Assembly: GCA_028277945.1 (NCBI GenBank)
Contig: JANQFH010000005.1
Span: 1-46,588, forward strand
Origin: Oligoflexia bacterium
Lineage (GTDB): Bacteria > Bdellovibrionota_G > JANQFH01
Direction of reading: 5' to 3'
DNA: 46,588 nucleotides
Translations under genes and position numbers: made by a program
Shown: piece after piece, positions 1 through 46,588 of the stretch
Layout: each line of letters starts with the position of its first letter
Position numbering within the stretch: position 1 is the stretch's first letter
The notes under the pieces: model-generated
Told to the model about the DNA's origin: nothing
Seen by the model: only the letters and a program-made list of their open reading frames with translations
Databases searched by the model: none

Positions 1-1379
1 AAAACCTCTTCTTCTCTCTCAAGTTGCTCCTCCATCTGTCGTGGCAGATGAATCAGATCGTCTAAGTGGCGCTGCAGCTCTTTGCTATTCAGGGAGCGCC
101 GTACTTGCGCAAACTGCAGTGACAAGAGGTAGAGGACTACCAACTGCGTTGTAAACGCCTTGGTCGAGGCGACGCCAATCTCTGGGCCGGCATGCGTATA
201 AAAAACATAGTTCGAAGAACGGGGTATGGAAGAGTCCACTACATTACAGATAGAAAGAATCGGCGACTTATTTGCCTTTGCTTCATCAAGAGCTGCAAGG
301 GTGTCAGCAGTCTCTCCAGATTGAGAAATCGCCATGAGTAGCGTGTTGTTATCTAAAATAGGTTGTCGATAGCGAAACTCACTGGCGAGATCGACCTCCA
401 CCGGAATACGGGCGAGGGATTCCAACATGTACTTTCCAGCAAGAGCTGCGTGCCATGACGTACCACAAGCTACGATCACAACGCGCTGCAAACGACGGAG
501 AAGCTGCTCATCAAGATCCACCTCCTCCAGAGTCAAGGCTGGCTCGCTCTGGTCAACCCGCCCCTGCAGCGTCTGCATAACCGCTTCCGGTTGCTCGTGG
601 ATCTCCTTGAGCATAAAGTGGCGGTAACCGCCCTTTTCTGCCATTGCCGCGGTCCAGGTAATCTGTTTGCAGTCCCGCTTTCTCGCGTTACCGTCGACAT
701 CGGTGATTTTTACCTGGTCTTTGCTGACAATGGCACAGTCACCATCTTCAAGTATGATGACCCTGCGGGTATAGTTCAAGATCGCCGGAATATCAGACGC
801 AAGAAAGTTTTCACCATCACCCAATCCTAAAATTAACGGGCAGCGGTTTTTTGCCGCAAAGATTTTATCACCATCGTGTGTAGAAAACATGCCAATGGCA
901 AAAGAACCTTTGAGCCGTTTGGCAGCCTGACAAAATGCCGCTTCCATATCACCCAACTCTTTGAAGTAGTATTCGACAAGATGCGGTATCACCTCGGTAT
1001 CGGTCGCAGAAGTAAACTCATGACCAGCTTCGACCAGTTGTTGCCGCAACTCCAGGTAGTTTTCTATGATGCCATTGTGAACGACAACCACATTCTCAGA
1101 CCAGTGCGGATGGGCATTCTCATCGGTTGGACTGCCGTGCGTGGCCCAACGGGTATGTCCCAAACCGAGCTTACCAGGCAGCGGTGCGTTCTTAACCTTC
1201 TCTTCGAGATTCACCAGCTTGCCCTTACAGCGCCGGATCTCAAATTGGGCTCCGCCATTGTCACGAGAGAACAGGGCTACTCCAGCCGAGTCGTAGCCAC
1301 GGTACTCCAGCCGTTTGAGCCCCTCGAGCAACAGCGGGCTCGCCTGGCGCTCACCGAGATATCCTACTATTCCACACAC
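1..1379 (-). CDS. glmS: Glutamine--fructose-6-phosphate aminotransferase, 3' part outside window
   Basis: Makes glucosamine-6-phosphate from fructose-6-phosphate and glutamine, the entry to peptidoglycan and LPS amino sugars; cytoplasmic. The start is a GTG at 1379-1377, fixed because the next codon is the Cys that becomes the N-terminal nucleophile (start reads M-C-G-I-V-G-Y). A purine-rich RBS (GGGAGAGG) lies five bases upstream. Visible: RGYDSAG and GHTRWATHG of the class II glutaminase domain, then ACGTSWHAAL, SQSGETADT and STKAFTTQL of the first sugar-isomerase (SIS) domain. About 459 codons are present; the family is about 610, so roughly 150 C-terminal residues (most of the second SIS domain) lie beyond base 1. 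Divergent from the protease gene at 1517. Plus-strand open frames here are antisense shadows. Confidence 0.95.
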   Translation of the reverse strand, partial: MCGIVGYLGERQASPLLLEGLKRLEYRGYDSAGVALFSRDNGGAQFEIRRCKGKLVNLEEKVKNAPLPGKLGLGHTRWATHGSPTDENAHPHWSENVVVVHNGIIENYLELRQQLVEAGHEFTSATDTEVIPHLVEYYFKELGDMEAAFCQAAKRLKGSFAIGMFSTHDGDKIFAAKNRCPLILGLGDGENFLASDIPAILNYTRRVIILEDGDCAIVSKDQVKITDVDGNARKRDCKQITWTAAMAEKGGYRHFMLKEIHEQPEAVMQTLQGRVDQSEPALTLEEVDLDEQLLRRLQRVVIVACGTSWHAALAGKYMLESLARIPVEVDLASEFRYRQPILDNNTLLMAISQSGETADTLAALDEAKANKSPILSICNVVDSSIPRSSNYVFYTHAGPEIGVASTKAFTTQLVVLYLLSLQFAQVRRSLNSKELQRHLDDLIHLPRQMEEQLEREEEV

Positions 1380-1446
1380 TTATACCTCTCCCACAGCCTT
1401 GTAGTAAAAAAATGATCGCCCCTTAGGAAATACCAAGCAAGAGAAT

Positions 1447-1471
1447 ATTATACCAACATTTATATGGTATA
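1447..1471 (-). promoter_or_regulatory. Candidate glmS promoter (-10) with overlapping inverted repeat
   Basis: On the minus strand a perfect TATAAT occupies 1452-1447. At the usual spacing there is no good -35 (aaaata). An inverted repeat, TATACCA (1449-1455) and TGGTATA (1465-1471) with a 9-base gap, overlaps the -10 and could be an operator. Arms this short are common by chance in AT-rich DNA. The transcribed leader would be only about 60 bases. Confidence 0.35.
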
Positions 1472-1516
1472 TTTTAGTATAGACCTAAATTAGACCCCAC
1501 TGCCTGATCATCCGGT

Positions 1517-3169
1517 ATGAGCGAGACCCTCAGCACAGACCGTAAATGCCCCTACTGCGCCGAGAGCGTCAAGGCCGCTGCCATTACCTGCCGCTTCTGC
1601 CAACGGGACATCTCTGTAGACCTCTTGGTAGAGGGCGAAGCCACACCCAAGCAGCTGCACAAAGCCGCTCTCAACTTGCTAGGATGCAAGCCTGGCACCT
1701 TCTCCTATCAGCAACTCAAGAGCCAGCTTGCCGACAACCAGGCGCCACTCTGTTCAGGCATCGCCTACAGCGATGCCCAACAGCTTATCCAAGCAGCCGA
1801 TATCAGCCCACTTAGTTTAGTGCTACGTGAAAGGCACGGCCCTGTAGAGGCCACAACCCGGCCACATAATCTGCCTGAAGCCCCGCAAGCGCCCTCACAA
1901 TCTAGGTGGCTGAGTACAACCCTCTCCCTCACAGTTGTCGTTGCTCTGATCGCCGCCACCTACTACTACCTAGAACGTCAAGGCAGGCAGAGCGCGGCGA
2001 GTCTGGACCAAGAGGCCGCCCTGCCCACGCCACGGCAACGACAAAGAGTGCAAACCACCAACTCAGAACCGCCTGCGGTGGAGAAGGTGCAAGAGGCGCT
2101 TATTCGGGCCACGGTCACTATCAGCGACGGTAGTAGTATTGGCTCAGGTTTCTTTATCGATGCAGATGGCTACATCCTCACCAATGCCCACGTTGTCGAA
2201 CCCATGAACTCGCCCATCGTCTATCTGGAAAACGGCTCACGCTACCGCGCCGAGGTAGAACGGATAGACCGCCGTTTGGACGTGGCGCTGCTAAAGGTAG
2301 ATGGCAGTCGTTTCTCTACGCTCAAACTTGGCGACGCAACCACACTCACTCGAGGTGACACCGTCTGGACTATCGGTGCGCCGCATGGCCTGAACTTCAC
2401 TCTAACAAAAGGAATCATCAGCTATGTTGGTCGCAACATGAACGGCATTGCCTATTTGCAGACGGATGCGTCGATCAATTCGGGTAACAGTGGTGGGCCG
2501 ATGATCACCGAGGCTGGCGAGGTGGTTGGCATCAACACCTTTATTATTCGGGATGCTGAAGGCCTTGGCTTTGCACTGCCCTCCAACTATCTATTCATGT
2601 CGAGCAATCCAATTCTCGAAGGCATTGTCACCACCGAGGAGCCACATGACCAGATGGAAAAGTGGCTAGCCTATGCCGACGGCGCTAACGCGTATGGTGT
2701 CGCCGATAACCGCCGGAGAGTACGGCCACCAACAAGATCTACCAGCAGTATGCTCGATGTGCTATTACGCCAGTCCAAGGAGCTCGATGCAACTTTTCAG
2801 AGTCGATTAAATCGTGCCAATACAGATATCACTAGGCTCACCAACGATAAAAAAGCGCTTGAAGCACAGTACTTTGGCGAAAACGCCTCCAGCTTGAGTG
2901 TCAGTGAAGAGACCATACTTGGTAAAAAACTCAAACGTCTCAGTAGCGATATCATCAACCGACAAATCGCCCTGTTGAAAACCTCAAAGACATACTACAG
3001 AGCTAAAGAGAAGAACATTCGTCAAAGCCTTGGCTATACCAACAACAACCTGTTAAAGTCGCAACTTGAGTCGGCAAAGCAAAGGGTGCAGGGCCTCTTG
3101 CAGCAGACCGAGAGCGATCTCCAGAGCAAGTACGCCGAACTCAAAACCGTGCAGGCAAGAAAGTATTAG
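1517..3169 (+). CDS. Zinc-ribbon, membrane-anchored trypsin-like serine protease with C-terminal coiled coil
   Basis: Predicted HtrA/Deg-like (S1C-type) protease, 550 aa. Order: N-terminal zinc ribbon with CPYC (Cys11, Cys14) and CRFC (Cys25, Cys28); a roughly 90-residue region of unknown role; one TM segment at about 131-151; a protease domain at about 190-355; a charged, helix-rich tail at about 410-550 likely to form coiled coil. The triad is visible: His225 in TNAHVV, Asp255 in RLDVALLKV, Ser325 in GNSGGP. There is no PDZ domain, which separates it from classical DegP/DegS. The inferred topology is zinc ribbon in the cytoplasm and protease in the periplasm. It lies two bases upstream of an HD-GYP response regulator, so the pair is probably co-translated. 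The substrate cannot be read from sequence. Confidence 0.85.
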   Translation: MSETLSTDRKCPYCAESVKAAAITCRFCQRDISVDLLVEGEATPKQLHKAALNLLGCKPGTFSYQQLKSQLADNQAPLCSGIAYSDAQQLIQAADISPLSLVLRERHGPVEATTRPHNLPEAPQAPSQSRWLSTTLSLTVVVALIAATYYYLERQGRQSAASLDQEAALPTPRQRQRVQTTNSEPPAVEKVQEALIRATVTISDGSSIGSGFFIDADGYILTNAHVVEPMNSPIVYLENGSRYRAEVERIDRRLDVALLKVDGSRFSTLKLGDATTLTRGDTVWTIGAPHGLNFTLTKGIISYVGRNMNGIAYLQTDASINSGNSGGPMITEAGEVVGINTFIIRDAEGLGFALPSNYLFMSSNPILEGIVTTEEPHDQMEKWLAYADGANAYGVADNRRRVRPPTRSTSSMLDVLLRQSKELDATFQSRLNRANTDITRLTNDKKALEAQYFGENASSLSVSEETILGKKLKRLSSDIINRQIALLKTSKTYYRAKEKNIRQSLGYTNNNLLKSQLESAKQRVQGLLQQTESDLQSKYAELKTVQARKY

Positions 3170-3171
3170 GC

Positions 3172-4695
3172 ATGGAAGCAACAGAAAAAATCCTCATTGT
3201 CGATGATGAGCAGGCGATTCTCGATCTGTTGCACGAATTTCTTGGCAAAGAGGGTTTCCAGGTTAGTACAGCAAACAATGGTGAAACAGCCATGGCGGCG
3301 CTGGCAAACGAAACTTACAGTCTTGTCATCTCTGATCTAAAAATGCCAGAGATGAACGGCTTAGAACTCCTGCACAAGATACGCAAGCTCGATCCTGCGG
3401 TAGTCACGGTTATCATGACTGGTTTTGGCACACTAGAGACAGCAATCACGGCGATGAAAGAAGGCGCCCACGACTACATCCTCAAGCCATTCAAAATTGA
3501 CCAAGTCGTCTCGGTCATCCAACGTGGTTTGGAGAGCCGGCGTCTGCGCGAAGAAAATCTAAGGCTGCGTGAGACGCTCTCGCTCTACAATATGAGCGAA
3601 GCCATCAATCAGACCCTACAGATGGACGTGATTATTGATCTGACTTTAGAAACCACTTATACCGCCATCGAAGCGGATTTTGTAAACTACCTGCGCAAGG
3701 AAGCAAAAGAAACGCAACTGCATGAGGTGGGCAGGCGCAGTGCCGTGCAGAATGCTCCGGATTTCCTTGCCTCAGACGCTCATACCAACCGACTGCTGGC
3801 TCGTCATGCGGAGAAGATCCCAGTGGTTTTTGATCGCGAACAGTGTGCTGAGTTCTTCGGTCGAGAAATCTGTAGCAAACTAAAAATGTCTTCATTTCTA
3901 TCTGTACCGATTTATCTGCAGGGCAGGATTGAGGGCATTATCAACGCTGTCAACTTTACCGGAAAAGGACGTTTTACCGAAGGGCAGCGCAAAGCCGTCG
4001 CTCTTATTGCCAACCGCACGGCAAGTTCCATAGAAAATGCGCGGTTATTTGCCAATTTAGAAGATACACTACACCAAACCATTGCCGGACTTGCCAAGGC
4101 TATCGAAGCCAAAGACAACTACACCCATGGACACTCGGAACGGGTGCGCCAGTATGCCATGCTGATTGCCACTACTATGGGACTCTCTGAAGAGGACATT
4201 GAGGTCATCGGCAAAGCAGCGCTGTTACACGACATCGGTAAAATCGGCGTTGATCTAACCTATATCAACAAACCCGGAGCCCTGACATCAGAACAGGTTT
4301 ACAAGTTCCGCACCCATCCAGAAATTGGTAAAGAGATCCTCACGCCCATACGTTCGCTAGCCGCCATCATTCCAGCTGTCTACCACCACCATGAAAAGTA
4401 CAATGGCAAGGGCTATCCGCACCAGCTCAAGGGCGAAGAGATCCCCCTGGGGGCACGCATTCTCGCCATTGCCGATAGTTACGATGCCATGACCAGCCAC
4501 CGTGCCTACCGCCAAGCCATGAAGTATGAGGCTGCCATTGCCGAGCTGCGCCAGGGAGCGGGCAAACAGTTCGATCCTAAAATCGTCGAGCTTTTCATTG
4601 GCGAGTTAGATAAGCGCATCCAGCAGGGCAAGCCACCCTTCTTAACCGCAGCTGACAAGGTAAACACACCAGCAGAGCGCAAACGAAGCGCCTGA
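3172..4695 (+). CDS. Response regulator with GAF-like and HD-GYP domains
   Basis: Predicted cyclic-di-GMP phosphodiesterase under phosphorelay control, 507 aa, cytoplasmic. Receiver domain at 1-120: acidic pair Asp11-Asp12, phospho-acceptor Asp55 in ISDLKMPEMNG, Thr83, Lys105 in KPF. Then a helical linker and a GAF-like domain at about 140-295. HD-GYP domain at about 300-490: HD at 353-354 in LLHDIGK, the histidine cluster HHHEKYNGKGYP at 405-416, and ADSYDAMTS. The motif has Asn411 where the family usually has Asp (HHExxDGxGYP); the GYP is intact. It starts two bases after the protease stop, which implies coupling. No histidine kinase lies nearby, so the partner is encoded elsewhere. Confidence 0.92.
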   Translation: MEATEKILIVDDEQAILDLLHEFLGKEGFQVSTANNGETAMAALANETYSLVISDLKMPEMNGLELLHKIRKLDPAVVTVIMTGFGTLETAITAMKEGAHDYILKPFKIDQVVSVIQRGLESRRLREENLRLRETLSLYNMSEAINQTLQMDVIIDLTLETTYTAIEADFVNYLRKEAKETQLHEVGRRSAVQNAPDFLASDAHTNRLLARHAEKIPVVFDREQCAEFFGREICSKLKMSSFLSVPIYLQGRIEGIINAVNFTGKGRFTEGQRKAVALIANRTASSIENARLFANLEDTLHQTIAGLAKAIEAKDNYTHGHSERVRQYAMLIATTMGLSEEDIEVIGKAALLHDIGKIGVDLTYINKPGALTSEQVYKFRTHPEIGKEILTPIRSLAAIIPAVYHHHEKYNGKGYPHQLKGEEIPLGARILAIADSYDAMTSHRAYRQAMKYEAAIAELRQGAGKQFDPKIVELFIGELDKRIQQGKPPFLTAADKVNTPAERKRSA

Positions 4696-4996
4696 TCTAG
4701 CAAGCATCTCCGACGCACTAATCAATATCGATCTTAGGAATACTCTTACAGCTCAAGCAGGTGATCGCCTTTTCTTTACCTTCTGACTCACCGCTAAACT
4801 GTAGCGCAAGGAGAAATTTCTATTTTGTAGCTCTCCTCGTCACAGCACAACTATTTGATTTATCTGATTTTAATTTTTCCTCATTGCCCTTGACACTCCT
4901 AACGCGCCGCATATAACGCTAGATTATCAGGATATAGTAAGGATGAAGGTAATTACGAACAAAGACAGTTATTACGACGTTGATTTTAAATGGCCT
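4696..4996. other. Intergenic region of about 300 bases
   Basis: Lies between two convergent genes (HD-GYP regulator on plus, dtd on minus). It holds a strong sigma70-like promoter facing right (listed separately) and a 4943-start reading frame of 54 codons that runs antisense into dtd. The minus strand at 4718-4819 is open for about 33 codons ending in a CxxC stretch, but has no start codon. No convincing terminator hairpin was seen. Confidence 0.6.
4890..4917 (+). promoter_or_regulatory. Sigma70-like promoter facing right, antisense to dtd
   Basis: TTGACA at 4890-4895, a 16-base spacer, TATAAC at 4912-4917: five or six matches in each box. Transcription would start near 4924 and cross the 3' end of dtd on the opposite strand. 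The first annotated plus-strand gene downstream starts at 5609, so this could give a long leader for 5609-8582, an antisense RNA to dtd, or a small peptide from the ATG at 4943. Confidence 0.5.
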
Positions 4997-5443
4997 TCAA
5001 GGCTGCTGCGAGTCGAGCATGATCGTCACCGGACCGCTGTTGCACAGACTCACTTCCATGGCTGCAGCAAATTCGCCGGTGGCGACGGCAATGCCGTGGC
5101 TGCGTAGTTGTTCTACAAAGAACTCGTACAACCGCTGCGCTTGGTCAGGTGGCGCGGCTTGTATGAACGAAGGACGGCGTCCCTTACAGCAGTCAGCAGC
5201 AAGGGTAAACTGTGACACCACTAGAGCGCTACCATCCACATCCAGCAGAGAGCGTTGCATTTTACCATGGGTATCGTTGAAGATACGCAGCGAGACGATC
5301 TTGGCAGCAAGCCGGCAAGCATCTTCCTCTTGGTCGCCTTGGAGCACCCCAAGGAAGATCAACAGCCCTACTTTGATCTCCGCTCGGCGATCACCATCAA
5401 TATCCACGGCAGCAGTTGAGACTCTTTGTAGTAGCGCTTTCAC
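4997..5443 (-). CDS. dtd: D-aminoacyl-tRNA deacylase
   Basis: Hydrolyses D-aminoacyl-tRNAs and glycyl-tRNA-Ala, a chirality checkpoint in translation; cytoplasmic homodimer. 148 aa is the usual length. It starts MKALLQRVSTAAV, like the family. The two signature motifs are present: SQFTL near residue 77 and NSGPVTI near 135; the latter supplies the cross-subunit Gly-cisPro that rejects L-amino acids. It stands alone between a plus-strand regulator and a plus-strand TPR gene. The RBS is weak. Confidence 0.95.
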   Translation of the reverse strand: MKALLQRVSTAAVDIDGDRRAEIKVGLLIFLGVLQGDQEEDACRLAAKIVSLRIFNDTHGKMQRSLLDVDGSALVVSQFTLAADCCKGRRPSFIQAAPPDQAQRLYEFFVEQLRSHGIAVATGEFAAAMEVSLCNSGPVTIMLDSQQP

Positions 5444-5608
5444 TGTTTAAAGACCTGCAGCCTTACAGCACATAGTGTTGCTCTCTTGGGCAAAGCGTTG
5501 GCACTGGAGACACTCTTATCACGACTCACCACCGAGGCAAGGCCTTAAGGCAAATCATTTTCCAACCTTAACTGCTTGGCAATGCTTTTGCAAAAAAGGT
5601 GTTAAGCC

Positions 5609-6448
5609 ATGCAAAATAATTGCAACAGAAACTCACTTTGGCAAGCCCTTGGGACGCTTGTCAGCCTTTTGCTGTTTACCCCCTTTGTCGCTGCCAGCGA
5701 AAAGAGCGTTGACCAGACCATGCAACGTAGCACGCAACTCTACGAACATGGTCAGTACACAGAATCCATAAAGCTGCTGGAGCAGCTGCTTGAATCCTAC
5801 CGCTTACGCAAGATGGAGGACATTGTCCAAGCGCACACTACCTTAGGTGCCTCCTATTTTAACCTTGGCGATGAAAAGCGAGCCAAACTGCACTTCCAGA
5901 GCTTGCTCAACTTTAGTCCAGGCATACAGCTGGACCCACTATACTACTCCCCGCGAATGCGACAGTTCTTACAAAACCTTAAACAGCAACCCTCTCCTAC
6001 TCAAGAAAAGCCGGTAGAGGTGGTGGCCAACGGTTCGGCGCAAAACGCCATAGCACCCGCGTTTGCGCAAAACAGCTTGTCCACGCCTCTGCCCACCCTC
6101 CCCAAAAGTCTCATCGAAGAGAGTGAGCCTGCCCATGACCCCCGCGCCCTGCGTTTCATTCCCTTTGGCTATGGCCAGTTCCGTAATGATGACCGGGCTA
6201 AGGGCTTTCTCTTCTTAATCACCGAAGGCCTTGCCTTAGGCACAGCACTAACCTCCTTAACTCTCTACCACGCCAGCAATGATAGTTTTCATGAGATCGA
6301 TAGCGCCAAAGGCCATCGCAATACCTTCCTCATCTCTTTCTTCTCTTTTACAGCTATTGCCATCGTCGGCGTTGTCGATGCTCTGCTCGGGTACCCACAC
6401 AGAGAGAGGAAAACAATAGATCCCCTTGCAACAGGAGAGCACCTATGA
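5609..6448 (+). CDS. Secreted/membrane TPR protein of unknown function
   Basis: 279 aa. N-terminal signal peptide or anchor with the hydrophobic stretch LVSLLLFTPFVAAS near residues 17-31. Two TPR-like helical pairs at about 40-125. A low-complexity linker to about 175. Then a C-terminal part beginning LRFIPFGYGQFRN, followed by two hydrophobic segments at about 197-217 and 241-261. The pattern of a TPR region followed by a PFGxGQF motif and paired TM helices is familiar from deltaproteobacterial envelope proteins, but no function is assigned. The ATG has AAGG nine bases upstream. The last four bases overlap the start of the lipoprotein gene (ATGA), so the two are translationally coupled and probably act together. 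Confidence 0.75.
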   Translation: MQNNCNRNSLWQALGTLVSLLLFTPFVAASEKSVDQTMQRSTQLYEHGQYTESIKLLEQLLESYRLRKMEDIVQAHTTLGASYFNLGDEKRAKLHFQSLLNFSPGIQLDPLYYSPRMRQFLQNLKQQPSPTQEKPVEVVANGSAQNAIAPAFAQNSLSTPLPTLPKSLIEESEPAHDPRALRFIPFGYGQFRNDDRAKGFLFLITEGLALGTALTSLTLYHASNDSFHEIDSAKGHRNTFLISFFSFTAIAIVGVVDALLGYPHRERKTIDPLATGEHL

Positions 6449-7488
6449 CGGTTTGGCGCGCAAAAATCCTCCTTCTTCTTGCGACCAGTCCATTGAACCT
6501 TCCAGGTTGTGGTGTCTTTTCTGCATCAACAGGTTTTGAAGGCCTTCATTTAAAAATTGAGTCTGGAGAGAATCAGAATGCTCCGGTACTGAGCACACTG
6601 GAGCCTGTGGTGTTGCGCCTACAAAACGAAGCAGGTGATCCCATAGAAGGGGTAGAGCTCTCCTTTGCGCTACTGCAGGGTGAAGGCAGTGTAGAACCTA
6701 CAACTGCCCTTACCGACGCCGCCGGCCTCGCCCATGCAATCATCACCTTAGGTAGTCAGGTGGGTGCGGGAGAGTTGCTGATCAACGCTGCCGAGATAGA
6801 GCCACAGAGTGTTGCCTTTGCTACGCTCCCAGGTGAGGTAGCCTCTATAGCTGCTGTAGCAACCAACGAGACCACCCTGCCTCTTGATACTCCAATCGAG
6901 GCAGACCTCTCAGTAAGGTTGCAAGACGCCTACGGCAATCCCGTTGCCAATGCCCTAGTTAGTTACCATCCCTCTGACAGTGGGATAGTTTTAGATGGGT
7001 CGCAACTACACACCAATCAACAGGGAATCGCTAACAATCATATAGGCACGCTGCTAACCGCTCTGGGCAGCTACAGTGTTGAAGCGCGCTATAGTCAGCT
7101 CAATACTATCCTCTCAACCACCTTTCAGCTCACCATAACCTCTGGCAGCCCAACAAGCCTGGCATTTGTGTCTGATCAAGGACTTGTCGACTACCTTTGT
7201 AATGGTGGCGGTATGATGTTCGCTGGTGAAATGACCACCATGCCCATCTCAATCGTTGTCCATGACTTCCAGGACAATCCCGTGGTCGCCGCTAAGATCC
7301 ACTTCACCTCGGCCACCGGCAAAACACTTTTTGATCCCGCTGTTACGCTAACCGATCTACTCGGTAGGGCCGGCACCTTCTTGACGGCCGCTGAAGTATC
7401 AGTCCCAACCTCTGAAACCATTACCGCTGCAGTAGTGGGCACTGAGCTTACACTCAGCTGTAACTTTACCATCATGCCTAAGTCGTAG
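6445..7488 (+). CDS. Lipoprotein with bacterial Ig-like (Big_1-type) domains
   Basis: 347 aa. A lipoprotein signal peptide ends in the lipobox LPGC, with Cys22 as the lipidated residue. Three successive beta-rich Ig-like repeats follow at about 40-130, 135-230 and 240-345. The first two carry Big_1-like spellings: LQNEAGDPIEGVELSF with LTDAAGLAHAIITLG, and LQDAYGNPVANALVSY with NQQGIANNHIGT. Inferred location is the outer membrane or cell surface. In known proteins such domains act in adhesion or as stalks; here only the fold can be claimed. It overlaps the preceding TPR gene by four bases, and mutY follows after about 47 bases. Confidence 0.75.
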   Translation: MTVWRAKILLLLATSPLNLPGCGVFSASTGFEGLHLKIESGENQNAPVLSTLEPVVLRLQNEAGDPIEGVELSFALLQGEGSVEPTTALTDAAGLAHAIITLGSQVGAGELLINAAEIEPQSVAFATLPGEVASIAAVATNETTLPLDTPIEADLSVRLQDAYGNPVANALVSYHPSDSGIVLDGSQLHTNQQGIANNHIGTLLTALGSYSVEARYSQLNTILSTTFQLTITSGSPTSLAFVSDQGLVDYLCNGGGMMFAGEMTTMPISIVVHDFQDNPVVAAKIHFTSATGKTLFDPAVTLTDLLGRAGTFLTAAEVSVPTSETITAAVVGTELTLSCNFTIMPKS

Positions 7489-7535
7489 CAGCGCTTGCTT
7501 GGATTAAAGAGATCAACTACAGTGGCTATCTCGCT

Positions 7536-8582
7536 ATGCCAGGTCCCTCTGCAGCCAATAAGCTCCTACGTTGGTATGACAAGCATCAGCGCCAGCTGCC
7601 ATGGCGCAGTAATGCAAGTGGCTATGAAACGCTGGTGGCAGAGACCATGCTCCAGCAGACACAGGTAAAGACCGTTATCCCCTACTACCGTCGATTTCTA
7701 AAGGCCTTTCCCAACTTTGTCGCGCTTGCTCAGGCTGATGAAAGCGCTTTGCTCACCTGCTGGTCTGGTCTAGGTTACTACCGTCGAGCACGTTACCTAC
7801 AGCAGAGTGCGCAGGAGGTGATCACCCACTATCACGGTCGTCTACCTACGGAGGCCGATGAGTTACGCAAACTGCCTGGAATTGGCAGCTACACCGCCAA
7901 TGCTATTGCCAGCATTGCCTTTGCCAAACCCGTAGCCGTTGTCGATGGTAATGTTAAGCGGGTCATCTCGCGTTTGCATGGTATTCGTGACGACGTCAGC
8001 AGAAGCAAGACGCTGCAAAAAATCGAGGCAGTCGCCAACGAGATGCTCTGTAGAAAACGACCTGGTGATTTCAACCAAGCGCTTATGGAGTTGGGAGCAA
8101 CGCTTTGCAGCCGTAGCAAACCGCAATGTCATTGCTGCCCGCTGCAGCATGACTGTGTAGCCTACAAGAAAAATTTGCAGGAACAAATCCCCAAACCTCA
8201 AGCGACACGCCAAACCGTTGCACTAATCGGCAGCGGTGCGTTGGTTACATCCAAACAAGGCAAGGTGTTGCTCATTGCCGATGCACCAAAACCCCTTAAA
8301 CGCCAAGGGCTCTTGGAAATACCAGTGATTTGGCACAAGAGAGAACGGGCGCTGATGTCACACCTGAAAAAGCAGTATGGAGTTACTAGCAAGTTTATAC
8401 AGCCGCTTGGCAAGGTTCGCCATGGTGTCATGCACTATCGCATGCAGATCGATCTCTTCAGGCTGCAGGCAGAACGCCTACCTAGGAGTCAAAGTCACCA
8501 CCGTCATCTCTGGCTGAAGCCAACAGAAGCAGACCAACAACCACTCTCTGGCTTGTGCCACAAAGTGCTGAAATACCTTTAA
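7536..8582 (+). CDS. mutY: A/G-specific adenine DNA glycosylase
   Basis: Removes adenine mispaired with 8-oxoguanine; cytoplasmic base-excision repair. 348 aa, normal length. Catalytic Glu36 in AETMLQQTQV; helix-hairpin-helix LPGIGSYTA at about 113-121; catalytic Asp137 in VVDGNVKRV. The [4Fe-4S] ligands fit C-X6-C-X2-C-X5-C (Cys191, Cys198, Cys201, Cys207). A NUDIX-like C-terminal domain for 8-oxoG recognition runs from about 215. Its stop codon overlaps the 3' end of the convergent brnA gene by four bases. The RBS before the ATG is poor, so the start could differ by a few codons. Confidence 0.96.
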   Translation: MPGPSAANKLLRWYDKHQRQLPWRSNASGYETLVAETMLQQTQVKTVIPYYRRFLKAFPNFVALAQADESALLTCWSGLGYYRRARYLQQSAQEVITHYHGRLPTEADELRKLPGIGSYTANAIASIAFAKPVAVVDGNVKRVISRLHGIRDDVSRSKTLQKIEAVANEMLCRKRPGDFNQALMELGATLCSRSKPQCHCCPLQHDCVAYKKNLQEQIPKPQATRQTVALIGSGALVTSKQGKVLLIADAPKPLKRQGLLEIPVIWHKRERALMSHLKKQYGVTSKFIQPLGKVRHGVMHYRMQIDLFRLQAERLPRSQSHHRHLWLKPTEADQQPLSGLCHKVLKYL

Positions 8583-8854
8583 GCCGAGTTACTCCGCTTT
8601 GCCCTCTTAATGGCTTCTGAGAGGAAGAGTTTGATTAAAGCCTGATAAGGTATGTCTCGTTGCGATCCAAATGCCTTGAGCTCATTCAAAAGTTGCGATG
8701 GCAGGCGAATCGATACCACTTGTGTCGGTGGAGTTCTCGGTATTCTGAGCCCTAGATCCTCAAAACTTAAAGGATGTGCTTGATCTATAATCTCCGACGT
8801 ATCAAATTCATCGTAGTCTTTGATCTCTTTAAGCTTTTTCCTTTTTCGCTTCAT
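8579..8854 (-). CDS. brnA: BrnA-type antitoxin (CopG/RHH family)
   Basis: Antitoxin of a type II pair that neutralises BrnT and represses the operon. The chosen ATG at 8854 gives 91 aa beginning MKRKRKKLKEI. It has AAGGAG ten bases upstream, lies inside the 3' end of brnT (26-base overlap, different frame), and gives a family-like N-terminus; the longer open frame to 8929 has no support. The C-terminal half, VVSIRLPSQLLNELKAFG followed by PYQALIKLFLSEAI, reads as a ribbon-helix-helix domain. The DTSEIID segment is typical of the toxin-binding N-terminal region. It overlaps the 3' end of mutY convergently. Confidence 0.85.
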   Translation of the reverse strand: MKRKRKKLKEIKDYDEFDTSEIIDQAHPLSFEDLGLRIPRTPPTQVVSIRLPSQLLNELKAFGSQRDIPYQALIKLFLSEAIKRAKRSNSA

Positions 8855-9128
8855 ATATGTCGCGCTCCTTTCTTGATGCAGGCCTCGCTGTAATGACACG
8901 TACTCTTGAAGATCGTAGAGTAAATCCAACCATCAAGATTCGATTTTCTAGACTTTTGCCAAAGAGTACAAATCGTTTTTCTCTTGCTGTCGAATGCTTC
9001 TTATCTCTAAAGAGAGAATAAGCGTCATCAAAGAAAACGCTTTCTGCTTCCATACGAGAAACACCGTGTTTGACCTCATTCTTCTGCTCATTCCATTGAT
9101 CCCAGTCAAAGACAATCTCCCGCAGCAT
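8829..9128 (-). CDS. brnT: BrnT-type ribonuclease toxin
   Basis: 99 aa, DUF497/BrnT family: a RelE-fold RNase toxin that arrests translation when free of BrnA. Signature features are FDWDQWNEQKNEVKHGVS at the N-terminus (family form FEWDxxKxxxNxxKHGV), VFFDD, and the basic C-terminal run RVITARPASRKERDIYE holding the conserved Arg residues. The toxin comes first and the antitoxin second, the usual Brn order. The ATG at 9128 lies only 10 bases from the promoter -10 box, so the message may be nearly leaderless. BrnT-BrnA pairs are common on mobile or accessory DNA, but no mobility gene is adjacent. Confidence 0.88.
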   Translation of the reverse strand: MLREIVFDWDQWNEQKNEVKHGVSRMEAESVFFDDAYSLFRDKKHSTAREKRFVLFGKSLENRILMVGFTLRSSRVRVITARPASRKERDIYEAKKEKA

Positions 9129-9137
9129 TCTCAGTCT

Positions 9138-9176
9138 ATTTTAGACGATCTAATTTGTAGTGTCAAGCACTACAAA
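9138..9176 (-). promoter_or_regulatory. brnTA promoter with operator-like inverted repeat
   Basis: On the minus strand: TTGACA (9166-9161), a 17-base spacer, TAAAAT (9143-9138), a near-consensus sigma70 promoter. An inverted repeat with perfect 9-base arms, TTTGTAGTG (9154-9162) and CACTACAAA (9168-9176), covers the -35 box. That is where a ribbon-helix-helix antitoxin would bind to autorepress. The predicted start site is about 2-5 bases before the brnT ATG. Confidence 0.7.
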
Positions 9177-9297
9177 ATGGAAGCGGCAAGGCAAGTTCGA
9201 ACAGCTCTACAAAACGACACAACTATTTGATATAATGTATTTTATTGAAATTGTCCGATTTGCAGCATGGTTGCCGTGGACTCCACGATCTCTCAAC

Positions 9298-10110
9298 CTA
9301 AAGATGGTGGATGCGGCGTAGTTCGCTGGTGAGGTAGTCAAACGCCTCTTGTGGTGTATCGCAGTAGCGAAATAGTTTGAGGTCCTTGGCACTGATCGTG
9401 CCCCACTCGACCAGACTCTCAAAGTGGATGACCTCATCCCAGTACTTGCGTCCGTAAACCACTACCGGTAGAGGCTTCTTAATCTTTTTGGTTTGCATCA
9501 GCGTGAGAATCTCCATGAGTTCATCTAGCGTGCCAAACCCACCCGGAAAGATCACCAACGCTTTAGCAAGGTAGGCAAACCAGTACTTGCGCATAAAAAA
9601 GTAGTGAAAATCAAAAGCGAGATCCGGTGAGATGTAGGGGTTGGGTTGCTCGAGAGCTGCTGGCATACTAATGGTAAAACCAACGGTAAGACCCTTGCCC
9701 TCTTTTGAAGCGCCACGGTTCGCTGCCTCCATCATGCCTGGCCCACCACCACTGCAGACAATAAACCTTTTAGAGCGATTTTTTAGCCCTTTAGACCAGT
9801 GAGTCATCATTGTCGCGAGTTGCACGGCATCATCATAGTAGTGACCGAGCTCGACGAATTTTTCAGCCCTGATTAGCTCTTGCTCCATTTTTTTTGTCGG
9901 GTGTCCGCTTGCAGCAATCCGCTGTTTGATCTTAGCTAAATTCTCTTTTGCCGAACTCGAGGAGATAGGTCGCGCAGAGCCAAAAAATACTATGGTATCT
10001 TGAATGTTGTGTTTGCGCAGACGGCGCCTTGGTTCCAAAAACTCACCCAGTACACGCAAGATGCGGCCATCAGAACTACTCAAAAACTCTTGATTTTCAT
10101 AGGCTTTCAT
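9298..10110 (-). CDS. LOG family protein (nucleotide 5'-monophosphate phosphoribohydrolase-like)
   Basis: 270 aa from the ATG at 10110, which is preceded by AAAGGCAGAG; a GTG at 10152 would add 14 residues but lacks an RBS. The Rossmann-type LOG/TIGR00730 motifs are clear: SGGGPGMMEAANRG at about 120-133 and PGGFGTLDE at about 189-197. Characterised members cleave cytokinin riboside monophosphates or purine/pyrimidine nucleoside monophosphates; older annotation called them lysine decarboxylases. The substrate here is not known. It is longer than the small LOGs (about 190 aa), with an N-terminal extension of about 90 residues. A terminator separates it from the HU gene upstream, so it has its own promoter. 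Confidence 0.88.
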   Translation of the reverse strand: MKAYENQEFLSSSDGRILRVLGEFLEPRRRLRKHNIQDTIVFFGSARPISSSSAKENLAKIKQRIAASGHPTKKMEQELIRAEKFVELGHYYDDAVQLATMMTHWSKGLKNRSKRFIVCSGGGPGMMEAANRGASKEGKGLTVGFTISMPAALEQPNPYISPDLAFDFHYFFMRKYWFAYLAKALVIFPGGFGTLDELMEILTLMQTKKIKKPLPVVVYGRKYWDEVIHFESLVEWGTISAKDLKLFRYCDTPQEAFDYLTSELRRIHHL

Positions 10111-10173
10111 TGCTTTTACTCTGCCTTTCTGGGGCCGCAGGCATTCTGACACAAGCAGACTGAAAACAGCAAC

Positions 10174-10210
10174 AAAAAAGCCGTGCTAGCGCTGCTAGCA
10201 CGGCTTTTTT
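10174..10210 (-). terminator. Intrinsic terminator of the HU/IHF gene
   Basis: Perfect 17-base inverted repeat: left arm 10174-10190 (AAAAAAGCCGTGCTAGC), loop GCT at 10191-10193, right arm 10194-10210. The GC-rich part is followed by a run of six T on either strand, so it can terminate in both directions. It lies 21 bases beyond the stop of the HU-like gene and upstream of the LOG gene. Confidence 0.92.
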
Positions 10211-10230
10211 AACGCGGTCTTAAATTGAAC

Positions 10231-10509
10231 TTACAGGGAGTTCTTCAGTGTTGGCGAAGGACGAAATCCCACGGTCTTGCTCGCCGGAATTCTGATTTCA
10301 AGTCCGGTCTGTGGATTTCTCCCCTTGCGTGCCTTGCGGAAACGCACACTCCAGGTACCAAAACCTGGCCAGGTGAAACGCTTGTCTTTCTTGATACTCT
10401 TGCCAAGTACCTCAAAACAGGCGTCCAATACCTCATTGACCGCGGCTTTGGAGAGATTGCGATGCTTGTTGTAGTGTGTGACCTTTTCTACCAGTTCTGC
10501 TTTCGTCAT
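10231..10509 (-). CDS. HU/IHF family DNA-binding protein
   Basis: Nucleoid-associated, DNA-bending dimer; 92 aa, the standard size. It starts MTKAELVEKV. The beta-arm region reads GRNPQTG...IPASKTVGFRPSP, with the Pro that intercalates into DNA. FGTWSVRFRKARKG replaces the usual FGxFxVxxRxAR. A strong RBS, GGGAGG, lies five bases before the ATG. It has a perfect terminator 21 bases downstream and is probably a single-gene unit. HU or IHF subunit type cannot be decided from sequence alone. Confidence 0.95.
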   Translation of the reverse strand: MTKAELVEKVTHYNKHRNLSKAAVNEVLDACFEVLGKSIKKDKRFTWPGFGTWSVRFRKARKGRNPQTGLEIRIPASKTVGFRPSPTLKNSL

Positions 10510-10565
10510 GCTGTCCTCCCTTTCAAGGAAATTACAAAATGGGTTGCTTTCGCGTAGACCTAGGC

Positions 10566-11384
10566 TTAATGGCTGCCAGATGCTTTGTCAAGCGAAAAGA
10601 TTTCGTGTAGCTTGCGGAAATTGGCTTCCAGCTTGATTGCGCAATGTTTGAGCCGTTTTCGCAGTTGGGATAACTGGCCCAAACCCCCTTGCCTGGCGAT
10701 TTTCGTGGCGTTTCGCAATTGCTGCCATGGTGTTTGACCGCCACTGACCAGCGACTGCAACGCTTGCGGCAACTCATCGCTTGCCTCATCTAAAACGCAA
10801 CGTAGTGCAACCCAAGGCACACGCTTCTCTTGCAAAAGTGAAGCAAGGTGATATGTTTCCAAGTCCACCGCCGCCACCGCGGTCTGCTGAAACAGCCGCT
10901 GCTTTTCCTCAACACGGCAGACAAGTCGATCAACAGTAAGCATAGAAGCGGAAGGAATTTCTAGTTGTGCGCAAACCAAGGCCAAATTCTTTTGGTCCAT
11001 GTCAATAGGTGTGCCAACAAACTGCTGCGCGGTTAAATCGTACTGAAAAAGTCGGTGACAGATAAAACAGTCAGCGGTGCTGATTTCACTCGAAAGCGCA
11101 CCGGCCACACCAACAATATAGGCAAAGTTAACTCGGTAATGCGACAAAACCCACTCACAACCATAACGGGCGTTTTCTCTACCCATACCGGTAATCGCTA
11201 ACAGCAACGCTGTTTGCATCTGATCGCCCCCGTAGTCACCTGCATAATTACCATCAAACAGTCGCATTGCGCCCTGTCGCTGGTGGCGCTGCACTTTAAA
11301 CTCTCTCTTTAAGGGGCTGATTTCATGAGCATTGGCAACAAAGAGCACCCCAACCTCGCCGCTAGGGGGCGCTACAGCATTCAT
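10566..11384 (-). CDS. Nucleoside phosphorylase/nucleosidase family protein
   Basis: 272 aa, PNP/MTA-SAH nucleosidase fold (PNP_UDP_1). Visible: an N-terminal strand VGVLFVANAHEISPLKREF; AITGMGRENA where the family has a GxGxxNA motif; VGVAGALS; and AVDLETYHLASLLQEKRVPWVALRCVLDEAS, matching the conserved nucleoside-binding region with a dimetal-free D/E pair. A basic helical tail of about 50 residues follows. It overlaps the end of purD by four bases, so it is co-translated with purine synthesis, which suggests a role with purine nucleosides. The hopanoid-associated phosphorylase branch (HpnG-like) is an alternative. The substrate is not assignable. Confidence 0.75.
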   Translation of the reverse strand: MNAVAPPSGEVGVLFVANAHEISPLKREFKVQRHQRQGAMRLFDGNYAGDYGGDQMQTALLLAITGMGRENARYGCEWVLSHYRVNFAYIVGVAGALSSEISTADCFICHRLFQYDLTAQQFVGTPIDMDQKNLALVCAQLEIPSASMLTVDRLVCRVEEKQRLFQQTAVAAVDLETYHLASLLQEKRVPWVALRCVLDEASDELPQALQSLVSGGQTPWQQLRNATKIARQGGLGQLSQLRKRLKHCAIKLEANFRKLHEIFSLDKASGSH

Positions 11385-12646
11385 GGTAGACCAATATCCT
11401 GGCGAAACTGCGCTCCTGGAAAAGAGAGGGCAGGTAGCTGCTTATAGGCAAGATCACGCGCCTGTTTGATATCGTGGGCGTGTACCGTTAAGCCAAGCAC
11501 ACGCCCTCCAGAGGTGACCAGCCGATCTCCTTGCATGGTTGTTCCCGCATGAAATAGCTTGATATCCTTGCCGCACGACTCTGCTGCCGCTTGCGGTAAT
11601 GGCAGGCCCTTTTCATAGGCTCCTGGATAGCCATCACTAGCCAAAACCACACAGAGAGAGCAACCTGATCGCCAACGGAAAGGTTCACTAGACAACTCAC
11701 CTCGAGCAACCGCTAAAAGATGCGGCAGCAGATCGCCATCGAAATGAAACAACAGCGGCTGCGCCTCAGGATCACCAAAACGAACATTGAACTCCAATAC
11801 CTGAGGTTCGCCCTCCTGTACCATCAACCCAGCATAGAGAACACCGTGGAAAGGCATTCCTTCTGCTTTAAGCTGATGTAGCACTGGGTAGAAGACCCGT
11901 TGCGCCACCCGATCCAAAAAGGCACTATCCAGCTCAGCAACCGGGGTGAAGGCCCCCATACCACCGGTGTTTGGCCCCTCACCCGCCTCCCGCAACGACT
12001 TGTGGTCGCGCGCAGGGAGCATCAGCCTAAACTCATCACCGCAGCAGAGACCGATAACCGACACCTCTCTGCCAGTAAGCATCGCCTCAACCAAAAGCCG
12101 CTCCCCTGACCTACCAAAGAGACGCTGCTCGATAAGCTTATTTACAAACGCCTCAGCTGCGGGATGCTCGTGACAGACGGCCACTCCCTTTCCCGCCGCC
12201 AGCCCGTCTGCTTTGATCACCAGCGGATAGCTAGCTTGCCGCAGGTGAGCTTGCACACTCGCCAGATCCCTAAAGGTGACAAATTCAGCAGTGGGCACAC
12301 CAGAGCGGTTCATAAGCTCCTTGGCAAAGATCTTGCTGCCCTCCAGCTGAGCTGCAGCAGCTGAGGGAGCCAAGATCAGTCGCCCTTGCTGGCGAAAACG
12401 ATCACCAATACCTTCAACTAGAGGCTGCTCCGGACCAACAATAGTGAGCTCAATATTGCGCTCACGAGCAAATTGCAGCAATCCGTCGTAGTCATCCACC
12501 GCTATGGCGACATTCTCAACTTTGGCCTCCATCGCCGTACCGGCGTTACCTGGAACGCAGTAGAGACGCTCTACCAACGGGCTCTGGGAAATCTTCCAGC
12601 ACAGCGCATGCTCTCTGCCACCGCCGCCTATCACCAATACATTCAT
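11381..12646 (-). CDS. purD: Phosphoribosylamine--glycine ligase
   Basis: Makes glycinamide ribonucleotide (GAR), step 2 of de novo purine synthesis; ATP-grasp enzyme, cytoplasmic. 421 aa from the ATG at 12646, which has GTAGG six bases upstream; a TTG two codons earlier is less likely. Visible: MNVLVIGGGGREHAL at the start, KADGLAAGKGV, GPNTGGMGAFTP, and FNVRFGDPEAQPLL carrying Mg2+ ligands. It begins eight bases after the stop of the large TPR gene and overlaps the nucleoside phosphorylase that follows, so the three likely share a transcript. Confidence 0.97.
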   Translation of the reverse strand: MNVLVIGGGGREHALCWKISQSPLVERLYCVPGNAGTAMEAKVENVAIAVDDYDGLLQFARERNIELTIVGPEQPLVEGIGDRFRQQGRLILAPSAAAAQLEGSKIFAKELMNRSGVPTAEFVTFRDLASVQAHLRQASYPLVIKADGLAAGKGVAVCHEHPAAEAFVNKLIEQRLFGRSGERLLVEAMLTGREVSVIGLCCGDEFRLMLPARDHKSLREAGEGPNTGGMGAFTPVAELDSAFLDRVAQRVFYPVLHQLKAEGMPFHGVLYAGLMVQEGEPQVLEFNVRFGDPEAQPLLFHFDGDLLPHLLAVARGELSSEPFRWRSGCSLCVVLASDGYPGAYEKGLPLPQAAAESCGKDIKLFHAGTTMQGDRLVTSGGRVLGLTVHAHDIKQARDLAYKQLPALSFPGAQFRQDIGLP

Positions 12647-12653
12647 AACCAAC

Positions 12654-15116
12654 CTACCCTGACTGACTAAACTTACCGGAAAACACCTCGGTTAACGCTG
12701 GATAGTAGTGAAGCGGCGCAGCAGCGCAACGAAAAAGTGCATCTCGCTGCTTAAGCGGTTGGTTTCTGCGCAGATCCACTCGCATCTGGATTAAGCTGCG
12801 ACGGCAGCCGGCCTTGCCTGCTAGTTCAGGCAGGGTATGCAACAGCTGTTCGGTTCTCTCTATTTGGTTGGCAAGACTCAGAGCTTCGAGAAAGACCAGT
12901 TTGCCAAATAGAGAGAGTGAGGCAAAAGAGCTATTCGCTGCAAGCAGCGCAGCCGCTTGCTCGGCTTGGTTACGCCGATTGAGGATCTCGGCAAGGAAGA
13001 GGTAGGCGGGAACAAAACCCTGCTGCTTCGTTGCCTGCTGCAGCAGCCGCTCTGCCTCACTGAGCTTGCCCCGCACAAGATAGATGGCTGCTGCGGCCAC
13101 ACTAAATGGTGCTGCCAACGGCTTACTCTCTGCCCAAAGCTTGGCGACCTCGGTTGCAGGATAGGCAGCAAAATCGATTCGGTTCCAACGGTCTCTATAT
13201 TGACTTTCTGGATAGTCCAGCCAGACATTTGCCAGCCCTTGGCGCAATACGCTCTCAGCAGCCTCCTGCTGCGCCTGTTTGGTATAGAGAGAGGCGAGCT
13301 CCAGGAGCAGCGCTAGAGATTCTGGAAACCGCTCTACCTGCTCACTCATGAGACGAATGGCGGCAACGTTATCACCCAGCTGCTGATGGGTGCGCGACAG
13401 CGTAACCAAGACGGGCAGTGAATCTGGCTGCAACAGCTGTGCTCGCTGTAGGAGTTCAAGAGCCTGACTATGTTGTTTCTTGATGTTAAGAAGCTGAACG
13501 CGTTTAAGCAGCAGGGGCACAAAGTAAGGCGAGATCTTAAGAGCGGCGTTGCAATTTGTGGTTGCCGCAACAAGGTCTTTCTGTTGCAGGTGGATGCTAC
13601 AGAGATGATAGAAGGCGTATCTCTTTTCAGCTTCTGTTGCTATCGAACTGTAACGCTCGATGATTTCGCGCAGATTGCGCGCAGCGCTGTCAGGTTCGTC
13701 AAGCTCTTGATAGTAGAGAAAACTGAGGCGCAACCTAGCTTCGATATAGGCGGGATGGTGGCGTAAAGCCTGTTGATACAGTTGCGCTGCGCGCTTCACC
13801 TTACCTGTCAACTCCTGCAGAAACCCCATCTGTGTTAGGGTTCTCGGGTGATCGGCATCAAGGGCTTGCCGACGCTTTAGCGCCTGCAGTGCCGCATAGA
13901 GATCGCCCTGTTGCAGATAGGCCTGTGCCAGCCAGTTCAATGCCTCTCGCAGCTGTGGCTGCGTTGTTGCTGGCAGCGCACGCAGCTCGCCAATGGTTTT
14001 TATAAGTTCACTGTTGAGACCTATGCGGGCAATACTACGGTACATCTGCATACGAGCATCGTTGCCAATCTGCTGATGTTTTGCCATCGCCTCCCGACTA
14101 ACTCTAAGTGCGGCCTGGTAATTGGCCGCACCAATCAACGTCGCCACTTGGGCGCGATATCCATAAGGAGCAGCCGGAAGACGCTGTTTCGCAGCTGCTG
14201 CCAACACCAACGCCTGTTGCTTGAGCTCTAGATCTCGCTTTTGCGCAGAGATGTAGGCTTCTGCCTCACCTAACAACCCGGCGACCACCATGCTGTCTTT
14301 GTCGATTACGAGAGCCTGTTTGAGTTCTCTTTCAGCCTCCAGGTAGGACTCAAAGCGATCTGCTGCCATGGCCTGCTGGACACGCTTGATGCTCTTTTGC
14401 ACCGCTGCCACCATAGTCTTTTGGTCTGCTGGCAACAGATCGGAGCGAGACTCTTGCTGGATTTGCTGCCAAACTCGACCGTAAGCTGCCATTTCATGCG
14501 ACGTTGGCTTTTGCCTCTCTTTGGCAAATTTAAGCGGGTTGATGTAGACAAGCAGATAGGCAAAGATTATCACAATTGAGAATATCAAAAGTCGACGCGT
14601 CAGCTTTGCATACCAGAAACGTTTCAGCTGTCCGCGCCTTCTTGGACTCTTGCTAACCTGTTTAGGCTGAGTAGCTGCAAAAAATTCGGCAAAGTCTTCA
14701 CACTGCGCTATGGAGACCCGTGATTGCCCTGGACCGCTGACGTGGTCATCACGGGAAAAAAAGCCTTTGTCGGCAAGTTCTTGCAGCTCACTAAGCGAAG
14801 TCGGGCCAAAAACTCGGCCATCCCGACGAAAGACTGTCCACTGGTTACCAGTGGTATCTAGCTCAATCTCACTACTACGACAGTCGTCACAGACCGGAAC
14901 AGCTGCCGCACCACTGTCACGAAATGAACGGCCACACTTCACACAGCGGCGCTCTGCACCTTTGTCATCTTCTGCAAAGAGAAGTTTGACAATGTTGCCT
15001 TGCTTGTTGACGATAATAGCAAACTCTTTGCCACAGATCGGACAATTGCCTTTGGCCGAGTCCGGAATGGTATCGACAACGATATCACCCTGACACTGTT
15101 TACACCGCGCCAACAT
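12654..15116 (-). CDS. Double zinc-ribbon, GYF_2-like, membrane-anchored TPR protein
   Basis: 820 aa, function unknown. Order: two zinc ribbons (Cys5, 8, 25, 28 and Cys58, 61, 76, 79); a GYF_2/DUF4339-like domain at about 92-140 (WTVFRRDGRVFGPTSLSELQ); a basic linker; one TM segment at about 174-193; then more than 600 residues of TPR-like helical repeats to the end. The cytoplasmic N-terminus looks like a sensing or docking module and the TPR part would lie outside the inner membrane. This is the zinc-ribbon + TM + extracytoplasmic module plan also used by the protease at 1517. It sits upstream of purD with an eight-base gap and downstream of the hairpin-rich region at 15133-15377. The RBS is weak. 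Confidence 0.8.
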   Translation of the reverse strand: MLARCKQCQGDIVVDTIPDSAKGNCPICGKEFAIIVNKQGNIVKLLFAEDDKGAERRCVKCGRSFRDSGAAAVPVCDDCRSSEIELDTTGNQWTVFRRDGRVFGPTSLSELQELADKGFFSRDDHVSGPGQSRVSIAQCEDFAEFFAATQPKQVSKSPRRRGQLKRFWYAKLTRRLLIFSIVIIFAYLLVYINPLKFAKERQKPTSHEMAAYGRVWQQIQQESRSDLLPADQKTMVAAVQKSIKRVQQAMAADRFESYLEAERELKQALVIDKDSMVVAGLLGEAEAYISAQKRDLELKQQALVLAAAAKQRLPAAPYGYRAQVATLIGAANYQAALRVSREAMAKHQQIGNDARMQMYRSIARIGLNSELIKTIGELRALPATTQPQLREALNWLAQAYLQQGDLYAALQALKRRQALDADHPRTLTQMGFLQELTGKVKRAAQLYQQALRHHPAYIEARLRLSFLYYQELDEPDSAARNLREIIERYSSIATEAEKRYAFYHLCSIHLQQKDLVAATTNCNAALKISPYFVPLLLKRVQLLNIKKQHSQALELLQRAQLLQPDSLPVLVTLSRTHQQLGDNVAAIRLMSEQVERFPESLALLLELASLYTKQAQQEAAESVLRQGLANVWLDYPESQYRDRWNRIDFAAYPATEVAKLWAESKPLAAPFSVAAAAIYLVRGKLSEAERLLQQATKQQGFVPAYLFLAEILNRRNQAEQAAALLAANSSFASLSLFGKLVFLEALSLANQIERTEQLLHTLPELAGKAGCRRSLIQMRVDLRRNQPLKQRDALFRCAAAPLHYYPALTEVFSGKFSQSG

Positions 15117-15132
15117 ACATCAAAAAATCTAG

Positions 15133-15253
15133 CTTAACGTCATCTCTATAGGCGTGTCCAACCAGCCTTCGGCGAATGGCTCGTCGGCCTCCGGCCTCCT
15201 GCGCTTGATTTCGCCTCAGGCTGGTTGGACACGCCTGCAGAGGTGAGGTTAAA
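15133..15253 (+). repeat. Structured hairpin element A (covarying pair)
   Basis: Perfect 17-base arms: GGCGTGTCCAACCAGCC (15151-15167) and its complement at 15219-15235. The stem extends outward imperfectly, 13 of 18 positions matching, to 15133 and 15253. The 51-base core (15168-15218) has an inner 6-bp stem, GGCGAA (15171-15176) with TTCGCC (15210-15215). It also holds the blocks AATGGCTCG and CTGCGCTT, both shared with element B on the opposite strand. It lies in the non-coding gap between purH and the TPR gene. It has no U-run, so it is not a classical terminator. Confidence 0.85.
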
Positions 15254-15294
15254 CGAGATGACTTTTGAACTCTGCTGGACACGCTCTCTGCTAG

Positions 15295-15377
15295 CGATGG
15301 TACGACAACCTGAGAGAAAATAAAGCGCAGCCGAGCGGAGCGAGGCGAGCCATTTCTCGAAGGTTGTCGTACCATCG
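15295..15377 (-). repeat. Structured hairpin element B (covarying pair, inverted)
   Basis: Perfect 17-base arms, CGATGGTACGACAACCT at 15295-15311 and the complement at 15361-15377. Read on the minus strand its core is again 51 bases, counting one base of each arm. It aligns without gaps to element A: TTCG, 3 variable bases, AATGGCTCG, 15 variable bases, CTGCGCTT, one base, ATTT, 3 variable bases, CTCA. The two 3-base variable blocks pair with each other in both elements (GCG/CGC in A, AGA/TCT in B). A looser copy of the arm spelling (tggacacgc) lies just left of B at 15276-15284. Confidence 0.85.
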
Positions 15378-15449
15378 GTAAGGCAGGCGTGTGTAGCAAA
15401 GACAAAACCATTGCTTTTAACGTTGCCAAAGTAGTTGTGAGACATCGCA

Positions 15450-17012
15450 CTAATGCCTGAAATGGCGAGCACCCGTGAAGATCATCGTCATGTCGTGCTC
15501 ATTGGCCGCCTCAATGACCTCATCGTCGCGAATGCTCCCACCCGGTTGCACCACCGCACGGATGCCGGCACTGTGGGCAAGATCTATGCTATCCCGGAAG
15601 GGAAAGAAGGCATCAGAAGCGAGCACGGCCGCTGCAAGACCGTGCGCATGATTACTCGAGGCCTTGTCCACGGCAATCTTTACGGCATCAACACGGCTCA
15701 TCTGACCTGCACCAATACCAAGCGTCTGCTTGTCACTGGCAATAACAATGGCGTTGGACTTGACCCATTTGCATGCCTTCCAGGAAAATTGTAATGCTCT
15801 GAGCTCCGCTGCATTTGGCTGACGAGCTGTCACTACCTTAGCGCTCTGTAGATCTTCACACATAGCATCTCGTTGTTGCACGAGATAGCCTAGCAGTGTG
15901 CTATGCACAACCATGCTAGACGCCAGCTGTGACGGCAAAGGCAGTGCGACCTGGAGCAGACGCACCTTCTTTTTTCGTTTCAGCTGCTGTAAAGCAGCCG
16001 CATCAAACCCTGGCGCGGCAATGACCTCAAAAAAACAGCTATGCAGCTTCTCTGCCGTGGTCAGATCAACAGGCTGGGTAAAGCCAACCACACCACCAAA
16101 AGCAGAGATCGAGTCTGATGCCATGGCTAAATCAAAAGCCGCGTCAAGAGAACCTTGCGGCGCAATGGCAATCCCACATGGATTGGAGTGTTTGACAATC
16201 ACACAGGCGGTTTCATCGCGGTATTCACTAAGCACACCGAGGCAGCCATCGAGATCGAGAAGATTATTGTAAGAGAGTGGTTTGCCACCCAACTGTTCTG
16301 GTTCCAGCAGGGTTGCCTCGTCTCGGTAGAGCGCTGCGCGTTGATGTGGGTTCTCACCATAGGCAAGATCCAACTCCTTGACCAAGTCAAGACGGTAAGT
16401 AGTGTCTAAAGGCTGTTGGTCCACGTATCTCTTAATGAGGTAGCTGCCAATTTGCGCATCATAGGTGGCAGTCAGGTTAACCGCTGCAGCAGCAAACTTG
16501 CCGCTAAGCTCCGATGGAATGGCGCCATGGTTTGCCTGCAGAGCACTCAAGAAAGGTGGATACTGGGTGGGATCAGAAAGCACCACACAACAGCTGTGGT
16601 TTTTTGCTGCTGCTCGCAACATGGCCACACCGCCGATATCGACAAATTCCATCATATGCTGCAAGTCCCTGCCGTGATCGGCAAGTTCCCGATGAAACGG
16701 ATAGAGGTTGTTGACAACAAGCTGGATCGGCGTGATACCGTGTTGTTCCAGGCTTGTCTTATCGCTCTGCTGCTGTCGTGCTAGCAACGCCGCAAAAATC
16801 TTCGGATGTAATGTCTTGACCCTGCCCTCAAGAATCTCTGGAAAACCCGTCACCGTCTTGACGGTCTCACAGGGTATGCCGAGCTGCTGAATAAAGCGGG
16901 CGGTTCCGCCGGTGGATACGATCTCACATGAGACTGCGTGCAGTGCGCGAACTAATTCTTCGAGACCACTCTTATCATAGACGCTGACAACGGCACGTTG
17001 GATTTTAATCAT
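15450..17012 (-). CDS. purH: Bifunctional AICAR formyltransferase / IMP cyclohydrolase
   Basis: Last two steps of de novo purine synthesis, AICAR to FAICAR to IMP; cytoplasmic, 520 aa, full length. IMP cyclohydrolase (MGS-like) domain at 1-150: [35 protein letters not shown]. Transformylase domain after about 200: [45 protein letters not shown], and the terminal FTGARHFRH. It starts nine bases after the mlaD stop, so it is probably the last gene of the alr-mla transcript. It is unusual for purH to sit in an envelope-lipid operon. Confidence 0.97.
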
Positions 17013-17021
17013 GTCACACTC

Positions 17022-18413
17022 TCAAAAGCTTGAAAACGAGATCGCTCCTAACAGAGTCTTAATGTCATCATCACGAAATGCAATACCCAAGCCAATAAAT
17101 GGGTCAGTATCGCCATCGTTGGTCAAAATGTCATCGACCCCTGCAGTAAACAGCAAGTGTTTCCACAGATTCAAGGTCGCATAGCCGCGTACGTGTGCCC
17201 TATTATCAAACCTGGAAAAATCAAAAGCCTCTACCGATAACTCGAGAATGTCATCAAACAGATGGTAATCAAAGCCAAAGCCACCCTCATTACGGATGAT
17301 GCCAAAACGGATGGTAGCGTCATAGAAACGCTTTGCCATCTCAAATGAAAACAGCACGTCGTCTTTGGTCTCAATAGTACGTGTGGACGATAATACCGTG
17401 CCGCTGGGATCGGTGACCACGGTTTCCGTCACCGTCTGCCCCTCTGCCACAGGCGCATCAACCAGTTCAAAACGAAAGTACTTGTCTGGCCGTGGCCGAA
17501 TCGTCAAGGCGACAAGGTTTTGAAAGTCCTCGGTCTCGAAAAGGTATTCACCCCGGTAACGTACGTCTGTCTTAATACGGCTGACTCCTTTGGTAAACTG
17601 TGAGATACCATCAAGAGCCTCGTCGATCTTCTTTGCCGTAGTATCGTCTTTAAGCAACTTGCCAACTGTACCCTCGCCGCGCTCGACACCGTCTGTAATA
17701 CGTTGCAAGGATGCCATGGTCTTCTCTAGATCTTCTACCGATTTCGACACCTTGCTGTGCGTATCCTCACCCACAATCTTCTTCACGGACTCCGTGATCT
17801 CTTCCATATTGGTTAATATTCGCTCCAGGTTGTCGGTATGGCCGGCGACAAACTCATTAAGGTTCTTACTCATCTGTGCCATGTTTTCGACAATGGCATC
17901 AAAATTGCCCTTGTCACTCTGCTTCTGCACGAACTCGTTGAGGGTGCCAGAGAGCTCACGTATGTTCTCAGCCGCCTGCTGCATGGTTTCCAAAAGCAGT
18001 CCCATCTCACCATCGCTGCCAGTCCCTAGGATGGTCTCACCCTCACTCAGGCGCCGTTTGCCAACGGTGCCGGGCTTGATCGCGACGAATTTGTCGCCAA
18101 GGATGCCGCGAGAGCGAATCAGCACCACCGCGTCTTCATAGATAGGCACCTCTGGATCCACTCTTAACATCAACCGCGCACGGCTTTTATCAAGATCAAT
18201 GGACTCCACATAGCCGACCTGAATGCCGGCTATCTCAATAGGGGTTTTGGGTATCAGCCCGGAAACCGAGTCAAAGTAAACCGTGTAGTTTACCCCTTTG
18301 GCACGTACAAACGGAGCATCGCTCACCTGTCGCGACATGTAGACAATAATCAAAAACGCTGCAATACCGAAGAGGCCGACGATAATCTCTGGTCGGCTGG
18401 CCTTACGATGCAT
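17022..18413 (-). CDS. mlaD: MlaD-type MCE protein with long C-terminal extension
   Basis: Periplasmic lipid-binding hexamer subunit of the Mla ABC transporter. The ATG at 18413 follows GAGAGGAATC and overlaps mlaF by 11 bases; it gives 463 aa starting MHRKASRPEIIVG. TM anchor at about 8-27; MCE domain at about 38-118 (YTVYFDSVSGLIPKTPIEIAG then GILGDKFVAI); helical, coiled-coil-like stretch at about 145-270; beta-rich C-terminal half (FRFELVD, SFEMAKRFYDATIRFGI, TAGVDDIL) of about 190 residues ending in Phe. E. coli MlaD is about 183 aa, so this is a long form. The extension could reach toward or insert into the outer membrane. Confidence 0.88.
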   Translation of the reverse strand: MHRKASRPEIIVGLFGIAAFLIIVYMSRQVSDAPFVRAKGVNYTVYFDSVSGLIPKTPIEIAGIQVGYVESIDLDKSRARLMLRVDPEVPIYEDAVVLIRSRGILGDKFVAIKPGTVGKRRLSEGETILGTGSDGEMGLLLETMQQAAENIRELSGTLNEFVQKQSDKGNFDAIVENMAQMSKNLNEFVAGHTDNLERILTNMEEITESVKKIVGEDTHSKVSKSVEDLEKTMASLQRITDGVERGEGTVGKLLKDDTTAKKIDEALDGISQFTKGVSRIKTDVRYRGEYLFETEDFQNLVALTIRPRPDKYFRFELVDAPVAEGQTVTETVVTDPSGTVLSSTRTIETKDDVLFSFEMAKRFYDATIRFGIIRNEGGFGFDYHLFDDILELSVEAFDFSRFDNRAHVRGYATLNLWKHLLFTAGVDDILTNDGDTDPFIGLGIAFRDDDIKTLLGAISFSSF

Positions 18414-19167
18414 GATTCCTCTCTGATTCTCCAAGCGGTCCCTGGGCCTCGCCTTTGAGAAACTGCAGCACTGCGGGCTCGTTTGAGTTAAAAAAACTGT
18501 CCACGTCGCCAGCTTCGACAATCTCACCGGCATGCAGCATCACAACCTGATCGGCAACCTGTCGGGTTGAAGTCATGTCGTGGCTAATTACAAGCGCTGT
18601 CATCTGCAAGCGTCTTTGCGTATCAATGATAAGTTGGTTGATCTGCGCACTGGTAATGGGATCAAGGCCGGTCGTCGGCTCGTCGTAGAGCATGATCTCT
18701 GGCTCCAAAACCAGGGCGCGTGCAAGCCCAACCCTTTTCTTCATACCGCCACTCAGCTCTGCCGGCCATTTGCTCTCTACGTTATAGAGATCAACCAATG
18801 CCAGTGTGCGCGCCACCCTTGCGGCAATCTCCTCTTCATCGAGAGCTGTATGCTCTACAAGAGGAAAGCTAACATTATCAAACACATCCATAGAGTCAAA
18901 GAGTGCCGCATCCTGAAAAAGCATGCCGCACCGGCGACGTACGCGGTTGAGCTCATTCGCAGACATTCGCGTGATCAGTTTGTCATCCACGTAGATCTCG
19001 CCGCTATCGGGTTTAAGCAGACCAATAATGTGTTTGAGCAATACACTCTTACCCTGGCCACTGCGTCCTACGATTACGGTAATCTTACCTTTGGGAACCT
19101 CGAGATTGATACCCTTCAGAACCTGCAACTGACCAAAACTCTTGTAAAGATTTTCAATGCGAATCAT
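18403..19167 (-). CDS. mlaF: Mla-type ABC transporter ATP-binding protein
   Basis: Cytoplasmic ATPase powering retrograde or anterograde phospholipid traffic with MlaE and MlaD. 254 aa. Walker A GRSGQGKSVLLKH near 34-46, Q-loop FQDAALFDSM, signature LSGGMKKRVGLARAL, Walker B IMLYDEPTTGLDP, switch His in VISHDM. The sequence follows MlaF closely in the signature region. The order mlaE-mlaF-mlaD is the usual one; mlaE is 13 bases upstream and mlaD overlaps by 11 bases. No mlaB or mlaC follows. Confidence 0.95.
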   Translation of the reverse strand: MIRIENLYKSFGQLQVLKGINLEVPKGKITVIVGRSGQGKSVLLKHIIGLLKPDSGEIYVDDKLITRMSANELNRVRRRCGMLFQDAALFDSMDVFDNVSFPLVEHTALDEEEIAARVARTLALVDLYNVESKWPAELSGGMKKRVGLARALVLEPEIMLYDEPTTGLDPITSAQINQLIIDTQRRLQMTALVISHDMTSTRQVADQVVMLHAGEIVEAGDVDSFFNSNEPAVLQFLKGEAQGPLGESERNHAS

Positions 19168-19180
19168 GCGCTTGAACCCC

Positions 19181-19996
19181 TCAGAACAACAACGCCGTCA
19201 AAAAGTAGTCACCGACAAGAATTGCCACAGAGGCAATGACTACGGCACTTGTCGTGGCAATGCCCACACCTTTGGCACCACCAGTGGCATGCAGTCCTTT
19301 GTAACATCCGACCACGGCCAGTACAAAACCAAAGCAGATCGCCTTTGAAAAACCCTGAACAAGATCTTCGATATCAACGTACCAACGGATATTGTAGAGA
19401 AAAATTCCCTCATCAATTCGTAGTAGCATCACACCGACAACATAGGTGCCGAGAGCCCCAACAAAGTTAAAAATTGCCGCTAACAACGGTAACATCAGTA
19501 CTGTAGCAAAGACCCTTGGTGCCACAAGGTAGTTCACCGGATGCACTGCCATGGCTTCAAGGGCATCCACCTGCTGCGTCACACGCATGGTCCCCAACTC
19601 GGCCGCCATGGCAGAACCAGCACGCGCTGTCACCATCAGTGCGGTGAGTACAGGTGCGAGCTCGCGTGCCAGAGAGAGGCCAGCCACGGCACCGGTCAAC
19701 GATTCGGCGTTAAACAGCCGAAAGGCGCGGCCGCTCTGTAGGGCAAAGACCATGCCGGTAAAAATGCCGGTTAAAACGACTATAAATAGAGACTGCACGC
19801 CGATGAGACGCATCTGCAAAAAGATCTGCGCAAATCGATAGGGTGGTCGCAAGCCGTAATAGAAAACCTGACCCGCCAACAGCAGCATGCTCCCCACCTC
19901 TCTGACACAGACGTTGATGCCGACGATCAGTCGATTTAACAACTCTTGGTAACGAGCGCCGAGCGTACGCACACCCGTTCCATCGGCTTGGGTCAT
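19181..19996 (-). CDS. mlaE: Mla-type ABC transporter permease
   Basis: Inner-membrane permease subunit of the phospholipid transporter, 271 aa. MlaE family landmarks: LTGIFTGMVFALQSG, LARELAPVLTALMVTARAGSAMAAELGTM, EALEAM-like VDALEAMAVHPV, and a late helix VGCYKGLHATGGAKGVG. About five or six hydrophobic segments. It overlaps the end of alr by four bases (ATGA) and is followed by mlaF after 13 bases. Linking cell-wall precursor supply (alr) with outer-membrane lipid homeostasis in one operon is an inference from spacing. Confidence 0.95.
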   Translation of the reverse strand: MTQADGTGVRTLGARYQELLNRLIVGINVCVREVGSMLLLAGQVFYYGLRPPYRFAQIFLQMRLIGVQSLFIVVLTGIFTGMVFALQSGRAFRLFNAESLTGAVAGLSLARELAPVLTALMVTARAGSAMAAELGTMRVTQQVDALEAMAVHPVNYLVAPRVFATVLMLPLLAAIFNFVGALGTYVVGVMLLRIDEGIFLYNIRWYVDIEDLVQGFSKAICFGFVLAVVGCYKGLHATGGAKGVGIATTSAVVIASVAILVGDYFLTALLF

Positions 19997-21138
19997 TGCT
20001 TCTCCGCTGGTTGGTGGTAGAGTCTTGGCAGTCGCGGCGAAATCGACGTCAACACCTCATAGTGGGTTGTACCGGCAGCCCGCGCTAGATCGAAGACAGA
20101 GACCGTCTGCTTTCCAGATCGGCCTAGTAGAACCACCTCATCACCCACAGCCGCTTCAGAGACATCGGTGATATCAAGCGTCAGCAAATCCATACAGACA
20201 CGTCCAATAACCGGCACCTTGTTTCCTCGGACAATCACGCACTGACCCGCGTAGGCTCGGCTAAAACCATCGGCATAGCCAATGGGAACAATCGCTAGGG
20301 TGGTGGGTCGCTCAGCAATAAAGTGGCGGTCATAACCAACACTCTCCCCCTTTGCCACTCTTTTGATCTGGACGATATTACTCTTGAGCTGCATGATCGG
20401 ATGAAGTTGATCGCCAGCTCGCTTGGCGTATCCGTAGAGAGCGATGCCTGGTCGCACCATGTCCATATGCAGCTGGGGTGAGCGAAACAGGCCGTCGCTG
20501 TTGGCTAAGTGTTTGATCAACCGCTTGTTGAGATGGCTCTCCACTGCCTGACAGACTTCGGTAAAATGTTGCTGTTGGGTCATGGCAAAAGGATCGCGCA
20601 GGTTGTCAGCATTGGCAAGCTGACTAAAGAGACCTTGAATGTCGACATGCTTTAGCCGCTCGATACGATGTAGCTGTTTGAAAAGCTCCAGTGCTGGCAC
20701 GCCGAGTCTATGCATACCGGTGTCGACTTTAAGGTGCACACCAACCCGACGCGACCTTGCTGCGGCCACTCTTTCAAGAACGGCAAGCTCACCCAGGTCA
20801 ATCACACCGACCAAGAGATCGTGGACAACTGCCGCCTCATAGCCTTGATCGGCGACCCCACGCATAAGCAGAATCGGCTTGGTAATACCGCTCTGCCGTA
20901 GTGCTAGCGCCGCTTCAAGACGTATGACGCCGAAACCATCAACGCCCTCTTGTACCAGCGCCTCGGCGACCGGAACCAGCCCGTGCCCATAAGCATCCGC
21001 TTTAACGACGGCAAGCAGTTTGGTTGATGAGCTGATCTGCGCCTTCAGTACGGCAAGGTTTTGACGCAAAGCCGCCAACGACACCGCCACTGAACTCGGA
21101 TGACCAAACTGTCGTGTATAGCCCTCTGTCACCGCCAT
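19993..21138 (-). CDS. alr: Alanine racemase
   Basis: PLP enzyme making D-alanine for peptidoglycan; cytoplasmic. The PLP lysine is in AVVKADAYGHG near the N-terminus; also VDTGMHRLG, LANSDGLF, MVRPGIALYGY and RVCMDLLTLDIT. The start is uncertain. ATG 21138 gives 381 aa and a family-like N-terminus; an in-frame ATG at 21198 or a TTG at 21213 would tie translation to the kinase stop at 21217 but adds a 20- to 25-residue tail not usual in Alr. The gene overlaps mlaE by four bases and follows the TPR-kinase closely. Confidence 0.95.
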   Translation of the reverse strand: MAVTEGYTRQFGHPSSVAVSLAALRQNLAVLKAQISSSTKLLAVVKADAYGHGLVPVAEALVQEGVDGFGVIRLEAALALRQSGITKPILLMRGVADQGYEAAVVHDLLVGVIDLGELAVLERVAAARSRRVGVHLKVDTGMHRLGVPALELFKQLHRIERLKHVDIQGLFSQLANADNLRDPFAMTQQQHFTEVCQAVESHLNKRLIKHLANSDGLFRSPQLHMDMVRPGIALYGYAKRAGDQLHPIMQLKSNIVQIKRVAKGESVGYDRHFIAERPTTLAIVPIGYADGFSRAYAGQCVIVRGNKVPVIGRVCMDLLTLDITDVSEAAVGDEVVLLGRSGKQTVSVFDLARAAGTTHYEVLTSISPRLPRLYHQPAEKQ

Positions 21139-21216
21139 GACCGCCCCATACCAACCATATCTTACTGAAAAAAGCCACCTTGCTGGCCTAGTATTCATGA
21201 CGGCAAAGAGCAAATC

Positions 21217-23652
21217 TTAAGCGGCTTCAAACTCTGGATCTTTGGCAAGCCACTGCCGTACCTCTTCAACCGATTGCGGCCTCTGCGCTGGATCCTTCTT
21301 CAGGCACTTGAGAATGAGCTGACAGAGACTGTCTGGCAGAGCTGGATTTCTGCTCTTGGGATCGGGAGGCTCGGTGTGCACGTGATGGTAGCCAAGATTT
21401 CCCTTACGAAAAGGCAGCACCCCCGTACACATCTCAAAGAGACAGATACCAAGAGAGTAAATGTCGGTACGGTGATCAATGGGGTTGCCGAGGGTCTGCT
21501 CCGGAGACATATAGGAAGGCGTACCGCCAATGATACTCTGTTCACTCTGCAGCTCGCGGACAACTTTGGCTAAGCCAAAGTCCATAATTTTGAGCTGTTT
21601 ATTACGGTTCCACATGAGGTTGTTGGTGGTCAAATCCCGATGCACAACCTTACGTTCGTGAGCGTATTCAAGTCCGGCCAAGAGCTGTTTGGTGACGGCA
21701 TAGACGCTGCGTAGGGAGAGGCGCTTATTCTTCTTAATGATGTCTTTAATGGTCATGCCGTCTATCAACTCCATGGCAATGTAGTAGTCGCCATCCTGAA
21801 TGCCTGCATCATGAACAATCACAATGTTGGCGTGGTTGAGCGAGGCGGCACTCTTGCCCTCACGGGTAAAGGTGGCAACGGCCTGTTTGCTCTGCTTAAG
21901 ATTTGCCGGCAGGACTTTCAGCGCAATCACGCGATCCAAAACAGAATCGCGCGCCTTGTAGACAATGCCCATACCACCCTTACCAATCTCCTTAATCGGC
22001 AGATAGCGCTGTTCACCCTTGGCTGTCTCTGCGGAGGTACTCTCCTTAGTCACTTTAAGCTCGCCTGACTCGGCAAACTCAGGATACTGCATTACCGATG
22101 AGGACCTGCCTACTTTAGTCAGCATCGTCCCTATCTTTTTTTTCATATCCTCAAGCGGATCCTCGCTACCTTGCAACAGGTCTTCGGCCAACATCTTTTC
22201 AATCGTGTAGAGCGCCCTACTATCTTCACCGAGTTTTTCACTGACCCTGGCAAGATCGTAGATGGCACCAATGTTATCGCTGCTAATCTCTTTAACCGAA
22301 CTAACGGCCTCCTCGAGCTTTTGCTTGGCCGCAGAGAGATTGCCTTCTTCCAGCAACATCTTACCAGCAAGTGCGGTGGCCTTTTTGAAGTCTTCATGAT
22401 CTGCCGGCACCTTCTCTATCATCGATCTCGCCTCATCAAAGAGACCACGCTGGTAGTAATTGTGCGCTGCCAGATAGAACTTCTCTTGTTTTTCCATTAA
22501 AGCAACTTGTCGGGCGTAGTTCTCTGCCCGGCCATAGTAATCAATGGCTTCGTCATACTTCTTGGCTTTTTCAAAACAGAGTCCAGCGCGTTCATATTCA
22601 TCCACCTTGCTAAACATGTTGCCTGCTAACGCATACTCTTTGGCCTTTTCATACATCTCACCGGCCTTTTGATGTTCTACCATGTTACGATAGACATCTC
22701 CGGCAGCTGCGTAGTCACCCGCCTTGATGTAGCACTGGGCCGCCTGGGCCTCGTTACCCTCACGAATAAACCCCTCTGCCTCTACAGATGCGGCTTGTTG
22801 GTGCTGACCAAGTTGATAGTAGATCTCTGCAGCAGCAAAAAAGTGGTCGCCTTTGTTGAAGTACTCAATCGCTTTCTCAAACTGCTTGGCTTTGGCATAC
22901 GCCTCTCCTGCCTCCTTAAACAACTCCTCGGCAATGAAGAGAGCGGCAGCTTCATCGTAGAGCTCCGCTTCAATGTAGAGTTCGCCACAACGCTTGACTA
23001 ACTCTTGGCGGCTCTTGAAACCAGTAGCCTCATCAAAGGAGGTGTTCGCATCGTTGTACAGCTTACGAAGAATGTCGGCTGCTGTTTTAAAGTCTTTTAG
23101 CTCGACGTAGATGCGCAGTGCATCTTGAATGCGACCTAGCTTAAGGTAGGAACCAGCAGCAAGGCTCTTAGAACCCTGTTGCTCATAGAGTGCAGCGAGC
23201 TGTTCCTCTTTACCAATTTTGCTCAGATTTTCTTCAGCCTTTTCAAAATCTCTCTTCTCCAGATAGAGCGACGCGGCCTTTTCAAACTGACCGGCCTTTT
23301 CATAGAGGGCAGCGGCACGCTGTTTCTGGTTCTTCGCCAAATAGACATCAGCAGCGCGACCGTAGAGCTGCCCATCAGTAAAGGTCTGCACTGCCTCTTT
23401 AAACATCCCAGCTGTAAGGTAGAGCTCACCTGCCTGAGCATACTCCCCTTTACTGATGAGCCGTTTTGCTTGGCGATGCATGCCGAGATTCCGCAAAAAG
23501 GGTAGCTTTTCGCGCAGGCCGCCGCCATGTCGGCTGAAGATAAACAGGTAGAGCGCCGCCACAACGATGCCAAATAGCACTAGGTTGCGTAGGCTGAGCA
23601 AGATTGGATGGAGCTCAATGAACTCCGTTATAGACTGGTAGAGCGCTTGCAA
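21217..23652 (-). CDS. TPR-rich membrane Ser/Thr protein kinase
   Basis: 811 aa. TM segment at about 21-40; a tandem array of TPR-like repeats at about 55-500 (recurring EKAxxxY and AGDYAAAGDVY patterns); Hanks-type kinase domain at about 549-805. Kinase landmarks: EIGKGGMGIVY glycine loop, Lys579 in IALKVL, Glu598 region (TFTREGK), HRDLTTNN at 671-678, DFG at 691-693, GGTPSYMSPEQ activation/APE segment. The catalytic loop lacks the usual Lys two residues after the HRD Asp (HRDLKPEN), having Thr instead; the catalytic Asp and Asn are kept. Here the TPRs and kinase lie on the same side of the TM, probably in the cytoplasm. First gene of a closely spaced array with alr, mlaEFD and purH. Confidence 0.9.
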   Translation of the reverse strand: MQALYQSITEFIELHPILLSLRNLVLFGIVVAALYLFIFSRHGGGLREKLPFLRNLGMHRQAKRLISKGEYAQAGELYLTAGMFKEAVQTFTDGQLYGRAADVYLAKNQKQRAAALYEKAGQFEKAASLYLEKRDFEKAEENLSKIGKEEQLAALYEQQGSKSLAAGSYLKLGRIQDALRIYVELKDFKTAADILRKLYNDANTSFDEATGFKSRQELVKRCGELYIEAELYDEAAALFIAEELFKEAGEAYAKAKQFEKAIEYFNKGDHFFAAAEIYYQLGQHQQAASVEAEGFIREGNEAQAAQCYIKAGDYAAAGDVYRNMVEHQKAGEMYEKAKEYALAGNMFSKVDEYERAGLCFEKAKKYDEAIDYYGRAENYARQVALMEKQEKFYLAAHNYYQRGLFDEARSMIEKVPADHEDFKKATALAGKMLLEEGNLSAAKQKLEEAVSSVKEISSDNIGAIYDLARVSEKLGEDSRALYTIEKMLAEDLLQGSEDPLEDMKKKIGTMLTKVGRSSSVMQYPEFAESGELKVTKESTSAETAKGEQRYLPIKEIGKGGMGIVYKARDSVLDRVIALKVLPANLKQSKQAVATFTREGKSAASLNHANIVIVHDAGIQDGDYYIAMELIDGMTIKDIIKKNKRLSLRSVYAVTKQLLAGLEYAHERKVVHRDLTTNNLMWNRNKQLKIMDFGLAKVVRELQSEQSIIGGTPSYMSPEQTLGNPIDHRTDIYSLGICLFEMCTGVLPFRKGNLGYHHVHTEPPDPKSRNPALPDSLCQLILKCLKKDPAQRPQSVEEVRQWLAKDPEFEAA

Positions 23653-23779
23653 ACCTCACCTTCTTTTAACTTATCGATAATACTAATGAATCATAAAGCA
23701 AAGGGTGATGCTAGACAAGCCCTTTGATGCTGCCAGCAGAGCTACACAACCAGCTGCCCTAGGGAAACGATCTCTCCCT

Positions 23780-25882
23780 TCAGGGAGATGCTTCTAATGC
23801 TTTCAACCTACGCCTTATTTCTGCAGCCTCTTGTGTATTGCCTGCCTTGTCTAAGCAGAGGACCAAACCCGAGAGCGCTTTTAAATGGCTCGGGTCTCTA
23901 TTTAAAGCGGCACGAAAGTTAAGCTCTGCCAACGTTGATTGGTCCTTTGTGAGAGCAATCCATCCCTCTAGCGCCAAAAATCCTGCTGGATCACCGTCGA
24001 CAAAGGACAAATGAAAGACCTCCTCCGCACGCATCACCTCATTCCTCTGCAAATAAACGTAAGCAAGTTCTATGGCTGCATCTGATGTGGAGTAACTATA
24101 GGGAAAGTCTCTAAGCAGATTTTGCAAAAGCGGCACGGCCTTTTTGTACTGTTTTTGACGTGCATAGATTCTGCCTTTTAGGGCTAAAAAGCGATCGTCT
24201 GTCGGGGTTATACGGGACGAGCCTCTAACAATTTCTAACGCCTTCGCATAGTTGTGTTGTTCTAAGTAAGCTTCGGCCAGAAGCACTTCTGGATCTTGAG
24301 ACGGATGGTCTAGTCTCCAGCTCTTTCTTAGCCTCACGGCAAGCCCGGCTTGGTGAATAAGCGCATCAAAACGTCGTAAGCAGTAAAGAATCTGACACTT
24401 AAGAAGATAGAAGCTGTAGTTCAATGGGTCCAGGCCGATGGCTTGATCGATGGACTTAAGCGCCTCTTCATATGCATGATGTTTGTGTTGCAGCAAAGCC
24501 AGCCTAACAAACGCCCGAGCCAGATGGTTAAAATGCTGCATAACATGTGATTTCCAAAACTCGATCTTGTCTTCTAGAGAATGTCTCTCATCCATTTGAT
24601 TTCTGTATTGCATATGAATGTCCACATAGTATCTCTCTTCACTATTTAGCCAATCGTTGAGCGCCAACTCGGATTGAATGCTCTTTCTGACCAAAGAGCC
24701 TGTGAAGTATGGAAAGACTGTAAACTGCGCTTGATTAACGTGATGAACATAGCTGGGACCCTTGCCAGTTGAGAGTACACCGATGACATTGCCGTTGTTG
24801 CCGACTATGGGTGAGCCGCTCAGACCAGTAAAGCTCGGCATCAAACTCTCGAAGAGGCTTACCTTGGAGTCATAAAAACGTCGAATGACTCTACCCTTGG
24901 TCATGCCAATGGGAATGAACTCTTCGACATGGAAGAGGTCGGGAAGCCACAGGTTATAGATGTCTTCTCCACGCTTTGGAGAGTGCAGGGCAAACCTAAA
25001 AGGAACAAAATTGTGACTGGCCTTTTCAACCTTTAATAAGATAAAATCCGCAGCTCGTGGTTCCCACAAGATGCCTAGAGTCTTAAGAGGTCGACCACCC
25101 TCGGGTATTGCGTATACATTATTGATCTTGTCATTTAATTTCGCTCCTGACACACAGTGTCTTGCGGTAACTACTTGGTCGCTTGCAATCAAAAAACCAT
25201 GGCAGTGAGCATAGTTGGTGTTTGCATAAAAACTGATTTTCACCAGTGCTTGTTTCATTCTTTTGTAGAGGGCCTTCTCTTGCCGTTTAAGGCTTTGTCG
25301 TGAAATTTTGTATAGCCCCAAATTGAGATCAAGCTCATCAAATGATTTGGTTTCATTTGAATCGATCAGCTCAGCTCGCCGTGCTTGTTCAAACGCCTCT
25401 CTAAACCGTCCCATGTGACGGAGTAGATAGGATTTATAAAAGTAAGACTTCCCATCGCCTGGCCTTGTCTCGATAGCCTTGTCTATAACAGCGAGTATTT
25501 CTCTGTAACGTCCGCTAAGCGCACCAATAGAAACATGGCGAAAGTCTAAGAGCCAATACTTGGATGCATCAAACAGTTGTCGCTCCATTAAAGCTTGCCA
25601 AGCATCCTCATATCTCTTTGCATCAACATAGGTAGCCAACAGCTGATCTTCAGCAGTTTGCCTGTCCCACCAGTCGTTACAGATCTTCTCCGCCTGAAGA
25701 AAGTCACTAAGCGCCTGGTCATATTCGGCAGCCAAGAGATGCGCATCGCCCTGAACCAGTAGATCTTTGCACGAGCTTGCTGGTTGTTTGTCTGTGGCCT
25801 GAACTCTGGAAGCCAGAGTCGTCATCATCAGACAACAGGCTAGAAAAAGTATTCTATAGTGGGAACAGTCGCAGCTAGACAT
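23780..25882 (-). CDS. TPR protein with embedded trypsin-like protease domain
   Basis: 700 aa, secreted. Signal peptide at about 9-29 (ILFLACCLMMTTLASRVQA). TPR-like helices at about 40-200. Chymotrypsin-fold protease at about 210-375, with His242 in VVTARHC, Asp279 in AADFILLKV and Ser357 in GLSGSPIVG; Cys227 and Cys243 may form the disulfide beside His. More TPR repeats at about 440-700. A protease set between two TPR blocks suggests that partner binding brings substrates to the active site. It has no PDZ or TM besides the signal. It is isolated: a gap of about 127 bases to the kinase downstream, and divergent from the MntA-HepT pair. Confidence 0.85.
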   Translation of the reverse strand: MSSCDCSHYRILFLACCLMMTTLASRVQATDKQPASSCKDLLVQGDAHLLAAEYDQALSDFLQAEKICNDWWDRQTAEDQLLATYVDAKRYEDAWQALMERQLFDASKYWLLDFRHVSIGALSGRYREILAVIDKAIETRPGDGKSYFYKSYLLRHMGRFREAFEQARRAELIDSNETKSFDELDLNLGLYKISRQSLKRQEKALYKRMKQALVKISFYANTNYAHCHGFLIASDQVVTARHCVSGAKLNDKINNVYAIPEGGRPLKTLGILWEPRAADFILLKVEKASHNFVPFRFALHSPKRGEDIYNLWLPDLFHVEEFIPIGMTKGRVIRRFYDSKVSLFESLMPSFTGLSGSPIVGNNGNVIGVLSTGKGPSYVHHVNQAQFTVFPYFTGSLVRKSIQSELALNDWLNSEERYYVDIHMQYRNQMDERHSLEDKIEFWKSHVMQHFNHLARAFVRLALLQHKHHAYEEALKSIDQAIGLDPLNYSFYLLKCQILYCLRRFDALIHQAGLAVRLRKSWRLDHPSQDPEVLLAEAYLEQHNYAKALEIVRGSSRITPTDDRFLALKGRIYARQKQYKKAVPLLQNLLRDFPYSYSTSDAAIELAYVYLQRNEVMRAEEVFHLSFVDGDPAGFLALEGWIALTKDQSTLAELNFRAALNRDPSHLKALSGLVLCLDKAGNTQEAAEIRRRLKALEASP

Positions 25883-25982
25883 TTTCTAAAAATAGTTCAA
25901 TAATATCAATATGTTGTTATAACCATGTGGTAGTTTCGGACTCTTGGTCATCTGTTATACTGCTAAACAAGGATTCTTCGCA

Positions 25983-26273
25983 ATGGATAGAAAGCAAGCG
26001 CTTGAGCTAATTTCAAAGCATTTTTCTGAGATTCAGAAGTTCAAGGTTAAATCGATCGGAATCTTTGGCTCTGTTGCCCGTAACGAGGCCACTGCGGATA
26101 GTGACGTTGATGTGCTCGTTGAATTTTCTGAACCTATTGGTCTGTTTGAATTTGCACGACTACAGCACTATCTCGAAAAACTGTTGGGTCGTAGAGTCGA
26201 TCTGGTTGCTAAGAATGCAATCAAATTGCAGCTTCGAGGCCGGATCCTAAAGGAGATGGTTCATGCCGCCTAA
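25983..26273 (+). CDS. mntA: MntA-type nucleotidyltransferase antitoxin
   Basis: Minimal nucleotidyltransferase, 96 aa. It has the GSX10DXD motif (Gly29-Ser30 and Asp41/Asp43 in DSDVDVLVEF), the signature of antitoxins that adenylylate HepT. The ATG at 25983 follows AAGGA at ten-base spacing; an upstream extension to 25944 has no RBS. It overlaps hepT by 11 bases, with order antitoxin then toxin as in characterised MntA-HepT loci. No mobile element is adjacent. Confidence 0.9.
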   Translation: MDRKQALELISKHFSEIQKFKVKSIGIFGSVARNEATADSDVDVLVEFSEPIGLFEFARLQHYLEKLLGRRVDLVAKNAIKLQLRGRILKEMVHAA

Positions 26274-26607
26274 AAGAGATCCCAAAATTTATATTCATGA
26301 CATAGTAACAGCAATTGAAAAAATCCAACGTTACACCAGTAAAATGACTTTTGAAGCATTTGAGGAGGATGAAAAAACTATTGACGCTGTGTTAAGAAAC
26401 TTTGAAGTCATTGGCGAAGCTTGTCGTCATGTTCCCGATGAGCTTAAGAGTAAATTTTCGGAGATCCCCTGGAACGAGATGAAAAGTATGCGCAACTTTC
26501 TGATCCATGAGTATTTTGGCATAGGTCTAGACATCATATGGAAAACAATCGAAGAAGACCTTCCAAGACTGCAATCTCAAATTCAAAGCATACTTGAAAG
26601 TGTCTAA
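26263..26607 (+). CDS. hepT: HepT-type HEPN ribonuclease toxin
   Basis: 114 aa, DUF86/HEPN family; an RNase toxin that is inactivated when MntA adds AMP to its Tyr. The motif RNxxxHxY is present (Arg77, Asn78, His82, Tyr84, in MRNFLIHEYFG). The upstream core IGEACRHVPDELK is also typical. Translation starts inside the last codons of mntA. Both catalytic (Arg, His) and modifiable (Tyr84) residues are kept, so an active pair is predicted. Confidence 0.9.
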   Translation: MPPKRDPKIYIHDIVTAIEKIQRYTSKMTFEAFEEDEKTIDAVLRNFEVIGEACRHVPDELKSKFSEIPWNEMKSMRNFLIHEYFGIGLDIIWKTIEEDLPRLQSQIQSILESV

Positions 26608-26751
26608 CTTACAGCTACAACGGAGCATAAGGTAGGGATATGCTACTCAAATCGGCCGAAAAACGGTCTCAACAACAATGCAGCTGTTAGACTTCTTTTA
26701 AAAACAACCCTGCCCCTGGTTTTTTCATGGCAGGAATTTTGCATTCCTTTT

Positions 26752-27348
26752 ATGTTAATGCTCTTTCCTCGCGCGCATCTGCATATACGCCATCGCAGTG
26801 GTAGCAAGATCAGCCTACCGCTTATTCGGCAGGTGTCCATTGGTGCGAACAGTAACAACGACGTTATCCTCACTGGCAACCAATTACCGTGTCGACTCTG
26901 CTGTGTGGTTTTCAAAAAAAATTATTACCACTTGGTTGCGGACAACGGTAGCCGTTGCCACCTACCTTTCAAAACCACCTATCTCATCAGTGGGTTCCAA
27001 CTTTACATCACCCCGGTTTCCGCAAGAGCGCGTCTGTTGTTGGGCATGCTCTGCCTCGCTGCGATCATGGCAATTGGCTATCATAGAGATCTCTTTCTGC
27101 TGCCAGCAGACTCCTTAACCCTATCCCGGCTAGACTCGGAGGCCTCATTTACCCGCAACATCGAGAGTCTACGCTATCGCATAAAGATGCTACGAGGCCT
27201 TGGCAGAGATGATCTTGCCTTGGATCTCTTAAATGAACAGATGGAACAACTACACAGACAAAACCACAGCAAACATCCGCTAACCAACCAACGATTGGCA
27301 ACCCTCTATAAGGAACTAGCGATCATTGCAAGAGAATTACAACCATAA
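26752..27348 (+). CDS. FHA-like membrane protein with short helical tail
   Basis: 198 aa, not a recognised named family. The N-terminal ~85 residues are beta-rich and resemble an FHA domain: VSIGANSNNDVIL, a middle strand with CRLCCVVF, then ADNGS. The usual phosphothreonine contacts are altered (Ala for Arg after IG, no SxxH), so phosphopeptide binding is doubtful. TM segment at about 91-111 (ARLLLGMLCLAAIMAIGYH). The tail (NIESLRYRIKMLRGLGRDDLALDLLNEQ) reads as one TPR-like helical pair. It overlaps the next gene by 23 bases, which has the same head-TM-helical plan. The neighbourhood has three Ser/Thr kinases. Confidence 0.6.
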   Translation: MLMLFPRAHLHIRHRSGSKISLPLIRQVSIGANSNNDVILTGNQLPCRLCCVVFKKNYYHLVADNGSRCHLPFKTTYLISGFQLYITPVSARARLLLGMLCLAAIMAIGYHRDLFLLPADSLTLSRLDSEASFTRNIESLRYRIKMLRGLGRDDLALDLLNEQMEQLHRQNHSKHPLTNQRLATLYKELAIIARELQP

Positions 27349-28237
27349 GTCTGATGAGCTCACCCCTGTAGATGTTGGCAGACGCCTGCATGCCATTACC
27401 AGAAAGCGGGTTTTCTCCATTGAGCTGAGAGAGGGGAACAAGTCTGCCTTTAAAATAGAGGAGTACCCACAGTATAGTTTTTGCGCAGAGGAGGAGACGA
27501 TTACGGTCAAAAGACGTCGGTTTGGCCGCGACAGGTGCTTGCGAGCACGATACGCCCAGCCCTCCGGCCCCTTCATCTTTCTTCGTCATGGTGAACTGGC
27601 GTGGAAAGTCAGCAAAGTAAAGGCGCTGCTATGGCGCGGCTCCCTCTATTACCCTGAAATCTGCCTGTTGCTGCTTATCCTGCCTCTCACCCTACTCTCC
27701 GCATCGGGTAGCGAAGCAAACACCAACTACCACAGCTCACCGCCGCCAGTACTCGAACCGCAAAAGCTAAGCTCTGCGCCAACCAACTCGCCAGCAGACA
27801 AACCACCTCAGAGCTCATCACAGAGTTTAGTAAAGGCGTTAGCCTATTTCACCCACGGCAAGCTCAAAGCAGCCAAGAGGGTGTTGCAACAACATAAACG
27901 GCCATCTGCAGATCCACAGGTTGCTCAGCTGCTCGCAGAAATTGACTACAGCCACTGCCGACAGGCCTTTGACAATAACCGTTTTCGTGCAGCGCTATTT
28001 TCCTGTACAAGCGCCATCCGATTAGCCCCTTCTCACGATAGGGCTCTACGTCTCAAGCAAGACCTCCTAAAACAAGCGCATGAGCTCTTCATGGAGGCCT
28101 ACATGCTAGAGTTCACCGCCCCCAAAGAAGCAAAGGCAAAGTATCTCCAGGTCATCTCTCATCTAGAAGCAGTTGCCGAAGAGAGCAGTTCTAACCGCTA
28201 TCTGTTACGCGCCCAAAAACGACTTAAAGACCTGTAA
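27326..28237 (+). CDS. Beta-rich/TM/TPR membrane protein of unknown function
   Basis: 303 aa from a TTG at 27326 (AAGGA 11 bases upstream); the start is uncertain. Residues 1-105 are beta-rich and basic (ETITVKRRRFGRDRC, GPFIFLRHGELAWKV) and may be a degenerate FHA-like fold. TM at about 110-128 (YYPEICLLLLILPLTLLS). A Pro/Ser-rich linker runs to about 165, then TPR-like helices to the end (LVKALAYFTHGKLKAAKRVL, FRAALFSCTSAIRLAPSHDRAL). Translationally coupled to the FHA-like gene; the two probably form a membrane complex. The 3' end overlaps the convergent metallopeptidase gene by 14 bases. Confidence 0.6.
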   Translation: MQENYNHKSDELTPVDVGRRLHAITRKRVFSIELREGNKSAFKIEEYPQYSFCAEEETITVKRRRFGRDRCLRARYAQPSGPFIFLRHGELAWKVSKVKALLWRGSLYYPEICLLLLILPLTLLSASGSEANTNYHSSPPPVLEPQKLSSAPTNSPADKPPQSSSQSLVKALAYFTHGKLKAAKRVLQQHKRPSADPQVAQLLAEIDYSHCRQAFDNNRFRAALFSCTSAIRLAPSHDRALRLKQDLLKQAHELFMEAYMLEFTAPKEAKAKYLQVISHLEAVAEESSSNRYLLRAQKRLKDL

Positions 28238-30389
28238 TCTCAGCAACCACACGTTGGCGCCATATCTTCGCGGCTGGCTCTTCTCCTGCCGCAGCAAAAT
28301 AGATAGCAGCCCGTTCCACATCTCCTTGACGGTAGAAGTACTCTCCTAAAAGTCGCTGCCGTTTTGCATGGAGTGCCTTAGGAAGGCGCGCAAAACGTTG
28401 ATCGTTGTCAAGTTGGGCAACCACGGTTGCCAACTTATCCGCTTCTCCTTTATCGACCTTGAGCTGGGTGACACTTTGCCACCAGAGCATCTCCACAAAA
28501 CCATGCCCGTCCTCAAGCCACTCGGTAACCAGCTTAAGCCGTTCACTCGTGGAACGCTTCTGTAGGAATGTCCTGGCTTGCGTTGGCATACCGAGCTCTA
28601 ACATTCTTATCACCAGTCGCTGGTCCCTGGAGAGTTTAGCCATGGGAACACGTTGGTAAGAGGCCAACGCCAACAGGCTCTGGTCGTGGTGCAAAAATAA
28701 ATCCCCGAGCAGACGCCAGGCAACGTTGTTATGAGTCTTTCGCTTCACCAGTGTCCGTGCCAAAAGGTATGACTCTAAACTCCCTTGCCAACTGGGGTTC
28801 TCTTGGTAAACATAGGTGAGTCCATAGAGATCCGCTGCTGCACCACCGGAAAGAGCGTAGCTTTTCACAAAACATCCACGTGCGCGCTCAAAGTCCCCCG
28901 ATACTGTCGCTCTATAACCTACTGCTCGCAAGCTTGCTGTTTCATGTGGACAACGACGCTGAAAGATCGCCTTTCTTGCTAACACTGGCTGCATCTCTTC
29001 TCTATCCCCGGCAGAAAGCACAACATCATCCAGCCAGCTCCGCCACTGCGAGATGAGTTCGTGGATTTCTAGTTGATAGACTCGCTGAAACCTACCGGTT
29101 CGATACACCTCTTTGAACCGATCTAACCCATAACGCTGCAGCAAAAACTCGACAAAAGAGCCGGCAACGCTATAGCTCTGTTTCATGGGAAATTGATAAA
29201 ACTTAAGACCTTGCATCACCTCTTTGACATCGGGTGGCCGCTCCCTCTCCATAACTGCCTTGGCCCACTGGTGGGTGCTGAACTTACCCTGCCAACCCTC
29301 CAACGCAACCGCCAGGCCTTCCATCAGTCCAGGCGTTCTTGCCAAGCCGAGTCGAGCTATGCCAAAGGCGCCTGCTAACACGTGGGTCAACTCATGCTTT
29401 AGAATGGTATTGGGAAATGCGGCTGGCAGCATGTGCACCTCGCGGTTGATGGGGTCACCAATAAGCGTCTTTCCTGCACCTGTAAGGCGTTTCTTGCTTG
29501 CTACATCGCCGTAGACATAAATGGTGATGGGTTGTTTGTTGTCTTCGAGCTGCAACTCCCGCCTAATGGTGTCAAACCAATACTGGCAGTCACTCTTGAA
29601 CTCATCTGGGTTAAAATCTTGGCTGGAGAGCCGACGATCATAAAACAGCTGAAAGCCCTCGCCAGCTAGCTTGCTTCCCAGGGATCGGCGCAGGTAGTCT
29701 CTGGAGGTGTAAAAACCAAGATGGCTCTCAGACAAAAAGAGCCCAGCCAGCAGCAAAGTCAAAAACCAAAATCCAGCAGCTCGTCGTGTGCGCCAGGTAA
29801 AGATGCTCTGCCAGTCCAACAGCAACCACCACAGAGCTAGTCCCAAAACAAAGAGCCGGTAGAGCACTAGCCGCGCATCAATGGCAAGTGCCGGATCGTA
29901 GATAGGGCCAGGAAAGTAGCCAAAAAATGCGTTAAACGCATAAAGGGGTACACCATAGACCGTTCGCAGCAGCGTGAAGGTTACTGAGAGCAGCAGCAAC
30001 AAGAAGAACAGCACCACTGCCAGCCAGCGTCTCCTGGTATGGTTATGCAAAAAGATCGCTACAGCCGTAGCAAAGACAACCGAGACACCCGGCAGTAGCA
30101 GGTAAAATCCTAAACCAGAAAGCAGGCCACAACCACCAACACGCAGCGCATTCAAGCTGCTGATGAGCAGCGGCAGCGCTAGTAACCCTAAATTCATCAG
30201 CAGAGTGTGGCTCAGGTTCGTGATGGACTGTTGGCGTGGCCTACAGACTATGGTGTGGACAGCAACGACCGGTACCACAGCAACAGCCATAGAGATGGCA
30301 AATTCATAACCTGGCACCGCTGCAAGGGGAAAAGATAGCGTCGCCACAGCGACGCCAGCGAGTAGAAGGATACAACCGAAATAAAACAT
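28224..30389 (-). CDS. Polytopic membrane zinc metallopeptidase with TPR-like tail
   Basis: 721 aa. About six or seven hydrophobic segments in residues 1-220. A soluble domain follows with KHELTHVLAG (HEXXH at 332-336) and LMEGLAVALEG, whose Glu357 sits about 20 residues on, as in gluzincin (peptidase MA-like) metallopeptidases. From about 480 the protein is helical with TPR-like repeats (RATVSGDFERARGCFVKSYALSG). The inferred topology puts the peptidase and TPR tail outside the inner membrane. The ATG directly follows the TAG stop of the PEGA kinase with no gap, so the two are translated together. Natural substrates are unknown. Confidence 0.8.
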   Translation of the reverse strand: MFYFGCILLLAGVAVATLSFPLAAVPGYEFAISMAVAVVPVVAVHTIVCRPRQQSITNLSHTLLMNLGLLALPLLISSLNALRVGGCGLLSGLGFYLLLPGVSVVFATAVAIFLHNHTRRRWLAVVLFFLLLLLSVTFTLLRTVYGVPLYAFNAFFGYFPGPIYDPALAIDARLVLYRLFVLGLALWWLLLDWQSIFTWRTRRAAGFWFLTLLLAGLFLSESHLGFYTSRDYLRRSLGSKLAGEGFQLFYDRRLSSQDFNPDEFKSDCQYWFDTIRRELQLEDNKQPITIYVYGDVASKKRLTGAGKTLIGDPINREVHMLPAAFPNTILKHELTHVLAGAFGIARLGLARTPGLMEGLAVALEGWQGKFSTHQWAKAVMERERPPDVKEVMQGLKFYQFPMKQSYSVAGSFVEFLLQRYGLDRFKEVYRTGRFQRVYQLEIHELISQWRSWLDDVVLSAGDREEMQPVLARKAIFQRRCPHETASLRAVGYRATVSGDFERARGCFVKSYALSGGAAADLYGLTYVYQENPSWQGSLESYLLARTLVKRKTHNNVAWRLLGDLFLHHDQSLLALASYQRVPMAKLSRDQRLVIRMLELGMPTQARTFLQKRSTSERLKLVTEWLEDGHGFVEMLWWQSVTQLKVDKGEADKLATVVAQLDNDQRFARLPKALHAKRQRLLGEYFYRQGDVERAAIYFAAAGEEPAAKIWRQRVVAEITGL

Positions 30390-31628
30390 CTAGTGGATTT
30401 TTTCAAATAAGCTCAACTCAGCTCCTGGCTTAACGTGCAAGGGTAGCTCGCGTCTTTGACCATCTGCCGTAACCATGTGCAGCAGGTAGTCACCTTGGGG
30501 AACTTCAACATCAAACAGAGGTGTCACACCAAGAAAGTTACCATTCAGATAGACGGAAGACCATGGATGGCTATTAACATTTATAAGACCGCGCATCTCT
30601 TCCACCACCGCTGTAGGTCCTAACGGTTTTGCTGGCTGAGGCTCTCGCGCCATGGAGCTCGGGTAGAGAACAGAGAGCAACATCACGCCAATCGCAGCAG
30701 CAAAGAGCTGCAGCGAACTACGGTTGGTAAAAGCAGAGCGCCGCTGTTCAAGTATTGCCGTCTCTACCAGGGATTGGTGTTGGCGCGAGGCGGTATCCAC
30801 ATAGATCGTCGCCATCAGCTGCTGCAAACAGCGCTGCGGCCCGCTATCACTTCTGCAGTGAGCAGAGAGACAGTCTAGCAGCTCTTGTTTCATGGCAGCG
30901 ACATCTGGATGCCGCTTCTGTGGATTGGCCTGCGTCGCACGTTGTAAGATATTACGCAACTCAACCGGCACATCTTGCTGCGCAAGGCGCGCTGCCGTTT
31001 CAACCTCAACCCCCAACAGGTTGAGTAGCAGTACCCCGGTAGAGTAGAGCTCCGAGTGCACGGTGTACTCACGCTTGTGCAGATACTCGGGTGGCATAAA
31101 GCGACGCTTGCCACGAAAACCTGAGGTAGACTCGCTCTCGGTGGCGTACCTGGCAATGCCAAAGTCAATGAGTTTCACAACCCCGTCATAGGTAATGAGC
31201 AGGTTGTGCAAACTGATATCTCGGTGCAGTACGGATGGTTTGCGTGTATGCAGGTAGTGTAAAGCATCTAACACGCCACAACCAATATGGACGACGTTCT
31301 CCCAGCCAATCAGCTTATTGCCCCGTAACACGACGTCGTGTAGATCTCGACCTGACAGGTACTCGGCAACAATGCAGAGATAACCATCAATCTCAACGTA
31401 GTCGTACATGTGGGCGATGTTGGGGTGTGACAACGTCGTCGTAATAGACGCCTCCTTGAAGAGCATTTGGCGAAATTCTCGACGATCTGCGTAAGCTGGC
31501 AAAATCCGCTTAACCACAACCGGCTTTTGCCAGCCATCAGCGCCATTTTTGGTTGCAAGAAAGACCTCTGCCATACCACCATCGGCAATCTTTTTCTCCA
31601 GCAGGTATGGTCCAAACGTTCTAGACAA
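30390..31628 (-). CDS. Ser/Thr protein kinase with TM segment and PEGA domain
   Basis: 412 aa. Kinase domain at about 7-250: IADGGMAEVFL, Lys40 in VVVKRIL, HRDISLHN at 135-142, DFG at 155-157, MPPEYL for APE. A single TM at about 306-324. A C-terminal PEGA domain at about 345-405 (VNSHPWSSVYLNGNFLGVTPL), probably periplasmic. HRDIS in the catalytic loop is common in myxobacterial kinases. A TTG at 31628 is the start: AGGTGAG lies six bases before it and no ATG comes before the glycine loop. It lies six bases downstream of glyS and abuts the metallopeptidase. Confidence 0.9.
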   Translation of the reverse strand: MSRTFGPYLLEKKIADGGMAEVFLATKNGADGWQKPVVVKRILPAYADRREFRQMLFKEASITTTLSHPNIAHMYDYVEIDGYLCIVAEYLSGRDLHDVVLRGNKLIGWENVVHIGCGVLDALHYLHTRKPSVLHRDISLHNLLITYDGVVKLIDFGIARYATESESTSGFRGKRRFMPPEYLHKREYTVHSELYSTGVLLLNLLGVEVETAARLAQQDVPVELRNILQRATQANPQKRHPDVAAMKQELLDCLSAHCRSDSGPQRCLQQLMATIYVDTASRQHQSLVETAILEQRRSAFTNRSSLQLFAAAIGVMLLSVLYPSSMAREPQPAKPLGPTAVVEEMRGLINVNSHPWSSVYLNGNFLGVTPLFDVEVPQGDYLLHMVTADGQRRELPLHVKPGAELSLFEKIH

Positions 31629-31634
31629 CTGCGC

Positions 31635-32939
31635 TCACCTCGATCGCTTCTGCAGCGACTCTTGAAGGAACTGAGCCAACTGTGAATCTGCGATGCGTTG
31701 CTGTTGCATGGAATCGCGCTCACGCACAGTCACGGTGTGATCTTCCAAGGTTTGCGTGTCCACGGTAATCGCGTATGGTGTGCCGATTTCGTCCTGCCTG
31801 CGGTAACGTCGACCCACCGAGCCGCTCTCATCGTAAAACATAGAAAAGCTATCTTTTAGATCGGTAAAGATCTTCTCTGCCACCTCTGGCATGCCATCCC
31901 GCTTGACCAGCGGAAACACCGCCGCCTTAATCGGTGCCACCAAAGGAGAGAGCGCCAGGACAACGCGTTCCTTCTCTTCACGGTAGGCATCTGCCAACAG
32001 GCACATGATGCTGCGGTCGCAGCCTGCTGAGGTCTCAATGATATGCGGCAAAAACCTCTCCCCAGTGGATTCATCGAAATAACTCAGCTGTTTACCAGAG
32101 GCTTCACTGTGGCGTTGTAAATCGAAATCCGTACGATCATGCACTCCTTCCAACTCCTGCCAGCCAAAAGGAAACTCATACTGAATATCGTATGCCTTGG
32201 CGGCGTAATGGGCCAACTCCTTGTCACTGTGCTCATGGAAGCGCAGTTTCTCTTGGCGTATACCAAGATCAAGATAAGACTGTAGACGCTCCTCTTTCCA
32301 ATACTCAATCCACTTCTCACCCTCTCCAGGTCTAATAAAGTACTGCATCTCCATCTGCTCAAATTCTCGAGTGCGAAAAATGAAGTTTCCAGGAGTAATC
32401 TCATTCCGAAACGCTTTGCCAATCTGAGCAATACCAAAGGGGAGCTTACGGCGGGTTGTCGCCTGAACATTGAGAAAGTTGACGTAGATACCCTGTGCTG
32501 TTTCTGGACGCAAGAAGACGACGTTTGCCTTGTCCTCGACCGGTCCCATAAAAGTTTTAAACATCAGATTGAACTGACGTGGCTGGGTGAGCTCACCGCC
32601 ACACTTTGGACACTTAGACGCATCGCCACCATCAAGCTCATCTTCACGAAAACGACCTTTACACTTTTTACAATCCACCAGCGGATCGGTAAAACCAGCA
32701 ACATGGCCTGAGGCCTCCCAGACTTTGGGGGCCATGAGAATACTGGAATCCAATCCAACGACATCGGAACGCTTTTGCACCAGTCGTTGCCACCATAATT
32801 CCTTGACGTTGCGTTTGAGCTCTACACCGAGAGGGCCATAGTCATAACAGCTGTTGATGCCACCATAGATCTCACTCGACTGGAAAATGAATCCACGCCG
32901 TTTACAGAGCGAGACCAATTTCTCCATCACGGATTCCAT
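31635..32939 (-). CDS. glyS: Glycine--tRNA ligase, single-chain class II type
   Basis: Charges tRNA-Gly; cytoplasmic. 434 aa, alpha2-dimer (archaeal/eukaryotic-like) form, not the bacterial alpha2beta2 glyQ/glyS. Visible: YGGINSCYDYGPLGVELKRN near the N-terminus; a zinc-binding pair CKKC...CPKC at about 90-115; motif 2 region RPETAQGIY and FGIAQIGKAFRNEITPG; and the C-terminal anticodon-binding domain (VAPIKAAVFPL). The ATG at 32939 follows GAGGAGGAGAGG. Flanked within 6 and 22 bases by a kinase and a substrate-binding protein, it sits in the middle of a signalling operon. Confidence 0.95.
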   Translation of the reverse strand: MESVMEKLVSLCKRRGFIFQSSEIYGGINSCYDYGPLGVELKRNVKELWWQRLVQKRSDVVGLDSSILMAPKVWEASGHVAGFTDPLVDCKKCKGRFREDELDGGDASKCPKCGGELTQPRQFNLMFKTFMGPVEDKANVVFLRPETAQGIYVNFLNVQATTRRKLPFGIAQIGKAFRNEITPGNFIFRTREFEQMEMQYFIRPGEGEKWIEYWKEERLQSYLDLGIRQEKLRFHEHSDKELAHYAAKAYDIQYEFPFGWQELEGVHDRTDFDLQRHSEASGKQLSYFDESTGERFLPHIIETSAGCDRSIMCLLADAYREEKERVVLALSPLVAPIKAAVFPLVKRDGMPEVAEKIFTDLKDSFSMFYDESGSVGRRYRRQDEIGTPYAITVDTQTLEDHTVTVRERDSMQQQRIADSQLAQFLQESLQKRSR

Positions 32940-32961
32940 CCTCTCCTCCTCACAACATCAT

Positions 32962-33882
32962 TCAATGTAGTAGATGCACCTGATAGCCAGCTGTGGTGGC
33001 GTTGGACAATATAGTCAGGACGGTCTCAGGGTCATACTTCAATTTTGTTGCCTCTTTTAAAGAAAAATTCAGTGTGATGTCTTTTTTCTCGAAGCTTTGG
33101 CTAAAAGTGGTCTGGCCGGCAAGCATGCGTTTGACGACATTCCAGGCGATACGACCCAACGATAACGGTTCAACGACAACCGTCAGAAAGCTTCCCCTAC
33201 CGGTAAAAGCGTCCGTTGAAGAGACCAACGGTAGGCGATCCTTCTGCAGGAATGGTACGATCGCCTCGATGCCAGCCTTGATTACGGTAGCATCTTTGAC
33301 CAGTAGAAAGATGTCAATCTTGTCATGAAACGTAGGCATCAGACTACCGATGTCACTAGGTTGATCTACCTTGAGCAGTGCCAACTGAGTCTGTTGTTCT
33401 GTCTGTGCCCGAACGTAGCGATCGATTTTTTTCTGGGTAAGCTTGGGATTGTAGGCAATACCAATGCGACGTTGCTTGGGAAAGATGTCTCTTAGTACCG
33501 CGAGCATCTGGGGCGCAGCGATCTCTGTTGATATCTGCACGACTTCATCCTGTTGCTCCTCAGGCGGGATGTCTCCATGTAACAGCACCAAAACGGATAG
33601 CTTTTTATCCAAAGCTGCCAACATCTCTCCAGAGGACTTACCCACTATGAGTACTACCCGTCCACCCTCAGCTTTGATGGACCGAGCTATGGCTGCTTCT
33701 CTGCCAGGTTTATAGTCAAAGTTGATAAAGGGTTTGTCTGAACTCGCGGCAAAGGCGTAGTAAACTTGATCGAGGTAAGGAGAACGGTGTCCACGGATAA
33801 CCGTGATGTCTCGATGTCTGGCATCTGCTGGACTCTGCCAAAACGACAGCAGCGCTAGCAGAAAGACGACTATTGCTCTCAT
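32962..33882 (-). CDS. Orphan ABC-type substrate-binding protein
   Basis: 306 aa, periplasmic. Signal peptide at about 1-21 (cleavage after SPADA). The fold follows ABC_sub_bind/TrpX-like proteins: two alternating alpha/beta lobes with VVLIVGKSSGEMLAAL, IGIAYNP, DIFLLVKDATVI and LPLVSSTDAF. No permease or ATPase gene is adjacent. It is three bases after the FGE-kinase stop and 22 before glyS, so it may act as a ligand-sensing partner of the kinase rather than in uptake. The ligand is unknown. Confidence 0.82.
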   Translation of the reverse strand: MRAIVVFLLALLSFWQSPADARHRDITVIRGHRSPYLDQVYYAFAASSDKPFINFDYKPGREAAIARSIKAEGGRVVLIVGKSSGEMLAALDKKLSVLVLLHGDIPPEEQQDEVVQISTEIAAPQMLAVLRDIFPKQRRIGIAYNPKLTQKKIDRYVRAQTEQQTQLALLKVDQPSDIGSLMPTFHDKIDIFLLVKDATVIKAGIEAIVPFLQKDRLPLVSSTDAFTGRGSFLTVVVEPLSLGRIAWNVVKRMLAGQTTFSQSFEKKDITLNFSLKEATKLKYDPETVLTILSNATTAGYQVHLLH

Positions 33883-33885
33883 ACG

Positions 33886-36099
33886 CTACCTAACATCTTT
33901 ACAACAACGAAAGCCGACCGATGGCAACTTGAAGCTAGGTGGACTCACTAGTCTTGCCGCACAACGGCTCCAGTAACCCGCACGGTCAAAGGCACCGCCT
34001 TTAACAACCGGGTTCGTCGAGGCAGCTGAGCCAGATTTGTCAGTCCATTCAGCAACATTGCCGCTCATATCAAAGATTCCGAGATCGGTCTTGCACTCCT
34101 TATAGTTGCCAACTTCAGCAACGGCACTGTCTTTGCCACGCTGATCTTCGGTGTTACAGATACCTTCCTGCCAACTCTTACCATAACTATAGCGACTGTT
34201 CTTGTTACCCTTACAGGCACGCTCCCACTCCTTTTCGGAACAGAGTCGTTTACCAGACTCCTCACACGCTGATAACGCCTCCTCCCACGTGACTGATACG
34301 CGTGGCAGCTGGCCACGGGCATTAGGAAATTCATACTGATCGACACAGAAGCCCTTAATCTGCTCGAGGGTCTCGTTGACTTCACCCAAGTTGCGCTCTG
34401 GATCGTCTGTCGGAGAGCCGAAAAAGAACTTGCTCGCCGGCACAAAGATCATGCCCTGAGGGCACTTGCGTGTCGCCTCGGCAAGCTGTGCCTTAAAGCT
34501 GCCAACCTGCGCCAGCAGGCTGCCGCGCTCCTTCTCCCAACGGTTCTGTTCCTCGCTGAGCAGCCCCTCAAGACGGCGTATCTCTGTTTCCAGTACCTTT
34601 AGGTTAGACTCCAGTTGGGACTTTTCTTCCTGGAGATTGAGATACTGTTGCGTAATGTTCTCAAGCTCAAATAGCTTGTCAGCAAACTGTTGGTCTAGGG
34701 TCGTCTTCTCATTTTGCAAGGCGCTTATTTCCTGCTCAAGCTTGTCTACAGATCCTTTATGAAACAGGCTACCTAAAAAGGACTGCCCCTTAGCACCAGC
34801 CATTTTCACGCCAAAGTATCCCACAAGCAGCAGTGGCACCAATACGAGAACCAACGTCAGCGCCCGACCAAAATAAACGTTCTGCCTGCCTATGAAGCTC
34901 TTACTCTGACTGTCTTTTTCTTTACGGCGAGAGCGCAATTCAATGACATTACGACCCTTCTGTCGCAGGGTGATCTCATCCACATCTTTCTGACTAGACT
35001 TTTGTTGCTTACTGTCCTGTTGTTGCCTTAAGAGAGCTTCTTGTCCCGAGGTTATGGTGTCGCTCTTTTTAGCGAGCTGCTTTTCTTCTTTGGCGGCTTT
35101 GGTGCTGCGTTTTCTCCACCAACGTTTTTTCTCTGCTGGGGGTTTTTGCTCTGGCTGCTTATCATCAGAGACCTGTTTGGGAAAATACTTGTTGATCGCC
35201 TTAGCCAGACTGGCAATAACGGTCTCGACGTTGGCTGGGTAAAGAAAGTCAGAGAGGTCTTTCTGCAGATCAGCACTCGACTGATAGCGCTCATCGGGAT
35301 TCTTGTGCAGCATCTTCTTGACAATACGATCGAGGGCTTCAGGAACATCGCGAAACTTGGATACCGCTTGTATCTTTGCCTCCTTGACATTCTCGTAACG
35401 AATGAAGGTGTTCTCACCACCGTAGAGCCGTTTACCGGTGAGCATTTCAAAGAAGATAATTCCCAGAGAAAAGAGATCCGAGCGATGATCCAACTCTTTA
35501 CCAACCGCCTGCTCCGGAGACATGTAGCCGAACTTACCCTGAATCTTACCGGGCACGGTCTGCGATAATTTGCTCGCGGCTTTGGCAATACCAAAGTCGG
35601 TGATCTTTACCTCAGCCTCTCTTGAGAGCAGGATGTTCTGTGGGCTGATGTCACGGTGGATCACACGTAGTGGCCGATTGGAAGAATCCGTAGCACGATA
35701 GAGATAATCCAGTGCCTTGAGAATCTGGATGATGATGTAGATGGCGTACTCAATAGGAAATTCCTGTTCATACTGACAGAGGCGACGTACAAAGCTCTTG
35801 AGGTTAGGGCCATCGACGTACTCCATGGCCAGGTAGTAGCTGCGATCGATCTTGCCAAAATCAAACACCTGGACAATGCTTGGATGTTGCAATGTGGCAG
35901 AGATGCGCGCCTCATCGACAAAGAGCGAGATAAACTCCTCATCCACCGAGTACTCGGGGAGAATGCGTTTGATGGCAACGAGCTTCTCCACACCCTCAAT
36001 GGTGCTAAAAATGGCACGAAAGATCTCCGCCATGCCGCCCACGGCAATCCGCTCGAGCAGCAGATATTTACCGAATTTTATTGGGTATTCTTGTACCAT
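33886..36099 (-). CDS. Ser/Thr protein kinase with coiled coil and FGE-sulfatase domain
   Basis: 737 aa. Kinase domain at about 10-285: IAVGGMAEIF, Lys44 in VAIKRIL, Glu63, HRDISPQN at 148-155, DFG at 168-170, GYMSPEQ. Low-complexity basic/Gln-rich linker 310-405; TM 411-434; coiled coil about 450-545; formylglycine-generating-enzyme (SUMF1-like) domain 546-737 (RVSVTWEEALSACE, GKRLCSEKEWERAC, FDMSGNVAEWT, VKGGAF, RCAAR, GFRCC). Of the paired catalytic Cys in true FGE, one is at RCAAR (Cys713); the Cys five residues before it is not present. The domain is probably a periplasmic ligand-binding module. First gene of the array 36099-28224; three bases separate it from the substrate-binding protein. 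Confidence 0.92.
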   Translation of the reverse strand: MVQEYPIKFGKYLLLERIAVGGMAEIFRAIFSTIEGVEKLVAIKRILPEYSVDEEFISLFVDEARISATLQHPSIVQVFDFGKIDRSYYLAMEYVDGPNLKSFVRRLCQYEQEFPIEYAIYIIIQILKALDYLYRATDSSNRPLRVIHRDISPQNILLSREAEVKITDFGIAKAASKLSQTVPGKIQGKFGYMSPEQAVGKELDHRSDLFSLGIIFFEMLTGKRLYGGENTFIRYENVKEAKIQAVSKFRDVPEALDRIVKKMLHKNPDERYQSSADLQKDLSDFLYPANVETVIASLAKAINKYFPKQVSDDKQPEQKPPAEKKRWWRKRSTKAAKEEKQLAKKSDTITSGQEALLRQQQDSKQQKSSQKDVDEITLRQKGRNVIELRSRRKEKDSQSKSFIGRQNVYFGRALTLVLVLVPLLLVGYFGVKMAGAKGQSFLGSLFHKGSVDKLEQEISALQNEKTTLDQQFADKLFELENITQQYLNLQEEKSQLESNLKVLETEIRRLEGLLSEEQNRWEKERGSLLAQVGSFKAQLAEATRKCPQGMIFVPASKFFFGSPTDDPERNLGEVNETLEQIKGFCVDQYEFPNARGQLPRVSVTWEEALSACEESGKRLCSEKEWERACKGNKNSRYSYGKSWQEGICNTEDQRGKDSAVAEVGNYKECKTDLGIFDMSGNVAEWTDKSGSAASTNPVVKGGAFDRAGYWSRCAARLVSPPSFKLPSVGFRCCKDVR

Positions 36100-36203
36100 C
36101 TTATCTCATCATAGGGAATTTACTGAACATTTACAATATACAATAAGCAAACTTCGTGCCTAAGCGCTTGCGAAAGCCATCCGAGCTCGTATGATGAGAG
36201 ACC

Positions 36204-36974
36204 ATGAACCAGCTCCACACACTTATTTTGGCAGCAGGCCAAGGCACGCGTATGCGCTCTGAGGTTGCCAAGGTGCTGCACCCTATTCTAGATAAGCCTA
36301 TGATTTTCCACGTGGTTTCTTCTGTGCTGCAACTGCAGCCCGCTGCCATCACGCTTGTCATCGGCCATCAGGCTGATCGGGTTGAGGCGGCAGTGGCTAG
36401 CCTCTTTCCTGAAGCCATCCACAGCAACCAGCTTGGCTTTGTGTGCCAATCCGAACAGAGGGGCACAGCCCACGCAGTATGGTGTGCCCGGCAACAGCTA
36501 GCCGCCTCTGGTCAGATAACGCTGATTCTCAACGGCGATGGCCCGCTGATCACTTCAGAGAGCCTAGCAGCGCTGATCCAAACAGTTGCGAGCCAGCAAG
36601 CAGCACTCGGTTTGCTCACCTTCAAACCAGAAAGCCCCCACGGTTATGGGAGAATTCTGCGCAACAGTGCCGGAGAGCTCATCGGTATTGTTGAGCAGCG
36701 TGATGCCTCGCCGCAACAGCAGCAGATACAAGAGTGCTGCGCTGGCATCTATGCCTTTCGCACGGCTGTGTTGCTCCGTCTGCTAGACACCCTCATGCAA
36801 GAGAAACCTCAGCATGAGTACTACCTCACCGATCTCGTGGCACTGGCACAAACTCAGGGAGCAAAGCTCACTTCCCTGTTGTCCAACGACCCACATGAGT
36901 GTCTAGGGGTCAATGATCTAGAACAGCTCAGCTTTGCGGAGAAGTTGCTCCAACAACGACTGCAACACGCCTAA
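36204..36974 (+). CDS. Stand-alone GlmU-type UDP-GlcNAc pyrophosphorylase domain
   Basis: 256 aa. Nucleotidyltransferase fold equal to the N-terminal half of GlmU. Visible: LILAAGQGTRMRSEVAKVLHPILDKPM, QRGTAHAV, LNGDGPLI (GlmU has NGDVPL), GYGRILRN, IVEQRDAS, AGIYAF and NDPHECLGVNDLEQL. It should join UTP and GlcNAc-1-phosphate. The left-handed beta-helix acetyltransferase of bifunctional GlmU (about 200 more residues) is absent: the stop comes right after the linker helix and the convergent nfuA stop is four bases on, so nothing is hidden. Transcribed divergently from the FGE-kinase, with a 104-base gap. Confidence 0.88.
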   Translation: MNQLHTLILAAGQGTRMRSEVAKVLHPILDKPMIFHVVSSVLQLQPAAITLVIGHQADRVEAAVASLFPEAIHSNQLGFVCQSEQRGTAHAVWCARQQLAASGQITLILNGDGPLITSESLAALIQTVASQQAALGLLTFKPESPHGYGRILRNSAGELIGIVEQRDASPQQQQIQECCAGIYAFRTAVLLRLLDTLMQEKPQHEYYLTDLVALAQTQGAKLTSLLSNDPHECLGVNDLEQLSFAEKLLQQRLQHA

Positions 36975-36978
36975 GGGG

Positions 36979-37566
36979 TTACTCGCCACTGGCAGCGTAA
37001 TAGGGATTGCTACCGCTGGCATGGTCGGTAACATCGATGACGTCGGTGATCTCTGGAATATTCTCTTTAATCAGCGTTTCAATACCCTGCCGCAAGGTCA
37101 CGGTTGCCATGCCACAACCCTGGCAACCACCACCCAACCAGAGGTAGACACGATTTTCCTTAACATCGACCAACTCTACGGTGCCGCCGTGTGATGCTAC
37201 CGCTGGATTGATCTCATCTTCTAGAAGCTGTTGCATCCGCTGCACCAAGGGATTGCTCGTATCCAGCTTGGGGTTGTTGGGGTTATCGATGTGGAAATCC
37301 GCAGAGCCATCGTCGTTTTCAACCCAGTCAATGGTTGCGCCTTGCAGTTTTTCGGCACTGTTAGCATCCACCACTGCTTTAAAGCCATCTGCTTCAACAA
37401 CCACGTCGCTCTCTTTGACATACTCTGGCTTATCCAAAGAGAAGTCATAGCGAAAACCCTTAGCCGTCACACCGACAACGGCAATGCGTAACAAAAGCGC
37501 CTTATCCGCGTTGGCCTCCAACGCCTTTAAAATGCGTTTGCTCGCTGCTTCACTAAATTGGATCAT
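36979..37566 (-). CDS. nfuA: NfuA-like Fe-S cluster carrier
   Basis: 195 aa. N-terminal A-type (HesB-like) domain at about 1-100, then a NifU-like domain at about 110-180 with the CxxC pair in GGGCQGCGMATVT, which binds a [4Fe-4S] cluster between two subunits. As in E. coli NfuA, the A-type domain has lost its cysteines and only the NifU CxxC remains; it is thought to select target apoproteins. The start MIQFSEAASKRI is typical. A 59-residue tautomerase ends 27 bases upstream, probably in the same transcript. Its stop is convergent with the GlmU-type gene. Confidence 0.93.
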   Translation of the reverse strand: MIQFSEAASKRILKALEANADKALLLRIAVVGVTAKGFRYDFSLDKPEYVKESDVVVEADGFKAVVDANSAEKLQGATIDWVENDDGSADFHIDNPNNPKLDTSNPLVQRMQQLLEDEINPAVASHGGTVELVDVKENRVYLWLGGGCQGCGMATVTLRQGIETLIKENIPEITDVIDVTDHASGSNPYYAASGE

Positions 37567-37593
37567 TTCTCTACTCTCCCAAAAAGTGTGGGC

Positions 37594-37773
37594 TCAACCC
37601 AGGCTCTTGCCACCAATGCCAAAGTTCTCGCGCGGCACTTCGTCTATCTTCACATAGACATACTGCGCAGGTTTGTCGGTAATCTCAACAACGGCATGGG
37701 TCAACTGGGCAATGAGTTTTTCTTTCTGCTCTTTGCTAAGGTTGCCGGCATTCTCTACAGTCACGATCGGCAT
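37594..37773 (-). CDS. 4-oxalocrotonate tautomerase family protein
   Basis: 59 aa. Begins MPIVTVENAGNLSKEQKEKL; Pro2 becomes the N-terminal catalytic base after Met removal. The C-terminal half (YVYVKIDEVPRENFGIGGKSLG) matches the family core, where the Arg (here in PREN) binds substrate. Typical length is 60-62. AGGGG lies seven bases before the ATG. Enzymes of this family tautomerise small keto acids or dehalogenate; no catabolic cluster is adjacent, so the substrate is unknown. Likely co-transcribed with nfuA. Confidence 0.93.
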   Translation of the reverse strand: MPIVTVENAGNLSKEQKEKLIAQLTHAVVEITDKPAQYVYVKIDEVPRENFGIGGKSLG

Positions 37774-37807
37774 AATGAACCCCTAACTAATAAATGGTTT
37801 CACGCCG

Positions 37808-37836
37808 TCTATATCTGAAAAATTGTAACGACACAA
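37808..37836 (-). promoter_or_regulatory. Candidate promoter for tautomerase-nfuA
   Basis: Minus strand: TTGTGT (37836-37831), 17-base spacer, TATAGA (37813-37808). Four of six and five of six matches to sigma70 boxes. It ends about 35 bases before the tautomerase ATG, in a short gap after the EamA transporter stop. Confidence 0.45.
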
Positions 37837-37844
37837 GTCTGGCT

Positions 37845-38723
37845 CTAAAGACAAATCAGTGCTGCCCCAATAAAGGCGAGGATAATGGCCACGGTTTTGC
37901 TACGGTTCAGCCGCTCTTTGAGAAAGATGAGCGCTAGAAGCACAATAAACACCGTGCTCAATTGGTTGAGAATTGCCGCTTTGCCAACAAGGGTATACTT
38001 CATACCAGCGAGCCAAAAGATGAGCGCGAGATAGGAACCAAAGAAGGCACCGGCGGTTGTCAACCAAAAGTGCTTGCTAGGTTTGAAACAGCTCCAAACC
38101 CGCTGACCCGGAAGAACCAAATGGCCCAGAGGAATGAGCACGCCAACACCACCAACAAGGCGTATGACATTAGCCCATAGCACCGAGGCGTCTTGATAGA
38201 CCGGTTTGGCAACCACCACGCCAATTGCAGTAAACAGCATAGACAATACACCCAAGCCGATTGCGCGCCAATGCGGAATGACACTCCCGCCATTGGCACC
38301 ACGCTCGAGCGAGATGAGGGTAATGGCCATGAGTATAAAAAAACCACCCACGTAATCCAACCACGCTAGCCTCTCAGCCAATAAAAGATAGCCACAGAGA
38401 ATGACCAGTGGGCTATAGGAACACTCAACAATCGCCCAAGAGCTTGCCCCAAGAGTTCTTAAGCTCATCAAGAACAAAAGATCAGCAAGCCCCAAACCCA
38501 GCACGCCGCTGAAGATCAAAATCCAGTAATCCATGGCTGGTCTGTTAGGAAACAACTCGTCAGCAAGAAAAAACATGGTTAGCAACAGACCTAGAAGCGC
38601 GAAACTGTTTTTGTAGAGGTTTATGGCCAGCGGTGAGAAGTGCCGGCTGACACGGGTAAAGAAAACCACCCCCATGGCCCAAGAGAGACCACAGGCTGTG
38701 GCAAAAATCTCACCCTGACTCAA
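37845..38723 (-). CDS. EamA/DMT family transporter
   Basis: 292 aa, about ten TM helices in two EamA repeats (1-140 and 150-292). Visible: CGLSWAMGVVFFTRVSRHFSPLAINLYKN, SLRTLGASSWAIVECSYSPLVILCGYLLLAERL (repeat 1 end) and KAAILNQLSTVFIVLLALIFLKERL (repeat 2 end). Such proteins export amino acids or other metabolites. The substrate cannot be read. It is a separate unit from the tautomerase-nfuA pair that follows it. Confidence 0.9.
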   Translation of the reverse strand: MSQGEIFATACGLSWAMGVVFFTRVSRHFSPLAINLYKNSFALLGLLLTMFFLADELFPNRPAMDYWILIFSGVLGLGLADLLFLMSLRTLGASSWAIVECSYSPLVILCGYLLLAERLAWLDYVGGFFILMAITLISLERGANGGSVIPHWRAIGLGVLSMLFTAIGVVVAKPVYQDASVLWANVIRLVGGVGVLIPLGHLVLPGQRVWSCFKPSKHFWLTTAGAFFGSYLALIFWLAGMKYTLVGKAAILNQLSTVFIVLLALIFLKERLNRSKTVAIILAFIGAALICL

Positions 38724-38852
38724 ATCAGAAAACCTCGAGGTAGATGATTATTCGTGAGACGCGCAAAGTCACCTAGAAGGTTTGCATTGGGTGCCGACCA
38801 ACGCAGAGATGCGCCAAATGCAAAGCTTCCGCCATAAATAGTCTAAACCAAG

Positions 38853-39230
38853 CTAAGCGTTGAGTTGAGTGGCCTGCAGTGGTCGTCGGCCACTAAATCC
38901 TTCTGTGTAGCCATGAAAGTAGTAGATGTCATCTTCACCATACTGCCAGCAGTAACAACCTGAACCTGAGTCAAAATCGACCAGCCACAAACCCTTGGCG
39001 TCGCAACCAAGACGCTCGATCTTATACACCCACTCTTCAATCATGCGGTTGAGCTTGGCCTCAAGCAGCTTGCGTGGCTCTGTGCCACGCTCAAAGGTTT
39101 CCATCTTCAGCAATACCCGCTCGGTCTTCTGAATGGCCTCGCTAGTAAGCCGGATGATCACCGGCAGCAGACGCCGGGCCTCCTGCAGCGTAAAGCTCCG
39201 CTTACCCTTAAGATGAATCAGCTCGCCCAT
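38853..39230 (-). CDS. DUF2203 family protein
   Basis: 125 aa from the ATG at 39230; an ATG four codons earlier (39242) is an alternative. Pattern of the family: FTLQEARRLLPVI at the N-terminus, a helical centre (TEPRKLLEAKLNRMIEEWVYKIERLGC), then the conserved end KGLWLVDF...CYCWQYGEDDIYYFHGYTEGFSGRRPL. Function unknown; cytoplasmic, probably a small alpha/beta protein. Divergent from fabG, with 137 bases between. Confidence 0.87.
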   Translation of the reverse strand: MGELIHLKGKRSFTLQEARRLLPVIIRLTSEAIQKTERVLLKMETFERGTEPRKLLEAKLNRMIEEWVYKIERLGCDAKGLWLVDFDSGSGCYCWQYGEDDIYYFHGYTEGFSGRRPLQATQLNA

Positions 39231-39299
39231 GCCCCTCAACATAGCAGAAGCCGCCGACCGGATAAACTGTTTTGTCTGCCAACCACCTTGTGTCAGATC

Positions 39300-39328
39300 T
39301 TGATATCGGGGTTGCTTTCTTCTATACA
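39300..39328 (+). promoter_or_regulatory. Promoter of the fabG-rpmF-acpP-fabF cluster
   Basis: TTGATA at 39300-39305, 17-base spacer, TATACA at 39323-39328: five of six matches in each box. A start near 39335 gives a leader of about 33 bases to the fabG ATG. No later promoter of this quality was seen before rpiB, so one transcript could cover fabG to glyA. Confidence 0.65.
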
Positions 39329-39367
39329 GGGCGTGACCCTAGAGGAATCCTGCAGACAGATGGCAAT

Positions 39368-40108
39368 ATGACAATAGCGACCCGAAAACGGCTAGCAATC
39401 GTTACCGGCGGTACTCGTGGCATTGGCAGGGCCATTGCCATGCGGCTGGCAGGATCGGGCCACGTGGTCATCGTTACTGGGCGTAGTGACGGTACAGCGG
39501 TGGTGGATGCGATCCACAAACAGGGTGGTGAGGCTGAGTTCATGCGGTTGGATATTACCCAAGAGACTGAGGTCCATAGCTGTTTCCAGGAGGTCGCTAA
39601 GAAGTACGATGGTGGTTGTGACATCCTTGTGAACAACGCCGGCATTGCCAAAGACTTTTTGTTTATGCGCTCGAAGCGCGAAGATTGGCAACCGCTCATA
39701 GAGACCAACCTCATGGGCACCCTGCTCTGCTCGCGCGCTGCCATCGTGCAGATGGTTAAGAAACGTTGGGGTCGTATCGTCAACCTCTCGTCAGTGATAG
39801 GAATCTATGGAAATAGCGGTCAGACCCTTTATGCCATGACTAAGGCAGGAGTTATCGGGTTCACCAAGTCGTTGGCTAAAGAGGTTGGTAGCCGCAACAT
39901 CACGGTCAATGCTGTTGCGCCTGGCTTTATTGAAACAGATATGACCGCCCAACTTGCTCCAGAGATAAAAGAGAGCTATGCAAAGGCTACGCCGCTCGGT
40001 CGCTCTGGCACTCCTGAGGATATTAGTGGTATGGTCGACTTCCTCGTCTCTGATGCGGCAGCCTACATCACTGGCCAAGTTATCAGCATAGACGGCGGTA
40101 GGTTTTGA
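39368..40108 (+). CDS. fabG: 3-oxoacyl-ACP reductase
   Basis: NADPH-dependent reduction of beta-ketoacyl-ACP in fatty-acid elongation; SDR family, 246 aa, normal size. Visible: IVTGGTRGIGRAIA (nucleotide site), NNAGIAKD, the active-site Ser in NLSSVIG, the YxxxK pair in YAMTKAG, and the C-terminal ISIDGGRF. The ATG at 39368 is preferred; a frame extending to 39272 has no promoter or RBS and would cover the predicted promoter. The RBS is weak. First gene of the cluster. Confidence 0.96.
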   Translation: MTIATRKRLAIVTGGTRGIGRAIAMRLAGSGHVVIVTGRSDGTAVVDAIHKQGGEAEFMRLDITQETEVHSCFQEVAKKYDGGCDILVNNAGIAKDFLFMRSKREDWQPLIETNLMGTLLCSRAAIVQMVKKRWGRIVNLSSVIGIYGNSGQTLYAMTKAGVIGFTKSLAKEVGSRNITVNAVAPGFIETDMTAQLAPEIKESYAKATPLGRSGTPEDISGMVDFLVSDAAAYITGQVISIDGGRF

Positions 40109-40176
40109 GGAACACTTGCATTTCCAGGGGGTTGTGTTAAGTAGAGCAGCCGGCAAGGCATGAGGGAAGTAGACAG

Positions 40177-40356
40177 ATGGCCGTACCAAAACAGAGAACC
40201 TCGACAACCAGGCGAAATAAAAGGCGTAGTCACGACGCCCTCAGGCAGACAGCGCTGCTTACCTGCCCCCAGTGTGGCGAACCCAAGCTGTCGCATCGAG
40301 TATGCAAACACTGCGGCAATTACCGAGGTAAAGAGCGACTACAAATCTCTACTTGA
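40177..40356 (+). CDS. rpmF: Ribosomal protein L32
   Basis: 59 aa, 50S subunit component. Starts [19 protein letters not shown], the family N-terminus. Four cysteines (CPQC at 30-33 and CKHC at 43-46) form a zinc ribbon, so this is the zinc-binding (C+) form. It sits between fabG and acpP. In many bacteria rpmF is upstream of plsX-fab genes, so its link with fatty-acid genes is ordinary, though this position is less usual. Confidence 0.97.
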
Positions 40357-40372
40357 AGGAGGAATGGGTACT

Positions 40373-40603
40373 ATGGATGTAGAGAGCAAGGTTAAAGAGA
40401 TCATTACCGAACAGCTGGATGTCAACGCCAACGACTTGAAGAAAGAATCCAGTTTTATTGATGATCTTGGCGCAGACTCGCTTGATATTGTCGAGCTAGT
40501 CATGGCCATGGAAGAAGAATTTGATATTGAGATCAGTGATGAAAATGCAGAGAAGATTCGTACCGTAGGCGACGCTATCAACTACATCAACGAGAACACT
40601 TAG
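40373..40603 (+). CDS. acpP: Acyl carrier protein
   Basis: 76 aa, acidic carrier of growing acyl chains. Starts [11 protein letters not shown]. The phosphopantetheine Ser is in [12 protein letters not shown] strong AGGAGG lies about ten bases before the ATG at 40373-40375; an ATG three codons earlier is too close to it. It starts 16 bases after rpmF and ends 20 bases before fabF. Single-copy in this window. Confidence 0.97.
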
Positions 40604-40623
40604 TCTCTGCGAGGTCCGCCCTT

Positions 40624-41877
40624 ATGCCAGATGCGAGCAGACGTGTTGTTGTCACCGGAGTAGGACTGGTGACTCCGTTAGGCATGGGTCTGCGAGCCAA
40701 CTGGAATGCGCTCATGGAGGGCAAAAGCGGTATTGCCGAGATCTCTCACTTTGACGCTACTGACTTTCCCGTAAGGATCGACGCGGAAGTCAAAGAGTTC
40801 GACGCGGAAACCTTCATCGAAAAAAAGCTCCTCAAACAGATGGATCGCTTCATTCAGTTTGCCGTGGCTGCCAGTCTGATGGCCCTAGAGGAGGCAGGCT
40901 TGGGAAGACCGAGCGAGCTTGGTGAGAGGGCCGGCGTTCTTATCGGTAGTGGCATCGGCGGCCTGCCAGAGATCGAACGCACCCATAAGGCGTTGCTGGC
41001 AGGCGGGCCGCGTAAGGTGTCGCCCTTCTTTATTCCCCGACAGATCGTCAACCTCGCTGCCGGCCAGGTTGCCATGGCCTTTGGCGCTAAAGGTCCCATC
41101 AACTGTACGGTAACCGCATGTTCTTCTAGTAGTCACGCTATTGGTGATGCCTGTCGCCTCATCCAACGCGGCGATGCCGATATGATGATTGCCGGTGGTA
41201 GTGAGGCGGCTATCACGCCGCTCTCGGTTGCCGGTTTCGCCGCAATGAAAGCACTCTCACGCCGCAATCATGAACCAGAAAAAGCGAGCCGACCCTTTGA
41301 CAAGGAACGCGACGGTTTTGTCATTGGTGAGGGAGCGGGTATTCTCATCTTAGAGAGCCTGGCTTTAGCGCAAAAACAGGGCCACACACCGCTTGCAGAG
41401 ATCACCGGTTACGCTTCTACCTCCGACGCCTACCATATCACCAGCCCACCACCACGTGGAGAAGGCGCTAGACGCTGCATGCAGCTCGCCATCGCCGATA
41501 GTGGTTTGGATACGACAAGCATCGACTACATCAACGCCCATGGCACCTCTACACCACTCAACGATCGCTATGAGACCGAGGCCATCAAAGATCTCTTTGG
41601 CGAAGAGCAGGCACGACAACTTAAGATCAGCTCAACTAAATCCACCACCGGCCATCTGCTTGGTGCTGCGGGTGGTATTGAGGCAGGATTTACTGTACTC
41701 GCGATAAAGGAAGGTAAAATTCCGCCAACCATGAACTACGAACATCCCGATCCAGAGTGCGACCTTGATTACACGCCAAACAAACCGGCAACGCAAAAAA
41801 TCCGTACGGCACTGTCAAATTCGTTTGGCTTTGGTGGCGCCAATGCCACGCTTGTTTTTCAGAGTTTTACAGATTGA
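40624..41877 (+). CDS. fabF: 3-oxoacyl-ACP synthase II
   Basis: Condensing enzyme (KAS II) that elongates acyl-ACP with malonyl-ACP; cytoplasmic, 417 aa. Catalytic Cys166 in VTACSSSSHAIG (most FabF have TACATGTHA; the Ser-rich form is a mild variant). Conserved His pair in NAHGTSTPLND and KSTTGHLLGAAGG. FGFGGANA near the end. rpiB starts three bases after its stop. Confidence 0.96.
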   Translation: MPDASRRVVVTGVGLVTPLGMGLRANWNALMEGKSGIAEISHFDATDFPVRIDAEVKEFDAETFIEKKLLKQMDRFIQFAVAASLMALEEAGLGRPSELGERAGVLIGSGIGGLPEIERTHKALLAGGPRKVSPFFIPRQIVNLAAGQVAMAFGAKGPINCTVTACSSSSHAIGDACRLIQRGDADMMIAGGSEAAITPLSVAGFAAMKALSRRNHEPEKASRPFDKERDGFVIGEGAGILILESLALAQKQGHTPLAEITGYASTSDAYHITSPPPRGEGARRCMQLAIADSGLDTTSIDYINAHGTSTPLNDRYETEAIKDLFGEEQARQLKISSTKSTTGHLLGAAGGIEAGFTVLAIKEGKIPPTMNYEHPDPECDLDYTPNKPATQKIRTALSNSFGFGGANATLVFQSFTD

Positions 41878-41880
41878 GCC

Positions 41881-42321
41881 ATGGCACAGACCATTTACAT
41901 TGCCGGCGATCACGCAGCTTTTGCGCTCAAGCAAAAGATTATAGCAGCATTGACAGAAAGAGGGTTTAAACTCGAAGACCTGGGTACAGACTCTGAGGAG
42001 TCTGTCGATTACCCTGACTTCGCCCACCGCCTGGCAAAAAAGGTGCAACAAGATGACCATGCTCTTGGTATTCTCATGTGTGGCACCGGCATTGGTGCAT
42101 CCATCACTGCCAATCGCCACGCTGGCATCCGTGCTGCTCTGGTAACCAACGCCGTGATGGCGCAGATGGCAAAAAAACACAACAACGCCAACGTCTTGGT
42201 GCTTGGTGGGCGGCTGCTATCCGCGGACGAGGCACTACCCTTAATCGACATCTGGATGCAGGAGACCTACGAGGGCGGTAGGCACGAACGTCGTCTAAAG
42301 AAGATTGAGTTGCAGGATTAA
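41881..42321 (+). CDS. rpiB: Ribose-5-phosphate isomerase B
   Basis: Interconverts ribose-5-phosphate and ribulose-5-phosphate; cytoplasmic, 146 aa. Visible: [12 protein letters not shown] at the N-terminus, SVDYPDFAH, the catalytic Cys in [15 protein letters not shown], and [11 protein letters not shown]. Three bases after fabF and five before glyA, so all three are co-transcribed. An RpiB next to glyA and fab genes is common in deltaproteobacteria and Firmicutes. Confidence 0.96.
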
Positions 42322-42326
42322 ACGAG

Positions 42327-43592
42327 ATGGCTTTGAAAGATTTCAACCAGCCGCTACAAGAGAAAGACCCCGAAGTCTTCACAGCCATTCAACAGGAAAT
42401 CCGTCGTCAATCCAACGGCCTAGAGTTGATTGCCTCAGAAAACTTTGTCAGCCAGGCGGTTTTAGACGCGCTTGGGACGGTCCTGACCAACAAGTATGCT
42501 GAGGGATATCCTAAAAAACGCTATTATGGTGGCTGCGAGTTTGTCGATGTTGCCGAGAGCCTTGCCATAAAACGGGCAAAAAAACTCTTTGGTGCCGACT
42601 ACGTCAACGTCCAACCGCATTCTGGGTCGCAAGCAAACATGGCGGTGTACTTTGCCATGTTGAAGCCAGGCGATACCATCTTGGCGATGAACCTATCCCA
42701 TGGCGGCCATCTTACCCACGGCCATCCAGTAAACTTCTCTGGCAAATTCTACAATATTGTACCTTATGGGGTTTCCAAGGATGACTTTTGTATTGATCTC
42801 AACCAAGTCGAAACCCTAGCCAAGGCACATCGACCAAAACTGATACTGGTCGGCACCAGTGCCTACAGCAGAAAGATCGACTACGCGCCATTCCGCGAAA
42901 TCGCCGATGCCACCGGCGCTCTACTCATGGCAGATATTGCCCATCCAGCTGGCTTGGTTGCTACCAAGCTACACCCCGATCCTGTGCCCTACTGTGACTT
43001 TGTCACCACCACGACACACAAAACTCTGCGCGGACCGCGGGGCGGTATGGTGATGTGTCGTGATGAGCACAAGAAGGCCGTGCGCAGTATGTTGTTCCCA
43101 GGCATTCAAGGTGGACCGTTGATGCATGTCATAGCAGCTAAGGCAGTGGCATTTGCGGAAGCCTTGAGCGATGACTTTGTTGCCTACTCGAAACAGGTCA
43201 TTGCCAATGCCCAGACATTGGCCGCAACGCTCCTCGAGGAGGGGTTCGACATTCTTAGCGGCGGCACCGACACGCATGTGGTGATTATGGACTTACGCCA
43301 TCGACAGATCACCGGCCAGGATGCTGAAAGTGTCCTTGAGACAGTTGCGATTACCGTAAATAAAAATATGGTCCCCTTTGACGAGAGACCGCCTATGGTT
43401 ACCAGTGGCATTCGTATTGGCACGCCAGCACTGACCACCCGGGGCATGCAAGAGGCAGAGATGCGCCAAATTGGCAAGATGATCTCTCGGGTTTTACAAA
43501 ACCCCAACTCAGATCAAGTAAAGCAAGAGGTTAGCAGCGAAGTTGCCGAGCTCTGTCGACGTTTTCCTATCTACGCCGATCTTTTAGTCTGA
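42327..43592 (+). CDS. glyA: Serine hydroxymethyltransferase
   Basis: PLP enzyme converting serine and THF to glycine and methylene-THF; cytoplasmic, 421 aa. Visible: [63 protein letters not shown], and the PLP Lys in [14 protein letters not shown]. Its 3' end overlaps the convergent small membrane-protein gene at 43571 by 22 bases. Confidence 0.97.
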
Positions 43593-43849
43593 GCCAGATA
43601 GGCATCACGACACTTTTGACTACAGAAGTAGAGAGGACGACCATCGTTATCCCGCACCACAATGGCTTCCTGCTTCGGTAGGTGGACCTTGCAATAGGGA
43701 TCCTCAACCAGCAGGTCGTCTCCCACGCCACTATCACCGTCGACGCGGCCCGAACGTTGCTGCCGTGGGAAAAAGTAGGCCGAAAGAATCCTAAACAAAG
43801 CCTTCAGTGCTAGATAGACTAGCAACACTATAATCAGCGTTCTTAACAT
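43571..43849 (-). CDS. Small membrane-anchored protein with zinc-binding-like Cys cluster
   Basis: 92 aa, unknown function. N-terminal TM segment at about 2-27 ([19 protein letters not shown]). C-terminal part with [13 protein letters not shown] and [13 protein letters not shown], a Cys/His cluster like TRASH, YHS or PP0621-type modules that bind metal. It overlaps dapL by seven bases (ATG inside GCATGTTAA), so it is translated with the lysine genes, and overlaps glyA convergently. The functional link to lysine synthesis is unclear. Confidence 0.7.
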
Positions 43850-45021
43850 GCAAACTTCTTAAGTCGCCGACCAGCCTCTTCTAGTTTTTCAACAGGCGTG
43901 GTAATGGTAAGACGAAAAAAGCGATCTCCTGCATCACCCATGCCAACACCGGGAGTCACCACAACCCCAGCCTCCTGTAACACCCGTCGCGAAAAGCTCA
44001 CAGAGCCTTCTGCACTAGGCACCTCTACCCAAAAGTAAAAGGTCGCCGCAGGCACTACAAAACGGAACCCAGCCTCTTTGAGTAGGGTCGCCAAACAGTC
44101 ACGCCGCTGCTGCATGGTTTGCCGCTGCTCTCTAAGAAAGTCATCACCCTCTTGCAGCGCTGCCATACCGGCCACTTGCACTGCCTGAAACACACCGCTG
44201 TCGACATTGGTCTTGACCTTGCCAAGCGCCGCGATGATGTCACGGTTACCCACAGCAAAGCCAATACGCCAGCCCGTCATGTTAAAAGACTTGGATAGCG
44301 AGTGCATCTCAATACCAACCTCTTTAGCGCCTTTTGCCTGCAGAAAACTCGGTGGTATTTTACCATCATAATAGAGCTCGGAGTAAGCGTTGTCGTGACA
44401 GACAACAAAACCGTGCTCTTTTGCCGCTTTCACGACGCGCGTAAAAAAAGCGACATCACAGGTCGCCGCTGTTGGGTTGTTCGGATAGTTTAGAAACAAC
44501 AGCTTACTACCATGCAAGATATCAGCAGCAGACTCAAGGTCCGGCAAAAACCCATGTGATGCGATTAATGGCAGATGCGCAACCTCACCGCCGACAAAAC
44601 CGCTGGCAATGGCATAAACCGGATAACCAATATCTGGAACAACCACACGATCGCCTGAGTTCACCATAGCTAAAGGCAGATGGGCAATGCCCTCCTTACT
44701 GCCGATGAGGGTAAGCACCTCATGGTTTGCATCCAGCTCCACACTGAAACGACGCTTGTACCAATCAACAACTGCCTGACGAAAGCTTGGCATACCCACA
44801 TAAGAGGGATAGTGGTGGTTGTCGATTTCCTGAGATGCCCGGTTCAAGGCGTTGATGACAAAGTCGGGAGTAGGTAGATCGGGATCGCCAACGCCAAGGT
44901 CGATCACATCCACCCCGTTTGCCATGGCCTCGTTCTTGAGTCGATCCAACTCAGCAAAGAGGTAGGGAGGAAGAGAGAGGATGCGTTCTGCTGGACGAAT
45001 GGGGCTAGTCTGCGGATTCAT
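43843..45021 (-). CDS. dapL: LL-diaminopimelate aminotransferase
   Basis: PLP aminotransferase turning tetrahydrodipicolinate directly into LL-DAP, bypassing dapC/D/E; cytoplasmic. 392 aa from the ATG at 45021, which overlaps the dapB stop by four bases; the open frame extends 20 codons further without support. Visible: YLFAELDRLK, VIDLGVGDPDLPTP, LIGSKEGIAHLPLA, NYPNNPTAA, and the PLP Lys in SLSKSFNMTGWRIG. The family overlaps with other class I aminotransferases, but the dapA-dapB neighbours support DapL. Confidence 0.92.
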   Translation of the reverse strand: MNPQTSPIRPAERILSLPPYLFAELDRLKNEAMANGVDVIDLGVGDPDLPTPDFVINALNRASQEIDNHHYPSYVGMPSFRQAVVDWYKRRFSVELDANHEVLTLIGSKEGIAHLPLAMVNSGDRVVVPDIGYPVYAIASGFVGGEVAHLPLIASHGFLPDLESAADILHGSKLLFLNYPNNPTAATCDVAFFTRVVKAAKEHGFVVCHDNAYSELYYDGKIPPSFLQAKGAKEVGIEMHSLSKSFNMTGWRIGFAVGNRDIIAALGKVKTNVDSGVFQAVQVAGMAALQEGDDFLREQRQTMQQRRDCLATLLKEAGFRFVVPAATFYFWVEVPSAEGSVSFSRRVLQEAGVVVTPGVGMGDAGDRFFRLTITTPVEKLEEAGRRLKKFAC

Positions 45022-45815
45022 GACCCAACTCCTAGTAGATCCAACATGGTGTAAAAACCGGCATCCTGACCTGCTAGCCATTTGGCGGCGCGAATGGCGC
45101 CTTGGGCAAAGACATCGCGGCTTAGAGCAGAGTGGGCAAACTCCACCCTCTCATACTCGGAACCAAAGATCACTCTGTGCTCTCCGACCACGCCACCGCT
45201 GCGCACACTCTGAAAACGCAGAGAGCCGTCACGTGGTCGTACCCCTTCAGCCTGCATAGAAAACTCTCGCAGCGGTTGCTCCTTTGCCGCCATAATACGA
45301 CGGCCAATCTCCTTGGCACTGCCACTAGGAGCATCTTCTTTGTGACGATGGTGCACTTCTAAGATATCAATGTCAAAGTCCTCTCCAAGCGCCGTCGCCA
45401 ACTTGCCACTAAAAGCAAATAGCAAATTCATACCAAGACTCATATTTGGGGCCAACAACAGCGGTATTTTCTCTGCCGTCTCTCTGATTTTGGCAATTTC
45501 GGCCTCGTTGAATCCGGTAGTACCAATCACCATGGCTACACCTAACTGCATCGCTTGTTCTAAGTAGCCCAGAGTTGCTGCTGGACGAGTAAAGTCGATA
45601 AAGAGATCGATTTTGTCTTTTAGCAGGCTCAGATCATCGGCCAGTATACAGGTGGACGCCAGGTTCGGCGATAACTCTTGCGGTGCCTTGTTAAGGTAGC
45701 CGCTCTCTTCGCGATCTGTTACAGCAGCAACCGTAACCGCCGCATCCGTAGCAGCGACACGCATAACCGCCTGCCCCATTTTCCCGGTTGCCCCGCTCAC
45801 CAACAGCCGCACCAT
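45018..45815 (-). CDS. dapB: 4-hydroxy-tetrahydrodipicolinate reductase
   Basis: NAD(P)H-dependent second step of the DAP branch; cytoplasmic, 265 aa. Visible: VSGATGKMGQAVMRV (nucleotide-binding), FIDFTRPAA, GTTGFNEAE, APNMSLGMNLLF and EVHHRHKEDAPSGSA with catalytic His and Lys. It starts just after the dapA stop and overlaps dapL by four bases. Confidence 0.97.
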   Translation of the reverse strand: MVRLLVSGATGKMGQAVMRVAATDAAVTVAAVTDREESGYLNKAPQELSPNLASTCILADDLSLLKDKIDLFIDFTRPAATLGYLEQAMQLGVAMVIGTTGFNEAEIAKIRETAEKIPLLLAPNMSLGMNLLFAFSGKLATALGEDFDIDILEVHHRHKEDAPSGSAKEIGRRIMAAKEQPLREFSMQAEGVRPRDGSLRFQSVRSGGVVGEHRVIFGSEYERVEFAHSALSRDVFAQGAIRAAKWLAGQDAGFYTMLDLLGVGS

Positions 45816-45816
45816 C

Positions 45817-46588
45817 TCAAGACCTCCTAGCGCTACGGGTGAGGTCGAGCTCGATAAGAGCTCGCTGCAGTCGTTCCAGCCCCGCAGAGCTCATGCTGCA
45901 CAGAGGTGGCCGTGTCTCGGCGCTGCGAAAGATACCCATCTCATACAACGCCGCCTTCACCGGAATCGGGTTGGTCTCACAGAAGAGCGCTTCACAGAGC
46001 GCTTTGGTTTTGTAGGCTATTTCCTTTGCTGTATTAACATCGCCCTGCTGAAAGGCGTTATACATCGCCACCATCTCTTTGGGTACAACATTGCCGAGTA
46101 CGGTGATGACCCCCTGACAACCCACCGACATCAGAGGTAAGAAGATGAGATCCTCGCCTGAGAGCAAGGTGATCTCATCACCACACTGTTCAACAACCTC
46201 CATAGCTTGTGCCAAAGAACCACTCGCCTCTTTGATAGCAACTATGTTGCTCAGCTTAGCTAGACGGGCAACGGTAGCTGGTAAAATGTTACAGCTGGTT
46301 CGGCCTGGGACATTATAAAGAACGATAGGCAGCTGGGTGGACTCTGCCACCAACTTAAAGTGTTGGTAGAGCCCCTCCTGCGGTGGCTTGTTGTAATAGG
46401 GCACGACCACAAGCAGACCGTCAGCACCGAGCTCTGCTGCCATCTGCGTCCTCTCTATGGTGGTGGCGGTGGAATTCGTACCCACACCACAGATGATCGG
46501 TATCTCACTACCAAGCACATCTCTTGCACATTTGAACAGCGCTGTGAGTTCTGTCTGTGTCACCGTCGGCCCTTCTCCGGTGGTGCCG
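45817..46588 (-). CDS. dapA: 4-hydroxy-tetrahydrodipicolinate synthase, 5' end outside window
   Basis: Condenses pyruvate and aspartate semialdehyde, the first DAP-branch step; cytoplasmic. The open frame continues through the right edge: the last bases encode GTTGEGPTV, matching the family GTTGES motif (Gly instead of Ser at that point). Also visible: YYNKPPQEGLYQHF, the Tyr of VLYNVPGRTS, and the Schiff-base Lys in IVAIKEASG. About 257 codons are present; roughly 35-45 N-terminal residues are missing. First gene of dapA-dapB-dapL. Confidence 0.95.
   Translation of the reverse strand, partial: GTTGEGPTVTQTELTALFKCARDVLGSEIPIICGVGTNSTATTIERTQMAAELGADGLLVVVPYYNKPPQEGLYQHFKLVAESTQLPIVLYNVPGRTSCNILPATVARLAKLSNIVAIKEASGSLAQAMEVVEQCGDEITLLSGEDLIFLPLMSVGCQGVITVLGNVVPKEMVAMYNAFQQGDVNTAKEIAYKTKALCEALFCETNPIPVKAALYEMGIFRSAETRPPLCSMSSAGLERLQRALIELDLTRSARRS

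Follow-up and report, generated by a model that had tools for sequence, protein, structure and literature searches.

Very strong covariation between the two sides of a stem generally counts as the best sign that an RNA is functional. Hairpins that resemble one another across a bacterial genome may also belong to repeats such as the GTAG-type REPs and REPINs, which are mobilized by a RAYT (Y1 HUH) transposase that recognizes the single-stranded hairpin. A second REP type, which we recognized by a CGTC tag at the foot, an 8-9 bp stem and a loop of 4-5, has no known dedicated transposase (PMC3733652). Bacterial MITEs were taken to have TIRs of 15-30 bp, a length of 70-300 bp and no coding capacity. 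Perfect stems can arise and be preserved through template switching (PMC8794818), which also homogenizes arms and inverts spacers (PMC8604942). In E. coli without SbcCD and RecA, interrupted palindromes can seed inverted duplications (PMC3315005).

Results

The window, a stretch of 46,588 nt from an Oligoflexia bacterium (contig JANQFH010000005.1), has two hairpins between purH and a TPR gene (Table 1). They lie in opposite orientation, as the sequence-only reading had described, which also gave both hairpins perfect 17-base arms, a spacing of 59 bases and 51-base cores aligning without gaps when B is read on the minus strand. The 17-bp arms were confirmed for hairpin B, while those of hairpin A are 19 bp long; the two hairpins are a close pair, at a measured distance of 58 bp, and the ungapped alignment held with a spacer of 49 nt inside each hairpin. 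The reported exchange of GCG/CGC against AGA/TCT between the cores is real. Common to both cores are ATGGCTCG, a short variable GC stem and CTGCGCTTKATT. Perfect inverted repeats whose arms have at least 17 bp and whose loop is up to 120 number only three in the whole window, and our rough chance expectation for 17-bp arms (<0.001) agrees with the earlier estimate of far less than one per window. The third of these repeats (10174-10210; 17-bp perfect arms, 3-nt loop) is probably an ordinary terminator-like stem.

Table 1. Positions of the repeat element, its parts and neighboring genes in the window, and of core-free palindromes at sampled loci
Feature	Position	Strand	Basis or remark
Composite repeat element in the purH-TPR gap	15117-15452	none	Alignment of composite copies; ORF-gap ends; right TIR-like end 15452; left end uncertain, may overlap the TPR gene at its 5' end
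TIR-like right end (TAGTGCGATGTCTCACA; family consensus TAGTRTYYTGYCCCACA)	15436-15452	-	4 mismatches to a consensus drawn by eye; weak here
purH	15450-17012	-	Pfam AICARFT/IMPCHase and MGS
purH-TPR gap, containing both hairpins	15117-15449		ORF ends 15116 and 15450
TPR gene	12654-15116	-	Beyond the purH gap, followed by purD
purD	11381-12652	-	
Hairpin A with imperfect outer stem	15127-15259	+	50-nt arms, 84% complementary; fold -80.7 kcal/mol
Hairpin A, left perfect arm (AGGCGTGTCCAACCAGCCT)	15150-15168	+	Inverted-repeat search
Hairpin A, right perfect arm	15218-15236	+	Inverted-repeat search
Hairpin A, asymmetric conserved core	15176-15211	+	Genome-wide pattern matches; invariant columns, n=28 copies
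Hairpin A core, ATGGCTCG	15176-15183		
Hairpin A core, inner GC stem	15184-15198		
Hairpin A core, CTGCGCTTGATT	15199-15210		
Hairpin B, perfect arm, 3' side on minus strand	15295-15311	-	Inverted-repeat search
Hairpin B, perfect arm, 5' side on minus strand	15361-15377	-	Inverted-repeat search
Hairpin B, conserved core	15318-15353	-	Inner stem differs from A (CCTCGCTCCGCTCGG)
Core-free long palindromes	L064:1204-1500, L111:2120-2312, L135:3278-3416, L082:2443-2620, L125:4757-5118, L068:7300-7469, L076:5743-5914		

We searched the window's genome with a covariance model, a check that had been proposed for this locus, and found further copies, the hairpins numbering 31 (E<=0.001) across many contigs; an exact pattern recovered 27 cores. 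Copies that keep the core and lose arm pairing, which had been named as evidence against the family, were not what this search returned. Nearly all family copies are intergenic. Composites with one A-type and one B-type hairpin were found at 12 of the 21 loci compared, with inverted orientation in most. The composite in the window takes up the whole purH-TPR gap, is about 340 bp long, is non-coding and holds both inverted hairpins; its full-length or better-preserved relatives measure 341-351 bp, have no ORF of their own and carry weak TIR-like ends of about 18 bp (TAGTRTYYTGYCCCACAA). We infer, with less certainty, that the composite of about 340 bp with its two inverted hairpins is the spreading unit in the window's genome. 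A covariance-model search of four genomes of the same phylum recovered no copy. The 31 genomic copies, their intergenic location, the mostly inverted pairs and the relatives in other genomes bear out the suggestion of a REP/MITE-like family, and the hairpins are best filed as a copy of a dispersed, intergenic, non-coding REP/MITE-like repeat of a new family that has neither a GTAG tag nor a RAYT beside it. At L214, L221, L228 and L229 of the window's genome (copies c08, c28, c29 and c36) the inner stem is swapped for other hairpins of about 70-100 nt, so the element would appear to take in further repeats.

To place the core outside this genome we scanned 85,000 species genomes, the matches listed being a lower bound. 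The core occurs in at least the Gammaproteobacteria MAGs JABDFQ, MGYC, JAHJDF, JAMCWR, JAHZKQ and JAJNBC and also, among the matches listed, in MAGs of Legionellaceae, Coxiellaceae, Myxococcales (DUCN), Deltaproteobacteria (DRKE) and an unplaced proteobacterium (JADFNS). In nearly all true matches it sits at the center of a palindrome whose arm sequence differs from genome to genome, the arms being unrelated sequences of up to 155 bp; the evidence beyond the window's genome is mostly from MAGs, and the long arms come from MAG assemblies. The Legionella copies have one common arm type. At L085, L088, L108, L117 and L121 (Legionella/Legionellaceae) the common arms are 41-42 bp long and end in TATAG(T)CGATTAAATTT..., which we take to resemble the ends of Correia-type MITEs. 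A few armless matches (for example in Rhizobium, Alkalicoccobacillus and Cloacimonetes) have the look of chance hits. Carriers are scattered, with the core in 4 of 274 sampled Gammaproteobacteria and in 2/39 genomes of a set comprising JABDFQ and its relatives. No copy was found in the viral contigs searched, and no paper on the core or on the accompanying repeat sequences turned up in the literature. Comparison of the copies shows a core conserved across genomes and phyla, set in arms that appear to be replaceable.

The covariation score of 28 diverse cross-genome copies was 0.734, compared to 0.178 (sd 0.017) after shuffling and 0.12-0.22 (maximum 0.215) when the structure was slid along the same copies. 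Fifteen of 16 outer pairs had changed on both sides, and G-U made up about 1.5% of the paired cells of the outer stem. Within the window's genome, left arms matched their own right arms better than the right arms of other copies, both for the A type (0.775 versus 0.711) and for the B type (0.884 versus 0.788; permutation p<=5e-5 for each type).

We analyzed the arms further in JABDFQ, where 27 palindromes showed 31 mismatches in 2030 arm positions, the longest arms being 155 bp, and where the core was identical in 29/30 exact-pattern copies. The loci L112 and L133 of this MAG have common arms. Several substitutions and a 19-nt indel separate the two loci, and almost every one of these differences is found in both arms. 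Of the 26 arms searched, 9 occur at no other sampled locus. Mismatch rose slightly past 100 bp from the core, a trend too weak to use. Both cores at C47:23283-23492 in the window's genome are inverted between outer arms that are unchanged, and a B/A hybrid with its junction at the core is found at C10:488046. Multi-base and indel changes in both arms and a spacer inverted between unchanged arms are features expected of template switching, and the compensated indel, the locus-unique arms and the inverted cores appear to be the signature of arm-to-arm copying during replication. Copying of the arms can be read almost directly from the data; we infer that the copying process is template switching. 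The outer stems in the window's genome are imperfect, suggesting that copying has not been recent at every locus. The likeness to quasi-palindrome correction and template-switch mutations lies in arm homogenization, compensated multi-base changes and spacer inversion (PMC8794818, PMC8604942); the known events are sporadic at unrelated palindromes, whereas those described here recur around one conserved core.

The arms differ yet stay matched, apparently through repeated copying of one arm onto the other. The sequence-only reading had held that compensated stems imply selection on structure. In that form the claim finds no support: the compensated indels, the long arms unique to one locus and the inverted cores reveal that arms are rewritten by copying, and such rewriting yields covariation without selection for pairing. 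The very strong covariation is thus not good evidence for RNA function, and selection for a foldable hairpin may be an additional force beside copying.

No SbcD match exceeded the family cut-off in the 43 genomes examined, carriers and non-carriers (G000, G001-G004, G191-G228), a set that includes the window's genome and its phylum. SbcD was thus missing not only in the carriers but in 22 non-carriers related to JABDFQ; it was above its cut-off in 18 of 143 sampled Gammaproteobacteria. Loss of SbcD as the specific cause was rejected as non-discriminating, given its absence from non-carriers and most sampled Gammaproteobacteria; an absence so common in the group is permissive at best.

Other candidate functions were tried and rejected. 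The element is not an intrinsic terminator, as its GC stem lacks a following T run. A peptide from the core (ATG GCT CG..., open in the common form) is contradicted by the K=G variant, which gives a stop, and by lengths of 29, 37, 43 and 46 nt, which break the frame. The outer arm GTTTAAC/GTTAAAC resembles the R boxes of an integron attC, but the copies lie scattered and form no cassette arrays, as judged from sequence only.

Discussion

We propose, with a probability of about 0.72, that the element is a dispersed REP/MITE-like repeat whose identity lies in the asymmetric tip core (ATGGCTCG-variable inner stem-CTGCGCTTKATT) and whose replaceable arms are rebuilt by copying. Replication would leave the region single-stranded, allowing the hairpin to fold; the polymerase could then switch template at the folded hairpin and copy one arm onto the other, which would repair, rewrite and sometimes lengthen the palindrome. 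The core probably serves for recognition or nucleates the hairpin, and the conservation of both its strands across phyla together with the variable inner stem would fit protein recognition of the folded strand. We are less sure that recognition by a mobilizing or hairpin-binding factor keeps the core, so that the unit still spreads; no partner or mobilizing enzyme was identified among the candidates tested. A bolder version, in which the core is recognized or cut at its tip, the flanks are copied into inverted repeats and the core spreads bare between distant phyla, rebuilding locus-specific arms, is possible but doubtful. The locus offers a natural example in which mutation by copying accounts for very strong stem covariation. 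The copies also point to a repeat family defined by a 20-nt asymmetric tip and not by its arms, and living bacteria that carry them could be used to study the origin, growth and persistence of long perfect palindromes when SbcCD is missing.

We considered whether the element might be a structured regulatory or stabilizing RNA, transcribed with purH, the TPR gene and purD, whose stems covary under selection for pairing. The very strong covariation, the stable folds and the position between two same-strand genes, where the element is probably transcribed, would suit such an RNA. An Rfam scan gave nothing real, with no match above the gathering score, and there is no T-tract terminator; G-U pairs are few, and the core in codirectional gaps was oriented with the genes in 22 cases and against them in 17, without clear bias, a mixture that speaks against an RNA role. 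The compensated 19-nt indel and the locus-unique arms would also be unexpected under pairwise selection. The structured-RNA interpretation offered earlier found no positive support on these counts, and we regard it as very improbable. It is somewhat less improbable, though still unlikely, that the core is a small insertion targeting the tips of existing palindromes, the arms being pre-existing sites that are not rebuilt. The MAGs with long arms do have core-free long palindromes as well, with 17 inverted repeats in 208 kb of JABDFQ loci and 14 in 104 kb of MGYC loci. However, short inner arms common to the copies grade into locus-specific outer arms, and the compensated differences between paralogous copies would still require arm copying.

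Mobilization as a GTAG-type REP/REPIN by a RAYT was tested and is unsupported. The element has several REP traits, being a dispersed, intergenic, palindromic hairpin with an irregular stem, and its imperfect hairpins, many copies and mostly inverted pairs recall BIMEs, REPINs and TnpA-REP systems. Its variable GC-rich inner loops resemble those of GTAG-3 REPs (PMC3733652), and the window's genome has two Y1_Tnp genes. The element flanks neither of them. GTAG stood at the arm feet of 5/49 palindromes against 8.2 expected by shuffling, which is no enrichment (the 49 palindromes of the GTAG and CGTC foot counts belong to four MAGs; for GTAG, the window's genome was inspected visually). Of the 16 other carriers only 6 had a Y1_Tnp match, and a different repeat (GGTCGCATCTCG) flanks the Y1 gene of JABDFQ. 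Among the other carriers' 15 Y1 loci, a single one has a core copy nearby, at about 400 bp, next to an IS200-like gene bounded by other repeats. Unlike GTAG-type REPs, the element has no GTAG tag, no element-flanked RAYT where tested, and far longer, non-conserved arms with the conserved part at the tip; we consider RAYT mobilization distinctly unlikely. The CGTC-tagged REPs are likewise palindromic and dispersed, and look-alike repeats occur in some of the same genomes. A CGTC foot was found in 7/49 palindromes versus 3.6 expected, the stems and loops here are far longer, the cores differ in length, and the CGTC-like repeats in JABDFQ are parts of arms, not of the core. An ordinary MITE of a DDE transposon, with the hairpins merely its terminal repeats, is about as improbable as RAYT mobilization. 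The non-coding, intergenic composite with its TIR-like ends is similar to bacterial MITEs such as Correia/NEMIS, and the Legionella copies end in TATAG...CTATA-like arms. Against this, the TIRs are weak and variable, a TIR search returned mainly element copies and chance matches, no clear target-site duplication or autonomous partner was found, and the same core lies within wholly different, unrelated ends in different genomes.

In the genomes with long arms, long palindromes with other centers indicate that palindrome building is not limited to the core, and in JABDFQ and MGYC it seems to be genome-wide. The core-free palindromes of these two MAGs are near-perfect, with arms of 44-127 bp, and several are built on GTCATCCTGAGCG...CGAAGGATCT repeats. 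The gene inverted repeats of Nematomorpha mitochondria, in the part of the account consulted, are comparable in being numerous, very long and perfect; they differ in having coding arms, and that part does not mention a shared core (PMC6649704). The Y1 transposase gene of JABDFQ (L145:1128-2620) has GGTCGCATCTCG repeats on both sides in a REPtron-like arrangement, and the same repeat is also found inside the arms of some core palindromes. At L149:1300-2080, in a Coxiellaceae MAG, an IS200-like gene is bounded by its own long inverted repeats, with a core palindrome about 400 bp away.
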